Below, piece after piece: positions 1 through 64,000 of a stretch of 64,000 bases of DNA. How positions within the stretch are numbered: position 1 is the first letter of the stretch; every line of letters starts with the position of its first letter. The notes beneath the pieces were generated by a model, which saw nothing but the letters and a program-made list of their open reading frames with translations, was not told the origin of the DNA and made no database searches. The stretch is from Antedon mediterranea. Lineage: Eukaryota; Echinodermata; Crinoidea; Comatulida; Antedonidae. Location of the stretch: positions 11,492,601 through 11,556,600 of the forward strand of contig NC_092677.1 of NCBI RefSeq assembly GCF_964355755.1. The letters run 5' to 3'. The position numbers were made by a program, and so were the translations under genes.

Positions 1-1105
1 AGTACATGGAGTGTATACTACCGGCACAAATATTAAGTACTGTAAAACAAATACAGTAAATAAGTAATCTGGGAAATAATAATGAGATACAAAACCGGTT
101 TGTTATTGTTTTGCTTCCTGGTCAGACCACGCCCCCAACGATACATATTTAGCGCGTAACATTGGGGGAGACATTCTATGACAACCAGCCTAATTACACC
201 TTTTCTTACTACGCATAACTCCGCAAAACTACCAACATTTGTCTTCAAAATGTTAAACATTCCTATTTAATTTTGATTGACGTGTTGGAAAAAATTAAAT
301 TAGGTGTATTTTTTCAAATAAATTATATTACTTTGTAATATTAAAATAGGAAATTATATGAATTCACAGGAACTATTTTGTAATCTCAACACGCGCGCGT
401 ATATCTTTATCACCTAGGAGCAAAACATAAATAAATGAAAAGAAAACCACTCGGGCATCACATATCATTTATAGGATAGTTTTCGTTGGGTGTGCTTGTT
501 ATCAAAACAAACAATTCAACTCTATACAGTATCAATATACCTTTTAATTATTCATCTATTTATAACATAATGTTTTTACAACTCATGTAAGTATAAATCT
601 GTGATGTTTTTGTTTTTAAAGTAAATTCCTTCTACTGAATTTTTTAGACTTCTTTTCGGTACTAAAAAAAAGGACAGAGAGGAGATGTGCTAACTTGCCA
701 TCCACAGCCAAACTGCATGGACCACAAATTTGAGGCCTTTAGCTAGGCTTACACTAGGTAGAGCATAGATAGACAGCTCTGACACTTAGGGCCAATACCT
801 AGCCTGGCTAGGCCTACTTCAGAAACCGTTTAAGATCACTGTCAGGCATAATACTGTAATCATATAAATATATTTTGATTTTTAATATTTGTTTTGCCTA
901 CCTAGCCTAGGCCTAGCTAGTAGGAGGAGGAGGCCTATGACTATGTATGAATATGATGTATTGTGTGACCAGGCCTAGGCCTACTCCTCTACTGTCTGTG
1001 TACCCTAGTCTAGACATATATAGGCCTAGGCTAGGTCTATACTTTTGTTAGTTAAGTCAACCTACAATACAGTACACATTAATAAATATTCTTGATTTAT
1101 TTCAG
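1..1105. other. Upstream flank of the palmitoyltransferase gene; no gene seen
   Basis: No convincing coding exon is visible. The short minus-strand open stretch at 33-260 has no family resemblance and no splice context. From about 740 to 1040 the sequence is crowded with TAGGCCTA and CCTAGGCCTAG words, which recur in clusters elsewhere in the window. The polypyrimidine tract and AG ending at 1105 form a good splice acceptor just before the first ATG of the next gene. At least one non-coding exon and the promoter therefore probably lie in this stretch or further left. Confidence 0.5.
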
Positions 1106-1111
1106 ACAAAT

Positions 1112-4100
1112 ATGAATTGTAAGAAGAAGAACACTGAAGAAAACAAGGAATCTGGTAGCGCAACCGATGCAGCAGCAAAGAAGAAGGCTGCTTACAGGTC
1201 AAAGCCACGAGTTAACGGCTTGAGTCTGCCTCTGCATCCGCTGCAATTTGTCGCCTGGTTCTTTCTAATATTTTTCAATGTCGTTTATCACTTTATAGTT
1301 GTACCTGTTCTTCCATATCACTGGCAACCTGCTGGACATATTGTATCCTTCGAAAATTATCATTTGTTGGCCTAGACAATACAGTAGTTTTTATATTATA
1401 ATGTTGGTTTTTTTTTTTTTTTTATTATTTTTATTCATTTTTTTCAAAAGTTATAATTTTTTTAAAATTTATAATATATTCTTTCAAATTGTATGTTACT
1501 ATGTATAGTATGGCTGTTCTTTTGTTACTATTCTCAGGTGTATTTTTTTTGTAATAATTTGAATATACCGTAACTGAACCTAGTTCTTTTTTATTTATAA
1601 TATCTGTACATTTATTCTACCTTGACTAAGACTGAATTAGATTCCTGGAGTTATCATAAGCTTCCATATAGTAATACACATTGTGTGTGTAACACTTGAT
1701 CCAGCTGATCCAAATGTACGTAAAAAGAAAACGCAACATGTCAAAACATTTGACAGGAGTGAACACAGACACGTCATTGAGAATTGCCGCTGTTATCTCT
1801 GCGAAGTCCCTGTGTAAGTATAGATTAACAATTTTTATGTAGGAGGAAGAAAAAAAAAGTATGGGCGATCTGCTTATTCTTTGTCTTTTTTTAGCCTATA
1901 TTATGGGCCGATCCAGAGGGGGCCAAACATTTTTACGCCCCCACCCCCTCACCCTCCTATTTCAAAATCCTGGATCCGCCACTGAATATCGTGCCACCAA
2001 TTGGTGCCAGTTGTTCCTGTCGTTTCCATAAATCTTAGCCATACTGTTGTACCGGTCTGCCTGACGAGCTCATCCCTCCATCTCAAATGATGTTTACCCC
2101 TCTTTCTTTTCCCTTATAATGGTTGCCACTCTGATGTCCATTCTACCAACGTGTATCCTTGGATGCCTTGCCCACCTCCATTTCGTATATTTTTCTGTTT
2201 AATAATCTTAGTTTATTCTCTTGGTGGTTAATTCTCACTGCTTAACTTCCAATCCTAAAGTCCCTGGTTCAATCCTGACCTAGGGCTCATAACTATCTAC
2301 TCCACTTAGTCCTAGCCTCAACATCTTGTAGAAAAAATATTTTGTTTATTATTTATAAATATACTATAATATATATATATTTTCATAGTACAGTGAATCT
2401 ATAAATAACTTGTTTTAACATTTTTTATAGAGGTACTAAATCGAAACACTGTTCTGTTTGTAACAAGTGTGTGTCTGACTTCGATCATCATTGCAAGTGG
2501 CTCAACAACTGTGTGGGTGAACGAAACTACAGGTAGGCAGTCTGACCCTGATTGTAATGAATGTTTGTTGGTATTAATAATGGTTCCTTCCAATTTCCGT
2601 ATACATTACTCAATGTTGGTTTGTGGGTAATTAATAATGGTTCCTTCCAATTTCCGTATACATTACTCAATGTTGGTTTGTGGGTAATTAATAATGGTTC
2701 CTTCCAATTTCCGTATACATTACTCAATGTTGGTTTGTGGGTAATTAATAATGGTTCCTTCCAATTTCCGTATACATTACTCAATGTTGGTTTGTGGGTA
2801 ATTAATAATGGTTCCTTCCAATTTCCGTATACATTACTCAATGTTGGTTTGTGGGTATTTAATAATGGTTCCTTCCAATTTCCGTATACATTACTCAATG
2901 TTGGTTTGTGGGTAATTAATAATGGTTCCTTCCAATTATGCTTTAATCTTAATGGTGTCTAAATTTATTTGAAATTACCCTTGTTTTATTTTAACATGAA
3001 TCTTGATTTTTATACCAACTCCGATTTAATTCCATCGATTTGAGCAATCATTAAACCCTTTCTAGTATCCCTTTACACGCTCACCATGTGCCATGGGTGT
3101 TGACTATACTCATAGCATCTTTGGTCATACTGTACTGGTGATAAATGTATAAAATTAATGTTTAATGAATGTATATTACTTACTTTCTAGGCTATTTATC
3201 ATGTGTCTGGCATCCGCCTTGGTGACCTGTTTCATTGTATTATGTGTCTGCCTCTACGTTGGAGTGGCATACTGGGTTAATCCAAAACTACTTCACCCAG
3301 ACGCTTTAGGTAAAGTAATCAATTTCATCATCAAAAGTTCACTGTATGTACAGGGAACCAACAGTCTTATAGCCCTCTTAATTGTTATTTATTTGTATAA
3401 ATTAATTGTTTTATTTTTCTACTTTCTTCAGATGACGATAGCATCGCAATGTCTTCCACTGTTACTCCTAATTACCATGATGGCTTTGAAATGTTTGGAC
3501 ATTCTGTTACTGGCACTGCATTTTTTGTCCTCATATGCATCATGGTTGCATTATTAATACTTACTGTTTGTCTGTTAGGCCATCTATTGGGCTTCCACAT
3601 CTACCTCAGTAAGTTTAAAAAATAAATTATTATTTATTATCTTTAAAACTATACATACTTTTATAGATTCTTTTTTTTCATTGGCATCAACATCTAAATA
3701 AATTGAGATTTGATTATAAATTATGAAAATCAAACCAGGTACTCATTTTATGAATATAATTGTTATTATTTTCATTAATAAAAGTAATTTATTGCCTAAA
3801 ATATTCTTTTATATTCTAAATGGTAAGAAATGTACAACTTTGTACCACTTTCCTTAAAAGAAAAACCCCATTGTTTGTTCAATGCATTGTACAGTAAGTT
3901 CTGTACGGGACCTTCTTCTGCCTTACTAAATAGAATATTGTGTTTTATGTTTACATAGTTTAAAGATGATGCTGCAGTAAGGCCAATATTTACATACTTG
4001 GCTTATATTTATAATTTCTGTTATCGTTTGTTAGTTTCAAGAAAGCTAAGTACCTATGAATACATTATACTCAAACGGGAGCTTAAGATCAAGAAACAAA

Positions 4101-6901
4101 TGGACATAGAGTCACAGGGTCAATCAGTGCAAGAAGAAGAAAGTCCAAAGATAAAAAAACAAAAAGTAAGGTTATATTCAATTAGGTTATTCCTAAATTT
4201 AAGAGAAAAAAATATACATAAAATGGCAAAAAAGAAAAGAAGACCCTGAAAAATGTACATAAAAAATGTGCAAAAATAATACTTATTTATAGTATTAACG
4301 TTGTTAACATAAATACACTTTTGCAATTGGGCGGATACTGCACTGATTAAGGCTAACTTTATAAAATAGACTAACAATACAAACTTGACAAGAGCCAATG
4401 GACCATTTCAGATAACTTTAAATTTTGAAGAATTATTAAAAATTATTATTATGTATAATTGTCGAAATGTAATTTTAATATTTTACAGAAAAATAAAGTT
4501 TCACCAGTTAATGATGATGAAGAACTCGAAATGGAAACAAAATCAAAGTGAGTACTACATGTATGTAGTGTGTAGGATTTCCAAAAAATTCCATGGATTA
4601 AATCCATCATTTCATCTTTATGTTCTTTATTTAATAATCCAGTTGTTTCTTTAATAATATTCTTCTCACACATACTGTACTGACTAGAACTATTGTAGTT
4701 TAGTTTTGTAATTCATTTGTAAGAACAGTTTGCTATGTAATTCATTTTCTAATGTTATACTTATGCATGTACGTAATAAATTGAATAGGAAACAATACAA
4801 ATAGTGATAGAATAAGCAGCGTAGTTTGAACAGTTCTGGATTTAGCTCATTATATATAGAAATTTAGTTTGTCATCAAATATCCCTCTCATGGTGCCTAA
4901 CAAATGGAGTTTACACACACCAGAGCATCAACACCAGAGCATCAACACCAGAGCATCAACACCAGAGCATCAACACCAGAGCATCAACACCAGAGCATCA
5001 ACACCAGAGCATCAACACCAGAGCATCAACACTGACATTTTGTATGGTGTGCGTCCCGGTGTGTGTAAACGCTAGCATTTAACTAGGCGATGTGAAATAG
5101 GGTATAACCATAACGCTGCTCCAAATTTCGATTAGCTTTATAGTACTTGCATGAGTAGATTTTGTTTATCATTTTTATGTTACTTACGTCGCTCTTTTTG
5201 TTTAGATTCTGTAGTACCAAACTCTCATTTGGTTTACCTACTGTCAACATCTGAAATCATCTTAAAAAATGCTTTGCTATATGTTTCGTTGTACTTTATA
5301 ATAGGTAGTTCATTGTTTTGTTTTATTAATTATTGTAATTATTGTAATGGCAATAACTGCCACATTTATAATCGTCATTTTAAACGCTATTTGTCGTTAG
5401 ACAGTGCATGTATCAGTTGTGTCACCATTCTACCTTTATTGGCAAGCATGTATATATAATAGTGACATGAATTTGAAATTGAGGGTCTAAAAATAGTGAA
5501 ATTAAGATCTGAACTTACACTAGTGTCCTATCTTTTTCTGATGGCATTTTATTTTTCAGTACATTTGTTTTTTGTGGTTTTTTTTTAGGAATAAACTAAA
5601 TAATTTTAAAAACAATTCAGAAAATGATTTAATGGAACATCCTGATCTTCTTCCTCCCAACACAAGTGAAGTAATAATACATAACAATAATAATGAAGCA
5701 ACTAAACTACGAAAACAAAGTGACAAAAAGGACAAATTAATGGACAGTAAAACATCAGACTACAAGAATAGTGTGACTTATGACAATTCAACCAACAGCG
5801 CAACATCAAACAGCAAACGTAGTGAGACAAGTGACAAATCTATGTCTAAACGCAACAGGAAAAAAAAGGTTAGTACTGTAATTATTTTTAATAATAATAC
5901 ATTACACATTTCCAGTAGCAGAAAACGTTTACTAACATTACTGTATCTGTGAATTAATAGTATGCATTTATGTAATAGGCCTATATATTTCTTTTTCATA
6001 CAAAATTATGTTTACAATCTGAAAATATTATTACAAATTTTACCCATAGCAATTATAATATAATTGCAATAACAATTATTATTTTAATAATTTCAGAGAA
6101 AATTCCTCCCAAAAAACAGAGTGCAGACAGATAACGATTCAGATATCTTATATCCATCCGCACAATTTTTACCATTGCAACCGCAGTTGTTACCACCGCA
6201 ACCACAGTTTTCAGTGGAGCAGCATTATATTTCGCCAGTAGGCTTATCACAAAGTCTTCCAGAAACGTACTTAGAGCAGCATATTGTGCAAAGGTTTCCA
6301 GCAAACGCAATGCACAGGCAAATACCATTACATGTACCAGGTAAGAGAATCACTCCAATATAATTTAAAACTTGTCAGTAACGGTATATTTTTTAACTAT
6401 TTGCTGTCTTTTTATACTTTGCACTATCATCATATTTTCTATTAATTTTTAATTTTCCCAGTGACAAGAAAAAATTCTGCTGTACATTCTACGCATTTTC
6501 CAATGACAATCTCCAGGCCACTTCATGCCAGCAACATTAACATAACACCTGTAGGTCCAGCGGCAGACTATGACTCGGACACAGCCGAGTCCCTGCATGA
6601 AATACCGTTGGAGAACTCGAGTGGCCTAGCAAACTCATTTGACTCGGCCAGCTATGCAAATGTATGGCAAAACCAACAGAACTTTAGCTATTCATGGAAT
6701 AATGGGTATAATAACCCAGGATATCAGAACAATGTGGATCCGTTTTTATACGGTCAAATGAACCAAAGCAAGTACTACAGACATTTACCGACTAAATCAC
6801 GTCCAGTAGTGCCAGCTTTAGATCTTGGCAGCCTTACCAGAACAACTCATTACAACTCGAATCATTCGTCGTCGTCAAGACATGGAGATACTAGTTTCTA
6901 A
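1112..6901 (+). CDS. ZDHHC1: DHHC palmitoyltransferase, ZDHHC1/ZDHHC11 type
   Basis: Protein S-acyltransferase of endomembranes; the family transfers palmitate to cytosolic cysteines of target proteins. Ten coding exons join in frame: 1112-1342, 1641-1813, 2431-2532, 3191-3309, 3432-3608, 4035-4165, 4489-4547, 5589-5868, 6097-6340 and 6462-6901, giving 651 residues. All introns are GT-AG. TM1 is near residues 45-68 and TM2 near 78-98, followed by the DPADPNVR segment. The Cys-rich domain spans about 122-172 with the catalytic DHHC at 153-156, inside a [14 protein letters not shown] context typical of ZDHHC1 and ZDHHC11. TM3 lies near 170-195 and TM4 near 235-262. The TTxE motif appears as STYE at 273-276. 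Everything after about residue 285 is a low-complexity, Asn/Ser/Lys- then Gln/Pro-rich cytosolic tail and is the least certain part. The start ATG lies 6 bases after a splice acceptor, so the 5' UTR is split. Mammals have two paralogues; whether this is their single pre-duplication orthologue cannot be decided here. In mammals ZDHHC1 and ZDHHC11 have been linked to innate immune signalling; nothing in this sequence tests that. Confidence 0.93.
1906..1987. repeat. Short G-rich transposon fragment in intron 2
   Basis: It begins with GGGCCGATCCAGAGGGGGCC and ends with CCTGGATCCGCCACTG. The two edges are imperfect inverted copies of a GGCGGATCCAGG-like word, as at the ends of many short DNA-transposon relics. 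A related TGGTGGATCCAGG word occurs at about 38941. No target duplication was identified. Confidence 0.35.
1985..2190 (-). mobile_element. Remnant of a non-LTR retrotransposon reverse-transcriptase C-terminus
   Basis: Read on the minus strand, this intron-2 stretch gives broken peptides including [16 protein letters not shown] and [17 protein letters not shown]. This resembles the W-x-W-A-G-H ... R-W-x-D-D-L tail found C-terminal to the reverse transcriptase of RTE-like or related LINEs. A stop codon and frame slips show it is dead. Nothing upstream of this tail is present, so it is a small truncated relic. The clade assignment is from memory of the motif. Confidence 0.6.
2573..2937. repeat. 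57-bp minisatellite, about 6.4 copies, in intron 3
   Basis: A 57-bp unit beginning ATTAATAATGGTTCCTTCC repeats almost without change. The period is a multiple of three and the unit lacks stops in one frame on each strand, so long spurious open frames appear on both strands. The array starts about 40 bases after the splice donor that follows the DHHC exon (exon 3 ends at 2532). Confidence 0.95.
4909..5070. repeat. 14-bp minisatellite, 8 copies, bounded by 13-bp inverted repeats (intron 7)
   Basis: Eight copies of AGCATCAACACCAG run from about 4922 to 5032. The array sits between GTTTACACACACC (4909-4921) and its exact reverse complement GGTGTGTGTAAAC (5058-5070). A tandem core with inverted ends suggests a small non-autonomous DNA transposon, but no target-site duplication was confirmed. 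Confidence 0.8.
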
Positions 6902-7330
6902 AAGAAGCTTAACGACAAAAAGCTAATTGTGCAATAATGGTATTTGACTCCTTGGTGAATGGTTGCCACCCGTGTGACACAGTACCAGAACAATGGATAC
7001 GTAACCCTCCAGATGTAAACAACTTTTTAATACTACATGTTTTTATATATGAATATTTTAATACAGAAAAAACTTTTTATATATTTTTTATGTGCAATTT
7101 AAGCTATTGATATATTTGGTGCTAAACTATTATATGAAATGAGTGCCAATATTTTTGATACAAATATATACTTTATCAATGAAAGGCTGATATCAGCTAA
7201 ATTATTACATAATTTGTCTAGAACTTGTTTTATTTGATGTTTAAAATGTTAGTTATGTCAAAATGGGAAATTTGTGAAAATGGAAAAATTTCTACCCTTT
7301 TACTTTTTAATAAAAAGATGAAGAAGGACA
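6902..7330 (+). other. ZDHHC1: Probable 3' UTR of the palmitoyltransferase gene
   Basis: AT-rich sequence follows the TAA stop. A consensus AATAAA at 7309-7314 is the first strong polyadenylation signal before the palindromic satellite begins. The assignment rests on position and hexamer only. Confidence 0.5.
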
Positions 7331-8780
7331 TTTTCAAAAAAATTTATCATAAATGGTTACTATATCATAATTAACATGCGCAGAATCGTATAATATGTAC
7401 TACGCATTTCAAGTATGCTATAGTAACCAGTTACTGTATATCGAAAAATAAAAAGGTCGAAATTTGGCAATTTTCTGAAAAAATGGCAATTTTTCAACCC
7501 TTTTATTTTTTGACATAAATGGTTACTATCATATTTAACATGCGCAATTATGCTATAGTAATCAATTATATCGATAATAAAAAGGTTGAAATTTGGCAAT
7601 TTAAAAAAAAAAAATAGTCATTTTTCGACCATTTTTGTTGTTGACATAAATGGTTACTATATCATAATTAACATGCGCAGAGTCGAATAATATGTACTGC
7701 GCATGTCAATCATGCTATAGTAATCAATTATATCGAAAATAGAGAGGTTGAAATTTTGCCATTTTTTGAAAAAATCCCTGTACTATAGTACAGGAAAATT
7801 TTCGAAAAATCGCCAATTTTCGACCTTTTTATTTGTTGACTTAAATGGTTACTATATAGCATAATAAACATCGAGTCGAATAATGCGTTCTGCGCGTGTC
7901 AATTGTGCTATAGTAACCAGTTTTATCGAAAAATAAAAAGGTCGAAAATTTGTCCTTTTTGAAAAAATCCCTGTACTATAGTACAGGGAAATTTTCGACA
8001 AATCACCAATTTTCGACTTTTTATTTGTTGACATAAATCGTTACTATAGCATAATAAACATGCGCAGAGTCGAATAATGCGTTCTGCGCATGTCAATTGT
8101 GCTATAGTAACCACTTTTGACATAAATGGTTACTATAGCATAATAAACATGCGCAGAGTCGAATAATGGGTTCTGTGCATGCCAACTGTGCTATAGTAAT
8201 CAGTTTTATCGAAAAATAAAAAGGTCGAAAATGTGTCCTTTTTGAAAAAATCCCTGTACTATAGTACAGGAAAATTTTTGAAAAATCGCCAATTTTCGAC
8301 CTTTTTATTTGTTGACATAAATGGTTACTATAGCATAATAAACATGCGCAGAGTCGAATAATGTGTTCTGCGTATGCCAATTGTGCTATAGTAACCAGTT
8401 TTATCGAAAAATAAAAAGGTCGAAAATTGGTCCTTTTTTAAAAAATCCCTGTAGGCCTACTATAAGTACAGGGAAATTTTCGAAAAATCGCCAATTTTCG
8501 ACTTTTTTATTTGTTGACTTAAATGGTTACTATATAGCATAATAAACATGCGCAGAGTCGAATAATGCGTTCTGCGCATGTCAATTGTGCTATAGTAACC
8601 ACTTTTGACATAAATAGTTACTATAGCATAATAAACATGCGCAGAGTCGAATAATGGGTTCTGCGCATGCCAATTGTGCTATAGTAACCACTTTTGATAT
8701 AAATGGTTACTGTAGCATAATAAACATGCGCATAGTCGAATAAATGGTCCTTTTTGAAAAAATCCCTGTACTATAGTACA
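7330..8780. repeat. Palindromic satellite, left block (period about 196 bp)
   Basis: Two alternating modules make up the block. Module 1 (about 75 bp) is an inverted repeat opening with GGTTACTATAGCA and CATGCGCAG and closing with CTGCGCATG and TGCTATAGTAACC. Module 2 (about 105 bp) is an inverted repeat with AAATAAAAAGGTCGAAAA arms around a perfect 18-bp palindrome, CCTGTACTATAGTACAGG. Where both modules are present the period is near 196-200 bp (for example repeats starting near 7651 and 7848, and 8129 and 8325). Some module-1 copies follow each other directly (8031-8200, 8580-8720). The array is nearly identical on both strands. Short open frames within it are artefacts. Confidence 0.9.
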
Positions 8781-11700
8781 ATATATAATTGAATAATTTC
8801 TTATTTTATTTTAAAAATCATATTTTTTGCTTTTTGACAATCCGCCAGGATAGTGTTCTGCGCTTTTTCTCTGCTTGTTGTTGTTCTATGTTATATATGC
8901 TTTTTGTATTGTTTTTGTATTATTTTTTCTGGATAATAAATGAATATGAATATGAATATTCATCTCATCTCCTTAATTGCCTAAGTCACACAGCTGACTT
9001 AGGCAGAAACACAAAAAAACGATCTGAGCATGTGCAAATGTATATAAAAGCACTCAGATAATATACAGGGCAGCATAAAGATATAAGCAGTGAGTTAGGC
9101 AGACCATAAGTCAGCTCTCCTTAATTGCCTAAGTCACACAGCTGACTTGGGCAGAAACACAACAAATATATTATATTGATATAAGCAGTGAGTTAGGCAG
9201 AAAAACAAAAACAAAATTATGACTTAGACACTTTTGTTTTTAGGCTGTAGATATTATCTATACACAAAAATTGCTACCTTTAAGTAACAAAATTTAATAG
9301 CATTAGCTCTTCAGATTAAAATTAACACTGATGATTTTAGAAAAGGAAAGTAGCAATAAAAGAGAAAGAATTTGTAACAAATGGGTTAAAAAATATACTA
9401 TAAAAATGTATTTCTTATTTTATTTAAAAAATCATGAGTCTTTTCTCCTTAATTGCCTAAGTCACATAGCTGACTTAGGCAGAAACACAAAAAACGATCT
9501 GAGCATGTGCAAATGTATATAAAAGCACTCAGATAATGTACAGAGGGGGCAATATAATGATATAAGCAGTGAGTTAGGCAGATCATAAGTCAGCTCTCCA
9601 TAATTGCCTAAGTCACACAGCTGACTTAGGCAGAAACACAAAAAAATATAGTATATTGATATAAGCAGTGAGTTAGGCAGATCATAAGTCAGCTCTCCTT
9701 AATTGCCTAAGTCACACAGCTGACTTGGGCAGAAACACAACAAATATATTATATTGATATAAGCAGTGAGTTAGGCAGAAAAACAAAAACAAAATTATGA
9801 CTTAGACACTTTTGTTATGAGGCTGTCGATATCATCTATATACACAAAATGCTACCTTTAAGTAACAAAATGTAATAGCATAGCTCTTCAGATTAAAATT
9901 AACACTGATGATTTTAGAAAAGGAAAGTAGCAATAAAAGAGAAAGAATTCGTAACAAATGGGTTAAAAAATATACTATAAAAATGTATTTCTTATTTTAT
10001 TTAAAAAATCATGAATCTCCTCTCCTTAATTGCCTAAGTCACATAGCTGACTTAGGCAGAAACACAAAAAACGATCTGAGCATGTGCAAATGTATATAAA
10101 AGCACTCAGATAATGTACAGAGGGGGCAATATAATGATATAAGCAGTGAGTTAGGCAGATCATAAGTCAGCTCTCCATAATTGCCTAAGTCACACAGCTG
10201 ACTTAGGCAGAAACACAAAAAATATAGTATATTGATATAAGCAGTGAGTTAGGCAGATCATAAGTCAGCTCTCCTTAATGCTTAAGTCACACAGCTGACT
10301 TGGGCAGAAACACAACAAATATATTATATTGATATAAGCAGTGAGTTAGGCAGAAAAACAAAAACAAAATTATGACTTAGACACTTTTGTTATGAGGCTG
10401 TCGATATCATCTATATACACAAAATGCTACCTTTAAGTAACAAAATGTAATAGCACAGCTCTTCAGATTAAAATTAACACTGATGATTTTAGAAAATGAA
10501 AGTAGCAATAAAAGAGAAAGAATTCGTAACAAATGGGTTAAAAAATATACTATAAAAATGTATTTCTTATTTTATTTAAAAAATCATGAGTCTTCTCTCC
10601 TTAATTGCCTAAGTCACATAGCTGACTTAGGCAGAAACACAAAAAACGATCTGAGCATGTGCAAATGTATATAAAAGCACTCAGATAATGTACAGAGGGG
10701 GCAATATAATGATATAAGCAGTGAGTTAGGCAGATCATAAGTCAGCTCTCCATAATTGCCTAAGTCACACAGCTGACTTAGGCAGAAACACAAAAAATAT
10801 AGTATATTGATATAAGCAGTGAGTTAGGCAGATCATAAGTCAGCTCTCCTTAATGCTTAAGTCACACAGCTGACTTGGGCAGAAACACAACAAATATATT
10901 ATATTGATATAAGCAGTGAGTTAGGCAGAAAAACAAAAACAAAATTATGACTTAGACACTTTTGTTATGAGGCTGTCGATATCATCTATATACACAAAAT
11001 GCTACCTTTAAGTAACAAAATGTAATAGCACAGCTCTTCAGATTAAAATTAACACTGATGATTTTAGAAAATGAAAGTAGCAATAAAAGAGAAAGAATTC
11101 GTAACAAATGGGTTAAAAAATATACTATAAAAATGTATTTCTTATTTTATTTAAAAAATCATGAGTCTTCTCTCCTTAATTGCCTAAGTCACATAGCTGA
11201 CTTAGGCAGAAACACAAAAAACGATCTGAGCATGTGCAAATGTATATAAAAGCACTCAGATAATGTACAGAGGGGGCAATATAATGATATAAGCAGTGAG
11301 TTAGGCAGATCATAAGTCAGCTCTCCATAATTGCCTAAGTCACACAGCTGACTTGGGCAGAAACACAACAAATATAGTATATTGATATAAGCAGTGAGTT
11401 AGGCAGAAAAACAAAAACAAAATTATGACTTAGACACTTTTGTTATTAGGCTGTAGATATCATCTATACACAAAAATTGCTACCTTTAAGTAACAAAATT
11501 TAATAGCATTAGCTCTTCAGATTAAAATTAACACTGATGATTTTAGAAAAGGAAAGTAGCAATAAAAGAGAAAGAATTCGTAACAAATGGGTTAAAAAAT
11601 ATACTATAAAAATGTATTTCTTATTTTATTTAAAAAATCATGAGTCTCGTCTCCTTAATTGCCTAATTGTCACATAGCTGACTTAGGCAGAAACACAAAA

Positions 11701-11940
11701 AACGATCTGAGCATGTGCAAATGTATATAAAAGCACTCAGATAATGTACAGAGGGCAGTATAATGATATAAGCAGTGAGTTAGGCAGATCATAAGTCAGC
11801 TCTCCTTAATTGCCTAAGTCACACAGCTGATTTGGGCAGAAACACAACAAATATAGTATATTGATATAAGCAGTGAGTTAGGCAGAAAAACAAAAATTAT
11901 GTCTTAGACACTTTTGTTATGAGGCTTTCGATATCATCTA
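8781..11940. repeat. 575-bp tandem satellite with internal sub-repeats
   Basis: Equivalent points in successive units lie at 9331, 9908, 10483, 11058 and 11537, giving periods of 577, 575, 575 and 479 bp; the last unit lacks one sub-repeat. Inside each unit are sub-repeats of about 95 bp starting ATAAGCAGTGAGTTAGGCAG. Most carry a perfect hairpin, GCCTAAGTCA and TGACTTAGGC around a 6-base loop. Near-identity between units points to recent amplification or gene conversion. The 63-codon open frame in each unit is a by-product of homogenisation. Confidence 0.95.
8815..8962 (+). mobile_element. Possible 5'-truncated LINE or SINE tail
   Basis: Within the first satellite unit, sequence unlike the other units runs from about 8815 and ends in GGATAATAAATGAATATGAA followed by further TGAATA copies. 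A short simple-repeat tail of this type is typical of the 3' ends of CR1/RTE-like elements. The unit resumes at CATCTC just afterwards. Short and without coding content, so the call is tentative. Confidence 0.4.
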
Positions 11941-12640
11941 TATACAAACAAGGCCATATAGATGGCTACAGTCGCGTGCTCTTTAGTGTTTACCGACCGA
12001 CCGACTAACCTACCATCTGACCGAAGTTACTGAAGATGTTTAAAAATGTTGAAATGTTTAAAAACATTTATATTTTTTTAATTTACACGTGCGTAGCCTG
12101 TCACTTTTGACGTGCTCGTATAACGTAATTTCGAGTTGAAAAGTAAGTCAAGAAAACAGAAATCGGGCAAAAAGAGTGCGTAATAACATTTAACGCGCAG
12201 TGCGTGCGCAAAAATCTGCGCACTCATGGCAATTTTGTAAACGCTTAAAATTGCCTGAAACGTACTCTTATTTCATCGAAAATCAATTTTGAAAATTTTA
12301 AGCGCGCATACGCATGCGTTACATGCGCTACGCACGTAATTGTATTGCCATATGATGATTTATGCCCTGAAATTTTTGAGTACCAAATTTTAATTAATTG
12401 TGATTCATGGTTGTGAAGATATGATTACAAATGTGATTTCATTAAATCGTGCGTAATTTTTTATTGCGCACCGTGAAAACATAACCACATCGATTCCTGG
12501 CCATAAGGAATATACTGTGAAAAATTGACTTAGCTAGATTAAACTGATATCGAGATAAGGTCAGAAAGCGATAAAACGCATAGTGATACCGGACCGACAG
12601 ACCAACCGACCGACATAGTGAACTATAGAGTCGCGTCCAC
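11941..12640. other. 700-bp segment between satellite blocks; no gene
   Basis: The segment has relatively high CpG content. It starts with GCTACAGTCGCGTGCTC and a run of CGACCGACCGAC and ends with a second CAACCGACCGAC run and AGAGTCGCGTCCACGCGC. The edges resemble each other but are not clean inverted repeats. It may be a transposon relic; no coding content is visible. Confidence 0.45.
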
Positions 12641-13510
12641 GCGCTAAAAATCCCTGTACTGTAGTACAGGGAAATTTTCAAAAAATCTCCAATTTTCGAC
12701 TTTTTTATTTGTTTACATAAATGGTTACTATAGCATAAAAAACATGCGCAGAGTCGAATAATGGGTTCTGCGCATGCCAATTGTGCTATAGTAACCAGTT
12801 TTATCGAAAAATAAAAAGGTCGAAAATTGGTCCTTTTTTGAAAAAATACCTGTACTATAGTACAGGTAAATTTTCAAAAAATCGCCAATTTTCGACTTTT
12901 TTATTTGTTGACATAAATGGTTACTATAGCATAATAAACATGCGCAGAGTCGAATAATGCGTTCTGCGCATGCCAATTGTGCTATAGTAATCAGTTTTAT
13001 CGAAAAATAAAAAGGTCGAAAATTGGTCCTTTTTGAAAAAATCCCTGTACTATAGTACAGGGAAATTTTCGAAAAATCGCCAATTTTCGACTTTTTTATT
13101 TGTTGACATAAATGGTTACTATAGCATAATAAACATGCGCAGAGTCGAATAATCTGTTTTGCATATAAGTTAATTATGCCATATCAACCAGTTATATTGA
13201 AAAATAATAAGGCCGAAATTTTTCCATTTCTTTGAAAAAACACTGTACCCTGAAATTTTCGAAAAATAGCCAGTTTTCGATCCTTTTATTTCTTGACATA
13301 ACTGGTTACTATAATTAATATGTGTAGAGTCGAATTATTTGTTCTGGCCATTTTATTTTTTTGACATAAAACGGTTACAACTATATTAAAATTTGACATG
13401 TGCAGTAATCACATGTGGTCTGTGCATGTTAAATTTTGACCCCCTTTTTTACACAAATGGTTACTTATACATAATTTGACATGCGCAGAATCATACATTT
13501 TTTGTTTTTT
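12641..13510. repeat. Palindromic satellite, right block
   Basis: The same two palindromic modules as at 7330-8780 resume here in about 3.5 copies, then decay towards 13500, where only diverged ATGGTTACTTATACATAA and ACATGCGCAGAATC pieces remain. The first copy has CTGTACTGTAGTAC, one base off the usual palindrome. The block ends about 130 bp before the stop codon of the transposase gene. Confidence 0.85.
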
Positions 13511-13643
13511 AAAATTATCTGTACAAAAAAATAAAAACAAAAAAACTTTTGACAGAGTACTTTAAAAGTGCATTTTTATGTGACAAATATAGCATTGCTA
13601 ATTTTATTATTCTCCCAAAAATATAAAAGAAATGCTGACTGTT

Positions 13644-15290
13644 TTATAAAAAATATTGTGCTCGAATTTCTTCATCGCCTTTTTTCTCTAGTTGTGTAAT
13701 ATTCTCACACGTAGGTTGCTCAAAAGATTCTTCCATATCCCACTCGTCTCTATATGGTTCACCCTTAACAATACAGAAGTTATGAAGCACACAGCAAGCG
13801 ATGACCATTTGGCCGACGTTACGGAGAGCATTTTCATTACGTTTTGCTAGTACGTGCCACCTTCCTCGTAGCATTTTCAACGACCTCTTTACCATATTTG
13901 CTTTAGAGAGTTTATCATTGAATTCTTGCTGTTTATCTGTATTAGCATCTGGAAATGGTGTGATCATCCAGTTTGTGAGTGGGTAACCAGAATCTGCTAT
14001 CAACGTCACTGGTGGTATATCTGTGCCACTTAATTCTTCAGTCACCTGCAGATTTTACAGAGAGCCATGATTACATTGAGAGTTGTAAAATCAACTAAAT
14101 AGGTACCTTTTAATTTTCTAATTTTCCAATAACCTAAGACCCACTGTATACTGTATGTAAATTATACATCAGCAATCGCTTATTTTTAAAGATGTATTGT
14201 CCCGGGCCTGAAAATGAATTATTTACCTTAAAAAATCAAATTGACTGGAAGTCAATGGTTTTTTGGTTAAACTGTTTATTTCTAATTGCAAGGTTTAAGA
14301 GAACATTTTTATAAAAACAGAGTAATTAGAGATTTACCTTTGGGAACAGCTCTTCATTAGTTCCTTTTTGGTACAACTTTGAATTTTTCAGAACCTCATT
14401 CTTTTTTATGTTCCCTGGCCATCCTACGTCAACATTTGTGAATCTATATTAAAAAATGAAATATAATAAAAAATTTGTTTGTTTCTCCTAAAAAAAACCC
14501 CCAATTCTCACAATGCATGAATCACGGAAATTTTTAAATGGACATATTACCTTAATTTATCGTCAGCTACTGCTTGTAGTACAATTGAGTGCCACCCATT
14601 TTGATTTTCATAATCATCAGGATGATCATAAGGCATTGCGATGGGTACATGGCTTGCATCTACAGCACCGGCACATTGCACAATGCCATATTTCTCTCTG
14701 AAGCCTCTTATCGTCTCTACAAGACGATCTCCTTCTGGCCAAATTATATATTCTTCACGTAACATATTCACAATTCCATTGCAAACTGAATTGACGTTCT
14801 TACAAGCTGTAGACCGTGCAACCCCGAAAAGTTTTGAAAGCGCTCGTAAGTTTTCACCTGTCGCTAATCTTGACAGAGCGATTGCGACACATTTATCAAC
14901 AGGCAGGTTGCGCCCAAATGGATTGTTTTGCCGTTGAATCAACCTCGTTAATGTTTCACAAAGATGTTCAAATGTTTGTCGTCTCATACGAAAGTGTTTA
15001 AGCCAATCTTCGTCGGTGAAATTTTCAAGAACGTTAACCCACCACTCATCACTTCGTGGTATAACCACCCGTTTAGGTATTGGAATGGTGCACAACCGAA
15101 GGTACCCATCCACCACAAGCTTTTCTTTTTTCTTCATATGCTGTAGGAATACCACTTTCCCAATATCACCGAATGGTGTTGGTCTCCTACCACAGGTACG
15201 AGATAACCGGTTCCTAACTATGTCATTGCTTGTATCAAATAAGTAAGCAGAAACAATAGTCATGACTTGGCCAAATTCTTCTTCATTCAT
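13644..15290 (-). CDS. Harbinger transposase (HARBI1-like nuclease), DDE_Tnp_4 family
   Basis: Three exons join in frame on the minus strand: 15290-14551, 14443-14338 and 14045-13644, giving 415 residues with GT-AG introns. An N-terminal helical region with an HTH-like stretch near residues 150-190 (LSRLATGENLRALSKLFGV, then SACKNV) precedes the catalytic domain. The first catalytic Asp is D211 in AGAVDASHVPI, and the second is D252 in FTNVDVGWPG at the start of exon 2. The ADSGYPL block is at 299-305. Where relatives have Glu in VVExAFGRLKGRW, this protein reads MVKRSLKMLRGRW, so the third catalytic residue appears to be Lys335. Family members cut and paste DNA with 3-bp target duplications and work with a Myb-like partner, which is what lies divergently 400 bp away. 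Frames and splice sites are intact. With the third acid missing the enzyme may be inactive, or the gene may be a domesticated derivative. Confidence 0.9.
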
Positions 15291-15689
15291 TGTACTCCTG
15301 TGTATTTAGTAACTATTCTACATAGACTGTGGCACACTCACAGAGAAAGCAACACACTAAAACAGGCAACAGTGTAGTCTAGAGTAATATAATTCTCTAA
15401 GCCATGTGTTAAACTGAAATACTGTGGCTGTACTGCTATTCAAACAACAAGCAAGTATGTACTACTGTATAAATAGAGTACAACTGCTAAATCCATGCTT
15501 CAATGGTTCTATGAAGCTTAAGTAACCAATCACAGACTTGCATTCTTATCAGTTAGTTGACCTCAACAGGATATCAATAAACATCACAAGCTGACCTCAT
15601 GTTACACACAAGCATGGTGGCACTCATGGTTTGATGTCACAAACTAAATTCTTTGTTTTCTTTTACTTGAACAGAAATTCAAAATTACA
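15291..15689. promoter_or_regulatory. Shared upstream region of the divergent Harbinger pair
   Basis: Only 399 bp separate the two start codons, which face away from each other, so this stretch should hold the 5' leaders and promoters of both genes. No TATA box or initiator could be assigned with confidence. The plus-strand ATG at 15690 follows a CAG-like acceptor (TTGAACAG at 15668-15675), so an untranslated first exon is possible. Confidence 0.45.
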
Positions 15690-18600
15690 ATGAACTGCAG
15701 TGTCTGGCATGAAGATGCAACATTTGCATTGATTAGCATATGGGGAGATTCAAAAATCCAGGATGGATTTGACGGCACCAGAAGAAATGCATCTACATAC
15801 GCCACCATTCAAAACCGACTGAAACAATTGGGCTACCATTTTCAAGTTAGACAAGTGATAAACAAATGTAAAAGTTTACGTAAACAGTATCATATGATCA
15901 AAGAGGAGCACAAGAAGACAGGATCTGGGCCAATGCATTGGCTGTATTTTAACAAAATGGATGCTGTATTCTGTAAAGAGCGTGAAAGGAAGAAAAAAGT
16001 AGCATCACCACCAGCAGTAGCAACCAATTCTGAAGTCTCGTCAGCAGTAGCTGGATTGGGTAGCAGTAATTTTACAGAAACTGATGCTGTTTCAGAATGT
16101 AGTGGTATGTATTTATCATAATGTGGGCAAGTAATAATGTGGTTGTGACATTCATTATGGGCAAACGGTAAACCTCACAGGAAAAAGGAATTTAACTTGA
16201 TAAGTCATAAAAGTAGTAAATACTGTACCTTGTTAAGAAAAAAATAATGTTTTTTATAATATTTGTACAACTCTGGGTATTCAAAACAATTCATTTTACA
16301 ACACTGGAGATCAGTAATTGGATAACAAGGGATAATGAAACAAAAAGCCATTACATAACCTTCAGTGCATAAGCAGGAATCTCAAGGTCACTTAAGGATT
16401 ACCCTCCTTTCTTCCTGATGGTTTTGTCATCATCATAATCAAGTTACAGGTCTCTTGCATTCCATTAAAGGGAATACATCACATCTGGGGTTAAAGTGAT
16501 TAAGAATAAAACAAATTTGACATTTCTTCTTTATAAGGAAGATAAATAGAGATAAAATATATAAAATAAACTGAACATGATATAACTATAAGCACGTCCA
16601 AGTACTGCACTCTTACATTTTATTTCATAAAAACCTACATACTAGATAGGGCATAAATGAGTATTTTCCAGTCTTCACTTTTTTAGAAACAATGTGTTTT
16701 AGGAATTTGTAAATGTATTTTATTATTATAGGTAATTTAAATCTGCTAATCAAATAAATAAAAGAAATATTTCTTACAAAAAACGCCGCTCATCTCACGA
16801 TAACTACTGTCTAAATGCATCTCAATATTTATCAGCAAATGTTTTCATAGACTCTTTTCCCCACTATGTGCAATCCCAGTTTCCAAATACCCATTTTTTC
16901 AGTCGTAGTATTAAACTATAAGCTACCGCATGGTAATTGTCTCCCAATGCTTCCGTTCTCTTGAATATAACTGCCTAAAGAGCGCGAAAATCACACAAAA
17001 TAAGTGATAAATAATACTAAACAAAAATTACAGTATTAATTTTTGCTTTCTGTTCTTTTTTAGATGTTTCATTTCCAGAACTTAATTTTTCATTGGATGA
17101 CGAGCCAGATCATGGTAAATTTGCATAAAATTTAAAAAAAAACCAGCAAAATTCCTTAATTAATTACACTTGAATTATCAATTTTAAAATCGTACACAAT
17201 CACATACGCAGTACTGCGGTTTTGTCCAAGGGGGCCTGTTTATACAACACGCTGAATCAACATGGTTCTATGTTGACGTTTTGTATAAACAGAAATGGGT
17301 TCTGTGTAATTACTAAACCACCTGGAAAGGCTACCTGAAAAAGCTACGTGAGGACCAGCCAGGTTGTAAGTAGCCAAAGGGGACAAGTTGCCCTTTATTA
17401 TAGCAGCAGACAGCCTACGCTCGTGAGTCTGAATACATTTCATCAAATCTACGCCCCTAGACAACAGGGAATTTTCTCTAGGATCTTTTATTTTCAATTT
17501 TCTTGGGGCAGTAGTAATTTTTAGTAAGACTTTTACCAGCTACATATTTAAAAATATCAATCATTTTAAATTTGTTTATCAATAGATGACGGGGCTGGCT
17601 CATCAAAAGATGTGGAAATTAAAGAAGGTGTGTATATATTTTGTTTACTGTAAAAAGAAAAAGAAGCAGTAATTCCTGTATACTTCTTTTATGGTAAAAA
17701 AAACTAACAATTTTTATTGTGAACAATAGATGCTGAAGGCTTTTAAAATAGCACCCTCTATGTTTGGTTGTATTTATAAACAATAATATAAATAGCACCC
17801 TCTATGGTTTGGTTGTGCTTTTATGCTGTTTCCAGATATTCAATTTTCCAAACCTCTGCTTAAAACTGAACTCAATACTTGATTTGATTTTAAACTACTG
17901 AATGGTGGAGTGTTTTAATGTTAAATATTTTTAAAATAAATTTGTTATTAATATTATGTCATTGTAGATGTTGGCCAAACAGAAGAAAGTGAATTTTCAG
18001 CTCAAAGTAAGTAGTAAAGTGTTTAGCAGTAAAGCTAAACATAATAATAAATGAGAAACCACCTTGTTATTTTTTTTTCTCTCTTTTGTGTCATTAACCA
18101 CAACTTTTATTCATTTCATCTTCAATACAAGGATTTTATGACTTCCCAATATCCCTCGTTATTTTCTTATACCTTCTTGATATTTATACTTTGTTTTATC
18201 TTTTTATTTAATATAGTTATGTTTTCAGAACTGGCAACTAACCAACAACCTGAGGAAACAGTGGACGCCGCAGCTCAAAGTAAATATTCTATCATTTTCA
18301 AAGAATTAGATCTAATTGTAAACATATTCATAAGAAGCCGTAATAAGCTTCATACTAGGGTTCTGGGTTCCAGAAAGAGTTTTGACTTAAAGCCCCATTC
18401 CCTACGTTTTTTAGATCTAATTTAAGATCACAAACTATATTTAATGTAAAAATAATACTATATGGTCCTATTGCGATAACTTTTTTCGTCTTTAAACGGT
18501 TAAATTGTGAAAAATAAATCGATTCTAATAATTATAGCGGCCCGCTATAAATCCCAAAATGCATTGCGCGCGGATTGATATTTTTGTTTTTCACCTGTAA

Positions 18601-20755
18601 TTCGCCCACTTTTCGATCGATCGTGAAGCCAAAACAAATGGAAGACTCCAAACTTTTCAGCGAAAATACCGGGTTTTCCCCAATTTGTATCAACGGAGTC
18701 TGGCAAAAATAGAAAGACAATTAATGCAGCAACTATACAACGTCAGGCTAGGTATATAGCTAGCATACGATGTACGTTATCGATGTTTACCAGCTAGGCC
18801 TACAAAACTAAGCCTAGCTAGGCTAGGCCTAAGACCGTCCACGAGAGGTCGATCGCCGCGAGCTACTTAGGTAGTGCATTGTTTCTCACTTTTTATCATA
18901 ATTTACCATAAAACGTACATTTAAGACAAGGAATGACATGGTTTAATGTTTTTAAAGTGATATATATGTATTATTTTCCAAAAAACGTCCAAAATTGCAG
19001 GGAAAGGGTCTTTAATATTAGTAAAAAGATAAATATTTTGGCACATATGGCGTTTCACAAGCATACTACTTGAGCTTCTAACAAAAATTCGAAACGTTGA
19101 CTTTATAATAGAAAAAAAATATTCTGTAAATGTTATTTTAAAAAAATGTATTAAAAAAAAAAATATTTGTGCAATTTTTTAAATTTCAGGAAGTGCGAAA
19201 AATAACATGAAACGAAAACGTTATGCTGATTCTATAGGTAAGCCTTATTATAAATATTAGTTATTATACAAATAATGAATGTTTATGAGTGCAATGGTAC
19301 AAATAATGGCACGAGGTGAATGATGAAAGGTTATATCAACGAGGCAAAGCCGAGTTGATATAACCTTTCATCATTCACCAAGTGCCATTATTTGTACCAT
19401 TACACGAATACAAAACATTCATTATTTGTTTTATATAACATCTAGACGTTTTTTTTCCGTACACAAAAATGTTTCAAAAAGTACTATTTAACGATCGTTG
19501 AATAGTGCGTACTATTGCACGCCATGTGACCCACATTCGTCCAATCAAATGACAGGAATTTATATAGGTGTTATATAATAAATATTAATTTATATTAAAA
19601 TAATGCATAGTACAATACTTGCATTTAATATGGAGCTTTCAATTGCGACCGACGACTTAGCTAGGTCATGTCAATCGATGTGTTCCAATATCCTTGAATT
19701 AACACAACATACTTTTGTCATATCGGTCGTCACAAATAAAAATCTCCCTAATGAAATGTTCAACAACCTGATATTGATAAAGAAACATGGTATGGTCTAG
19801 AGGCATGGCAAATAAAAAAATTGTTTAACCTGCCGTAGAAGTCAAGTTAAAAGTACTAACTCAACATACAGGCACTGTATAGTGGATGGCTCTTCCAATA
19901 CAAGCTCTTATTTCATGGTTCGAAAATGCCTTGTGCTCACCCACATAAATAGACCTACTTAATTACTTGTCTGATCAGTTTTACCAAGTAATACAGAATT
20001 ATCTCTCGTACATATTGACCAATCGGGTTAGAGAATTCATATATATATATTTATATAAATTTACAGGATATTCAAAGAAACCAAAATACAATTCCTTGAT
20101 AAACAGCTTTGCAAACGCTATGCGGCAAGTGAACAGGGAGTTTGAAACCAGATTTTTTGAGCATTTGAGGGAGATGGAAAGAGAGAGGATGCACTGGGAA
20201 GAATTGAGAGAAGAAAGAGAAGAGAAAAGATTACAGGCTCAAGAAGAAAGAAATCACGCCAGACAGATACAATTTCTACAGGCAATCAATAATATCTTCC
20301 GACCAAGTGCAGAAACAAAAAGATCCAGCCAGGCATCAACGTCGAAGCCTCAGCAGACTGGGTTACAAACGGCATCAATGATTTCCACAAACTATGAACA
20401 CATTAGAAATTTTTCGTATGCTCCCCCATCATCAATTTACGATTATCAACAACCACTATCATCAATGGATACATCAAAGAGGAATGACAACCAGCCAACA
20501 AGATCAGACCAACCCCCTAGGCACCATCCTCCAGCATCATCCTCAGCATCATCATCAAGTAGTCAGCACCATGTTCACCGTCCCCAATACCAATCAACAA
20601 GTCAGCCAAATAAAACCAACCAATCAAAAACACCCCAACCTTCTACCTCTATTGATCAAACAGTAATTAAACATGAACATTTGCATGTACATCACCGTAC
20701 TAAATCTTCCTGTCCTAATGATCTTATGAATTACTTGGCACCGGCACGTTTTTAA
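15690..20755 (+). CDS. Myb/SANT-like DNA-binding protein, probable Harbinger accessory protein
   Basis: Seven exons join in frame: 15690-16104, 17064-17114, 17586-17627, 17968-18006, 18229-18279, 19190-19237 and 20067-20755, giving 444 residues. Residues 5-95 form a trihelix-type Myb/SANT-like domain with the expected pattern W ... N ... Y ... G ... K ... L ... Y ... SG ... W. A Lys/Arg stretch (KERERKKK) follows. Five small exons of 51, 42, 39, 51 and 48 bp encode an acidic Ser/Glu/Asp linker and then KRKR. The last exon encodes a strongly charged coiled coil (about residues 235-290) and a His/Ser/Gln-rich tail. Harbinger elements encode such a protein to bind transposon ends and bring the transposase to the nucleus; here the transposase gene is divergent and adjacent. 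A free-standing host gene of the MSANTD or NAIF1 kind is the alternative. The domain call is firm; the role is inferred from context. Confidence 0.82.
18391..19011. mobile_element. 621-bp non-autonomous DNA transposon with TTAA target duplications
   Basis: TTAA at 18387-18390 precedes AGCCCCATTCCCT, and TTAA at 19012-19015 follows AGGGAAAGGGTCT. The ends are inverted copies matching at 11 of 13 positions. AG...CT termini with TTAA duplications fit Kolobok-like elements; piggyBac is the other TTAA family but usually begins CCC. It lies in the sixth intron of the Myb-like gene. No open frame of note. Confidence 0.65.
19245..19580. mobile_element. MITE-like element with a near-perfect 57-bp hairpin
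   Basis: From about 19289 to 19345 the sequence GTGCAATGGTACAAATAATG and onward is almost exactly complementary to 19348-19404, leaving a tiny loop. The 3' flank (CGTACACAAAAATG, AGTGCGTACTATTGCACGCC, TGACAGGAATTTAT, AGGTGTTATATAA) recurs at 47575-47700, and pieces of the left part recur at 44030-44110, so this is a dispersed family. It sits in an intron of the Myb-like gene. Confidence 0.6.
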
Positions 20756-21366
20756 AGTACGTTTACTTATACTGTACTTGTGTTTGTGGTGCAGTCTCTG
20801 GGGGCTGGATGACATTTGGTGAAAACTACTAGGGTTAGGATTATACTTTGATTGCATGTATCGGTGTTTTCTCTCCAATTTTAGCCTAAATTATTAGTTT
20901 AGTGGGTGGGAATGTCTAGGCCCTATGTCCAGGCCTAGGGCCTAGCCTATTTCATAAATGAAAGTAAAGTTTTACTTTAGTCCAGCGATGATGATGCTTA
21001 AATAATAAATATTTTCTGCGAAATAGTTATCATTATCAATCAATGTACTGCCTCTCGTAACATCCTTCAGCAGCCAATACAACAATCTTATGTAAAATTG
21101 AACTGAAACAAATGTTTATAGGCCTAGCACCACTGTGTACTGTTCACTATAATAATATCTCTATGTGTGTACAGAGGGCCTTGCTATCTAAACCTAGCCT
21201 AGACTCTAGTAGTAGCTACTACTATAGCATTGCTGCTGACAAAGAATGTAAGAATTATTTTACTTTTATTTTAATATTAAATAACATAATATTTGTATTG
21301 TAAATGTCTGTGATTCTTTTCTATTATAGTAATAGTAGGCCCTAGCTAAATATAGTAGGCCTACAG
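20756..21366. other. Downstream of the Myb-like gene; no further gene seen
   Basis: Probable 3' UTR of the Myb-like gene with a candidate polyadenylation hexamer AATAAA at 21004-21009. It is followed by clustered AGGCCTA words. No terminal repeat of a Harbinger element could be recognised. Confidence 0.4.
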
Positions 21367-22430
21367 CAGGCCCGTAGCCAGGGGGGGTTTTTATGGTTCG
21401 GGCGAACCCCCCCTTTACAGCGAACCCCCCTTAACCAACTGCGAACCCCCATCCCCGACATGCCCAATACCTCACCCTCATCTCCAAAAATCCTCCAAAT
21501 ACGTGCCCCACAGTACAAAAAGTTGTTTGTAAATTGAAAAATTCGTAAACTTGTTCGTGAACCTTCTTCTCTGTATGAGCGTCAACTAGTGATACGTGTC
21601 TGTAAATTTCTAAAAGCTGCAAATGAATTGCCGATTTTAACCTGAAAAATAAATGTTTGGTCCCTGCATGTAACATGATATTGACGCGTCTCATAGCGAG
21701 CTGGCGCACGAACGATTCGTACAAAGGACACCGCCAGACAACTGCGTACCTATAATTGTTTAGATCACTGGCAGTCAGGCAGCATGCATAAAGTATATAG
21801 CCTTCCGACGTACATCAGTATTTATGTGTGACTATGAAGTATAATGTATCATAGAGGATTATAGTGAATATTAATATTTTACACTATAATATCTATGGTA
21901 TCGATCAAGTACTGTAGTTCACATTATGGCATCCGATTATTTTTTTCTAGACCACCAGCCGATACGTACTAAAATGTATCAATATCACCTATTTACATAT
22001 TTATATTCCTCAACAAATTGCTGTAAATAAATATTATAGATAGAGCTAGCAAATAGCATTTGCCTTCACCCAGTGTGCTTTTTTCGGGGCTGCTCCTAGA
22101 TATACGTTCGCATTGAACTTGAACGCAAAACAAAATACGGAGTAAATGATCAAACAATCGGCGGTTCCGCACAGAGCACGCGCATCTAACATACGGCAAC
22201 AAATAGTTATCGTCATTTAAATTATCTACGTGTTTGAGAAGGAGGAAAAAAGTACGATCTTTTTGCTCATTGGTTATATAGCATGCTGCACGATAGTGTC
22301 TTTTCCGGCCATCTAGGGGTGTCATTTAACAAAATTCGCTTCGCATCAGGCTGGGGGAGGGGGGGGGGGGGGGTTGACCCAAATATTTAGTGTCCGAACC
22401 CCCCCTTGACAGATCCTGGCTACGGCCCTG
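21367..22430. mobile_element. 1.06-kb element with 16-bp inverted ends
   Basis: The left end CAGGCCCGTAGCCAGG is mirrored by the right end, whose complement reads CAGGGCCGTAGCCAGG (15 of 16 match). Both are followed internally by G- or C-rich runs, including a long G run near 22360. CAGGG...CCCTG termini recall hAT elements, but an 8-bp target duplication is not evident. No transposase remains; minus-strand open frames inside show no family features. Confidence 0.55.
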
Positions 22431-24539
22431 AGTAGGCCTAGTAGGCCCAGCCTAGTACCAAGCTAAATAGGTATTAGTACAGTAGGCCTAGCCCCAATAC
22501 CAACAACTTACAGTACTTCGTGTCGTGCCACCAAAATGTTCCCACAAACTGCTGTTTTTAGTACGCCCTCTATCAATATAAACGTATAAAAACTTTTTCA
22601 CATAAGGTGTTGGCCCGAAAAAATAGTAGCCAGCACGTGTAGTTAAAAAAAGCGCCAACATTTTCTGGTTTCGCATTGGCCGCTGTTACCGTTTTAATAC
22701 TTTTTTGAAGGAACCTGAAAATATGGATTGGTACAACAATTGAAGATGTCCCCCAATGAAAAATCAAGATTAATAAAATTTAAAAAGAATTTAAATAGGC
22801 CTAGCCTAATGGCGTATTAAAAAAAATCCAAACCCTTTTTTTCAATATTTTTAAGGCTGGTGACACACTCCCATATCTTCAGTTAGTTACTTTATGCCGC
22901 AAACGACACAAACAAACTTTTGCCAAAACAATCGAAAAAAAAGCCTATCCACTATTATTGATGATGCAGATCACATGATCATTTCTGCCCGAGTTTTTAG
23001 AAACAGACTTGATTTTCGACGTAAAAAATCGTACTTTTATTTAAAAATTTAAAAACTACGGATAGTAATAATAAAATAGGCTAAAAAACACAGTAAAATA
23101 TAATTATTTTAAATATGTTTTAAAATGGCCTGTTGATGTTGTCTCAGGCCGGCCTTGAGGGGTCACTATACTTATAAATTTAAACTTCAAATGTACTCCT
23201 AAACTTTAAAATTTACCCATAAATCATGGATCCTTCAAAATATTGGTTTTGATTGTTGGTTTAAAAAAATACGTCATCAGTAAAGCCTGTTAACAACACT
23301 GGGGGAATTCGTTCACGCCTGGTCTAAAAGTAAAGCAAGGAAAGCTAGTTGGTTAACCCAGACCAGTGCACAGAAATAAACAAAAAAAATACATTCGACA
23401 ATATAAAGCATCAAATAAGTATTGAGATAACTACTTATTAATTTATAATTTTAAATACTTTAAGTGCTTGTCTAAAAGTAGATGACCAAATAAGGAAATA
23501 TTTTTCATAATTCTCAAAACGAAACAAGGAAGCAAGTATTGCATTCAAAACAATTGATTTTACAGAAATCAACTAAAACAGCACATAAAAATTACCGCAA
23601 TTTGATAAATTTCAGGAAACTAATCGAGAAGCGATTACATTTGTAAATTGTTTAATTAATTTTTACTTTGAGGAAATTATCTTTTACAGGTATTTTAAAT
23701 TATTGAAAACTGCACAATTACATGATAACTATTTTTATCGAAAAAAAAGAAAGAAAATGAAGTAGTAATATGGGAGAAGAATAGTTGTATAACATATATT
23801 AAAATATGTTAATCCATGCTTTGCAACATTCGATTTTACAGTATACTAAAAACAAAACCAATTAAAATAAATTACAATTTTATAAATTTCTGATAATATA
23901 TTTTGCGAGGTCAATCACTGCTTTTGCACCACATAGGCCTACTTGAACTAACCAAAATCCCTGATTTCTAGTTACGATACGTACCGGTACATGAGCACAA
24001 TATGTTAGATTACTCGTCTGTTTACATAAAAGGACGGACTTGCTTTGATCAAATTTTAATCTGATTGGTTTAAATTCTGTTCCTTTGTGACTCCCATTCT
24101 AGCCCACTATTAGCTGTGCTTTCTACTAAAACAACTTCTACACGAATCGAAAGCGCACGAAAAAATATAGCTTAGTACTGTAGATGTATTTTTCAAAAAG
24201 TGACCCTTAAAACACCAATTGTTGATTGAGTTTTGGGATCCGGATTTAAATACCATATTTTGAAAGAATGATATTTTCTTGCCAGGAAGAAGGGTCCATG
24301 ATTCTGGTCTCGGTAGCCGTCAAAACATACCATTTTAACACTTATATAGGCCTCTACTACTATTGTTAACGCGATCTTTTTTTATAAAACCGTTTCGCAG
24401 AAATTTAGTCACTAAAAACTAGGCTTAAAATGAACCCACCGGACCGCCGAAGTTGAATCGTATCATTTTCACTCATTTATATTATAGATAATTTATTAAT
24501 AATATTTAATTTAAATAGATAGTTTACGTTCTATTTATT
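22431..24539. other. 2.1 kb without a recognisable gene or element
   Basis: AT-rich intergenic sequence. It opens with a cluster of AGGCCTA words. Nothing coding or clearly repetitive was seen on either strand. Confidence 0.4.
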
Positions 24540-27500
24540 TGTTGATTTTATTTGATTTGATTTATTTCGGAATCAGTACATAAAAAATCACAGACAAACA
24601 ATTAAAAATAGCAAATATAAAAAACCATGAATAAAACAAGAAAGGATGCCAAGGATAACTCATAAAAGTCCTCTACGGACTTGTTTCCAATGAGGTCCTT
24701 TGAAACAACAGCAAAAAGACATACAATGAAACATATAAAAATTACAAAAAAAAACAGCAAAAGGACATAAAAAAAAAAGAAGAAGCGCTTATAAAATAGT
24801 TTCAAGTGCTAGTGTGCGTTCCTGTAGATACTTTTTAACTTTACTTTTAAAACAACAAACAGTTTGTGATTCCTTAATGTTAATTGGCAAGTTATTCCAT
24901 TCCTTAATTGCATTGTAAAAAAAGGTAACATGTGCCATTGGCTTGATGGTTGGAATTCTAAAATTAAAATTGCATCCCCTAGTATTGTAATTATGACTGT
25001 CTGAAATTCTAATAAAACGATTGCATAAATAAGGTGGACAACAATGATTATATATTTTAAAAACATGACAGACTCTAAGAAATTCGACACTTGGACTTTT
25101 AACATACCAACGTCGTTTAGCTGAGATTGACCAATATGTGATCGGGGACCTAACTTTTTTATAAAACGAACCATTTTGTTTTGAGTCGTTTGTAATTTTG
25201 ATTTTAAATTTTTATTTACCGTAGAAGACCATGAGCAAACCGAATAATCGAACATCGGTTGGATTAAAGCAAAACTAAGAATTTCAGCCTGCCGTTTGCT
25301 TTGTTTATAACAGAGCGGGCAATGACGTCATCTGATACATTTTGGTCAATCTCAATACCTAGATATTTGATAGACTTTGATCCATTTATAGTCGTTCCAA
25401 AGCAATCTATATTGAATTCGTTTACTTTGCTTAATCTACGTTTAGAACCAAACAAGATGCATTCGGTCTTACCCATATGAAGCGAAAGTTGATTGTCGAT
25501 CAGCCAATTATTGCATGATACGAGATTGGTTTGGAGTTTAGATTGGATTGAGATTGGATCTTTATGGGAGTAAAAAATTGCACAATCGTCAGCGTACAAA
25601 ACAACTTTACAATCACTTTCGATACTAGATGGTAGGTCGTTCACGTAAATAAGAAACAAGAGAGGACCCAAGAGGCTACCCTGGGGTACTCCACATCCAA
25701 TCTCAATAGAGTCCGATTTGGTGCCTTTAATATCGACAATCTGATTTCGCCCAGACAGGTACGCTTGAAACCAACCGATAGACCGGCATCCTAGATTTTT
25801 ACACAAAATATTATGATTGACCGAGTCAAAGGCCTTATAAAAAAAAAACCATACCCGTAAATAAACCATTTGACATTTGAACTCTAAGGTGATCTCTAAG
25901 ATGAATAAGACATGTGTCGTTAGAAAATGATCTACGAAAACCGGATTGACCCGCGGATTGATGATCGTAAATAAGTTGATTCCTTTCAAGGTAATCGGAA
26001 ACTTGTATATTTACCACCTTCTCCAGAATTTTCGAAACTGAGGAGAGAATGCTTATAGGTCTGTAATTGTTAGTCTCAGTTCTGGAATTCTTTTTGTGAA
26101 GGGGCGTGACTTTTGCAAGTTTAAAATCCGAGGGAATACGTTCGTATTTAATGGAAAGGTTAATTATATGTGTTATTGGTATTTTAATATTGGGAGCGCC
26201 GTCTCTAAGAAATTTTGCAGGAATCTGATCAAGGCCTACACTTTTAGATGGGTTGAGATTTCTCAATTCCTCTTCGATAAGGCTCTCATCAATTTCTTCG
26301 AGAGAAAAACCAGAAACATGTTTGATTTTGCTATTATAGTAATTTTTAAAGGCATTAGAACCTACACTAAAAAGGTTACTGGGAGAAGGCAATTTCTTAA
26401 TTAATTCGGAAGCAATATTTGCGAAGTATTTATTGAAATAATTTGAAACTTCGCTTTCATTATGGCAAAGATTCCCATTAACATCTAACGAAATAGTGCT
26501 ACCCTTTTGTGGCTTATTTTTATATCCCAAATCTTTGAGGCATTTCCAGAGTTTATTGGGATTATTTTTGTTAACTTCTAACTTATTTAAAAAACATTCA
26601 GATTTTGCTTTATTTATGTCCTTTTGTATGCGATGACGCAACTTACGAAATGCATCATAAAGGTCTGACCTATTTGGGTTATTCTTGAACTTATTTAATA
26701 GCGAGTCTCTTTCTTTTATGGCACATAATATTTCCGGTGTCATCCACTCTTCAGATTTTTGTTTTAGGCGCACCTGTTTGAGAGGAGCCATTCTGTTTAT
26801 AAGGGACAAGAATATTTTTTTTAAAGAGCACCAGGCAAAGTCCACATCTGATGAGTCGAGAACAGGCGACCAATCAGATTGTGTTAATTGCTCATTAAAA
26901 ATATTAACATCATTGTTCTTAAGTGAACGAATTTTGATAGTTTTATGTTGGTTAAATTTATATTTTAAAGATTTACGAGTACAAAACGGTAGGCTGTGGT
27001 CACTAATGCCTACATGGATGACACCCGATTGCGATTTTTTTTTGCGAATGGTTACATATAATAATATCTAAAACTGTTGATGTATACTTAGTAATTCGAG
27101 TTGGTTCCTTTATCAGATGGGTAAAGCTAAAAGTTTCAAGAGTTGTTTCTAACATTTTGTATATTGTTGCAGATTCATTTTTCAAATTAATGTTGAAGTC
27201 ACCAAGGACAATAACTTCGACATCAGGTCGAATAGCTGCCAATATATTTTCAAACGAGTCAATAAATAGCTTATATGATTGACTTGGTGGACGATAAATT
27301 GATCCAACAACAATAGGGCGCGTCCTTGGAAGCAAAATTTCCATCCAAATTGATTCAATACTTTCAGAATCCAGGTCCCGGCGTTCGCGAATAGATAGTC
27401 TTTCCTTGACAAAAAAACAAACACCTCCTCCAGACCGATTTCGATCTCGACGGAAAACGTTGTATCCTTCAATGTTGAGCTCCGCATCAGGAACAGTATT

Positions 27501-28075
27501 ATACAACATAGTTTCACATATAGAGATAACGGCTGCATTGGTTTTTATTGCAAGAAGGCGGAGTTCAGACATCTTTGGCAGTATTGACCTTACGTTAAGA
27601 TGAATGAAGTGAAGGCCCTTTCCATTAAAAACATCCTCCAGTCTTCCTCCAGATTGAGATGGATTCCGGGTCCCGGGTTTGGAGAAATATCACCACATTT
27701 AAGCAAGATAGCAAAGAGTAAGCCTTTCCCTCTAAGGTCAAGAGTCCGGTGTATGTGGGACGTACTCTTCCTCGTTCGATAATTACCGGAAATATAGGCA
27801 GACGATACAAAAATGATACTTGTTGCAGCGACTGCAGAGTTAGCGTTGGAATGTTTGCACCTGGTAAAAATGGCTGATATGTCGTATCTCTCGTCGGAGG
27901 TTGCGTTAAAAAACTGGTCAACAAGTTGAAAATGTTTCACATTGTTAATAAAAAAAAAACAAGCACTGATGCATGGATAATAAAGGAAGCCATACTGAAA
28001 GTCATATTGGAAGGTTACCTGTATGCCGTATCTGTCCAGCAAAATATCGCGGCGCCGAAACCGTTCAAATTCATT
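24540..28075 (-). mobile_element. Non-LTR retrotransposon (CR1/L2-like): endonuclease and reverse transcriptase, frameshifted
   Basis: On the minus strand, in order: an N-terminal region with a 2A-like motif (28042-27590); an exonuclease-endonuclease-phosphatase domain (about 27620-26990) with ETML, GGGVCFF, VLGDFNINL and, after a frame change, GISDH; a linker; a reverse transcriptase (about 26300-25300) with NYRPISILSS, KAFDSVNH, CGVPQGSLLGPLLFLIYVND and the catalytic YADD; and a C-terminal domain with FDYSVCSWSS (25255-24809). The 3' end is an AAATAAATCAAATC-type simple tail near 24540-24580. At least four frame breaks separate the blocks: just after the 2A-like motif, at a 9-10-base homopolymer near 27034-27043, at a T run near 25840-25849, and near 25255-25270. 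The copy is therefore dead, or its homopolymers are mis-sequenced. The clade call is from motif style only. Confidence 0.88.
27668..27694 (-). other. 2A-like motif GDISPNPGP in the retrotransposon
   Basis: The minus strand encodes GDISPNPGP, preceded by a hydrophobic LLFAILLKC stretch, the usual setting of 2A oligopeptides that cause ribosomal skipping between G and the final P. The usual consensus is D-V/I-E-x-N-P-G-P; here Ser replaces Glu, so activity is uncertain. 2A-like sequences upstream of the endonuclease domain have been described in echinoderm non-LTR retrotransposons. Confidence 0.65.
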
Positions 28076-28851
28076 TCAACAATGTAAATGTTTTTTATAT
28101 GTTTACACATGAAATTTACTTGACTTGACACCTACAAATTCAGTCAACTATGATATTTTAAAAGCACGAGGCCATTTATTGGATGAATAATATGGGCACT
28201 AACTTTAACGCCTTTATAATTAAATACAGTAGTCCTTTGGGAAAATGAAATAAAACATGCACCTAAGTTTTATAAAACGGAGCTTTAATTAGGCTATCAT
28301 CTAGTTCTTATTATTTTGATTTAAAAATTGTAGGCAACTTTACTACACCCTACCATTTATAGCGTAAAGCAAACTGAAGATATGTTTAGTTTAGAAGCAG
28401 AAATAAGATAATATATATCTTGGTAACCGGTAGGGGTACAAAGTCTACCAGTTACCAAGATGACCATCTCTTTGTTTTGGTCACCATTTTGTAAATTCCC
28501 CAAGTATGGGGCTGGGGAAACTAAAATGTAAACAAAAACATTATTAAATACGTAGAAACAACATTATTACATCAAAAATAAAATAAGCATAATAACGGAA
28601 TGTTTTAAAATACTGGTACTAATTGGAGTCAATGCAAGGATGTACCAATCACTAGCTAGGCCTAAGTCAGTTCAGATGATCCATTGGTCAAATTAAGAAA
28701 GACAACCGGAAGCAGTTTCACCAATCACGACGCGACGGATAATCTGAACTGACGCTTGTGATTGATCAACCGTACTTGCGTTGCGCCGTGACGTCGTACC
28801 ATAGAGATATTATATAATATCTCTATGGTCGTACAAATAGGAACCAAGATT
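28076..28851. other. Spacer between retrotransposon and sialyltransferase 3' end
   Basis: No gene was seen. It probably contains the 3' UTR of the minus-strand sialyltransferase. A degraded MITE of the GCGTTGCG family is visible at about 28655-28800, next to the 32-bp palindrome listed separately. A hairpin with CTTGGTAACCGGTAG and CTACCAGTTACCAAG arms lies near 28419-28462. Confidence 0.4.
28798..28829. repeat. Perfect 32-bp palindrome
   Basis: ACCATAGAGATATTAT is followed directly by its exact reverse complement with no loop. A related sequence (AGATATTATAGTGAACTATA) is at 47690-47715. It lies just outside the last coding exon of the sialyltransferase, on its 3' side. Confidence 0.9.
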
Positions 28852-31800
28852 TTAGCAATCTTTGACGTGAAGTTGTAGAACACCATTAATATGTAAATTT
28901 AGGAGTTCATCAAACTCTTGGTTAAACGCATGATATGTAGTTCTCTTCATATCTTCGTAGTAATGATAGGCCGCCGGACGATTGTGTATGTCAGTTGAGA
29001 ACGGCCAAAATCCATACAGATGAATCTCGTCACAAAATAAGAGCGAAGACGTTGTTATGTAAATTCCTAAAAACAAATCATTCAGCGTTAATAAATTACG
29101 TTTTACACTAGAGACACTGTAGTACTCTAGGAGAATATTTAAAGGGTTAGGCCTACTGTATGTTATGTTAGGAGTGACAGGGGCAGTCGAAGGACTATTT
29201 TAAGAGCCTGGTTGTCCAAAGACTCCAGAGCTGTATTTGAGCAAGGAAGCAAATTGTTAAATGACAAATGTTAACAATTTCCAAAATTTAGTTCTATTTA
29301 TCCACTTAAAACAAAAGTGTTATTTAAACCACACTCTAAAATAAAACTAAGAAAATAATGATAGGACATTTGCAGAAAGAAGCAAACTTTGCTCTGCTAC
29401 CGGTATAACATGGTTCGAATTTACTTCCATAAATTACTACGGAAATTTGCTCTGCTACCGGTATAATTCTCTGTTACTACGGAAATTAAGATAAATAGGG
29501 TACTACACGGAAAAACAAAACTATACGTAAAATTATGATTTGGCCTTAAATTATGGAAAAACGCAATAATTATGAACAAATCGACGACTCATATGACGGG
29601 TTTTTCCTGAACACAGTGTGTGTGTGTTGAGCTCCTTTCGTACCTCTCATCAAGAAAGAGATACATCTCCCTCTCATTACGCGCGCACCACACAAGCAAC
29701 TAGTCAATCAGAAATTTATTCTGCGCATGCTCAGAAACTTATCTACCCTTATCTGTGCGCGGTATAGTAGGCCTATTGGTGACTGCTGTGCATTCTGCCA
29801 ATTTACAAATATTCTCTTCCAGACTGGACTTCTATAACGTATAAATATGGATATTGTAGGCCTATACGATGAAATGGGACTCAATTTTAATTTAGTGGCA
29901 GAAACAACATTTAGTATGAAATTAAGGCTGTTGCCCGGGGCGCCACTAGGGCAACACTCATAGGTCCGCCCCTGTGAGTGAGGTTGGCTATTAAGCGTGG
30001 TTCTCACTAGCGACGCGCAATGCAAAGTGCCGTATTGCGTAACTTGATTTAATCTATCGAATACGCAATGCAAAGTGCCGTATTGCGTATTCGATTTACA
30101 CCATATCTGGTCGTGAACCCGGTTCGTTTTTCGGAAGAATAGGGGGTTACCCTTAGGCCCTGTGGACAGACGAATAACTGTACATTATGAAGGCACACGG
30201 ACCATTAAGCTTGGTCCCCCTAGCGACACAACGTAACGAAACCTACGCAACGTAAGAAAATGCCCTTTCAACAACTGTGTTTGCCTCCGCCTGCGTGAAA
30301 TCAAACCTGCGATGTTTCCAGCACTGTTGCGTCGCCGGTTCCTACTTGTGTGATTACGCAATACAGCACTTTGCGTCAATACGTCACTGCGTTACGTTAC
30401 GTTGCTAGTGTGGGAAGAACGGTTATTTTACATATTTATACAGTATTATTATAATGATATTATTAAATATTTGCAAACAGACTATACTAACCTGTTGATA
30501 GCATATTCTTCAGGCCTTTATTCAACCAATAGCTTCTTATCTCATGAAAATGGTTCGGATTTCCGTGTACAAACTTTATGGATTTCAATTTACCATTTAG
30601 TAAATTGTTTACTTTAATGGCCAAGTTGTAGATTCCTAGACCAGACGAAAAACTTGGAAACCAAATGTAATTGTTGTACTCCTTCATTTTATTTATAAAT
30701 TTAGATTGCTGACTTCCAGTTCGTAAACTACCAAATCTAGAAAAAAAATATAGTGGATTATAAGGGGCAGATGAAGGGGAACTCATGATCTGTATAGTGC
30801 CTCCGGGACAAACGGGGCTAATCCTGTTTTTTGTCCTTTTATACATCACCAGTGGTGGTCACTTTGATTGTTGGTATAGCTTTGTGCGTCACTATTACGG
30901 CGGTAGAGGGGAACAATTTACCCAGTTCCCCACACAGAAGTGCCCCACCGGCCACCCATGTTGTTTTTTTTTATGTACGGTACATTTGTTGAATGTTGTC
31001 TGTCATGTACCGTACAGTGCAATAGTGGCTGGGTCATCTGTGGAGTTGTTTGTTCCCGCGTGTAGAATAATTCTGTCCACGATATGTTCAGTTGACAGTA
31101 CTTCTGCCTTGTGTGCAATGTCATCAATTTTCGCGCCTCTCATTGTTTTACAGATCACGTTCAGATTTGTTGACCTGCTAAGTCGTTTTGGTTTAAATTG
31201 TTTTATCATCGAATCACCAATAATCAAGATTTTTCTGTCAGAAGCTGTATCAGAGTGTATCTGTTTGTGTTTGTTTCTATATTGGCTTAGTTGATCCTGG
31301 TATGCAGCAGACGCAGATGATTTTGATTTGGTAAGTTTTGAAGGAGTAGAAGATGGCTGCCTGTTGGTAAGCTCCTCAAATAGATTATCAATCAATTGTT
31401 CAGTTTGCGTTATAGAATCGTTTGTGTTAGAAGAAACTTTCCTTGTTTGCAGTGTCGTAGAACTTGTGTGACTTTCCATTATTTGTTTTCTCATCTTACG
31501 TTGTGGTTCAAAATCTGAGGTGTCGATGGCAATTTACGTTTTCAGTTCATATATTTCGTCTTTAGCTATGGATAAGCTACGCTCCGTTTCTGTAACTTGT
31601 TGACGTAATGTCTGTATTTGTTCTTCTTTGTTCATTGTCCGTTTTTCCCATAATTTCCAATACTCAAAGTCTAGTTTCAGATTTTTGTTTTCCTTCTCCA
31701 ATTTTTTAAATAAAGCAGTTGTTTTGTATTGCTAACCGATCAAGCGTGAAGCCCAAAACAAACAAAAAAATCTTGACAGTTCTTTCAGTGATACGCAATA

Positions 31801-34800
31801 GCTTGCACTGGGCGGCGATTCCTTTGATCTGACAAAAAGCGCTAAATAAATGTAGTAAAAAACAGCTACAGAATACTTTGATATTTCTTGTAACTGAGGT
31901 CGTGATCTTCAAGATCGTTGATAAGTTGATTCTTTATAAAAAGTTTAATATCAAATTATATTAAAGTAGGCGACATCGGACAATTATAGAATGATCAATC
32001 AATCGATTGGAGTAACCCACTATATGATCGGTTTTCGTGGGGGACCAACGTAACGGCTTAGCGTTACAATACAGTGACAGGAGCCTACCTGATGATCAAT
32101 TTGAAAAACCAAGTTCCAACACAGATTTCAACTTCGATGTAGGTTTATTTAAGTTCAGCAGTTTTTATTTTATGTCTTCAGTACTATTTATATTAAAAAT
32201 CCGTTGATTAAAAACTGAGATTTTCCGATGTTTTTATATCAGCAGAGGCCTATAAGAAAATTTAAAAAAAACAACCGCTGTTCACGCCCCCAACATATTT
32301 AAATGGTTACCAATCTGCCAAGCACTCGCTTTGGTATACTGTAAAAATATTGTAATTGTAAATTGTGTATATTTTTCGGTTTTTGTCAAATTTATCAATT
32401 GTATTTAGGTTTAAGGTTAATATGTTTCATGGTTTTTCACAAGCGCCTTGAGCACTTTAGTGGATATGTGCGCTGTATAAATCTTATTATTATTTATTAT
32501 ATATGTGTACGTGAAAAAACAAAAATCCTGGATACCCAACCAGTTTCTATTTCAAAATTCTTAAAGCACCTCGGCAATTTGACAATGACATCGCACAAAT
32601 AATAATACATCAAATACTTTGTATTTCATACGTATTGAAACCTCAATTCTATATTGTTACTGCAGTTCTTATTTTAAATTCATTTAACTATTACTCACGA
32701 AAAATAACAGTATGCACATTTATAAAATATGTACAAAGGGTAATTGTTGAAAGGTAATTTATGTGACGTGTTCAAACAATGTTAAGATCGTAACAAAAAA
32801 ACTGGTAAACCCAGAAAACTATTGTTGTTCATTGGAAATAGTATTTATATTATGCATGACAGACAGTAGTTAAGTTAATACACAAAGCATTCAGTTGATA
32901 ATGTGAATATTCAATCACATGACTTGATCGTGTGGATTATTCCGAAATGGAGATCGTGGTTTGTCTTCTAAGAAGGCTCAACCGATTATTTGTATAATGT
33001 ATAAAGTATCATTTAAAGATGTATTGTACTCTATTTTTAAAATACCCACCTTTTTATAACAATTGAAGGGTTAAGCGTTGTTATATTACTTTTAACACCC
33101 GCGTCTTCTATAAACTGACCAATAATTGGTGGTGCGTTGCATCTAAAGAGAAATTAAGATATATTTAAAAAACTCACATACTACATGAGAACATAAAGCT
33201 TGGTTCCCACTAGAACGTAACGCAAGGACGTAAACGCAACGCAAGCGTGTTGACCAATGACAAGCGAAGTTATAGAAAGTTAGCAATCACAAGCAAATAA
33301 GCCATCGCTTGTGATTGGTCAATTCACCTGCGTTGCGTTACGTCCTTGCGTTGCGTCGCTAGTGGGAACCACGCTTAAGGTGTGACCGAGGTATCGACGC
33401 AAAGTGTGAAATCACAAGTGGGAACCGACGACGCAATAGTGCTGCAAACATAGTAGGTTTGATTCTACGCACGCGGAGGAAAACACAATTATTGGAAGGG
33501 AATTTTCTTATGTTTCGTAAATTGCGTTAAGTTACGTCGCTAGTGGGAACCACGCTTATGATACGAGACCGTATTGCAATGGCGATGTAATAGCTGTGAT
33601 TGGTCAAATGATTTGCCAAGCGCGCGTGGGCTTGCTTGGGCGTCCTATTAAAGCTTGGTTCCCAATAGCGGCACAACATAACGCAACAACCTACGCAACG
33701 AAAGAAAATTCCATTCCAATAACTGTGTTTGCCCGCGCCTGCGTGAAATCAAACCTGCGATGTTTGAAGCACTGTTGCATCGTCGGTTCCCACTTGTGAT
33801 AATGCAATACAGTACTTTGTGTCAATACGTCGCTGCGTTACGTTGCATTGCGTTCTAGTGGGAACCACACTTAAGCATGAATCAATTGAATACAATCAAC
33901 CTTACCTTATGACAAAGTCAGCTTTATCGATTTCACTGCCACATTTACTACCGTTCAATATTCCTCCATTACCCACAATGGAACATCTTTTGTATACAGT
34001 TTGTTCAGGAGAATACTGAAAAGATATGTGCGATTTGTGATGTGCATTTACATTAAAACAATTTATATCGCAAGCAACCGGTTTAACTAAATTACAGATG
34101 CCCCGTCATATAGCACTTTTAATCGAATGAGCGCCATTACACTGCAATTAAAGCTTGATTCCCACTAGAGACGCAACGCAACGATGTAAGCGCAACGCAA
34201 GTGATTCGACCAGGCGATGGATTATTCGAACTGCTGTTTGTCATTGGTCAACTTAAGCTTGGTTCCCACTAGAACGTAACGCAAGGACGTAAACGCAACG
34301 CAAGCGTTTTAACCAAATGACATACGAAGTTATAGACAGTTAGCAATCACAAGCGAATAAGCCATCGCCTGTGATTGGTCAATTCACTTGCGTTGCGTTA
34401 CGTCATTGTGTTGCGTCGCTAGTGGGAACCACCATTAAGGCCTACGTTGCGCCTACGTCTTTACGTTGCGCCGGCCAAGTGGGTTTATGAATGAAAGAGG
34501 TTCAATTATAATTACACCTTGGAAAATACGTCACGCCACGTCATCAGTTACGGATTTTTTTGGATTCATTTCAAACTTTTCAATTATCAAACATGAGGCA
34601 TACCAAAATCCTTTTAAAACATACATTAGATCATTGACTATTAAAGGATCGTGTAATTAACTTTGGTAGATTCCTCGCCAGCAGCGTACGGACATTTTGC
34701 GACAGACTCGACTCGTTGTCAAGAATAGGCGCGCCTACACATACTTCCTGCATCAATTTGTAGAATCGCAGATTTGTAGTGAGGCTTCCACCGGGTATCA

Positions 34801-37800
34801 TGTACTTGAATTTCTGAGACTTCTTAACATTTCTCCGGTTCAGAAACAATTCTGTATGGACAATTTCTTTTAAGTCGGATCTAAAAAAAATCACAAATCG
34901 ATTACTATTGCCTTAAGCTTGGTTGTTCACGAAGGACGAAACAATTTTCGTATTGTGAAAAGAATATGATGATGATGATATCAATAGCTTTGAATGAAGC
35001 AATGTTATTTATTTTCAGTTGGTAGGTTATGCCATATTTTAGCGTTCAGCAACATTGAACGATGTGATACTAATAAAAGGGTATTCGTTGGCGCAAGGCC
35101 GTGAACACATTTCTACACGCTAGGGATGGGCCGACATGGCGGCTATCATCACCTCTGACATTAATCGAATCAAAATTGTAACAATTCGAGCCGCTCTCTT
35201 TCGATGTCGCTTTAAATTATTCTGATTACTTGTGATGTATAATCGATTTGACGTACGTACCTCATTTTCTCTAAATTAGATACATTTTGTTTCCATGGAT
35301 TCCTGAATATAGAGGACACGTCTCGATTACTTTCATTACTCATCCACATGGATTCTGCTGCAGTAGGCGTATACTCTAGTTTGGCGTGCGTTCGAATAGT
35401 TGCATTGGTCCTCCGCAAATTGCTGCTCAAGTTGGTAGGCCTTTTTTTTACCAATACACCTAAGCTGTCTGTTTCAAGTGAATACACGCCATGTTGAATA
35501 GGCATATTATTGTAAGAATGAATCGTTATCTTCAACCTAAATATTATTATAATAAACGATTGATTAAAATCAATTCAAGCTAAGATTTAATTCGTCACTG
35601 GCTTCTAACTAATAATGTGTGAAGACCTGTTTGTACAAGGACGATACCGAACGGACGATATAGATAAATATATTTTATCAATGTTTTCGAAATTGGAAAG
35701 TGTTCACCCTAGAACAACTATAAGGATATAAATCTGATTTATTTTTGATGAAAATATAACATAAAACTATGGCGCGCCAAGCTGTCATTTATTCAAGCAA
35801 TAGAGATATCTTAGTTTTTAATAGAGATATCTTAGTTTTAAATAGAGATATCTTAGTTTTAAATAGAGATATCTCTATTAATAGAGATATCTCTATTAAC
35901 AGAGATATCTCTATTTAAAACTAAGATATCTCTATTAAAAACTAAGATATCTCTATTAAAAACTAAGATATCTTAGTTTTAAATAGAGATATCTCTATTA
36001 ATAGAGATATCTCTATTAATAGAGATATCTCTATTAAAAACTAAGATATCTTAGTTTTAAATAGAGATATCTTAGTTTTTAATAGAGATATCTTAGTTAA
36101 TAGAGATATCTCTATTAATAGAGATATCTCTATTTAAAACTAAGATATCTCTATTAAAAACTAAGATATCTCTATTAATAGAGATATCTCTATTAATAGA
36201 GATATCTTAGTTTTGTTTCCTGTTGCAAAGTATGTAGGGAATGGTATAGTTGTGAATGTGGTGGAAGTGTGTCATTGAGAATGGAAGTTAATGACCCATT
36301 AGGGACATCCCACCAAGGTGTTTATAGTTGTTGATTTCTAGGTCAAACAGGTATAAGCTACAGTGCTACATAAACTGAAAAATACTATAATTAAATTGTT
36401 GGGAGCCGATGGGGAGCCGATGTTGTACTGTATTAATTTCGTGGAGTTTCGAGCTGTAATAATGTACAAAAGTACTAAACGTTGCATGCATTTAAGAGCC
36501 ATTGTCTGTAAAAATCAAAGATTTGGTGGCAGATGTAAAAAAATGGATTTCTCTCAAATTTTTACCATGAATAGACATTTCAATAAAAAGCATATCTACA
36601 ACATTCATTTTAATTTTTAGCCTCCGTTGCCATGACAACGGTCAATTATCCAAATTTTGATGTTTTTGCCATTTTTCACAGATGTTCTATAGTGAAAAAG
36701 TACAAACTTGTATACTTATTTTAACCAAAAATACTTACAGTATACAGTTTTTGTTTATAGCAGTGTTAACAACATGTATTGAGTTCCATTTAATGTAGAA
36801 AAAAAATAAATTACAAAGTGGAGTTTGGTTGATACCATTATTTTAAAAAGGGGTGTTTTTAAAAAATATTTTTTTTATAAAAGTATACCTCATAAACGTA
36901 CCTATAACTTCCAAAGTGGTGTTTTTAAATCAATGAGGTTTTTTAATTTGATAGTCAATAGGTTTTTCAACAATAATCACGAAAAAAACACTGGGGTAAA
37001 TTTCGTACATAGGTTTTGTGTTGCCAGGAAAATACAAAAAATACAAAAAATATAACAAAATATCAACAAACAAAACACATGAAACACAATTTAAATATGG
37101 CTAATCCAATAATAAAATGTATATGTGGCTGGTCATAATGCTACTAGAGTCATACAAATAGTTTAGATAAAATAGGAGAATGTGTTGCCAGGTTTATTTC
37201 AATTAATTGCCAGAAAAACAGTATTTTGCATTGAAATATTTAGTTGATGGAAAATAATGTTAAACTTGGAAATAATTGCGTCAATGGTTTTCATAAATTT
37301 TAAAATCTATTTTGTGTAAAGAGATACAGAAAGACCTCCCAAAAAATCTGACCTTGTAAATAGGTCATTTGAGGTCAAAAGGGGTCAGAATGCAAAACAG
37401 GACAGGTCCCCACTTTACTACAACTATTAATGTTTGATCAAAATTTACAAGATAGTTCATAACAATTCTCAACAATATTCATATTTTACTTCTACTGCAT
37501 TCCATTAATGACAAACTTGACCTTTTAAATTCATTCATTTTGAGGTCAACATTTTACCATAGTAACTGTTTCTATGCGAACATTTCCAAAAAATAAGGGG
37601 TTTTTCATCAATTCAAAACATTTTTTCTACATAGTTTTACATTTCTACTTTTTGCCAAATTTACTTTAAATACTGAATCCTAATAATCTCAGAAAGAAAG
37701 TCTTGACGAATCTGAAAAAAGGTAAAAAAATGACCTTTAGTGTTATCTTAAACCTGTTTACGTAACTAATGATATTTAAAAAACAAAATTAAATATGGAG

Positions 37801-40800
37801 TTTTCATGAAAAAAAAAATGTTTACATATTGAGGTCAAATGACATCAACATTTTACCTATAGTGTATTGTAGCAACTGTTTCTATACGTAACTAAGTACA
37901 ATATTTTTAATATGGGGTTTCATGACTACAAACAATTGATTACATATTACTACCTTTTCCCAAATTTACTTATCTACTGAATCCCAGAAAATGTCTGACC
38001 TTGTGAAAGGGTCATTTGTTGGGTCAAGTTATGTCAAAATGTATTATTTATGTTATCTTAGAACCTGTTTCTATGCATAACTAAGGATAATTGTTTTTAA
38101 ATACAGTTGGAAAAGTGGCCGCTTATAATTGTAGGCCTATTATTATTTATAATCAGGTGGTTTAGTATTTTTTAGCATTTTCAGACAAATTTTAAAAACT
38201 TTTATCATATGAAAAATGGTTGGTCAAAATCTGTGTAGTTTTCTCATCTCTTCACAGTAATGTTTTTAAAACCTCTTCAAAATAAAGCTAATATATAAAG
38301 AAATACAATATACATGCACCTCTAATTCATAGGTCCATGCAATAAGTATCACATTTTTCGATTGGCCGCTTACAAAAAATCTTTTTTTTTTTGTATAAAA
38401 AGGTGCCCGCAGCTGCTTACGGTAAGCACCAAATGCACTAATTAGATAGGAAGAACAAACAGGCTTTTCAAAGTGCGTCCGTTAAGGGAGGTGGCCGCTG
38501 TAAATAAAATATGGGGTTTTCATGAATAAAAATAATCACAAAAGAAAGTGCTTACGAATATGACCTTGTGAAACGGTCATTTGAAAATGCAAATAAGGCA
38601 TACCTGCTAATTATCTACAAATTTAAATTTGTATAAGATAAATATGCAAAATCTAAAGAATATCTCAATTTTAGTTACCATAGTAACTGTTGCTATGCAT
38701 AACTAAGGGAAATTAAATAATTATCAGATAATTATTAATAATTAATACTGAATCCAACCATCATAGTAAAAAAAAATATAGAATTTAAAACCAATATTTA
38801 ATAATAAAGTGTGATATTTTACATGCTGACCTTAAATGAAATGAAATTTCAAATCAGGGCTTCAATATTTGTTATGTAGCATTAAAATACCTGAGTATAT
38901 CATTGACTTTTGATTGGTTCTATTTTGGGGAGGGGAAAGTGGTGGATCCAGGACTTTTAAATAGTTAAAGGGTTGAAGGCGAGGGCCTAAAAACTTAACT
39001 TTATGTCCTATCTTTTGCATTGCAATTTTTAACTTGGGGTGGGTGGGGGCTTGGAGAAAGGGGGAGGGGTGGGATGGAGGAGTTTGATTCCGTCTATTCA
39101 TTGGGGCGATAGTAGCGGCAGTGTGGGTGGTGCTTGAATGCATGCATTTGACACTCTATAGTGGATGATCGACCAAAGTGTTGCAGTTTATCTTTTTGTG
39201 GTTATAGTCGGGGTGGGGGGTGGAAGTCGAAAGTGGTGGTGGATGGGCATGTGGGATCTGCTTAGGTTAGCAAATAAAAGAAGTAAACAAATGAAAGAGG
39301 AGCTTCAAAATAAGAGAGGAGTAATCTGTTGCAAAGATTAAAATTCACAACGATATGATAATTTATTCAAATTTCCAGAGGATATAACCTATAAAATGAC
39401 ATTAAAACTGGGAATTACAGAATCTATAATTAAAAATTTTTTTTTTTCTCACAACACAACTAGAACTATATAAAACATTAAGAATTTTTCTGACCAATGA
39501 GTTTCAAATCAAATAATCAAAGAAAATAAAATGTTTTTACTAATATACCATGTTTTTTTTTTTTATAAAAATGCCTATGTTTCTCGCAACACTGCTTGTA
39601 GATTTTAAATTTACCCCAGTATTTTATTTTAGAAATCAATTATTAAACATTAGAACTACCTATTTGTAATAAATCAGCTAAAAAAATACACCACTTTGGG
39701 CGTTATGGTGAAGTAAAGTTTAGTTGCATTGAACAATTTAAAAAAAGTGAAAAACACCCCTTTTTAAATAAATGGTATCTCCCAAAGTATGAAATAAAAA
39801 AAAATTAAAAAATTTGAAACAGGTACACAATGCATTATTATTATGCATACACTAATTATTTTTTATAATTAAATGAACAAAACAAAAATATCGTTCCTCA
39901 AAGTAGTACCAATATCCATTTTAAAAAACCTTAAAAAAGGACAAAATTTGTCAAAAACACAAATTTGGCCGTTGCCATGGAAATATACGTGTGAAATAAA
40001 AAATACTTCATATTTAATTTCTCTCAACACATATATAGCCATGTGCAAAATTTGAAAGAAATCCATTTTTTTGAGTCTGCCACTCTTTTTGATATTTCTT
40101 TGATTCTTACAGACAATGGCTCTTAACATGCATCATTAAAATGCAGATCCAAGGGATGTGAACTCTTCTTATAGTTATACCGAGCCTTTGAAGGTTAAAA
40201 ATCTATCAAAGAAGTGAAAAGGGACATGGATCGACATCATAAACTTTGTTATATTATTACTAAGAAAACGAAATGTGCATGTCGTAGGGCCCCTCGGGAT
40301 CGGAAGAGCAGTTTTTATATTATTTCTGAGAGGGCTACCCTACTGAAAGAAAACGAAATAAATAATTAATAAATATGTGGTGCGCTCTCTCCGAAATAGT
40401 ATTTTTTCCCTTTCCGATTAGTAGTAGTATATTGTATAAAATAAGACAGCTCAAAAGGACGACAGTCGGTTTCATTGCAATGAGTATCGACGTGTTCACG
40501 TTTAAATTTATTTTTCGTTTTACAAACATGGAGATAACAATTGTTCATCTACATCTTCTACTCCTCCCCACTGATTGTACCTGGAATAACACGTATTTTA
40601 TAAACAATTTTCTAGGCATTAACCGCGAATCAGATAAATAAGAGTGAAATTTCTAGAAAACTAGAGGTATTTCAATTTTGTTTTATCATTCAAAATTCAC
40701 GAAAACTTATTCAAAATTGTACATAGAAACTTCTATCATCCATAATTAAAGAGTGATCAAATACAATGGTTTTTATCTTTATGGAAAGTTTTTATGTGCT

Positions 40801-42153
40801 CATTATAAGCCTCATCATTTTTTCTGAAACATTCTGTTTCTGCCTCTGTTCCATTTTATTTCATTATAGCCTCTATATTACAACTGGGACTGCGATGTTA
40901 ACAATATAGGAACTTGACCTTACCTCAGTCACAGATGGAAAATCGTATTACCCATAAAACACTGAACCGGAAACAAAACTAAGATATCTCTATTAATAGA
41001 GATATCTCTATTAATAGAGATATCTTAGTTTTAAATAGAGATATCTTAGTTTTAAATAGAGATATCTCTATTAATAGAGATATCTCTGTTAATAGAGATA
41101 TCTCTTTAAAAAACTAAGATATCTTAGTTTTTAATAGAGATATCTTAGTTTTAAATAGAGATATTTCTACTAATAGAGATATCTCTATTAATAGAGATAT
41201 CGCTATTAAAAACTAAGATATCTCTATTAAAAACTAAGATATCTCTATTAAAAACTAAGATATCTCTATTTAAAACTAAGATATCTTAGTTTTTAATAGA
41301 GATATCTCTATTAATAAAGATATCTCTATTAATAGAGATATCTCTATTAAAAACTAAGATATCTTAGTTTTAAATAGAGATATCTTAGTTTTTAATAGAG
41401 ATATCTTAGTTTTTAATAGAGATATCTCTATTAATAGAGATATCTTAGTTTTAAACTAAGATATCTTAGTTTAAAACTAAGATATCTTTATTTCCGAATA
41501 AATGACAGCTTGGCGCGCCATATAAAACAGTCCAAAATCAAATGATGATGATGATGATGAATGCTCTTGTAGGTCTGGTCATTTGCCGTTTAGCAGGTCA
41601 AATGATGATGATGATGAATGCTCTTGTAGGTCTGGTCATTTACCGTTTGGCAGGTCAAATGATGATGATGATGAATTGCTCTTGTAGGTCTGGTCATTTG
41701 CCGTTTGGCAGGTCAAATGACGATGTTGATGAATTCTCTTGTAGGTCTGGTCATTTGCCGTTTGGCAGGTCAAATGACAATAATGTCTTATTCTTTTTCC
41801 ATATTTCTAAATTTGTCGTTCGTTCTTATAGCATATAAACGGGCCTCTTATAGACTACAGTAATTCTCACGATAATAGTATTATCGTGAGATGAAAAACT
41901 GCCTTCTTATAATGGTCACTCGTTGTGGTGTATCGGTTTTACACTGCACTAATCCTAAGTCTATTCTTCCCTTTGTGTACGAAAGCATAGCCTACACACA
42001 AGAACAGTAGATTGTTTTATATAAGCTATTATATCGGCAGAACTAAAAGTAAAACAATTCTCCTTACCATAAATATATTACAGATATGACTGAAATTCCA
42101 AGCGTGACCGAAAAAAGTATCTTTGTCCACAAACCACTACTGTATTTCATCAT
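28852..42153 (-). CDS. Alpha-2,8-sialyltransferase (ST8SIA family, GT29)
   Basis: Golgi type II membrane enzyme that in this family adds sialic acid from CMP-sialic acid in alpha-2,8 linkage. Seven minus-strand exons join in frame: 42153-42068, 35536-35261, 34880-34745, 34015-33906, 33142-33050, 30736-30492 and 29066-28852, giving 386 residues, a normal family length. Exon 1 encodes a short cytosolic tail and signal anchor (about residues 11-30). Exon 2 is stem with several N-glycosylation sites. Sialylmotif L is at about 174-220 ([15 protein letters not shown], then RCNAPP, LNPSIV). Sialylmotif S covers about 312-338 ([10 protein letters not shown], then [13 protein letters not shown]). Motif III is YHYYED (349-354), and the VS motif H-x4-E is His361 to Glu366. 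The expected cysteines C177, C327 and C386 are present. The GFWPF form recalls vertebrate ST8SIA1, 5 and 6 rather than the polysialyltransferases. Exon 1 was joined by reading frame and membrane-anchor logic, so it is less certain than exons 2-7. Confidence 0.9.
29997..30115. repeat. Partial Harbinger-type MITE
   Basis: Begins TTAAGCGTGGTTCTCACTAG, one end of the MITE family described at 33197-33375. It contains two copies of CGCAATGCAAAGTGCCGTAT. The other end is missing or degraded. It lies in the last intron of the sialyltransferase. Confidence 0.55.
30206..30417. repeat. Harbinger-type MITE copy
   Basis: AGCTTGGTCCCCCTAGCGAC at the left and CGTTACGTTGCTAGTGTGGG at the right are inverted copies of the family ends, with CpG-rich inner sequence matching the copy at 33652-33871. 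It lies in the last intron of the sialyltransferase. Confidence 0.65.
31003..31716 (-). mobile_element. Non-LTR retrotransposon ORF1 fragment with coiled coil and SGNH esterase domain
   Basis: On the minus strand, a coiled-coil stretch (31716-31535) leads into a linker and an SGNH-hydrolase domain. The GDS block is seen as [12 protein letters not shown] and a later block as [10 protein letters not shown]. Such esterase ORF1 proteins accompany CR1-like elements. An in-frame TAA at 31534-31536 breaks the protein, and the 3' part is cut off near 31003. The fragment lies in sialyltransferase intron 5 and is inserted in the same direction as the host gene. It may derive from the same family as the element at 24540-28075, but this was not shown. 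Confidence 0.75.
31717..33049. other. Rest of sialyltransferase intron 5; nothing recognised
   Basis: AT-rich intron sequence between the ORF1 fragment and exon 5. No exon, element or tandem repeat was recognised. Confidence 0.4.
33197..33375. repeat. Intact Harbinger-type MITE with TAA target duplication
   Basis: AGCTTGGTTCCCACTAG at the left and CTAGTGGGAACCACGCT at the right are inverted ends flanked by TAA on both sides (33194-33196 and 33376-33378). Three-base TWA duplications are the signature of Harbinger elements. The interior is rich in ACGCAACGCAA words and their complements. It is 179 bp and lies in sialyltransferase intron 4. Confidence 0.85.
33409..33556. repeat. Half copy of the longer Harbinger-type MITE
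   Basis: The right end CGCTAGTGGGAACCACGCTT is present. The interior (GGAACCGACGACGCAATAGT, ACGCACGCGGAGGAAAACAC) is the reverse of the copies at 30206-30417 and 33652-33871. The left end is lost. Confidence 0.65.
33652..33871. repeat. Intact Harbinger-type MITE, longer subfamily
   Basis: AGCTTGGTTCCCAATAG and CTAGTGGGAACCACACT form the ends, with TAA on both sides (33649-33651 and 33872-33874). It is 220 bp. It sits about 30 bp from the splice donor of sialyltransferase exon 4 (exon end at 33906). Confidence 0.85.
34149..34435. repeat. Two Harbinger-type MITEs, one inserted in the other
   Basis: A copy starting AGCTTGATTCCCACTAG near 34152 is cut at about 34255 by a second complete copy (34256-34435) that starts AGCTTGGTTCCCACTAG and ends CTAGTGGGAACCACCAT followed by TAA. 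The nesting shows at least two rounds of insertion. Sialyltransferase intron 3. Confidence 0.75.
35808..36213. repeat. Left GATATC dyad array of the fold-back element
   Basis: About 21 units, each centred on GATATC and spaced 18-21 bp apart. Only two arm types occur on either side of each centre: GAGATATC with its TATT-side spacer, or TAAGATATC with its GTTTT-side spacer. Every combination of arms is seen: symmetric TAGAGATATCTCTA, symmetric CTAAGATATCTTAG, and both hybrids. Confidence 0.9.
40976..41490. repeat. Right GATATC dyad array of the fold-back element
   Basis: Same two arm types as the left array, about two dozen units, with a few decayed centres (for example GATATTTCT near 41163). 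The order of units is not the mirror image of the left array, so the two arrays have changed independently since the element formed. Confidence 0.9.
41538..41778. repeat. 57-60-bp minisatellite, about 4 copies
   Basis: Units start with TCAAATGATGATG at 41538, 41598, 41655, 41713 and 41770. Length differences come from the number of GAT triplets. Lies in sialyltransferase intron 1, just outside the fold-back element. The apparent open frame is a repeat artefact. Confidence 0.9.
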
Positions 42154-44652
42154 ACTGGAAAAATAAAATGTTTTATCATAGGCCTAAGATTTAAATACTG
42201 CAACTATAATTCTAAGGAGACGGCGATCTGGCCTTCTAATTTGGAGGGGGCCTAATTACACTACTTTTACATAAAATACTCATTCACCATTGTAGGCCTA
42301 TATCTATATTTCTATACAATCTAAATTGTTATTCCATTGGGCCGGAGATATGAAACTCCGTTTTACGCAAGAATAGGCCTATGATTTTTAATAGAATTGA
42401 TTCTTATATAGCGCATATAAGAAAGCTCTCAAATCGGTTTTAACTTACGTTTTAAAAACAACGAGTCCGTGGAGCTTCTGTTATTAGTGATATATTGTAC
42501 TTCCAATCACAAGTGCTGAGATTCTTGCTTTAATTGCTTTACATACAATACATGAAGAGCGAACCACTATTTGCTTTTAGAGTGTCTATTGTTTGGTGTT
42601 TGCGCATGCGTACTCATTATGTTTTATAGGCCTAAGCCTACTTGAGCTGGATAGATGATAGCGCGTAAAGCCTGGTTTCCATTTAAAATCGCTACAGCGT
42701 TTCCATTAAAATCGCTACACGCGATGTCGCCGACGCAATCGGGAAGGCTCCCCGATTCATCGCAGTCAAATCGGCAAAGTTCAACCATGTTCAACTTTGC
42801 CGATTATGTCGGCGATGAATCGTATACGCGTACCACTAAAGAATATTTAGCGCTCGCGTACTAGATCCCAGATAAATTCTAGCGTTTCTATAGAATCGCT
42901 ACCGCTCTGTCATGTAGCGATTTTATGGAAACCTGTCAATTTATATTCTTATGGCGCCACGTAAATGGACACGTGAATACGAAGCGCATTTTTAAATATT
43001 GCACGATTCAAAGTGATATCACATAAAAACACACTTATTCCTAATATAATATACACTATAGGCCTAATATTATTACAGTATTATATTCGAGCGAACAGCG
43101 ACTAAAAATCCAAAACTTACTGCGAATTAAATGTGAGTGCTTCGAAAGTTGCAAAATGACGTCACGGTCTCATTAAAAAAACTCCAAAAATAACACGTTT
43201 CGGTGTGTCCCCTGTAAAGGGGTGTCCCAAAATAAGGACTCTGGATTATTAACACAGAAACAATCAATTCACTCGGCAAAGTCTCGATGTACACTACAAA
43301 ATGATGTAAATCATATTTACAATCCATTGTAAATTGTGACATCGATTAAACAGTGAACTAGATTGAACTCGTCAGTGTTCAGTCAGAAATAATATCCGCG
43401 CAAACACAAAGTCACATAGGATTCGACAAAGCCGCAATATAATATGCACATCATACGTTAACAAAATGTTATTTTAAATTTTTTGTATAGCATACTGATT
43501 ATTATTTATTATGTGTAAATATCAATTCACTCATCTGGGCAAACACAATTTTCTTACTTTGCGTAGGTTGCGTCGCTAGTGGCGGTAATTATGGCCGTTT
43601 GATTTAAATGAATGAATAAATAAATGAATACGGAAAGTTAATTATTATATAAACACATGTTGTAATTTTGCTATTGCTGATCTATAACACTGACATACAG
43701 TAATCATTATTTATGTCTCTTTCCATCTTCAATTGAAGACGCATAAGTAACTGTGGAGCCCGGCAGAAATATAAGTAAATTCAATATAAGGAATAGGCCT
43801 CCTACATATAAATCATGCATTACATTTCTTTTTGTTTAAACGTTAAAATAATTATACAAACAAAATTAAATTAAAATCATTCTAAAATATAGTACGACTC
43901 TAAATTGTAAAGGTAGTACCATTTTATTTATGAAATATTGATATTTTGCTCAGATTTGACAAACAAAAATCTATGTTCAAATTGTAAAATACATAAACGA
44001 ATAGTATACAGTACTGTACACACATAATTTGTTTATGCGTGCAATAGTACACATAAGGTGAACATATTTGTTCCATTGCACGAATATAAAAACATATTCG
44101 TTATTTGTTTTATATAACATAAGTAGATTTCAAATAACTAGAATGAACACGTATAAGTTAGCATTCGCATTCACGAAAAATGGACTCTTGATGTCACATG
44201 GGTCTAATCTTCTTCAAATGAAAAGGATCTACTTACCGTAAGTGTTATACAAATAAATATAACATACAGTAACATATCATAAAATATATTTATAGCATGT
44301 TTATAAAAATAAAACTGCTATATTAAGTAGTCTATGTAAATACGAGAACGTGATTGGTCGAAATGGCATCACATGACTACCTATCCAAGGATCAAAAACA
44401 TTATTGCCTCAAAGGGTAATATAACGCGTCTGACGTCACAAGAATAAAATAATAATGCAAGGTTTTAATAATATACGAGTATAGAATAAAATGTTTTTTA
44501 AATAGTATAGGCAAAAATATAAACTTATGATAAAGGTACATGCAAAAAATATCTTAATATAGATGCACACTACACTACAGTATTTATAGGACACACTTGT
44601 TTCAATATATATGTCTGTCAATTCTATTCTATTAAAAATCGTTTGCTAATTG
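42154..44652. other. Region between the sialyltransferase start and the transporter stop
   Basis: It should contain the sialyltransferase promoter and 5' UTR (next to 42153) and the transporter 3' UTR (next to 44653). Apart from the MITE at 42668-42935 and short MITE pieces near 43556-43590 and 44030-44110, nothing was recognised. No core promoter motif could be assigned. Confidence 0.4.
42668..42935. repeat. MITE with imperfect inverted ends around GGTTTCCAT
   Basis: The left end CCTGGTTTCCATTTAAAATC and the right end, whose complement reads CAGGTTTCCATAAAATCG, both continue into GCTAC. The centre contains an ATCGGCAAAGTTCAAC hairpin with its complement. No clear target duplication. It lies about 500 bp upstream of the sialyltransferase ATG. 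Confidence 0.65.
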
Positions 44653-47600
44653 TTAATAAGTTTTCTTTTCTTGGTAGACAACCATGAATGTTTTTTGGAA
44701 GTTGATTGTAAACGTTCCTGAAAAAAAAAAGAAGGTATATTGTTATCTCAAAATAATTTGAAGAAGGAAAATCTTCACATCAATAAGTTTTATAGAAATA
44801 TACATTTTTGAGTGTGAACAATTCTAAAAAATTACACAAATAAATTTTATTCGTTGGTTTTAACACTTAATATCTTTTAATTTCTACTATGTTTTCAATA
44901 TTAGGCCAAACATCAACCAGGTACTGATAGACTACTAAATCGAGTTACCACAGCAAACAGTACATATCGACTTAGACTGGACACTTTTGATCTGGCCAAA
45001 GAGACATTCTGGTATCCAAAATATGTTTTTAATGGCTAAAAAAGAATGTTGGACCTCAAGAAAAGATGGTTTTGGAAGAGCTGGTTTTCATTGTGGTTAG
45101 TAATGGGAATAAATGACGCAGGGTTAGACCAAGGAAATCTAACAACAGGATGCAGAACTCCGGAGATTAGATCTGTGGTTGCACACCCTTTAATACAGAC
45201 ACTGTACTCCACAGAAGAGAATATGTACAGTACTGCTGGTACTTGTCGCAGCCAGACATAAGATCAGAGGATTGTTACGAGTTCCTATCTTTGCAAGGTG
45301 AGCTCAGTGTTCTGTTGTTGGATACCTTGGTTAGACCGAGTGTACATTATGAAAAAGTTTAGTACTTACTCATGTAATCAATAAACCATTGTGGCTTGTT
45401 CTGCCAATAGATAAACAAAAAGTAAACTGGGATACCGGCTAAGGTGATAACAAGCCCTATACAGCATTCCACAGGAGCAGAGTAGAGCGACACGCCAACG
45501 ACAAAAACACAGCAAAGCAGAAAAGTAATCGGTACTATCATTGGTACCTAACAAGAGAACGTTAGGATATCACTGGACTATGTTTTGATGAATAAACCTT
45601 CATTTTTGGCTCATGTAACTTATTTTGCACTTTTTGTTCCACCTAGTCTTCAGAAGATGGTGATGACCCATTTTGTTGTAGCTCTTATTTATAATGGCCC
45701 AAAATTACAGTTCATATTCTGCAAGTCATTTTATGTTTTAAAGAAAAAAGTAATATATTGTTTGAAGGTTTGCACGGCACACCACGTACAGGTTCTGTAT
45801 TAACTTTCACCAAAAATTAGTCACAAAAAAAATCATTTAACTGAAATACAGATGTTTTTTTGTTCAAAAAATAACTTTGGACTTCCGGCCAAAGTTTTCG
45901 ATCAAAACATATCTTGTTTGGCTACTCTGTGTATGCATAATCATAAAACTTCTTCCGACGAGTTGTAAACAATCCTAATTAACATATCATGCATAATGCA
46001 TACTCGTGTTATGAAATCTTTGTTTACTTTCCCTCGCGACAATTTTCCAGATGAACTGAAATCAAACTAATTTACCTGTTAATTATGTAAACTTGTTTTT
46101 GGCTCAAATTTTCGACTTAAAGTGAATAACTTTAATATTACTTTGATATGGCCAATTTAAATTAAAAATATTTTGAGCTTCATTTCTTTTGTCTTTAAAA
46201 GAAAGAAAAGGACATTAGTAAGAAAAGAAATTTCTATCTATTTAGGATATTTTCTATTTTTGAATAAATGTTGAAGCAGAACTGTGGAACAATCTTCTAT
46301 TCAAAATTCACCTTCTATAGACGTTTTCAAAACCCTTTCAAAACATTTACTTATTTTAAATCAGATACTGTTGACTATAATTATGCATAACAAAAGAGTA
46401 CACCTATGCATTGTTAGCCAGGAATCTTAAATGTGACCCATGGTCATTGTATAATCAGGGAGTTGTTAACAACTCCCTGGTATAATAAAGCAGCTTTGCT
46501 TTCAGTATAACCTCCAGCTGTTTACCGAATCACTCAGGAAGAAGTGATTTTATTTGTGTCTTTTGTGGGCTCATCCCACTTTCATTCTTATACCTCCCTA
46601 CTTACTGTAGGTGTTATAGAAATAACAACATACAGTAAACAAATCATAAAATCTATTTAAAGCATGTTTTTTTATTTTAGTTTAAAGACTTTTTTTGAAT
46701 AAATATTTACCGAATCACTCAGGGAGAACAACAGGGATTTATTTGTCTTCAATGGGCTCGTCCCACTTTCATTTTTTTGTCATTATAATAGATTTTTAAC
46801 ATATATTTATATAATCAACACACAGATATCACAGGATATATATATATATAGGATTAGAATAAATTTATACACATATATGCATAGCAATAACATATTGTCA
46901 CCCTGAAAAACAATTTTTTGTTGTTGAATATGCCATTTTAATGTTGCATAATAGTTATATCCACTTTGCCCAAAAACTGAATAAAAAATTTACTTGAAAA
47001 AAAAACTGTTATTTAAAGCAAACAATTTTCAAAATTGTTGCTGCCAGCCAATGGGTTTTTGGATGAATTTAACTGTTTATCTTGTCATTTTATAATTGAA
47101 ATCATTTTTTTTTCTATGGAAATTATTAACTTTTATAAAAATACAAAATGGCCTATTGAAATTCTGATTTTATCAATCTTGTTGTTAACTATACGTCAAA
47201 TGGGAATGCACCAGTGACGGATGCAAGAAGAGGGGTGGTTTCAGGCGGTCACATGAGAAGGTCTAATAATGGGGCTCTTGGATCCATCTATTAATAAGAC
47301 TTTACATACCGAAAAAGGACGTTCAAGTTCTGGGAATTTCCATCTCCAATATGGAATAACAGCTACAGTGATTCCAATAAACAGGAAGCCAGTAAAAGAC
47401 AAATAATTGATGAGACTGTACACACTGTCACCCATTAACATCAGCAAACAGATTGGAAGCTAAATGATGAAAAAAACATATCATGAGTTGAAACATAATT
47501 TATGATCGGCCATAGTAGACAATTTAAAAAACAATAGTATAAAACAAAATATTTTCCAAACACGAACAGATTTTTTTTCGTACACGAAAAAAAGTACTAT

Positions 47601-50600
47601 TAAACGATCGTTTAATAGTGCGTACTATTGCACGCCATGTGATCCACATTCGTCCAATTAAATGACAGGAATTTATTCAGGTGTTATATAAAGATATTAT
47701 AGTGAACTATAATATCTCTATCTCTATCAAAAGTACTGTAACAATGCCATTTAGGATATGATTGTACATGGAAACATAGGTTAAACCCATCAATTTGCTG
47801 CTACATTATCAAACCTCATTAAAATAACAATTACACAACATACAATCAAACATAATCGAAATGCATTATAAATTCTTAAGTTATCGCAAGAAGCCTTTAA
47901 CAGAATTTACAAGGGTCACTGAATATGCCCTTCAACTTTACACAATGTGCTCTCTAGAGCTGTACACCCTTTAATAGTTTTGCAGTCAATGAGTTCGTAC
48001 CATTATTGGTAATAAGTCAGAACATACACTAAATTGACCATAGTACATAAAACATTTAATATAGCTATAAAAACACACATGTTATGAAATCTGAAATGTT
48101 ATCAAATACAAGTTCTGTCAACTCTTGTATTTATAGACATTTATTTTGGAAGTTATTGTGTCTATGAAAGAAATAGGAGACAGCAAATTCCATAAATTAA
48201 TGTATCTATACAATATCTTTGCTATGACAGGTGTTATCATGGTCCATTAAGTTTCTTGAGAGAGGGGGTGCTTCCCTTTGGGATGTAAATGTATACATAT
48301 ACAGAAAAATATGGCAAATAAATATAAAATGTGTCTGAAACTGAACAGGTAAACTTAACTTTTGTCTGTAGGGGTGAAAAGTTCATGACCTCTGTCATCA
48401 ACAACATACTGGTGGACATCTACTTTATTTTTGTATTGCAATTTTTGACATTTTTATTTTATAAGTTCTAAAGTCTGGCTAGGTATAGAGAGTTAAACGA
48501 CACATTTTTTTAAGGGTTTTTCCACCAAAATTCATATAGAAAAAGAAGGTACAGCTACAGAACAAAATAAAATGTGAACATTACCATACACAAGATGGCT
48601 GGTGTTGGCGTTCTTCTCTTGACGTCAATCATAGCAATGACTGTTGGGAAGTGTCCTTCCCTGGCAGCAGCAAAAACACCTCTGGAGACAAAGGTCAAAG
48701 GTAACAAAAAATATATACATCTAGTACTACTTTTACTATAATATTCGCAACTTCTTCTTTCAGTCAGTCAGGTCGTAGCCACCAGTATGGTTGGTAAGAT
48801 TTCAACCTGACCACTTTTTCACAAAGACATTTGACAACACTTGGCTTGAACAGAGATTTTTCCTTTTTCTTGCGAAAACCGGACTTTCTCGTGGCTACAT
48901 CAGTAAAAGTTTTATTACAAAAAGGTAGATACCTCATACATTGAGATATGATTAGTTATTGTATTAATGCTGAACTATTCATTTTAAAACTAGGCTAAAT
49001 TCTGAAGCAATTCTTTTTATTGTCAAAGCGTCAGATATACAAATGCATATTCCATCTTCCAATCTCTTTCTACGACAAATTCCAATTTCTTTTAAGAAAC
49101 AGTTTCTACTTCTCATGATCAAAATGAAAATCAATTCACTATAATCTCAACTCAACCTTCTGTAAAATGTATACAAAACCTCCGCTACCCCAAGGATTTC
49201 ATCTTTTTGCATTTTTAAACATATTGACAGTACCAATTTAAAACAAATTTATTACGCCAGTAAAAATGCATTATATTACGTATTATACTTTTTAAATATA
49301 TTGCCAGAGCAAAGTGTATATACACTTTTGTCAATGGATCAATGGATAATCAATTACGGCATATTAAATGTTGTTCATTCCATGGAGATTGTTCCCAGTC
49401 ATGGTTTATAACAACTATTAAATTGCTGTCTGTGACCTTTCAAATGTTATATAGAAATGTATTAATTTATACATTGAAGGGGTATATTACAAAATGGTGT
49501 AGCAGATATACTGTCCTCTTAAAAAAATATTTGAATAGGCCATTTTAATGTCACATAATAGTTCAATTCACTTTCACCAAAAATGGCATCGAAATTACTT
49601 ACCTGATGAAAACCATAATTTAAAGAAAACTAATAATATACTGACAGCCCATTGTCTGGAAGTCAATGGGTTTTTGATTAAATTTAACTTTTTGTTTTGG
49701 TCTTAATCATTATTTAACAATTTTTTTTTTTTTTTTTTTGAAAAGTCAATAGCTTTTCCATATTCAAGATATTCATCGTTATATTTCATATTGTTGTGGA
49801 CAATGTGCCATCACGTTTATTTAGAAAGTTAAATATTAAAATAGATATAATGTACAAATCTGACATAGCATTACTGAAGCAAAGAATAGTGACGGAGCAA
49901 TTCAAAATATGATATAAATTACTAAATGATAATATGCTGTAGATGAGAACGACAAATTAAGAAAAATAGTAAAAATGATTGAGAAAGAAAAAACAGAGAG
50001 AAAAAACGAAAATGAAGGGAAACAAACATACTGTAATTTAAGAGAAAAGAAGCAAAAAAGGTGCAAAAAATAGAATAAATGAAACAAAACAGGCATGAAG
50101 TTTTGTACTAATATATCTCCATATACATTTTGGTCTTATGGCTTTTAACTATGCACTTAATATAGTAATTATTGTTTGCATTGTATAAATAGATATACAG
50201 TATATTGAAATAATTGCCATGCTAAATTGAATATATTTTGAGCCAATTTTAAATAATAGGTAACACTGACATTTTGCAGAACTGTTTCAAAACCAACTGT
50301 ATGTCTAAATAAACTGAAATAGAATGGGCTGCATTCAGAAAAAATGTAGAAATAAAAAGTAAAGAAAGATAAAAGCGAGGGATTGCATTTCAAATGGTGC
50401 AGAAGGAAGGATAATGTAAAAAACTTACATTGCGAAATGTCATGATTCTAATCATAAATCATGCAGTCTTGAAACATTTTTTAAGATGTTAAAATTTAAA
50501 TTTAAAAAAAAAATAATTTGTAATTATTCAAAACGGAAAGAAAGAAATATTTCTTTTTATTTGTCAAATGTTTGAGTGGGGTTGCGTCAGTGTATCCTTG

Positions 50601-53600
50601 CCATTTGATTGGGTAATTTTGTGTCATGTGACATCAAATGCTAATTAGGACATGTAATACGGTTCATTGCAACCTAAAACATTTCTTTTTTAAATGCGTC
50701 TGAAACAAAATGGTTAAAATTATGATTAGAACCATGCGGAAAGTGACATTATTTAACAGGAATTAAATTTGTATAAAAAGACATGGACGGCAATTATACG
50801 GTACCTGGAGTCGCTCAACAGGCACCCATTGAGGGAGCCTGCACAAGAAAGCGACACAAAAACAGGTACTATCCACAGCATTACCCCATACAGATCTGAT
50901 GCAAATGACTGGGGAGAAAAAAGAACGAAACGACTTTGAAATATATTTAGTTTGTAAAAGCTTACCTTGAGTCACTCAACAAAGATCCGTTCAAAGAGCC
51001 TGCACAAGAGAGAGAAACGAACACTGGTACGATCCAAAGCATCTTGCCATACAAGTCTTGACCAAATGACTGTGAAATTGCATCAACAACAAACTAAATT
51101 TGAGACATTCATCCTCAAATTTACTTTTGGTGAACTACATTCCTTACCAATGACTGAATTTTTGTAAATAATAGTGTATATTTTTAAAATGATAATGATT
51201 GCCAGAAGTTAGTATAAGTTGAATTTGTTAGTAAAATCAATTTGTATTATAAGATAAATAATAATAGATCTATATTTTTGTATTTTCATTGTATCAATGT
51301 GTTTTGTTGGGGACCCCTTTGAAAACAAGCCTTTGTGCTAAAAGGGTTTCCCCTCCTTCCATGTTTAATTTCTCAAGTTTAATGTTTCTTTTATTCTATG
51401 TATTTATTTTCATTCATATTTTATGCTGTTTTATAAATTGTACTGTATATTTATATAAATATTACTTACTGTATTTGTTTATTTTTGTAATCATTCTTAA
51501 CAATAATAAGTGAATATGTCAAGTGGTTTTATCATTTTGCCTATGTCTCAAGTAGTAAATGGGCAGCGAGTTATTATAACAAGGCCTTCAAGCTAAGGCA
51601 GTGCAAAAGCAATAATTATTGTGAACATTTTTACCAAAACAATTACTAAAACAATGGCCAATAACAAATGTGGGTAGCCCACCGACAATAACCACTATTT
51701 TGGAGGGATTTTCAAAGTTTAGTCGGGTATGGCATACTCAAAATAGACAACACGTGTACAGGATATATAGCCTGTTTAGTATGTAAATAGGTCAGTTTTA
51801 TTACTCTGCTAACATTATTACCATACACCTGATTGTAGGTCACAAGAGTACCCACTGCATTCTATTTATGTCATAACATTTTGCATTATATCTACTTACA
51901 GTCATGAAATCAATCCATTCTCCTCATAGGCCAGTAGACTAAAAAAAATCTCAGTCTGGCACTCTCTAAAAGCTCTGTCTACACTATCAAACTAGATCAT
52001 ATCAACATTTGATTTTGCCATGCAAACCTTCAAACAATATACTAGTTTGACAAAAAAGTGTGATTGCCCAAATATGGTACTCATATGCCCAAATATGTAG
52101 TGATATGACATCATGTCCATATATGGGCACATTTTTTTTGTCACATAAAGATGTAGTGTAGACAGAGCTTTGGAAATTTAAAAGTATTTAATTTGCATAA
52201 ACAACACTACAGAACACTACGGTATTTCAACAAATTTATTTGAAAAAACTTTTTCTCCTTTCACTTACAACAGCTACTGCATTGGAGTTAAGAAGTTCTT
52301 GTGGAGACAATTGAGCAAAATATGCCACATTAGTTGCCAGGTAAATCACAGTTACCAAGCCCATTGAAATCATGATACCCAGAGGAAGATTTCTATTGAA
52401 AATGAAAAGAATAATAATCATTATTTGTGAGGAAAAAAATAAAATAATGATTATGCAGAGAATTATAAGGGTGGTCACTAATTTATACTTTGCATCGACA
52501 AATGTCCGGAATGTATGGCTCAAACAAATTGGCCGGGCTAGTCTTGCATTTTAGTCTAGAAAAAATACCAACCATGCCCAAATATCAATTGCTAGTATGT
52601 AACCAGTTGTAACTAGTTGTATGAAACCAGTTGTAACTAGTTGTATGTAACCAGTTGTAACTAGTTGTGTGTAACCAGTTGTAACTAGTTGTGTGTAACC
52701 AGTTGTAACTAGTTGTGTGTAACCAGTTGTAACTAGTTGTGTGTAACCAGTTGTAACTAGTTGTGTGTAACCAGTTGTAACTATGTGTGTAACCAGTTGT
52801 AACTATGTGTGTAACCAGTTGTATGTAACTAGTTGTATGTAACCAGTTGTAACTAGTTGTATGTAACTAGTTGTATGTAACCAGTTGTAACTAGTTGTAA
52901 CTAGTTGTATGTAACCAGTTGTAACTAGTTGTATGTAACCAGTTGTAACTAGTTGTATGTAACCAGTTGTGTGTAACCAGTTGTAACTATGTGTGTAACC
53001 AGTTGTAACTAGTTGTATGTAACCAGTTGTAACTAGTTGTATGTATAAACCAGTTGTAACTAGTTGTGTGTAACCAGTTGTAACTAGTTGTGTGTAACCA
53101 GTTTTAACTAGTTGTATGTAACCAGTTGTAACTAGTTGTATGTAACCAGTTGTAACTAGTTGTATGTAACCAGTTGTTTGTAACCAGTTGTAACTATGTG
53201 TGTAACCAGTTGTAACTAGTTGTATGTAACCAGTTTTAACTAGTTGTATATAACCAGTTTTAACTAGTCGTATGCAACCAGTTGTAACTAGTTGTATGTA
53301 ACCAGTTGTGTGTAACCAGTTGTATGTAACCAGTTGTGTGTAACCAGTTGTAACTATGTGTGTAACCAGTTGTAACTAGTTGTATGTAACCAGTTGTAAC
53401 TAGTTGTGTAACCAGTTATAACTTGTTGTAAAACCTTACCTTGAAGGGTTAACAATTTCTTCTGTGATTTGTGAAACATACTGCCTGTGAAGATTCATAC
53501 ATTTTATTAATCGAAAAATAATACACACAATAATAAAAGGTTATACATTAATTTAATATGTTAAAGCTCATTGTCTGGCAGACTATTAAAGCATACGGAT

Positions 53601-55292
53601 ATACTATAGTTATTTAACATCATAACAAATAATTTACATACCATCCTGAATATGCAAATAAGCCTGCATAAAAAGCCAGTGGAATTTTTGTGACATCTGT
53701 ATTTTCAGCTCCAGTAAAGGCATCTTTTAAATGAGTGGTTTTGCCTAAAATTAAAAACAGAACATCATGAATATACAATAGGTTTTTCAAGACATTATTT
53801 CAAATTTTTCAATAAAGATGTTGTTCATATAGAGTTTTGCGGCTTACATGGCAGTTCACCAGGTACATTTCATACTACCTTTCTGTAGCAACATATAATG
53901 TATTTAATCTACCACAAAATGTTCTTCTTTAAGTTCTTTCATGAATTTGTCACATAAAATTTGGCATCACAATGTATTTATCCTCTCGTAATTGAAAAAT
54001 ATCAATATAGCAATAAATTAGAACGCAATGCTAAAAGGTGTGTGTACAAATCAATATAATATGCCTTAAAGAGTAATTTGCACGATTGTTGTCGTCTTCA
54101 ATATCATTATGACGTCATATAGATATCTAGTAGACGTCTGTCCGGTATATCTGTGATTGAATCAACTGAAAAAACACTTAACTTTGACACATGTAAACTG
54201 TTAAGGTGTATATCCTATCCCAAGGGCTGTATGTATCATAACTACTTTACACTTGGTGATATCAGTTTCTTTCTATCATATCATGGATTGCATTACCCTG
54301 TATAGGCTAGTAGAATGGCGTCCTTTGCTCCCGATTATCTAGTTTAAAATAAGTTGACCATTCAACGGATGAGGCTATCAGCATGGTCAATCGGGCACAT
54401 AAGTTTTCTATAAGGTGGTCGACCATAGCAGAAATTACTATTTCCTATAGGCACAGTTGACTGTGCATCAATTTCATTTCCTATGGGTACAGCGGTCAAA
54501 AAGTTGATCAGGTGCCTTCATTTTTTATGTCTCCTTAATATGGGTGTCCTCTAAATAGGGTGCTAAAAACAGTGTTAAAACAGATATTGCCCTTCAATTG
54601 TTTTACAGGAAGTGTATCAATCGGTATGTGCTCTGAATAGGGTTGAGTGTCTTAGTATTAAAACATACAAATATTGCCCCGTTTTATGTGAAATAAAGTG
54701 TCTCTCTTTAATCGGTATGTGCTCTGAATAGGGTTGGGTGTTAGTGCTGAAACATACAGATAATGCCCATAATTTGTTTTATGTGATGTGTCTCTCTTCA
54801 ATCGGTATGTGCTCTGAATAGGGGGTTGGTCTTAGTACAAAAACATACAGATATTTCTCAGAATAGCAATGTCCTAAAGAAGGTATTCTATTATTTATTG
54901 AAGAATTTATAAGAAAATTATATCTAAAAGATATTTTATGACCTGCACAGTTTATTAAACAATTTTAATTGAAAATATGTGAAGCACATCACTCTAGAAT
55001 AATGACAATCTACGTGAAGGATTTATTCTTGTATTCATTTGATAATCGGAACAAGACGTAACAACAATAACGTGAAGATTCATTAAAACTAAGACTTTGT
55101 AATTAAAAGCAGGTGTAGAATTAATCAACTGAAAATGTAATCAAAATAAATATGTAAATATGTTAAATGTGACAAATTGTTCTCTTCAAAGGAAATATTG
55201 ATTTTTATATAATACATTCAGGTTTCTTGTAAAAGAATGTGCAAAATTAAAAATAAAATCAGGCAATAAAATTAATTTATACATCTTGTATT

Positions 55293-55328
<36 letters not shown>

Positions 55329-55786
55329 CTGTTTCTACTAAATTCAAAACTGTATTGGTAGTGTGATCATACCAAAAGTTCACTTTTACTCAAAATGCTG
55401 AAAATTATTTTAAAAGTAGGTTATTGGAAAAGATATTCCTCTAGGAATTTATTTATTAGCCAGAGTCAAAATAATGATCAAGTCCACAGAGAGCCAGCAA
55501 TTGGAATAAGTAATTGAGAGACGATGACTACTTCATTAATTGTTTAATGATATAGTATAATATATTAGACTTTTTTTCTAAGTATTTCTTTACGAGTACA
55601 TAAGGTCTGTTTTGAGAATTGTACAAAGTTCTTTAATAAATTAATGTACAATAAAATTACCTTGAAAAAGTAGTACGAATCCAGTAATGATGATAATGAT
55701 GAGACCAATTGTCTTAACAAATGTTAACACAGTCTGAACGCGAGTTGTCCATGTTACACTTACACAATTCAAGTAGAAGACGCCAC
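44653..55786 (-). CDS. SLC7 light-chain amino-acid transporter (LAT/y+LAT-like), 5' exons outside window
   Basis: Membrane exchanger of the SLC7 family, whose members normally pair with an SLC3 heavy chain at the plasma membrane. Nine coding exons per transcript join in frame on the minus strand: 55786-55661, 53744-53642, 53484-53440, 52392-52269, then either 51069-50966 or 50908-50805, then 48681-48585, 47459-47310, 45547-45370 and 44717-44653. They give the last 329 residues. Family landmarks in order: [124 protein letters not shown] and a short C-terminus ending QEKKTY. This corresponds to roughly TM5 to TM12. The first exons, with the GSGIF-type motif and the disulfide cysteine, were not found up to 64000 and must lie beyond the right edge. 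Substrate class is not decidable from this part. Confidence 0.93.
46459..46480. repeat. Perfect 22-bp palindrome
   Basis: AGGGAGTTGTT joined to its exact reverse complement AACAACTCCCT, in an SLC7 intron. Confidence 0.85.
46523..46776. repeat. Diverged direct repeat pair in an SLC7 intron
   Basis: ACCGAATCACTCAGG followed by TTTATTTGT, GGGCTC and CCCACTTTCATT occurs at about 46524-46592 and again at 46709-46776. The TAGGTGTTATAGAAATAACA stretch between them resembles 44238-44305, so this is part of a dispersed family. Confidence 0.6.
46915..47160. repeat. Dispersed repeat family (about 250-300 bp), first of several copies
   Basis: Words TATGCCATTTTAATGT, GCATAATAG, AATGGGTTTTTGGATGAATT and an internal T run recur in the same order at about 49533-49760 and 62235-62520, with partial copies at 59170-59260 and, lacking the first half, 14205-14275. 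No terminal repeats or tail were defined. The copies at 46915 and 49533 are in SLC7 introns, and the 14205 copy is in the transposase gene. Confidence 0.65.
47575..47700. repeat. Second copy of the hairpin MITE family
   Basis: CGTACACGAAAAAAAGTACT, ACGATCGTTTAATAGTGCGT, ATTGCACGCCATGTGATCC and AGGTGTTATATAA match 19457-19575 closely. Only the right part of the family is present. SLC7 intron. Confidence 0.65.
49533..49760. repeat. Copy of the 250-300-bp dispersed repeat
   Basis: GGCCATTTTAATGTCACATA begins the match to the copy at 46915. TGGAAGTCAATGGGTTTTTG and a long T run follow. Confidence 0.65.
50805..50908 (-). other. SLC7 alternative exon B (104 bp)
   Basis: Encodes [18 protein letters not shown], then [16 protein letters not shown] and the first two bases of an Arg codon. 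A pyrimidine-rich stretch with CCAG precedes it and GTACCG follows. Length and both phases equal those of exon A 57 bp away. It differs from exon A at four of 35 residues. Including both exons in one mRNA would shift the frame (208 bp). Confidence 0.85.
50966..51069 (-). other. SLC7 alternative exon A (104 bp)
   Basis: Encodes [18 protein letters not shown], then [16 protein letters not shown] and the first two bases of an Arg codon. CACAG precedes it and GTAAGC follows. It agrees better with remembered relatives at the Gly of SFG and the Ser of LNGSL, so it may be the ancestral version. It covers the segment around TM8. Confidence 0.85.
51969..52171. repeat. 203-bp MITE with exact 18-bp inverted ends
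   Basis: AAAGCTCTGTCTACACTA at 51969-51986 is repeated in exact inverse at 52154-52171. The inner sequence (ATGCCCAAATATG, TGACATCATGTCC) recurs at about 57797-57910, next to a matching AAAGCCCTGTCTACACTA end, and at 62905-63035. It lies in an SLC7 intron, about 100 bp from exon 52392-52269. Confidence 0.85.
52596..53430. repeat. 24-bp minisatellite, about 835 bp, in an SLC7 intron
   Basis: Units of TAACCAGTTGTAACTAGTTG plus four bases are built from two related 12-bp halves (ACCAGTTGTA and ACTAGTTGTA). Many variants drop a half-unit. The array ends about 10 bases short of the 45-bp exon at 53440-53484, directly on its donor side. Confidence 0.95.
54550..54860. repeat. About 93-bp tandem repeat, 3-4 diverged copies
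   Basis: ATCGGTATGTGCTCTGAATA recurs at about 54622, 54709 and 54799, each followed by a GTGTTAG-like word and ACATACAGATA. A more diverged first copy starts near 54550. SLC7 intron. Confidence 0.75.
55297..55323. repeat. TA microsatellite
   Basis: An uninterrupted run of TA dinucleotides in an SLC7 intron. Confidence 0.9.
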
Positions 55787-56306
55787 CTAAAAAAAGATGA
55801 AATTATAAATCATAGCATTATATATTACAGGACTAAAATGTTGTTAATTACTTACTTACTTACTTGTTTGCATAGCTATCCCCATTATTGGGGTCATTTC
55901 GCCGTCATTGACATTATGTTGACATAGCACAACAATGAGAGACATTCATTTTGATTAAAAAACTAAAAACCTGAGACCTGTAACCCTAGGGTAGGGACCC
56001 TGACGGGTACTCTCCCTCCGGGTCAAAGGGATCCCGAAACTCATCGGTAAGAGTATCTTTTTAATTATTGTATATTTTCTCTACATAGTATTAGTTTTAT
56101 TATCTAAAAAATACAAAAGTTTCACAAAGAATTGTCATCTTGTGATGTACTACTTTAACAAGCCCCTGTCAAAAAAAAAAACAGTTCCAAAAATGCAACA
56201 AATTATATAGAAAAATACATTGTAGGAAATTGTTAGTGTAAAAAAATGTGTTGACGATGGTGTGACTGTATAAACAGAGGGACTATAATAATTATTGTAT
56301 ACAGAA

Positions 56307-56945
56307 TAAAACGTGGTACAGACAGTATTACATTGGGTAGCTATAAATGATATAGCGACTATCTACAGTATCACAGTATGCACACACTTGTGACTGGCTA
56401 CCTAATACGTGGTACAGACAGTATTACATTGGGTAGCTATAAATGATATAGCGTCCATCTATTATGCACACACTTGTGACTGGCTACCTAATACGTGGTA
56501 CAGACAGTATTACATTGGGTAGCTATAAATGATATAGCGTCCATCTATTATGCACACACTTGTGACTGGCTACCTAACGTGGTACAGACAGTATTACATT
56601 GGGTAGCTATAAATGATATAGCGACTATCTACAGTATTACAGTATGCACACACTTGTGACTGGCTACCTAATACGTGGTACAGACAGTATTACATTGGGT
56701 AGCTATAAATGATATAGCGACTATCTACAGTATTACAGTATGCACACACTTGTGACTGGCTACCTAATACGTGGTACAGACAGTATTACATTGTTTTTGG
56801 GTAGCTATAAATGGTATAGCGTCCATCTATTATGCACACACTTGTGACTGGCTACCTAATACGTGGTACAGACAGTATTACATTAGGTACAGTAGCTATA
56901 AATGATATAGCGACTATCTACAGTATTACAGTATGCACACACTAA
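56307..56945. repeat. 84-96-bp tandem repeat, about 6.7 copies
   Basis: ACGTGGTACAGACAGTATTA begins units at about 56311, 56407, 56493, 56577, 56673, 56769 and 56861. Short units lack a TACAGTATTACAG segment. Lies about 520 bp beyond the first SLC7 exon in the window. Confidence 0.95.
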
Positions 56946-59900
56946 TAATAGTAATAGTAATTTGTTCTATTTGTGCTCTCGATTGTAAGAATCTTATCTT
57001 TATTTGAATAAGAGCTGCAGCAATGCAATTAAGTGTGTCAACAAATGAAATGGTATATTCTGTATAAAATCTGTCGTTTTTCTTTTTGAGTTTGAGTGAG
57101 TGATTATAATTTTAATAAATAAATCTTTGTACTCCAATCAAGACAGTTAAAATATTATTTTTCAAATTATAATTTCTAATTTTTTTAATTACATTATAAA
57201 ATTTGAAAAAAAAAATAATAATAATTATATAAAAAATATTTAAAAAATGCTTTACTATAATATATATAATATGCTTTATGTAAACATGAAAACTTGGCTC
57301 AACTAGAAGTTGTTTTTCTGCAAGGCCGTGTATAAAAACAAAAAGTTCACAAACAATCTTTAAAACTACAATACATTATACTAAATATAAATACCAATAA
57401 ACAATACTGACTGTGGTTGAAAAAAAAAAGTCTCAGAATGAAATTGAAAACTTAATAAAATGTTGCACGTATACATTTTAACACAGAATCTCCATATCAC
57501 TATACTGTAATAATACAATCTTTCTGTAATAATATTTGCAGGTGCGACAAGAACCATGGATCCATGAAATGAAATAGACTGAGTAAATATAGAATATAGA
57601 AGGTGATATAAAATCACTCATGCAATAGTGTTTAATTAAACTGATATAACAAGAAATAAGATCATTTGGACGAAGCAGAGAAAATTAGAGCTTAAAGAAA
57701 TCTATAATATGCAATCAGGTGGTCAATACAATAATGGTTCGTGCACCAAGTGCTCCTTGGGAGCTCCTAATTTAAGGGACATGCCACACACCTAAAGCCC
57801 TGTCTACACTATCCATATATAGACAGGATGATGTCATATCACTACCATATTTGGGCATATGACTGCCATATTTAGGCACATCACATTTGTTTTTGTCAAA
57901 CTAGCATAATAGTAGATCAACTTGTTGATAATCAACCAGAACCTCTCCTGTATGAAAAAAACATTAAAAAGTGTCTTACCATTAATGAATCAATTTTAAT
58001 TTTTAATAATTTCCAAATACTACAAAATCATGACATGCACATTTTAATTAAATAAATAAAAGTGACTAAACATAATTTTTAGAAATCTTACAACAGTACT
58101 GACTCTAATTGCAATAAGTAAACATAAATACACATACTACAATCATTTCAAATTTATTACAACTACATATTTGTATGGCTGGTCCTGTTTTAGAGGTTTA
58201 AACTTAAGACCATAGTACTAGTAGCCTACAGTACAGATAAAGGCCAATTTACACAGACAGCACAACAGTAATGGTAATAACAATATAGAATACAGTTATT
58301 CCTTATCACCATTTACACAAAACCCGGTGCGGACAGATGGTTTCCGCTCACGTAGATACAGATTCATATGTTGAACAAGCTACACGGTTTTCTGCTTACT
58401 GCGCTCTTCTGTGTAAATTGGGCTTAACCAATCCATTTCATTTTTAACTTTTATCCCCTATTATCCTTATTACATTACAGTCAATGGCTACCAGCAAACA
58501 TGGTACTTGTGGAGGAGTACAATCATGTTTGAATACACTTAACCCTTCGTGACTTGACCAACCCAGTCACTCGTGTTTACTGCACTTTTCTATACACATT
58601 ACAAACCCCTGAAAGTCTATGGTAGGTAAAAGTTTACATACAGTACTCAGTCAATAATTATATTAACTTTAATTTAAGAACGGATTTGAAAACACATGGA
58701 AATGATTGCCTACACAAGCTCTTTTATTAACATAAGAAAGATTCACAATCTGATAAACAGTTGGTTATGGATCTTTTTAATCAATCCTGACTGAAAAGAA
58801 TAAAAACACTATTGTTTATGAAAATTCAATTATGGTACTTTAAAAATAAGGAAATTACAGTATATTAAATTCATTAACGCTATTCAATCAATTCAAAGAC
58901 ATACTAAAAACTAAACGTTGCCTAGAGCATGGGAAACATCTTTATTGCCACTTATTACTGCTACTAGTACACTCAACTTTATTAAAAATGTATCTTATTG
59001 TGTCAAACATCAATCTATTAGTATTACAGTAGATATGCATGATTTGTTTGACAAACTGAGACAAGTTTATTTCTAGGTTTATCCTCATTTTATGCTTTGT
59101 ATTATTTGTGTGGCATTTTATGAAATAAATGTCTTGTTGAATTGTTGAATTTACTAAATTAAAAAGTAATTCTAAATGCCATTTTAATGTCATAACAATT
59201 AACGAAACTGTAGTTTAAAGCAAAAAAAAGTCAAATGTTTTATTCTATGGAATTATAAAAATAACTTATTCAAATTGATTTAAAATTAATCTTCATTTTC
59301 CATGTTTTTGAGGAGACAATACATCCATAATTAAACACCTGTGCATCTCAAATGATGACTAAAGATGACCAGACACTGTACAGATAGACTGCACTTGCTG
59401 CCTACATTTTAGTTCATATTTGGACATAACATAATGGCGTACAACACAAAATTTTAACTTGTGTTTTGTGCAGCCTAAAGGAGCGACGGAAAAACCTGTA
59501 CTGTATACATACATAAGGTAGGCAGTACACTATTAAAAAGAGCATTGAACTCTGTTTAACCTTTCAATGCATATCTCATAGCAAATACTATCATTTTTTA
59601 CAAACAATACAATAACAGACATGTTTCCAGAAAATAAGATCAAATCGGATAAGTTCCTGATGACATATACAATTTTTTTAAACTAGTGTCATATTTAACA
59701 TTAAACCATTTGACTATTTAAGTATACTTCACAAACCACTCAGAGCTTTTATTAAATCAGGTATAATAATAGTAGTCAAGGATTAAGAGATGGATTAGGT
59801 TAATCCACTTGATTTATTTTAAATCCTCTATTGCAATCACATAAATCCCACTTTAAATTTGATTGACGATCTTGACCATAAAAGGTGTCAAAAGATTGAT

Positions 59901-60549
59901 ATGTTCTTCTTGTCAGGATAGTCAATTTAAAGGTAGCTACTACTTGCAGCATTTATACAGTAGTTGTAATGTTGAGAAAATTGAAATAATGTTATTACTA
60001 TTTTCCATTATATAATGTAGGAAATATCAAGGTGCATTCCACGGCTCCTTGCCAGGATTTTATTTATTTCCTCAAAAGAGAAGTGCCAATAAATATGTTT
60101 CAAAACAAAAAAAAAGAGTTAAAAAAACAATGTTTTCACCAAAAAGTGAAATGAATCACCAAAGTGGAAAATAAAAAAAAAGAAAATATACTTCAAAAAG
60201 AAATTTTAAAATACAAAATTCTTAATAATGAATAGTTCAAATCATAATTTGTACTTAATCAAAAGTCTCAAGTCGGACATAATGAACTCGCATAACATTT
60301 AACAAAAATTACTGTTGACCTAATTTCATTACCGAGGTTATCGGTAAATTATTCACCCAGTACAGTATGTTCTTCTTCCTATATATTAATAATGTTTTAA
60401 CCTAAAAGAAAATAAAATTTATTACAGTTCTGTAGGCATTTACTGTACATCCTTTATTATTCTCAACTCATGCAGTATAGTATTAATTAAAACCAGATTA
60501 ATGCAGTTTTAGAAACATTTTCTACTCTAACCTTTTCTTTGATTTTTAA
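56946..60549. other. SLC7 intron or upstream sequence; no exon found
   Basis: Searched on the minus strand for the remaining N-terminal SLC7 exons (glycine-rich TM1, TM3-TM4) without success. Contents are AT-rich sequence with one half MITE (57797-57910) and part of the dispersed repeat (59170-59260). Confidence 0.4.
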
Positions 60550-62155
60550 AGGGGGGTTCCGGGTTTAAAATGAATAGTAAAAACTGTAAAATATATTTGT
60601 TTGTCTCTTGAACGGTAAAAGTTTCAATTTATATAAGCGCCCAGTGAAGCAGAACGAAGGCTGTGAAATGAGGCCAGATTACAAGTGCAGCTACGGCAAA
60701 ATCACTCTGTGGTTACAGAATAGGAAATTTGTGAAATGGTAAATCTTCCGACGACTCGTTATCATTAACCATATCAATTACTTTTGTAAAATTATACTTA
60801 TCTGATGTAATTTTAGTCGGTCTTCCCATTTATAAAGTCAATTTTCTATGAAAATCCATCAAAACAGTGAAAAATTAGATATGTTTGCACTTTACGTTTG
60901 CTGATTTTCGCACTGACTTAGGGAAAGACTTCAAAATCAATGAAGCGTAACGTATACATTCCTGCTGAGCGAGGAGAGCGAGACGACGATACACGTGCTC
61001 TCTCTGCCCCATGCCTGGCATCGTCACGTGATAAGCAGATACAGTATACAATACCAAACTGGTCGGGTCGAGTATACCCCGTCTATAATCACAACATGAA
61101 CGATGTACAGTATTTGATTGAAGGTCGACTCGACCTACCGGAATGGTATAGATAATATAGCTCGAATGAGAGAGTTGGAATATTTGTAAACATAAGTACA
61201 GTATTGCTAATTTTAACAAGTGTAGCCTATAGTAAAAGGCCTGGTAGTATCAATTCGCATAGGGTCTACTACACTAGCTAGCTCAATTTTTAACTGGGCC
61301 GGATCGGCTAGGTCTCCTTCCTACTACCGGTCTACTTGCTTGATGCAGTATCCGCTTTGTTGGAGAGTAAACTAGGCCTATTTTAGGCCTACTTATTAGA
61401 CGATCAGGACACCATACGTGCGGACGTCGATCGGACCTTGTTTTGCCTCAATATTTACAGCCGATTTTTGTAGAACGTTTTAGGTTTAGATTGTTTAGGA
61501 GTTTGGTTGATAGGATGGGTTTGGAATCCACTGAGTTTAGTTATTTATGGGCCAATAGTTTAGTAGTAGGCTAGCTAGGCCCATGATGGCCCCAATGTTT
61601 TAACGTTGCCATCGTGGCATGGAATCCCTAGTCAGAAATGGCTCTCACCCATGAATAAAATGATTTAGGCTAGGCCTAGCCTAGCACGTGATGCCGATAT
61701 ACGATCTGTACTATTCGAGGTATAAAAATAGTATAATTTATGACTCCGTAATCTGTACTAAATTTTGTATTTCATTAAATGTCAAATAAATATATGCTAC
61801 TACTGTTATTATTACACTTTAGGCCTAGCTTCGAAAATCTACAAAAAAATGTATTTCACAATGATCGGGTGGTCGTCGTTTGACAGGGGAGAGAGAACAC
61901 AACGTAAAAGCTTGACGTCGCGAGTTTGGAATCCACTGATGACGTGATTTTGTGAATATCTCATGAATATTAATGAGCTTCCCTAAGCTGCTGAAAAACA
62001 GACTTTCCATGAATTTACCCTAAAATGTATATGAAATTTAATTTTTTTAATTTCTCGTTATTACTTCTTCATTCTGACATGTCTATATTGTTATAATATT
62101 TTTTATTTAATAAATAAACGATATTTAAAAGCAATTTTAAACCCAGAATCCCCCT
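60550..62155. mobile_element. 1.6-kb non-autonomous transposon with TTAA target duplications
   Basis: TTAA at 60546-60549 precedes AGGGGGGTTCCGGGTTTAAA, and TTAA at 62156-62159 follows the inverted counterpart (AGGGGGATTCTGGGTTTAAA on the other strand; 18 of these 20 match). AG...CT ends and TTAA duplications fit Kolobok-like elements. Inside are several AGGCCTA clusters and two TTTGGAATCCACTGA words (61518 and 61925), but no transposase. Confidence 0.75.
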
Positions 62156-64000
62156 TTAAATCTGTTTGTGAAAAATGTATGCGAGAAAAGCATTCTCTAC
62201 CGTGGATATTGACCCCCTGAAAATAAATAATTGTTTTTGTTGAATATGCCATTTTAATGTCACATAATAGTAAATTCACTATGACTAAAAATGGGATAAA
62301 AAAAAAGTTATTGACTTGCAAAAAACTGTAAAAACAATTTAAAGTGAAAAATTGATTTACTTAAAGGAAGTCAATGAGTTTTTGGTTGAATTGAACCGTT
62401 TAATTTCTCCTTTTATTTAATATGTGAAAACATTATTTATTTTTTTTTTTTTCTATGAAAGTGATTAACTTAATTACAACTGTGAAATGGCCTATATTCT
62501 TTTTTTTTAAATTAATAGATCTTCATTTTTCATATTTTTAAAGCTGGACGGCTGGGGTTGGTGCTCTATGTTGAGTCAACTGAGTTTTACAACAGAATGA
62601 TAACAGATGAAAGTTGACAATTATTTAGCTTTAGGTTTATTTTGGCCATATGGCTGTAGGTTAAGTTGGGTTAATTGTCAACCAAGCAAAGGCCTGGATA
62701 TACTGTATGGAAGTATTTAATATTGAAATAATTTAAATGCATTGTTGCAATCACAATAAGCCAAGTTTTTATCTATTGACAACGTGAAATAACTGATTAA
62801 CATTAATCAATCTAATTAGCTATTTTGGGCAACAGAAACTCAATTCAGGATATGTAAAATCTATATCAATGCTAAATACTGGCTAAGCAGTTTCAGCTGT
62901 AACAAAATGTGATGTGCCCAAATATGGACTACCATATTTGGGCACATCAGTACCTTGGCCACATCACTACCACATTTGGGCACATCACTTTTTTTTGTGT
63001 CAAACTAGTTTTAGTTTGATAGTGTACTGTAGACTATGACGCTAATTATAAATATTATGACATTGCTTGCGATCCTCCATAGATCTGAACATACCCTTAG
63101 TTTTGTTTAAAATATTTAAGAGAGTTTATATCATAATTAAATAAGCACAAACCCCCTTGACAGCTGTTTTGTTTTTGATAATTACTATTAGCATAACACT
63201 GCAGTAGAAATCAATAAAACTCTTCACATAATATGATAAAATGCGAGTAAATGTGAGCATAGTCCACATGTTGCAAGACAAATCTTTATAATTTGTAGTT
63301 TACTTTAACATTGGTTCATTAGGCCTACGACTGTCCATTGTGTGAGCTACTGTACTACAAAAAGCATGGATTGGATTAACCTTGCATCATTCACAATCAT
63401 GTGAAAATCAAAATGAAAACACCTGCTACGAGAAACAAGAATCTGATAATGTTGATATTTTTAAAGAAACAATAAGCCATTGATTTTGTTGTAGTATGCC
63501 TTTACCTCATTCAGCTATGGTGCGTATTTATTTAGATGACAAAACAAATTTAAGTGATTCTGTGTTGACTGCAGTACAACCATGGAGGTATACCTCCATG
63601 GTACAACATATTAATAATAAATGAGACTGAAGAGGGAAGACTGAAGTTCTAAACTAATTCTATGATACCCATATTTTAAACATATTGCCCATACAGGCAC
63701 GAAGCGTTTACTATAAGCCTATTTTCCTGTCGACGTTAAGTTGCGGTGAGTTTAAAATCGTTGAAAATAAAATAGCGATGACAATGATCGAGCCGGACCG
63801 CTAATATTTACACATTTTTAAGCGATCGTTCATAGTTTCTTGGTTTTCGGGTTTTGATGCCTTAACCTAGCCTAGGACATGCTTTCGTTGATATCTTAAT
63901 CTAGGCTTACACTAAAGACAAACATTAAACTTAATTGGTTTAATATTACAATTTAATTTGACTTACACTTGTTTTTTTATTAATCAGACCTTAAAAGTGT
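62156..64000. other. Right edge of window; no gene seen
   Basis: Contains a copy of the dispersed repeat (62235-62520) and a MITE relic with CCAAATATGG and CATTTGGGCACATCAC words (62905-63035). No SLC7 exon was recognised here. Confidence 0.4.
63579..63602. repeat. Perfect 24-bp palindrome
   Basis: ACCATGGAGGTA is joined to its exact reverse complement TACCTCCATGGT. Near-symmetric GTACA and TACAAC flanks extend it slightly. Confidence 0.9.

Follow-up and report, generated by a model that had tools for sequence, protein, structure and literature searches.

An old tandem duplication of the TM8 exon in an SLC7 light-chain gene of the crinoid Antedon mediterranea, with predicted mutually exclusive splicing

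Does a single amino-acid transporter gene of Antedon mediterranea encode two transporters that differ within one transmembrane segment? The question is raised by two adjacent, closely similar exons in a stretch of 64,000 nucleotides (hereafter, the window; C8:11492601-11556600 of a 354-Mb assembly), which a sequence-only reading had interpreted as mutually exclusive TM8 exons of an SLC7 transporter. When assembled from GT-AG sites and the reading frame, the gene comprises 10 exons on the minus strand, with exons 2-10 inside the window. Exon 1, carrying the start codon, lies ~1 kb past the right end of the window (C8:11558057-11557556) and is followed by exons 2 (window positions 55661-55786), 3 (53642-53744) and 4 (53440-53484), by a single-copy exon 5 of 124 nt (52269-52392, donor at 52269), by the pair of interest, denoted 6A (50966-51069) and 6B (50805-50908), by a single-copy exon 7 of 97 nt (48585-48681, acceptor at 48681), and by exons 8 (47310-47459), 9 (45370-45547) and 10 (44653-44717), the last of which ends at the stop codon. 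Transcripts assembled in silico with 6A only or with 6B only each contain an uninterrupted ORF of 497 aa. A long minisatellite (52600-53420; units like CAACTAGTTACAACTGGTTACATA) occupies most of intron 4. Elsewhere in the window, minus-strand transposase-like ORFs (DDE_Tnp_4) adjoin a Myb/SANT-like plus-strand ORF (13644-16121), a putative PIF/Harbinger-like element pair; a broken non-LTR retrotransposon on the minus strand (25264-28075) retains ORFs for endonuclease and reverse transcriptase, spread over several frames, and short palindromic units (TATCTCTATTAATAGAGATA / AACTAAGATATCTTAGTT) form a dense array at 41000-41500. No known RNA families were detected in the window.

Judging from sequence similarity, the gene encodes a light chain of the heteromeric SLC7 amino-acid transporters (L-type/xCT-like), so that the original assignment to SLC7 is borne out. 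In phmmer comparisons with the PDB, the best relatives of the 497-aa protein are xCT, LAT2 and LAT1 (E values of 1e-133 to 1e-164 over residues ~29-495), and the amino acid permease family PF13520 is matched with 227 bits against a cut-off of 27. By far the best NCBIfam model is TIGR00911 (L-type), with a score of 570.5 bits that falls under the curated cut-off of 701.8, and the protein is therefore classed as a light chain, without assignment to LAT1, xCT or another named subtype. In the phmmer alignment, the Cys of the motif FYPICEPP is placed opposite the Cys of FPTCFPP in extracellular loop 2 (EL2) of LAT2; we take it to be the equivalent of LAT1 C164, the Cys that bonds to the heavy chain.

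Both 6A and 6B are 104 nt long and had been located correctly to the base. They are entered in phase 0 and left two nucleotides into an Arg codon, with GT-AG borders (ttcacag/TCATTT...CTCAAG/gtaagc for 6A and ctccccag/TCATTT...CTCCAG/gtaccg for 6B), in agreement with the intact splice sites and identical phases claimed for them, and neither contains a stop, a frameshift or a damaged splice site. The encoded peptides are identical at 31 of 35 residues and differ by exactly the four substitutions originally read (G/A, Q/S, K/V and S/C). At the DNA level, 76 of the 104 positions are identical (73%), and the likeness ends at the exon edges, with flanks matching at 11/30 and 9/30 positions. Age and selection estimates come from one within-gene comparison with 25 synonymous sites, in which pS is 0.83, that is, the silent sites are saturated, and pN is 0.093. 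The 28 nucleotide differences, counted over 34 full codons, change four residues, compared with ~17.6 expected if they were random (minimum 11 in 5000 simulations). Given the saturation of silent sites and the unrelated flanking introns, the duplication is old and both copies are under strong purifying selection; we accordingly interpret 6A/6B as an old tandem duplication of the TM8 exon, with both copies constrained. A search between exons 5 and 7 revealed no third copy.

If both exons are functional, how could a transcript be limited to one of them? Joining 6A to 6B, which had been predicted to break the frame, indeed leads in silico to a stop at codon 344, and skipping both leads to a stop at codon 319, in each case more than 360 nt ahead of the last junction. 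The locus thus displays the hallmarks of a mutually exclusive pair: tandem homologous exons of the same phase with intact splice sites, a length that is not a multiple of three, and double inclusion and double skipping that are both non-productive. The 57-nt intron separating 6A from 6B (50909-50965) is shorter than all 34 introns sampled beside the matching exon in sister genes; those introns measure at least 83 nt. From base 32 onwards, up to the terminal AG, the 57-nt intron contains no adenine, the positions of A delimiting a mainly pyrimidine tract ahead of the 6B acceptor (50911-50934, minus strand). Any A branch point for 6B would therefore lie at most 31 nt from the 6A donor, and the likeliest candidates, in CTAAAT and TTCAAAG, fall within 50935-50948 (minus strand). 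The steric limit on splicing is ~50 nt, and OGDH exons 4a/4b are kept mutually exclusive by branch points located 25-41 nt from the upstream donor (PMC7969005). A steric block, with the branch point at most 31 nt from the 6A donor, is likely to be the cause of exclusivity here as well. The acceptors of the two exons score similarly; the 6B donor (CAGgtaccg) reaches 3.6 bits versus 9.5 bits for that of 6A and ranks 41st among 43 sampled donors. With so weak a donor, 6B could be seldom used, and our guess is that 6A may serve as the default, with 6B as a regulated choice. Competing RNA duplexes among the three introns were no more abundant than in shuffles, in a single-sequence comparison of low power.

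The consequences of the swap for the protein can be gauged by numbering exon positions onto LAT1, whereby positions 22 and 29 correspond to C335 and S342, and positions 3, 4 and 9 to residues 316, 317 and 322. The placement of the segment in TM8 is supported, and exon 6 ends at the equivalent of LAT1 R348, before the TM8-TM9 intracellular loop. Position 29, Ser in 6A and Cys in 6B, is a substrate-pocket position equivalent to LAT1 S342, AdiC W293 and GkApcT M321; the alignment of CAT and light-chain sequences is ungapped here, and it brings the serine of the CATs and residue 321 of GkApcT to this position. Among 16 single-copy sequences, comprising 13 sister exons of the same genome and three human proteins, it is occupied by G, S, A, T, M, L or N. 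Five positions never vary in the single-copy set (V18, S21, G24, N27 and R35), and both 6A and 6B retain them. LAT1 S342 and C335 contribute to substrate binding, with S342G being less active (PMC6023973, PMC5983779); a gating role of S342 is considered open in one review. In GkApcT, the M321S substitution shifts the IC50 for arginine from 6 mM to 11.4 uM (PMC5803215). Positions 3, 4 and 9 would, to judge from the fold, lie where EL4 passes into TM8; in the course of transport, EL4 moves against the heavy chain (PMC11828871), and in b0,+AT it serves as a lid and makes heavy-chain contacts (PMC9110406). Of the two changes that had been suggested to alter transport, Ser/Cys affects a known pocket position; Lys/Val, at the extracellular start of TM8 and at a site that ranks among the most variable in the family, is the weaker functional candidate. 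The 6A/6B differences sit on more variable positions of the family than expected by chance (P about 0.004), a bias that fits functional tuning but also weak constraint.

With considerable confidence, we favour a model in which a light-chain gene carrying an old duplication of its TM8 exon gives rise, by mutually exclusive splicing, to two proteins four residues apart; one gene would then probably supply the cell with two transporters. Splicing from 6A to 6B would be physically blocked by the 57-nt intron, every candidate branch-point adenine of 6B being too close to the 6A donor, and stray transcripts with both exons or neither would be cleared by nonsense-mediated decay (NMD). A regulator would pick 6A, with its stronger donor, or 6B, and the isoforms would differ in substrate affinity or selectivity, chiefly through Ser/Cys at the pocket position equivalent to LAT1 S342; the three changes at EL4 and the start of TM8 might have a second effect, on gating or heavy-chain contact.

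Several other readings have to be weighed against this one. Both exons might be used and yield near-equivalent proteins, selection merely preserving each ORF; the identity of 31 of 35 residues, the location of three of the four differing positions among the most variable of the family and the mild, conservative nature of the Ser/Cys change are all compatible with such redundancy. However, very old copies with saturated silent sites would hardly both have been kept unless both were needed, and position 29 is known from AdiC, GkApcT and LAT1 to bear on selectivity, so that we consider redundancy rather unlikely. Far less probable, in our estimate, is that the gene works through 6A and that 6B is a poison or rarely used exon that, itself or through double inclusion, lowers expression via NMD: the disparity between the donors and the early stop produced by 6A+6B point in this direction, but the protein sequence of 6B has been kept, with dN/dS far below 1, its acceptor is good, and a poison exon would have no need for a perfect TM8.

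No supporting point was found for the idea that one copy is decaying into a pseudo-exon or stems from an error of assembly, and we give this possibility practically no credence. An allelic or assembly duplicate (collapsed haplotypes or false duplication) is ruled out by the 73% DNA identity, the saturated silent sites and the unrelated flanks; the same saturation and flanks, together with splice signals and a reading frame that are intact in both copies, rule out a decayed pseudo-exon. The model of two alternative TM8 exons, each translated into a functional transporter, is the one that we retain.

Is such a duplication unique to this gene? The matching exon is single in 18 of the 19 sister light-chain genes of the same genome for which the exon 5-7 stretch was read, the exception being L053. 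It measures exactly 104 nt with the same phases in 13 single-copy sister genes, and in one sister gene the variant is two residues longer. In four clustered light-chain paralogues (L063-L066; C5:20642000-20686000), the match to the TM8 exon ends after 21 residues, which suggests an extra intron inside TM8. L053 (C8:26976500-26984500) carries two copies of 104 nt each on the minus strand, at locus positions 4084-3981 and 2293-2190, flanked by a single exon 5 and a single exon 7. These copies are identical at 76/104 nt and 30/35 residues, with intact splice sites and saturated silent sites, and are separated by 1.7 kb, a spacing that makes the steric argument inapplicable to L053. In a rough tree built from the exon only (35 columns), 6A and 6B pair with each other (97/93), and the L053 copies group with the neighbouring gene L054 (97/94), L053b being closest to L054 (97/90). 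By this grouping, the duplications in the two genes look like separate events, and that in L053 may be older than the split between L053 and L054. Duplicated exons were not seen in CAT-type genes of the same genome, where most CAT-like matches are long single-exon ORFs. The CAT-like permeases at C3:28576513-28625693 and elsewhere on C3 and C4 (L001-L011) are single-exon ORFs of 528-584 aa, several of them clustered on C3; they look like an intronless, possibly retrocopied, expanded family.

LAT1 (SLC7A5), LAT2 (SLC7A8) and xCT (SLC7A11) are full-length homologues of the Antedon transporter, and we know of no TM8 exon pair in any of them. Our literature search, which left most subscription papers outside its reach, yielded no report of a TM8 exon pair in SLC7 light chains; a paper on C. 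elegans AAT-6 was rejected as a precedent, since it uses the same words in another sense. The sequence-only reading, to which no such pair in vertebrate SLC7 genes was known, is wrong on this point, as illustrated by CAT-2A/2B of SLC7A2 and exons 6a/6b of zebrafish slc7a1a. CAT-2A and CAT-2B differ between TM8 and TM9, in the stretch that sets affinity, with R369 and N381 of CAT-2A among the deciding residues (PMC5803215), and teleost slc7a1a/slc7a1b possess alternative coding exons 6a/6b that encode the second half of TM8, the first half of TM9 and the part in between (PMC7584565). In view of these pairs of the vertebrate CAT branch, which cover the adjoining segment, the claim of novelty must be cut.

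If both isoforms are made, one gene would provide two transporters four residues apart, with one of the differences at the position that governs selectivity in AdiC and GkApcT and is of importance in LAT1; this would be a natural minimal test of TM8 tuning in the family of two drug targets, LAT1 and xCT. The L053 pair and the vertebrate CAT pairs further suggest repeated evolution at one structural spot. It is quite possible, although we put this forward tentatively, that the TM8 exon is a recurrent target of duplication, hit at least twice in light chains of this crinoid, once in the 6A/6B gene and once in L053, and on a separate occasion in the CAT branch; the exchange of the pocket-lining helix through splicing would then have evolved several times as a means of tuning amino-acid affinity or selectivity without a new gene.

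Among known systems, OGDH 4a/4b resembles 6A/6B in combining an old exon duplication with a short intervening intron and a branch point under the ~50-nt limit; the protein is unrelated, and the branch points have been mapped in OGDH but are inferred in the Antedon gene. Zebrafish slc7a1a/slc7a1b likewise contain a pair of similar alternative exons, 6a/6b, in a vertebrate SLC7 gene; however, the exon boundaries and the family branch are different, and the overlap with 6A/6B is confined to the inner half of TM8. CAT-2A/CAT-2B, two isoforms of an SLC7 gene that differ beside TM8, belong to the CAT branch, with 14 TM and without a heavy chain, and swap the intracellular TM8-TM9 region, whereas 6A/6B swap EL4-TM8, including a pocket residue. 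The gene described here is not of the CAT family, and its alternative segment is not the TM8-TM9 loop; the 6A/6B pair resembles the CAT-2 switch in its mode of action without belonging to that class.
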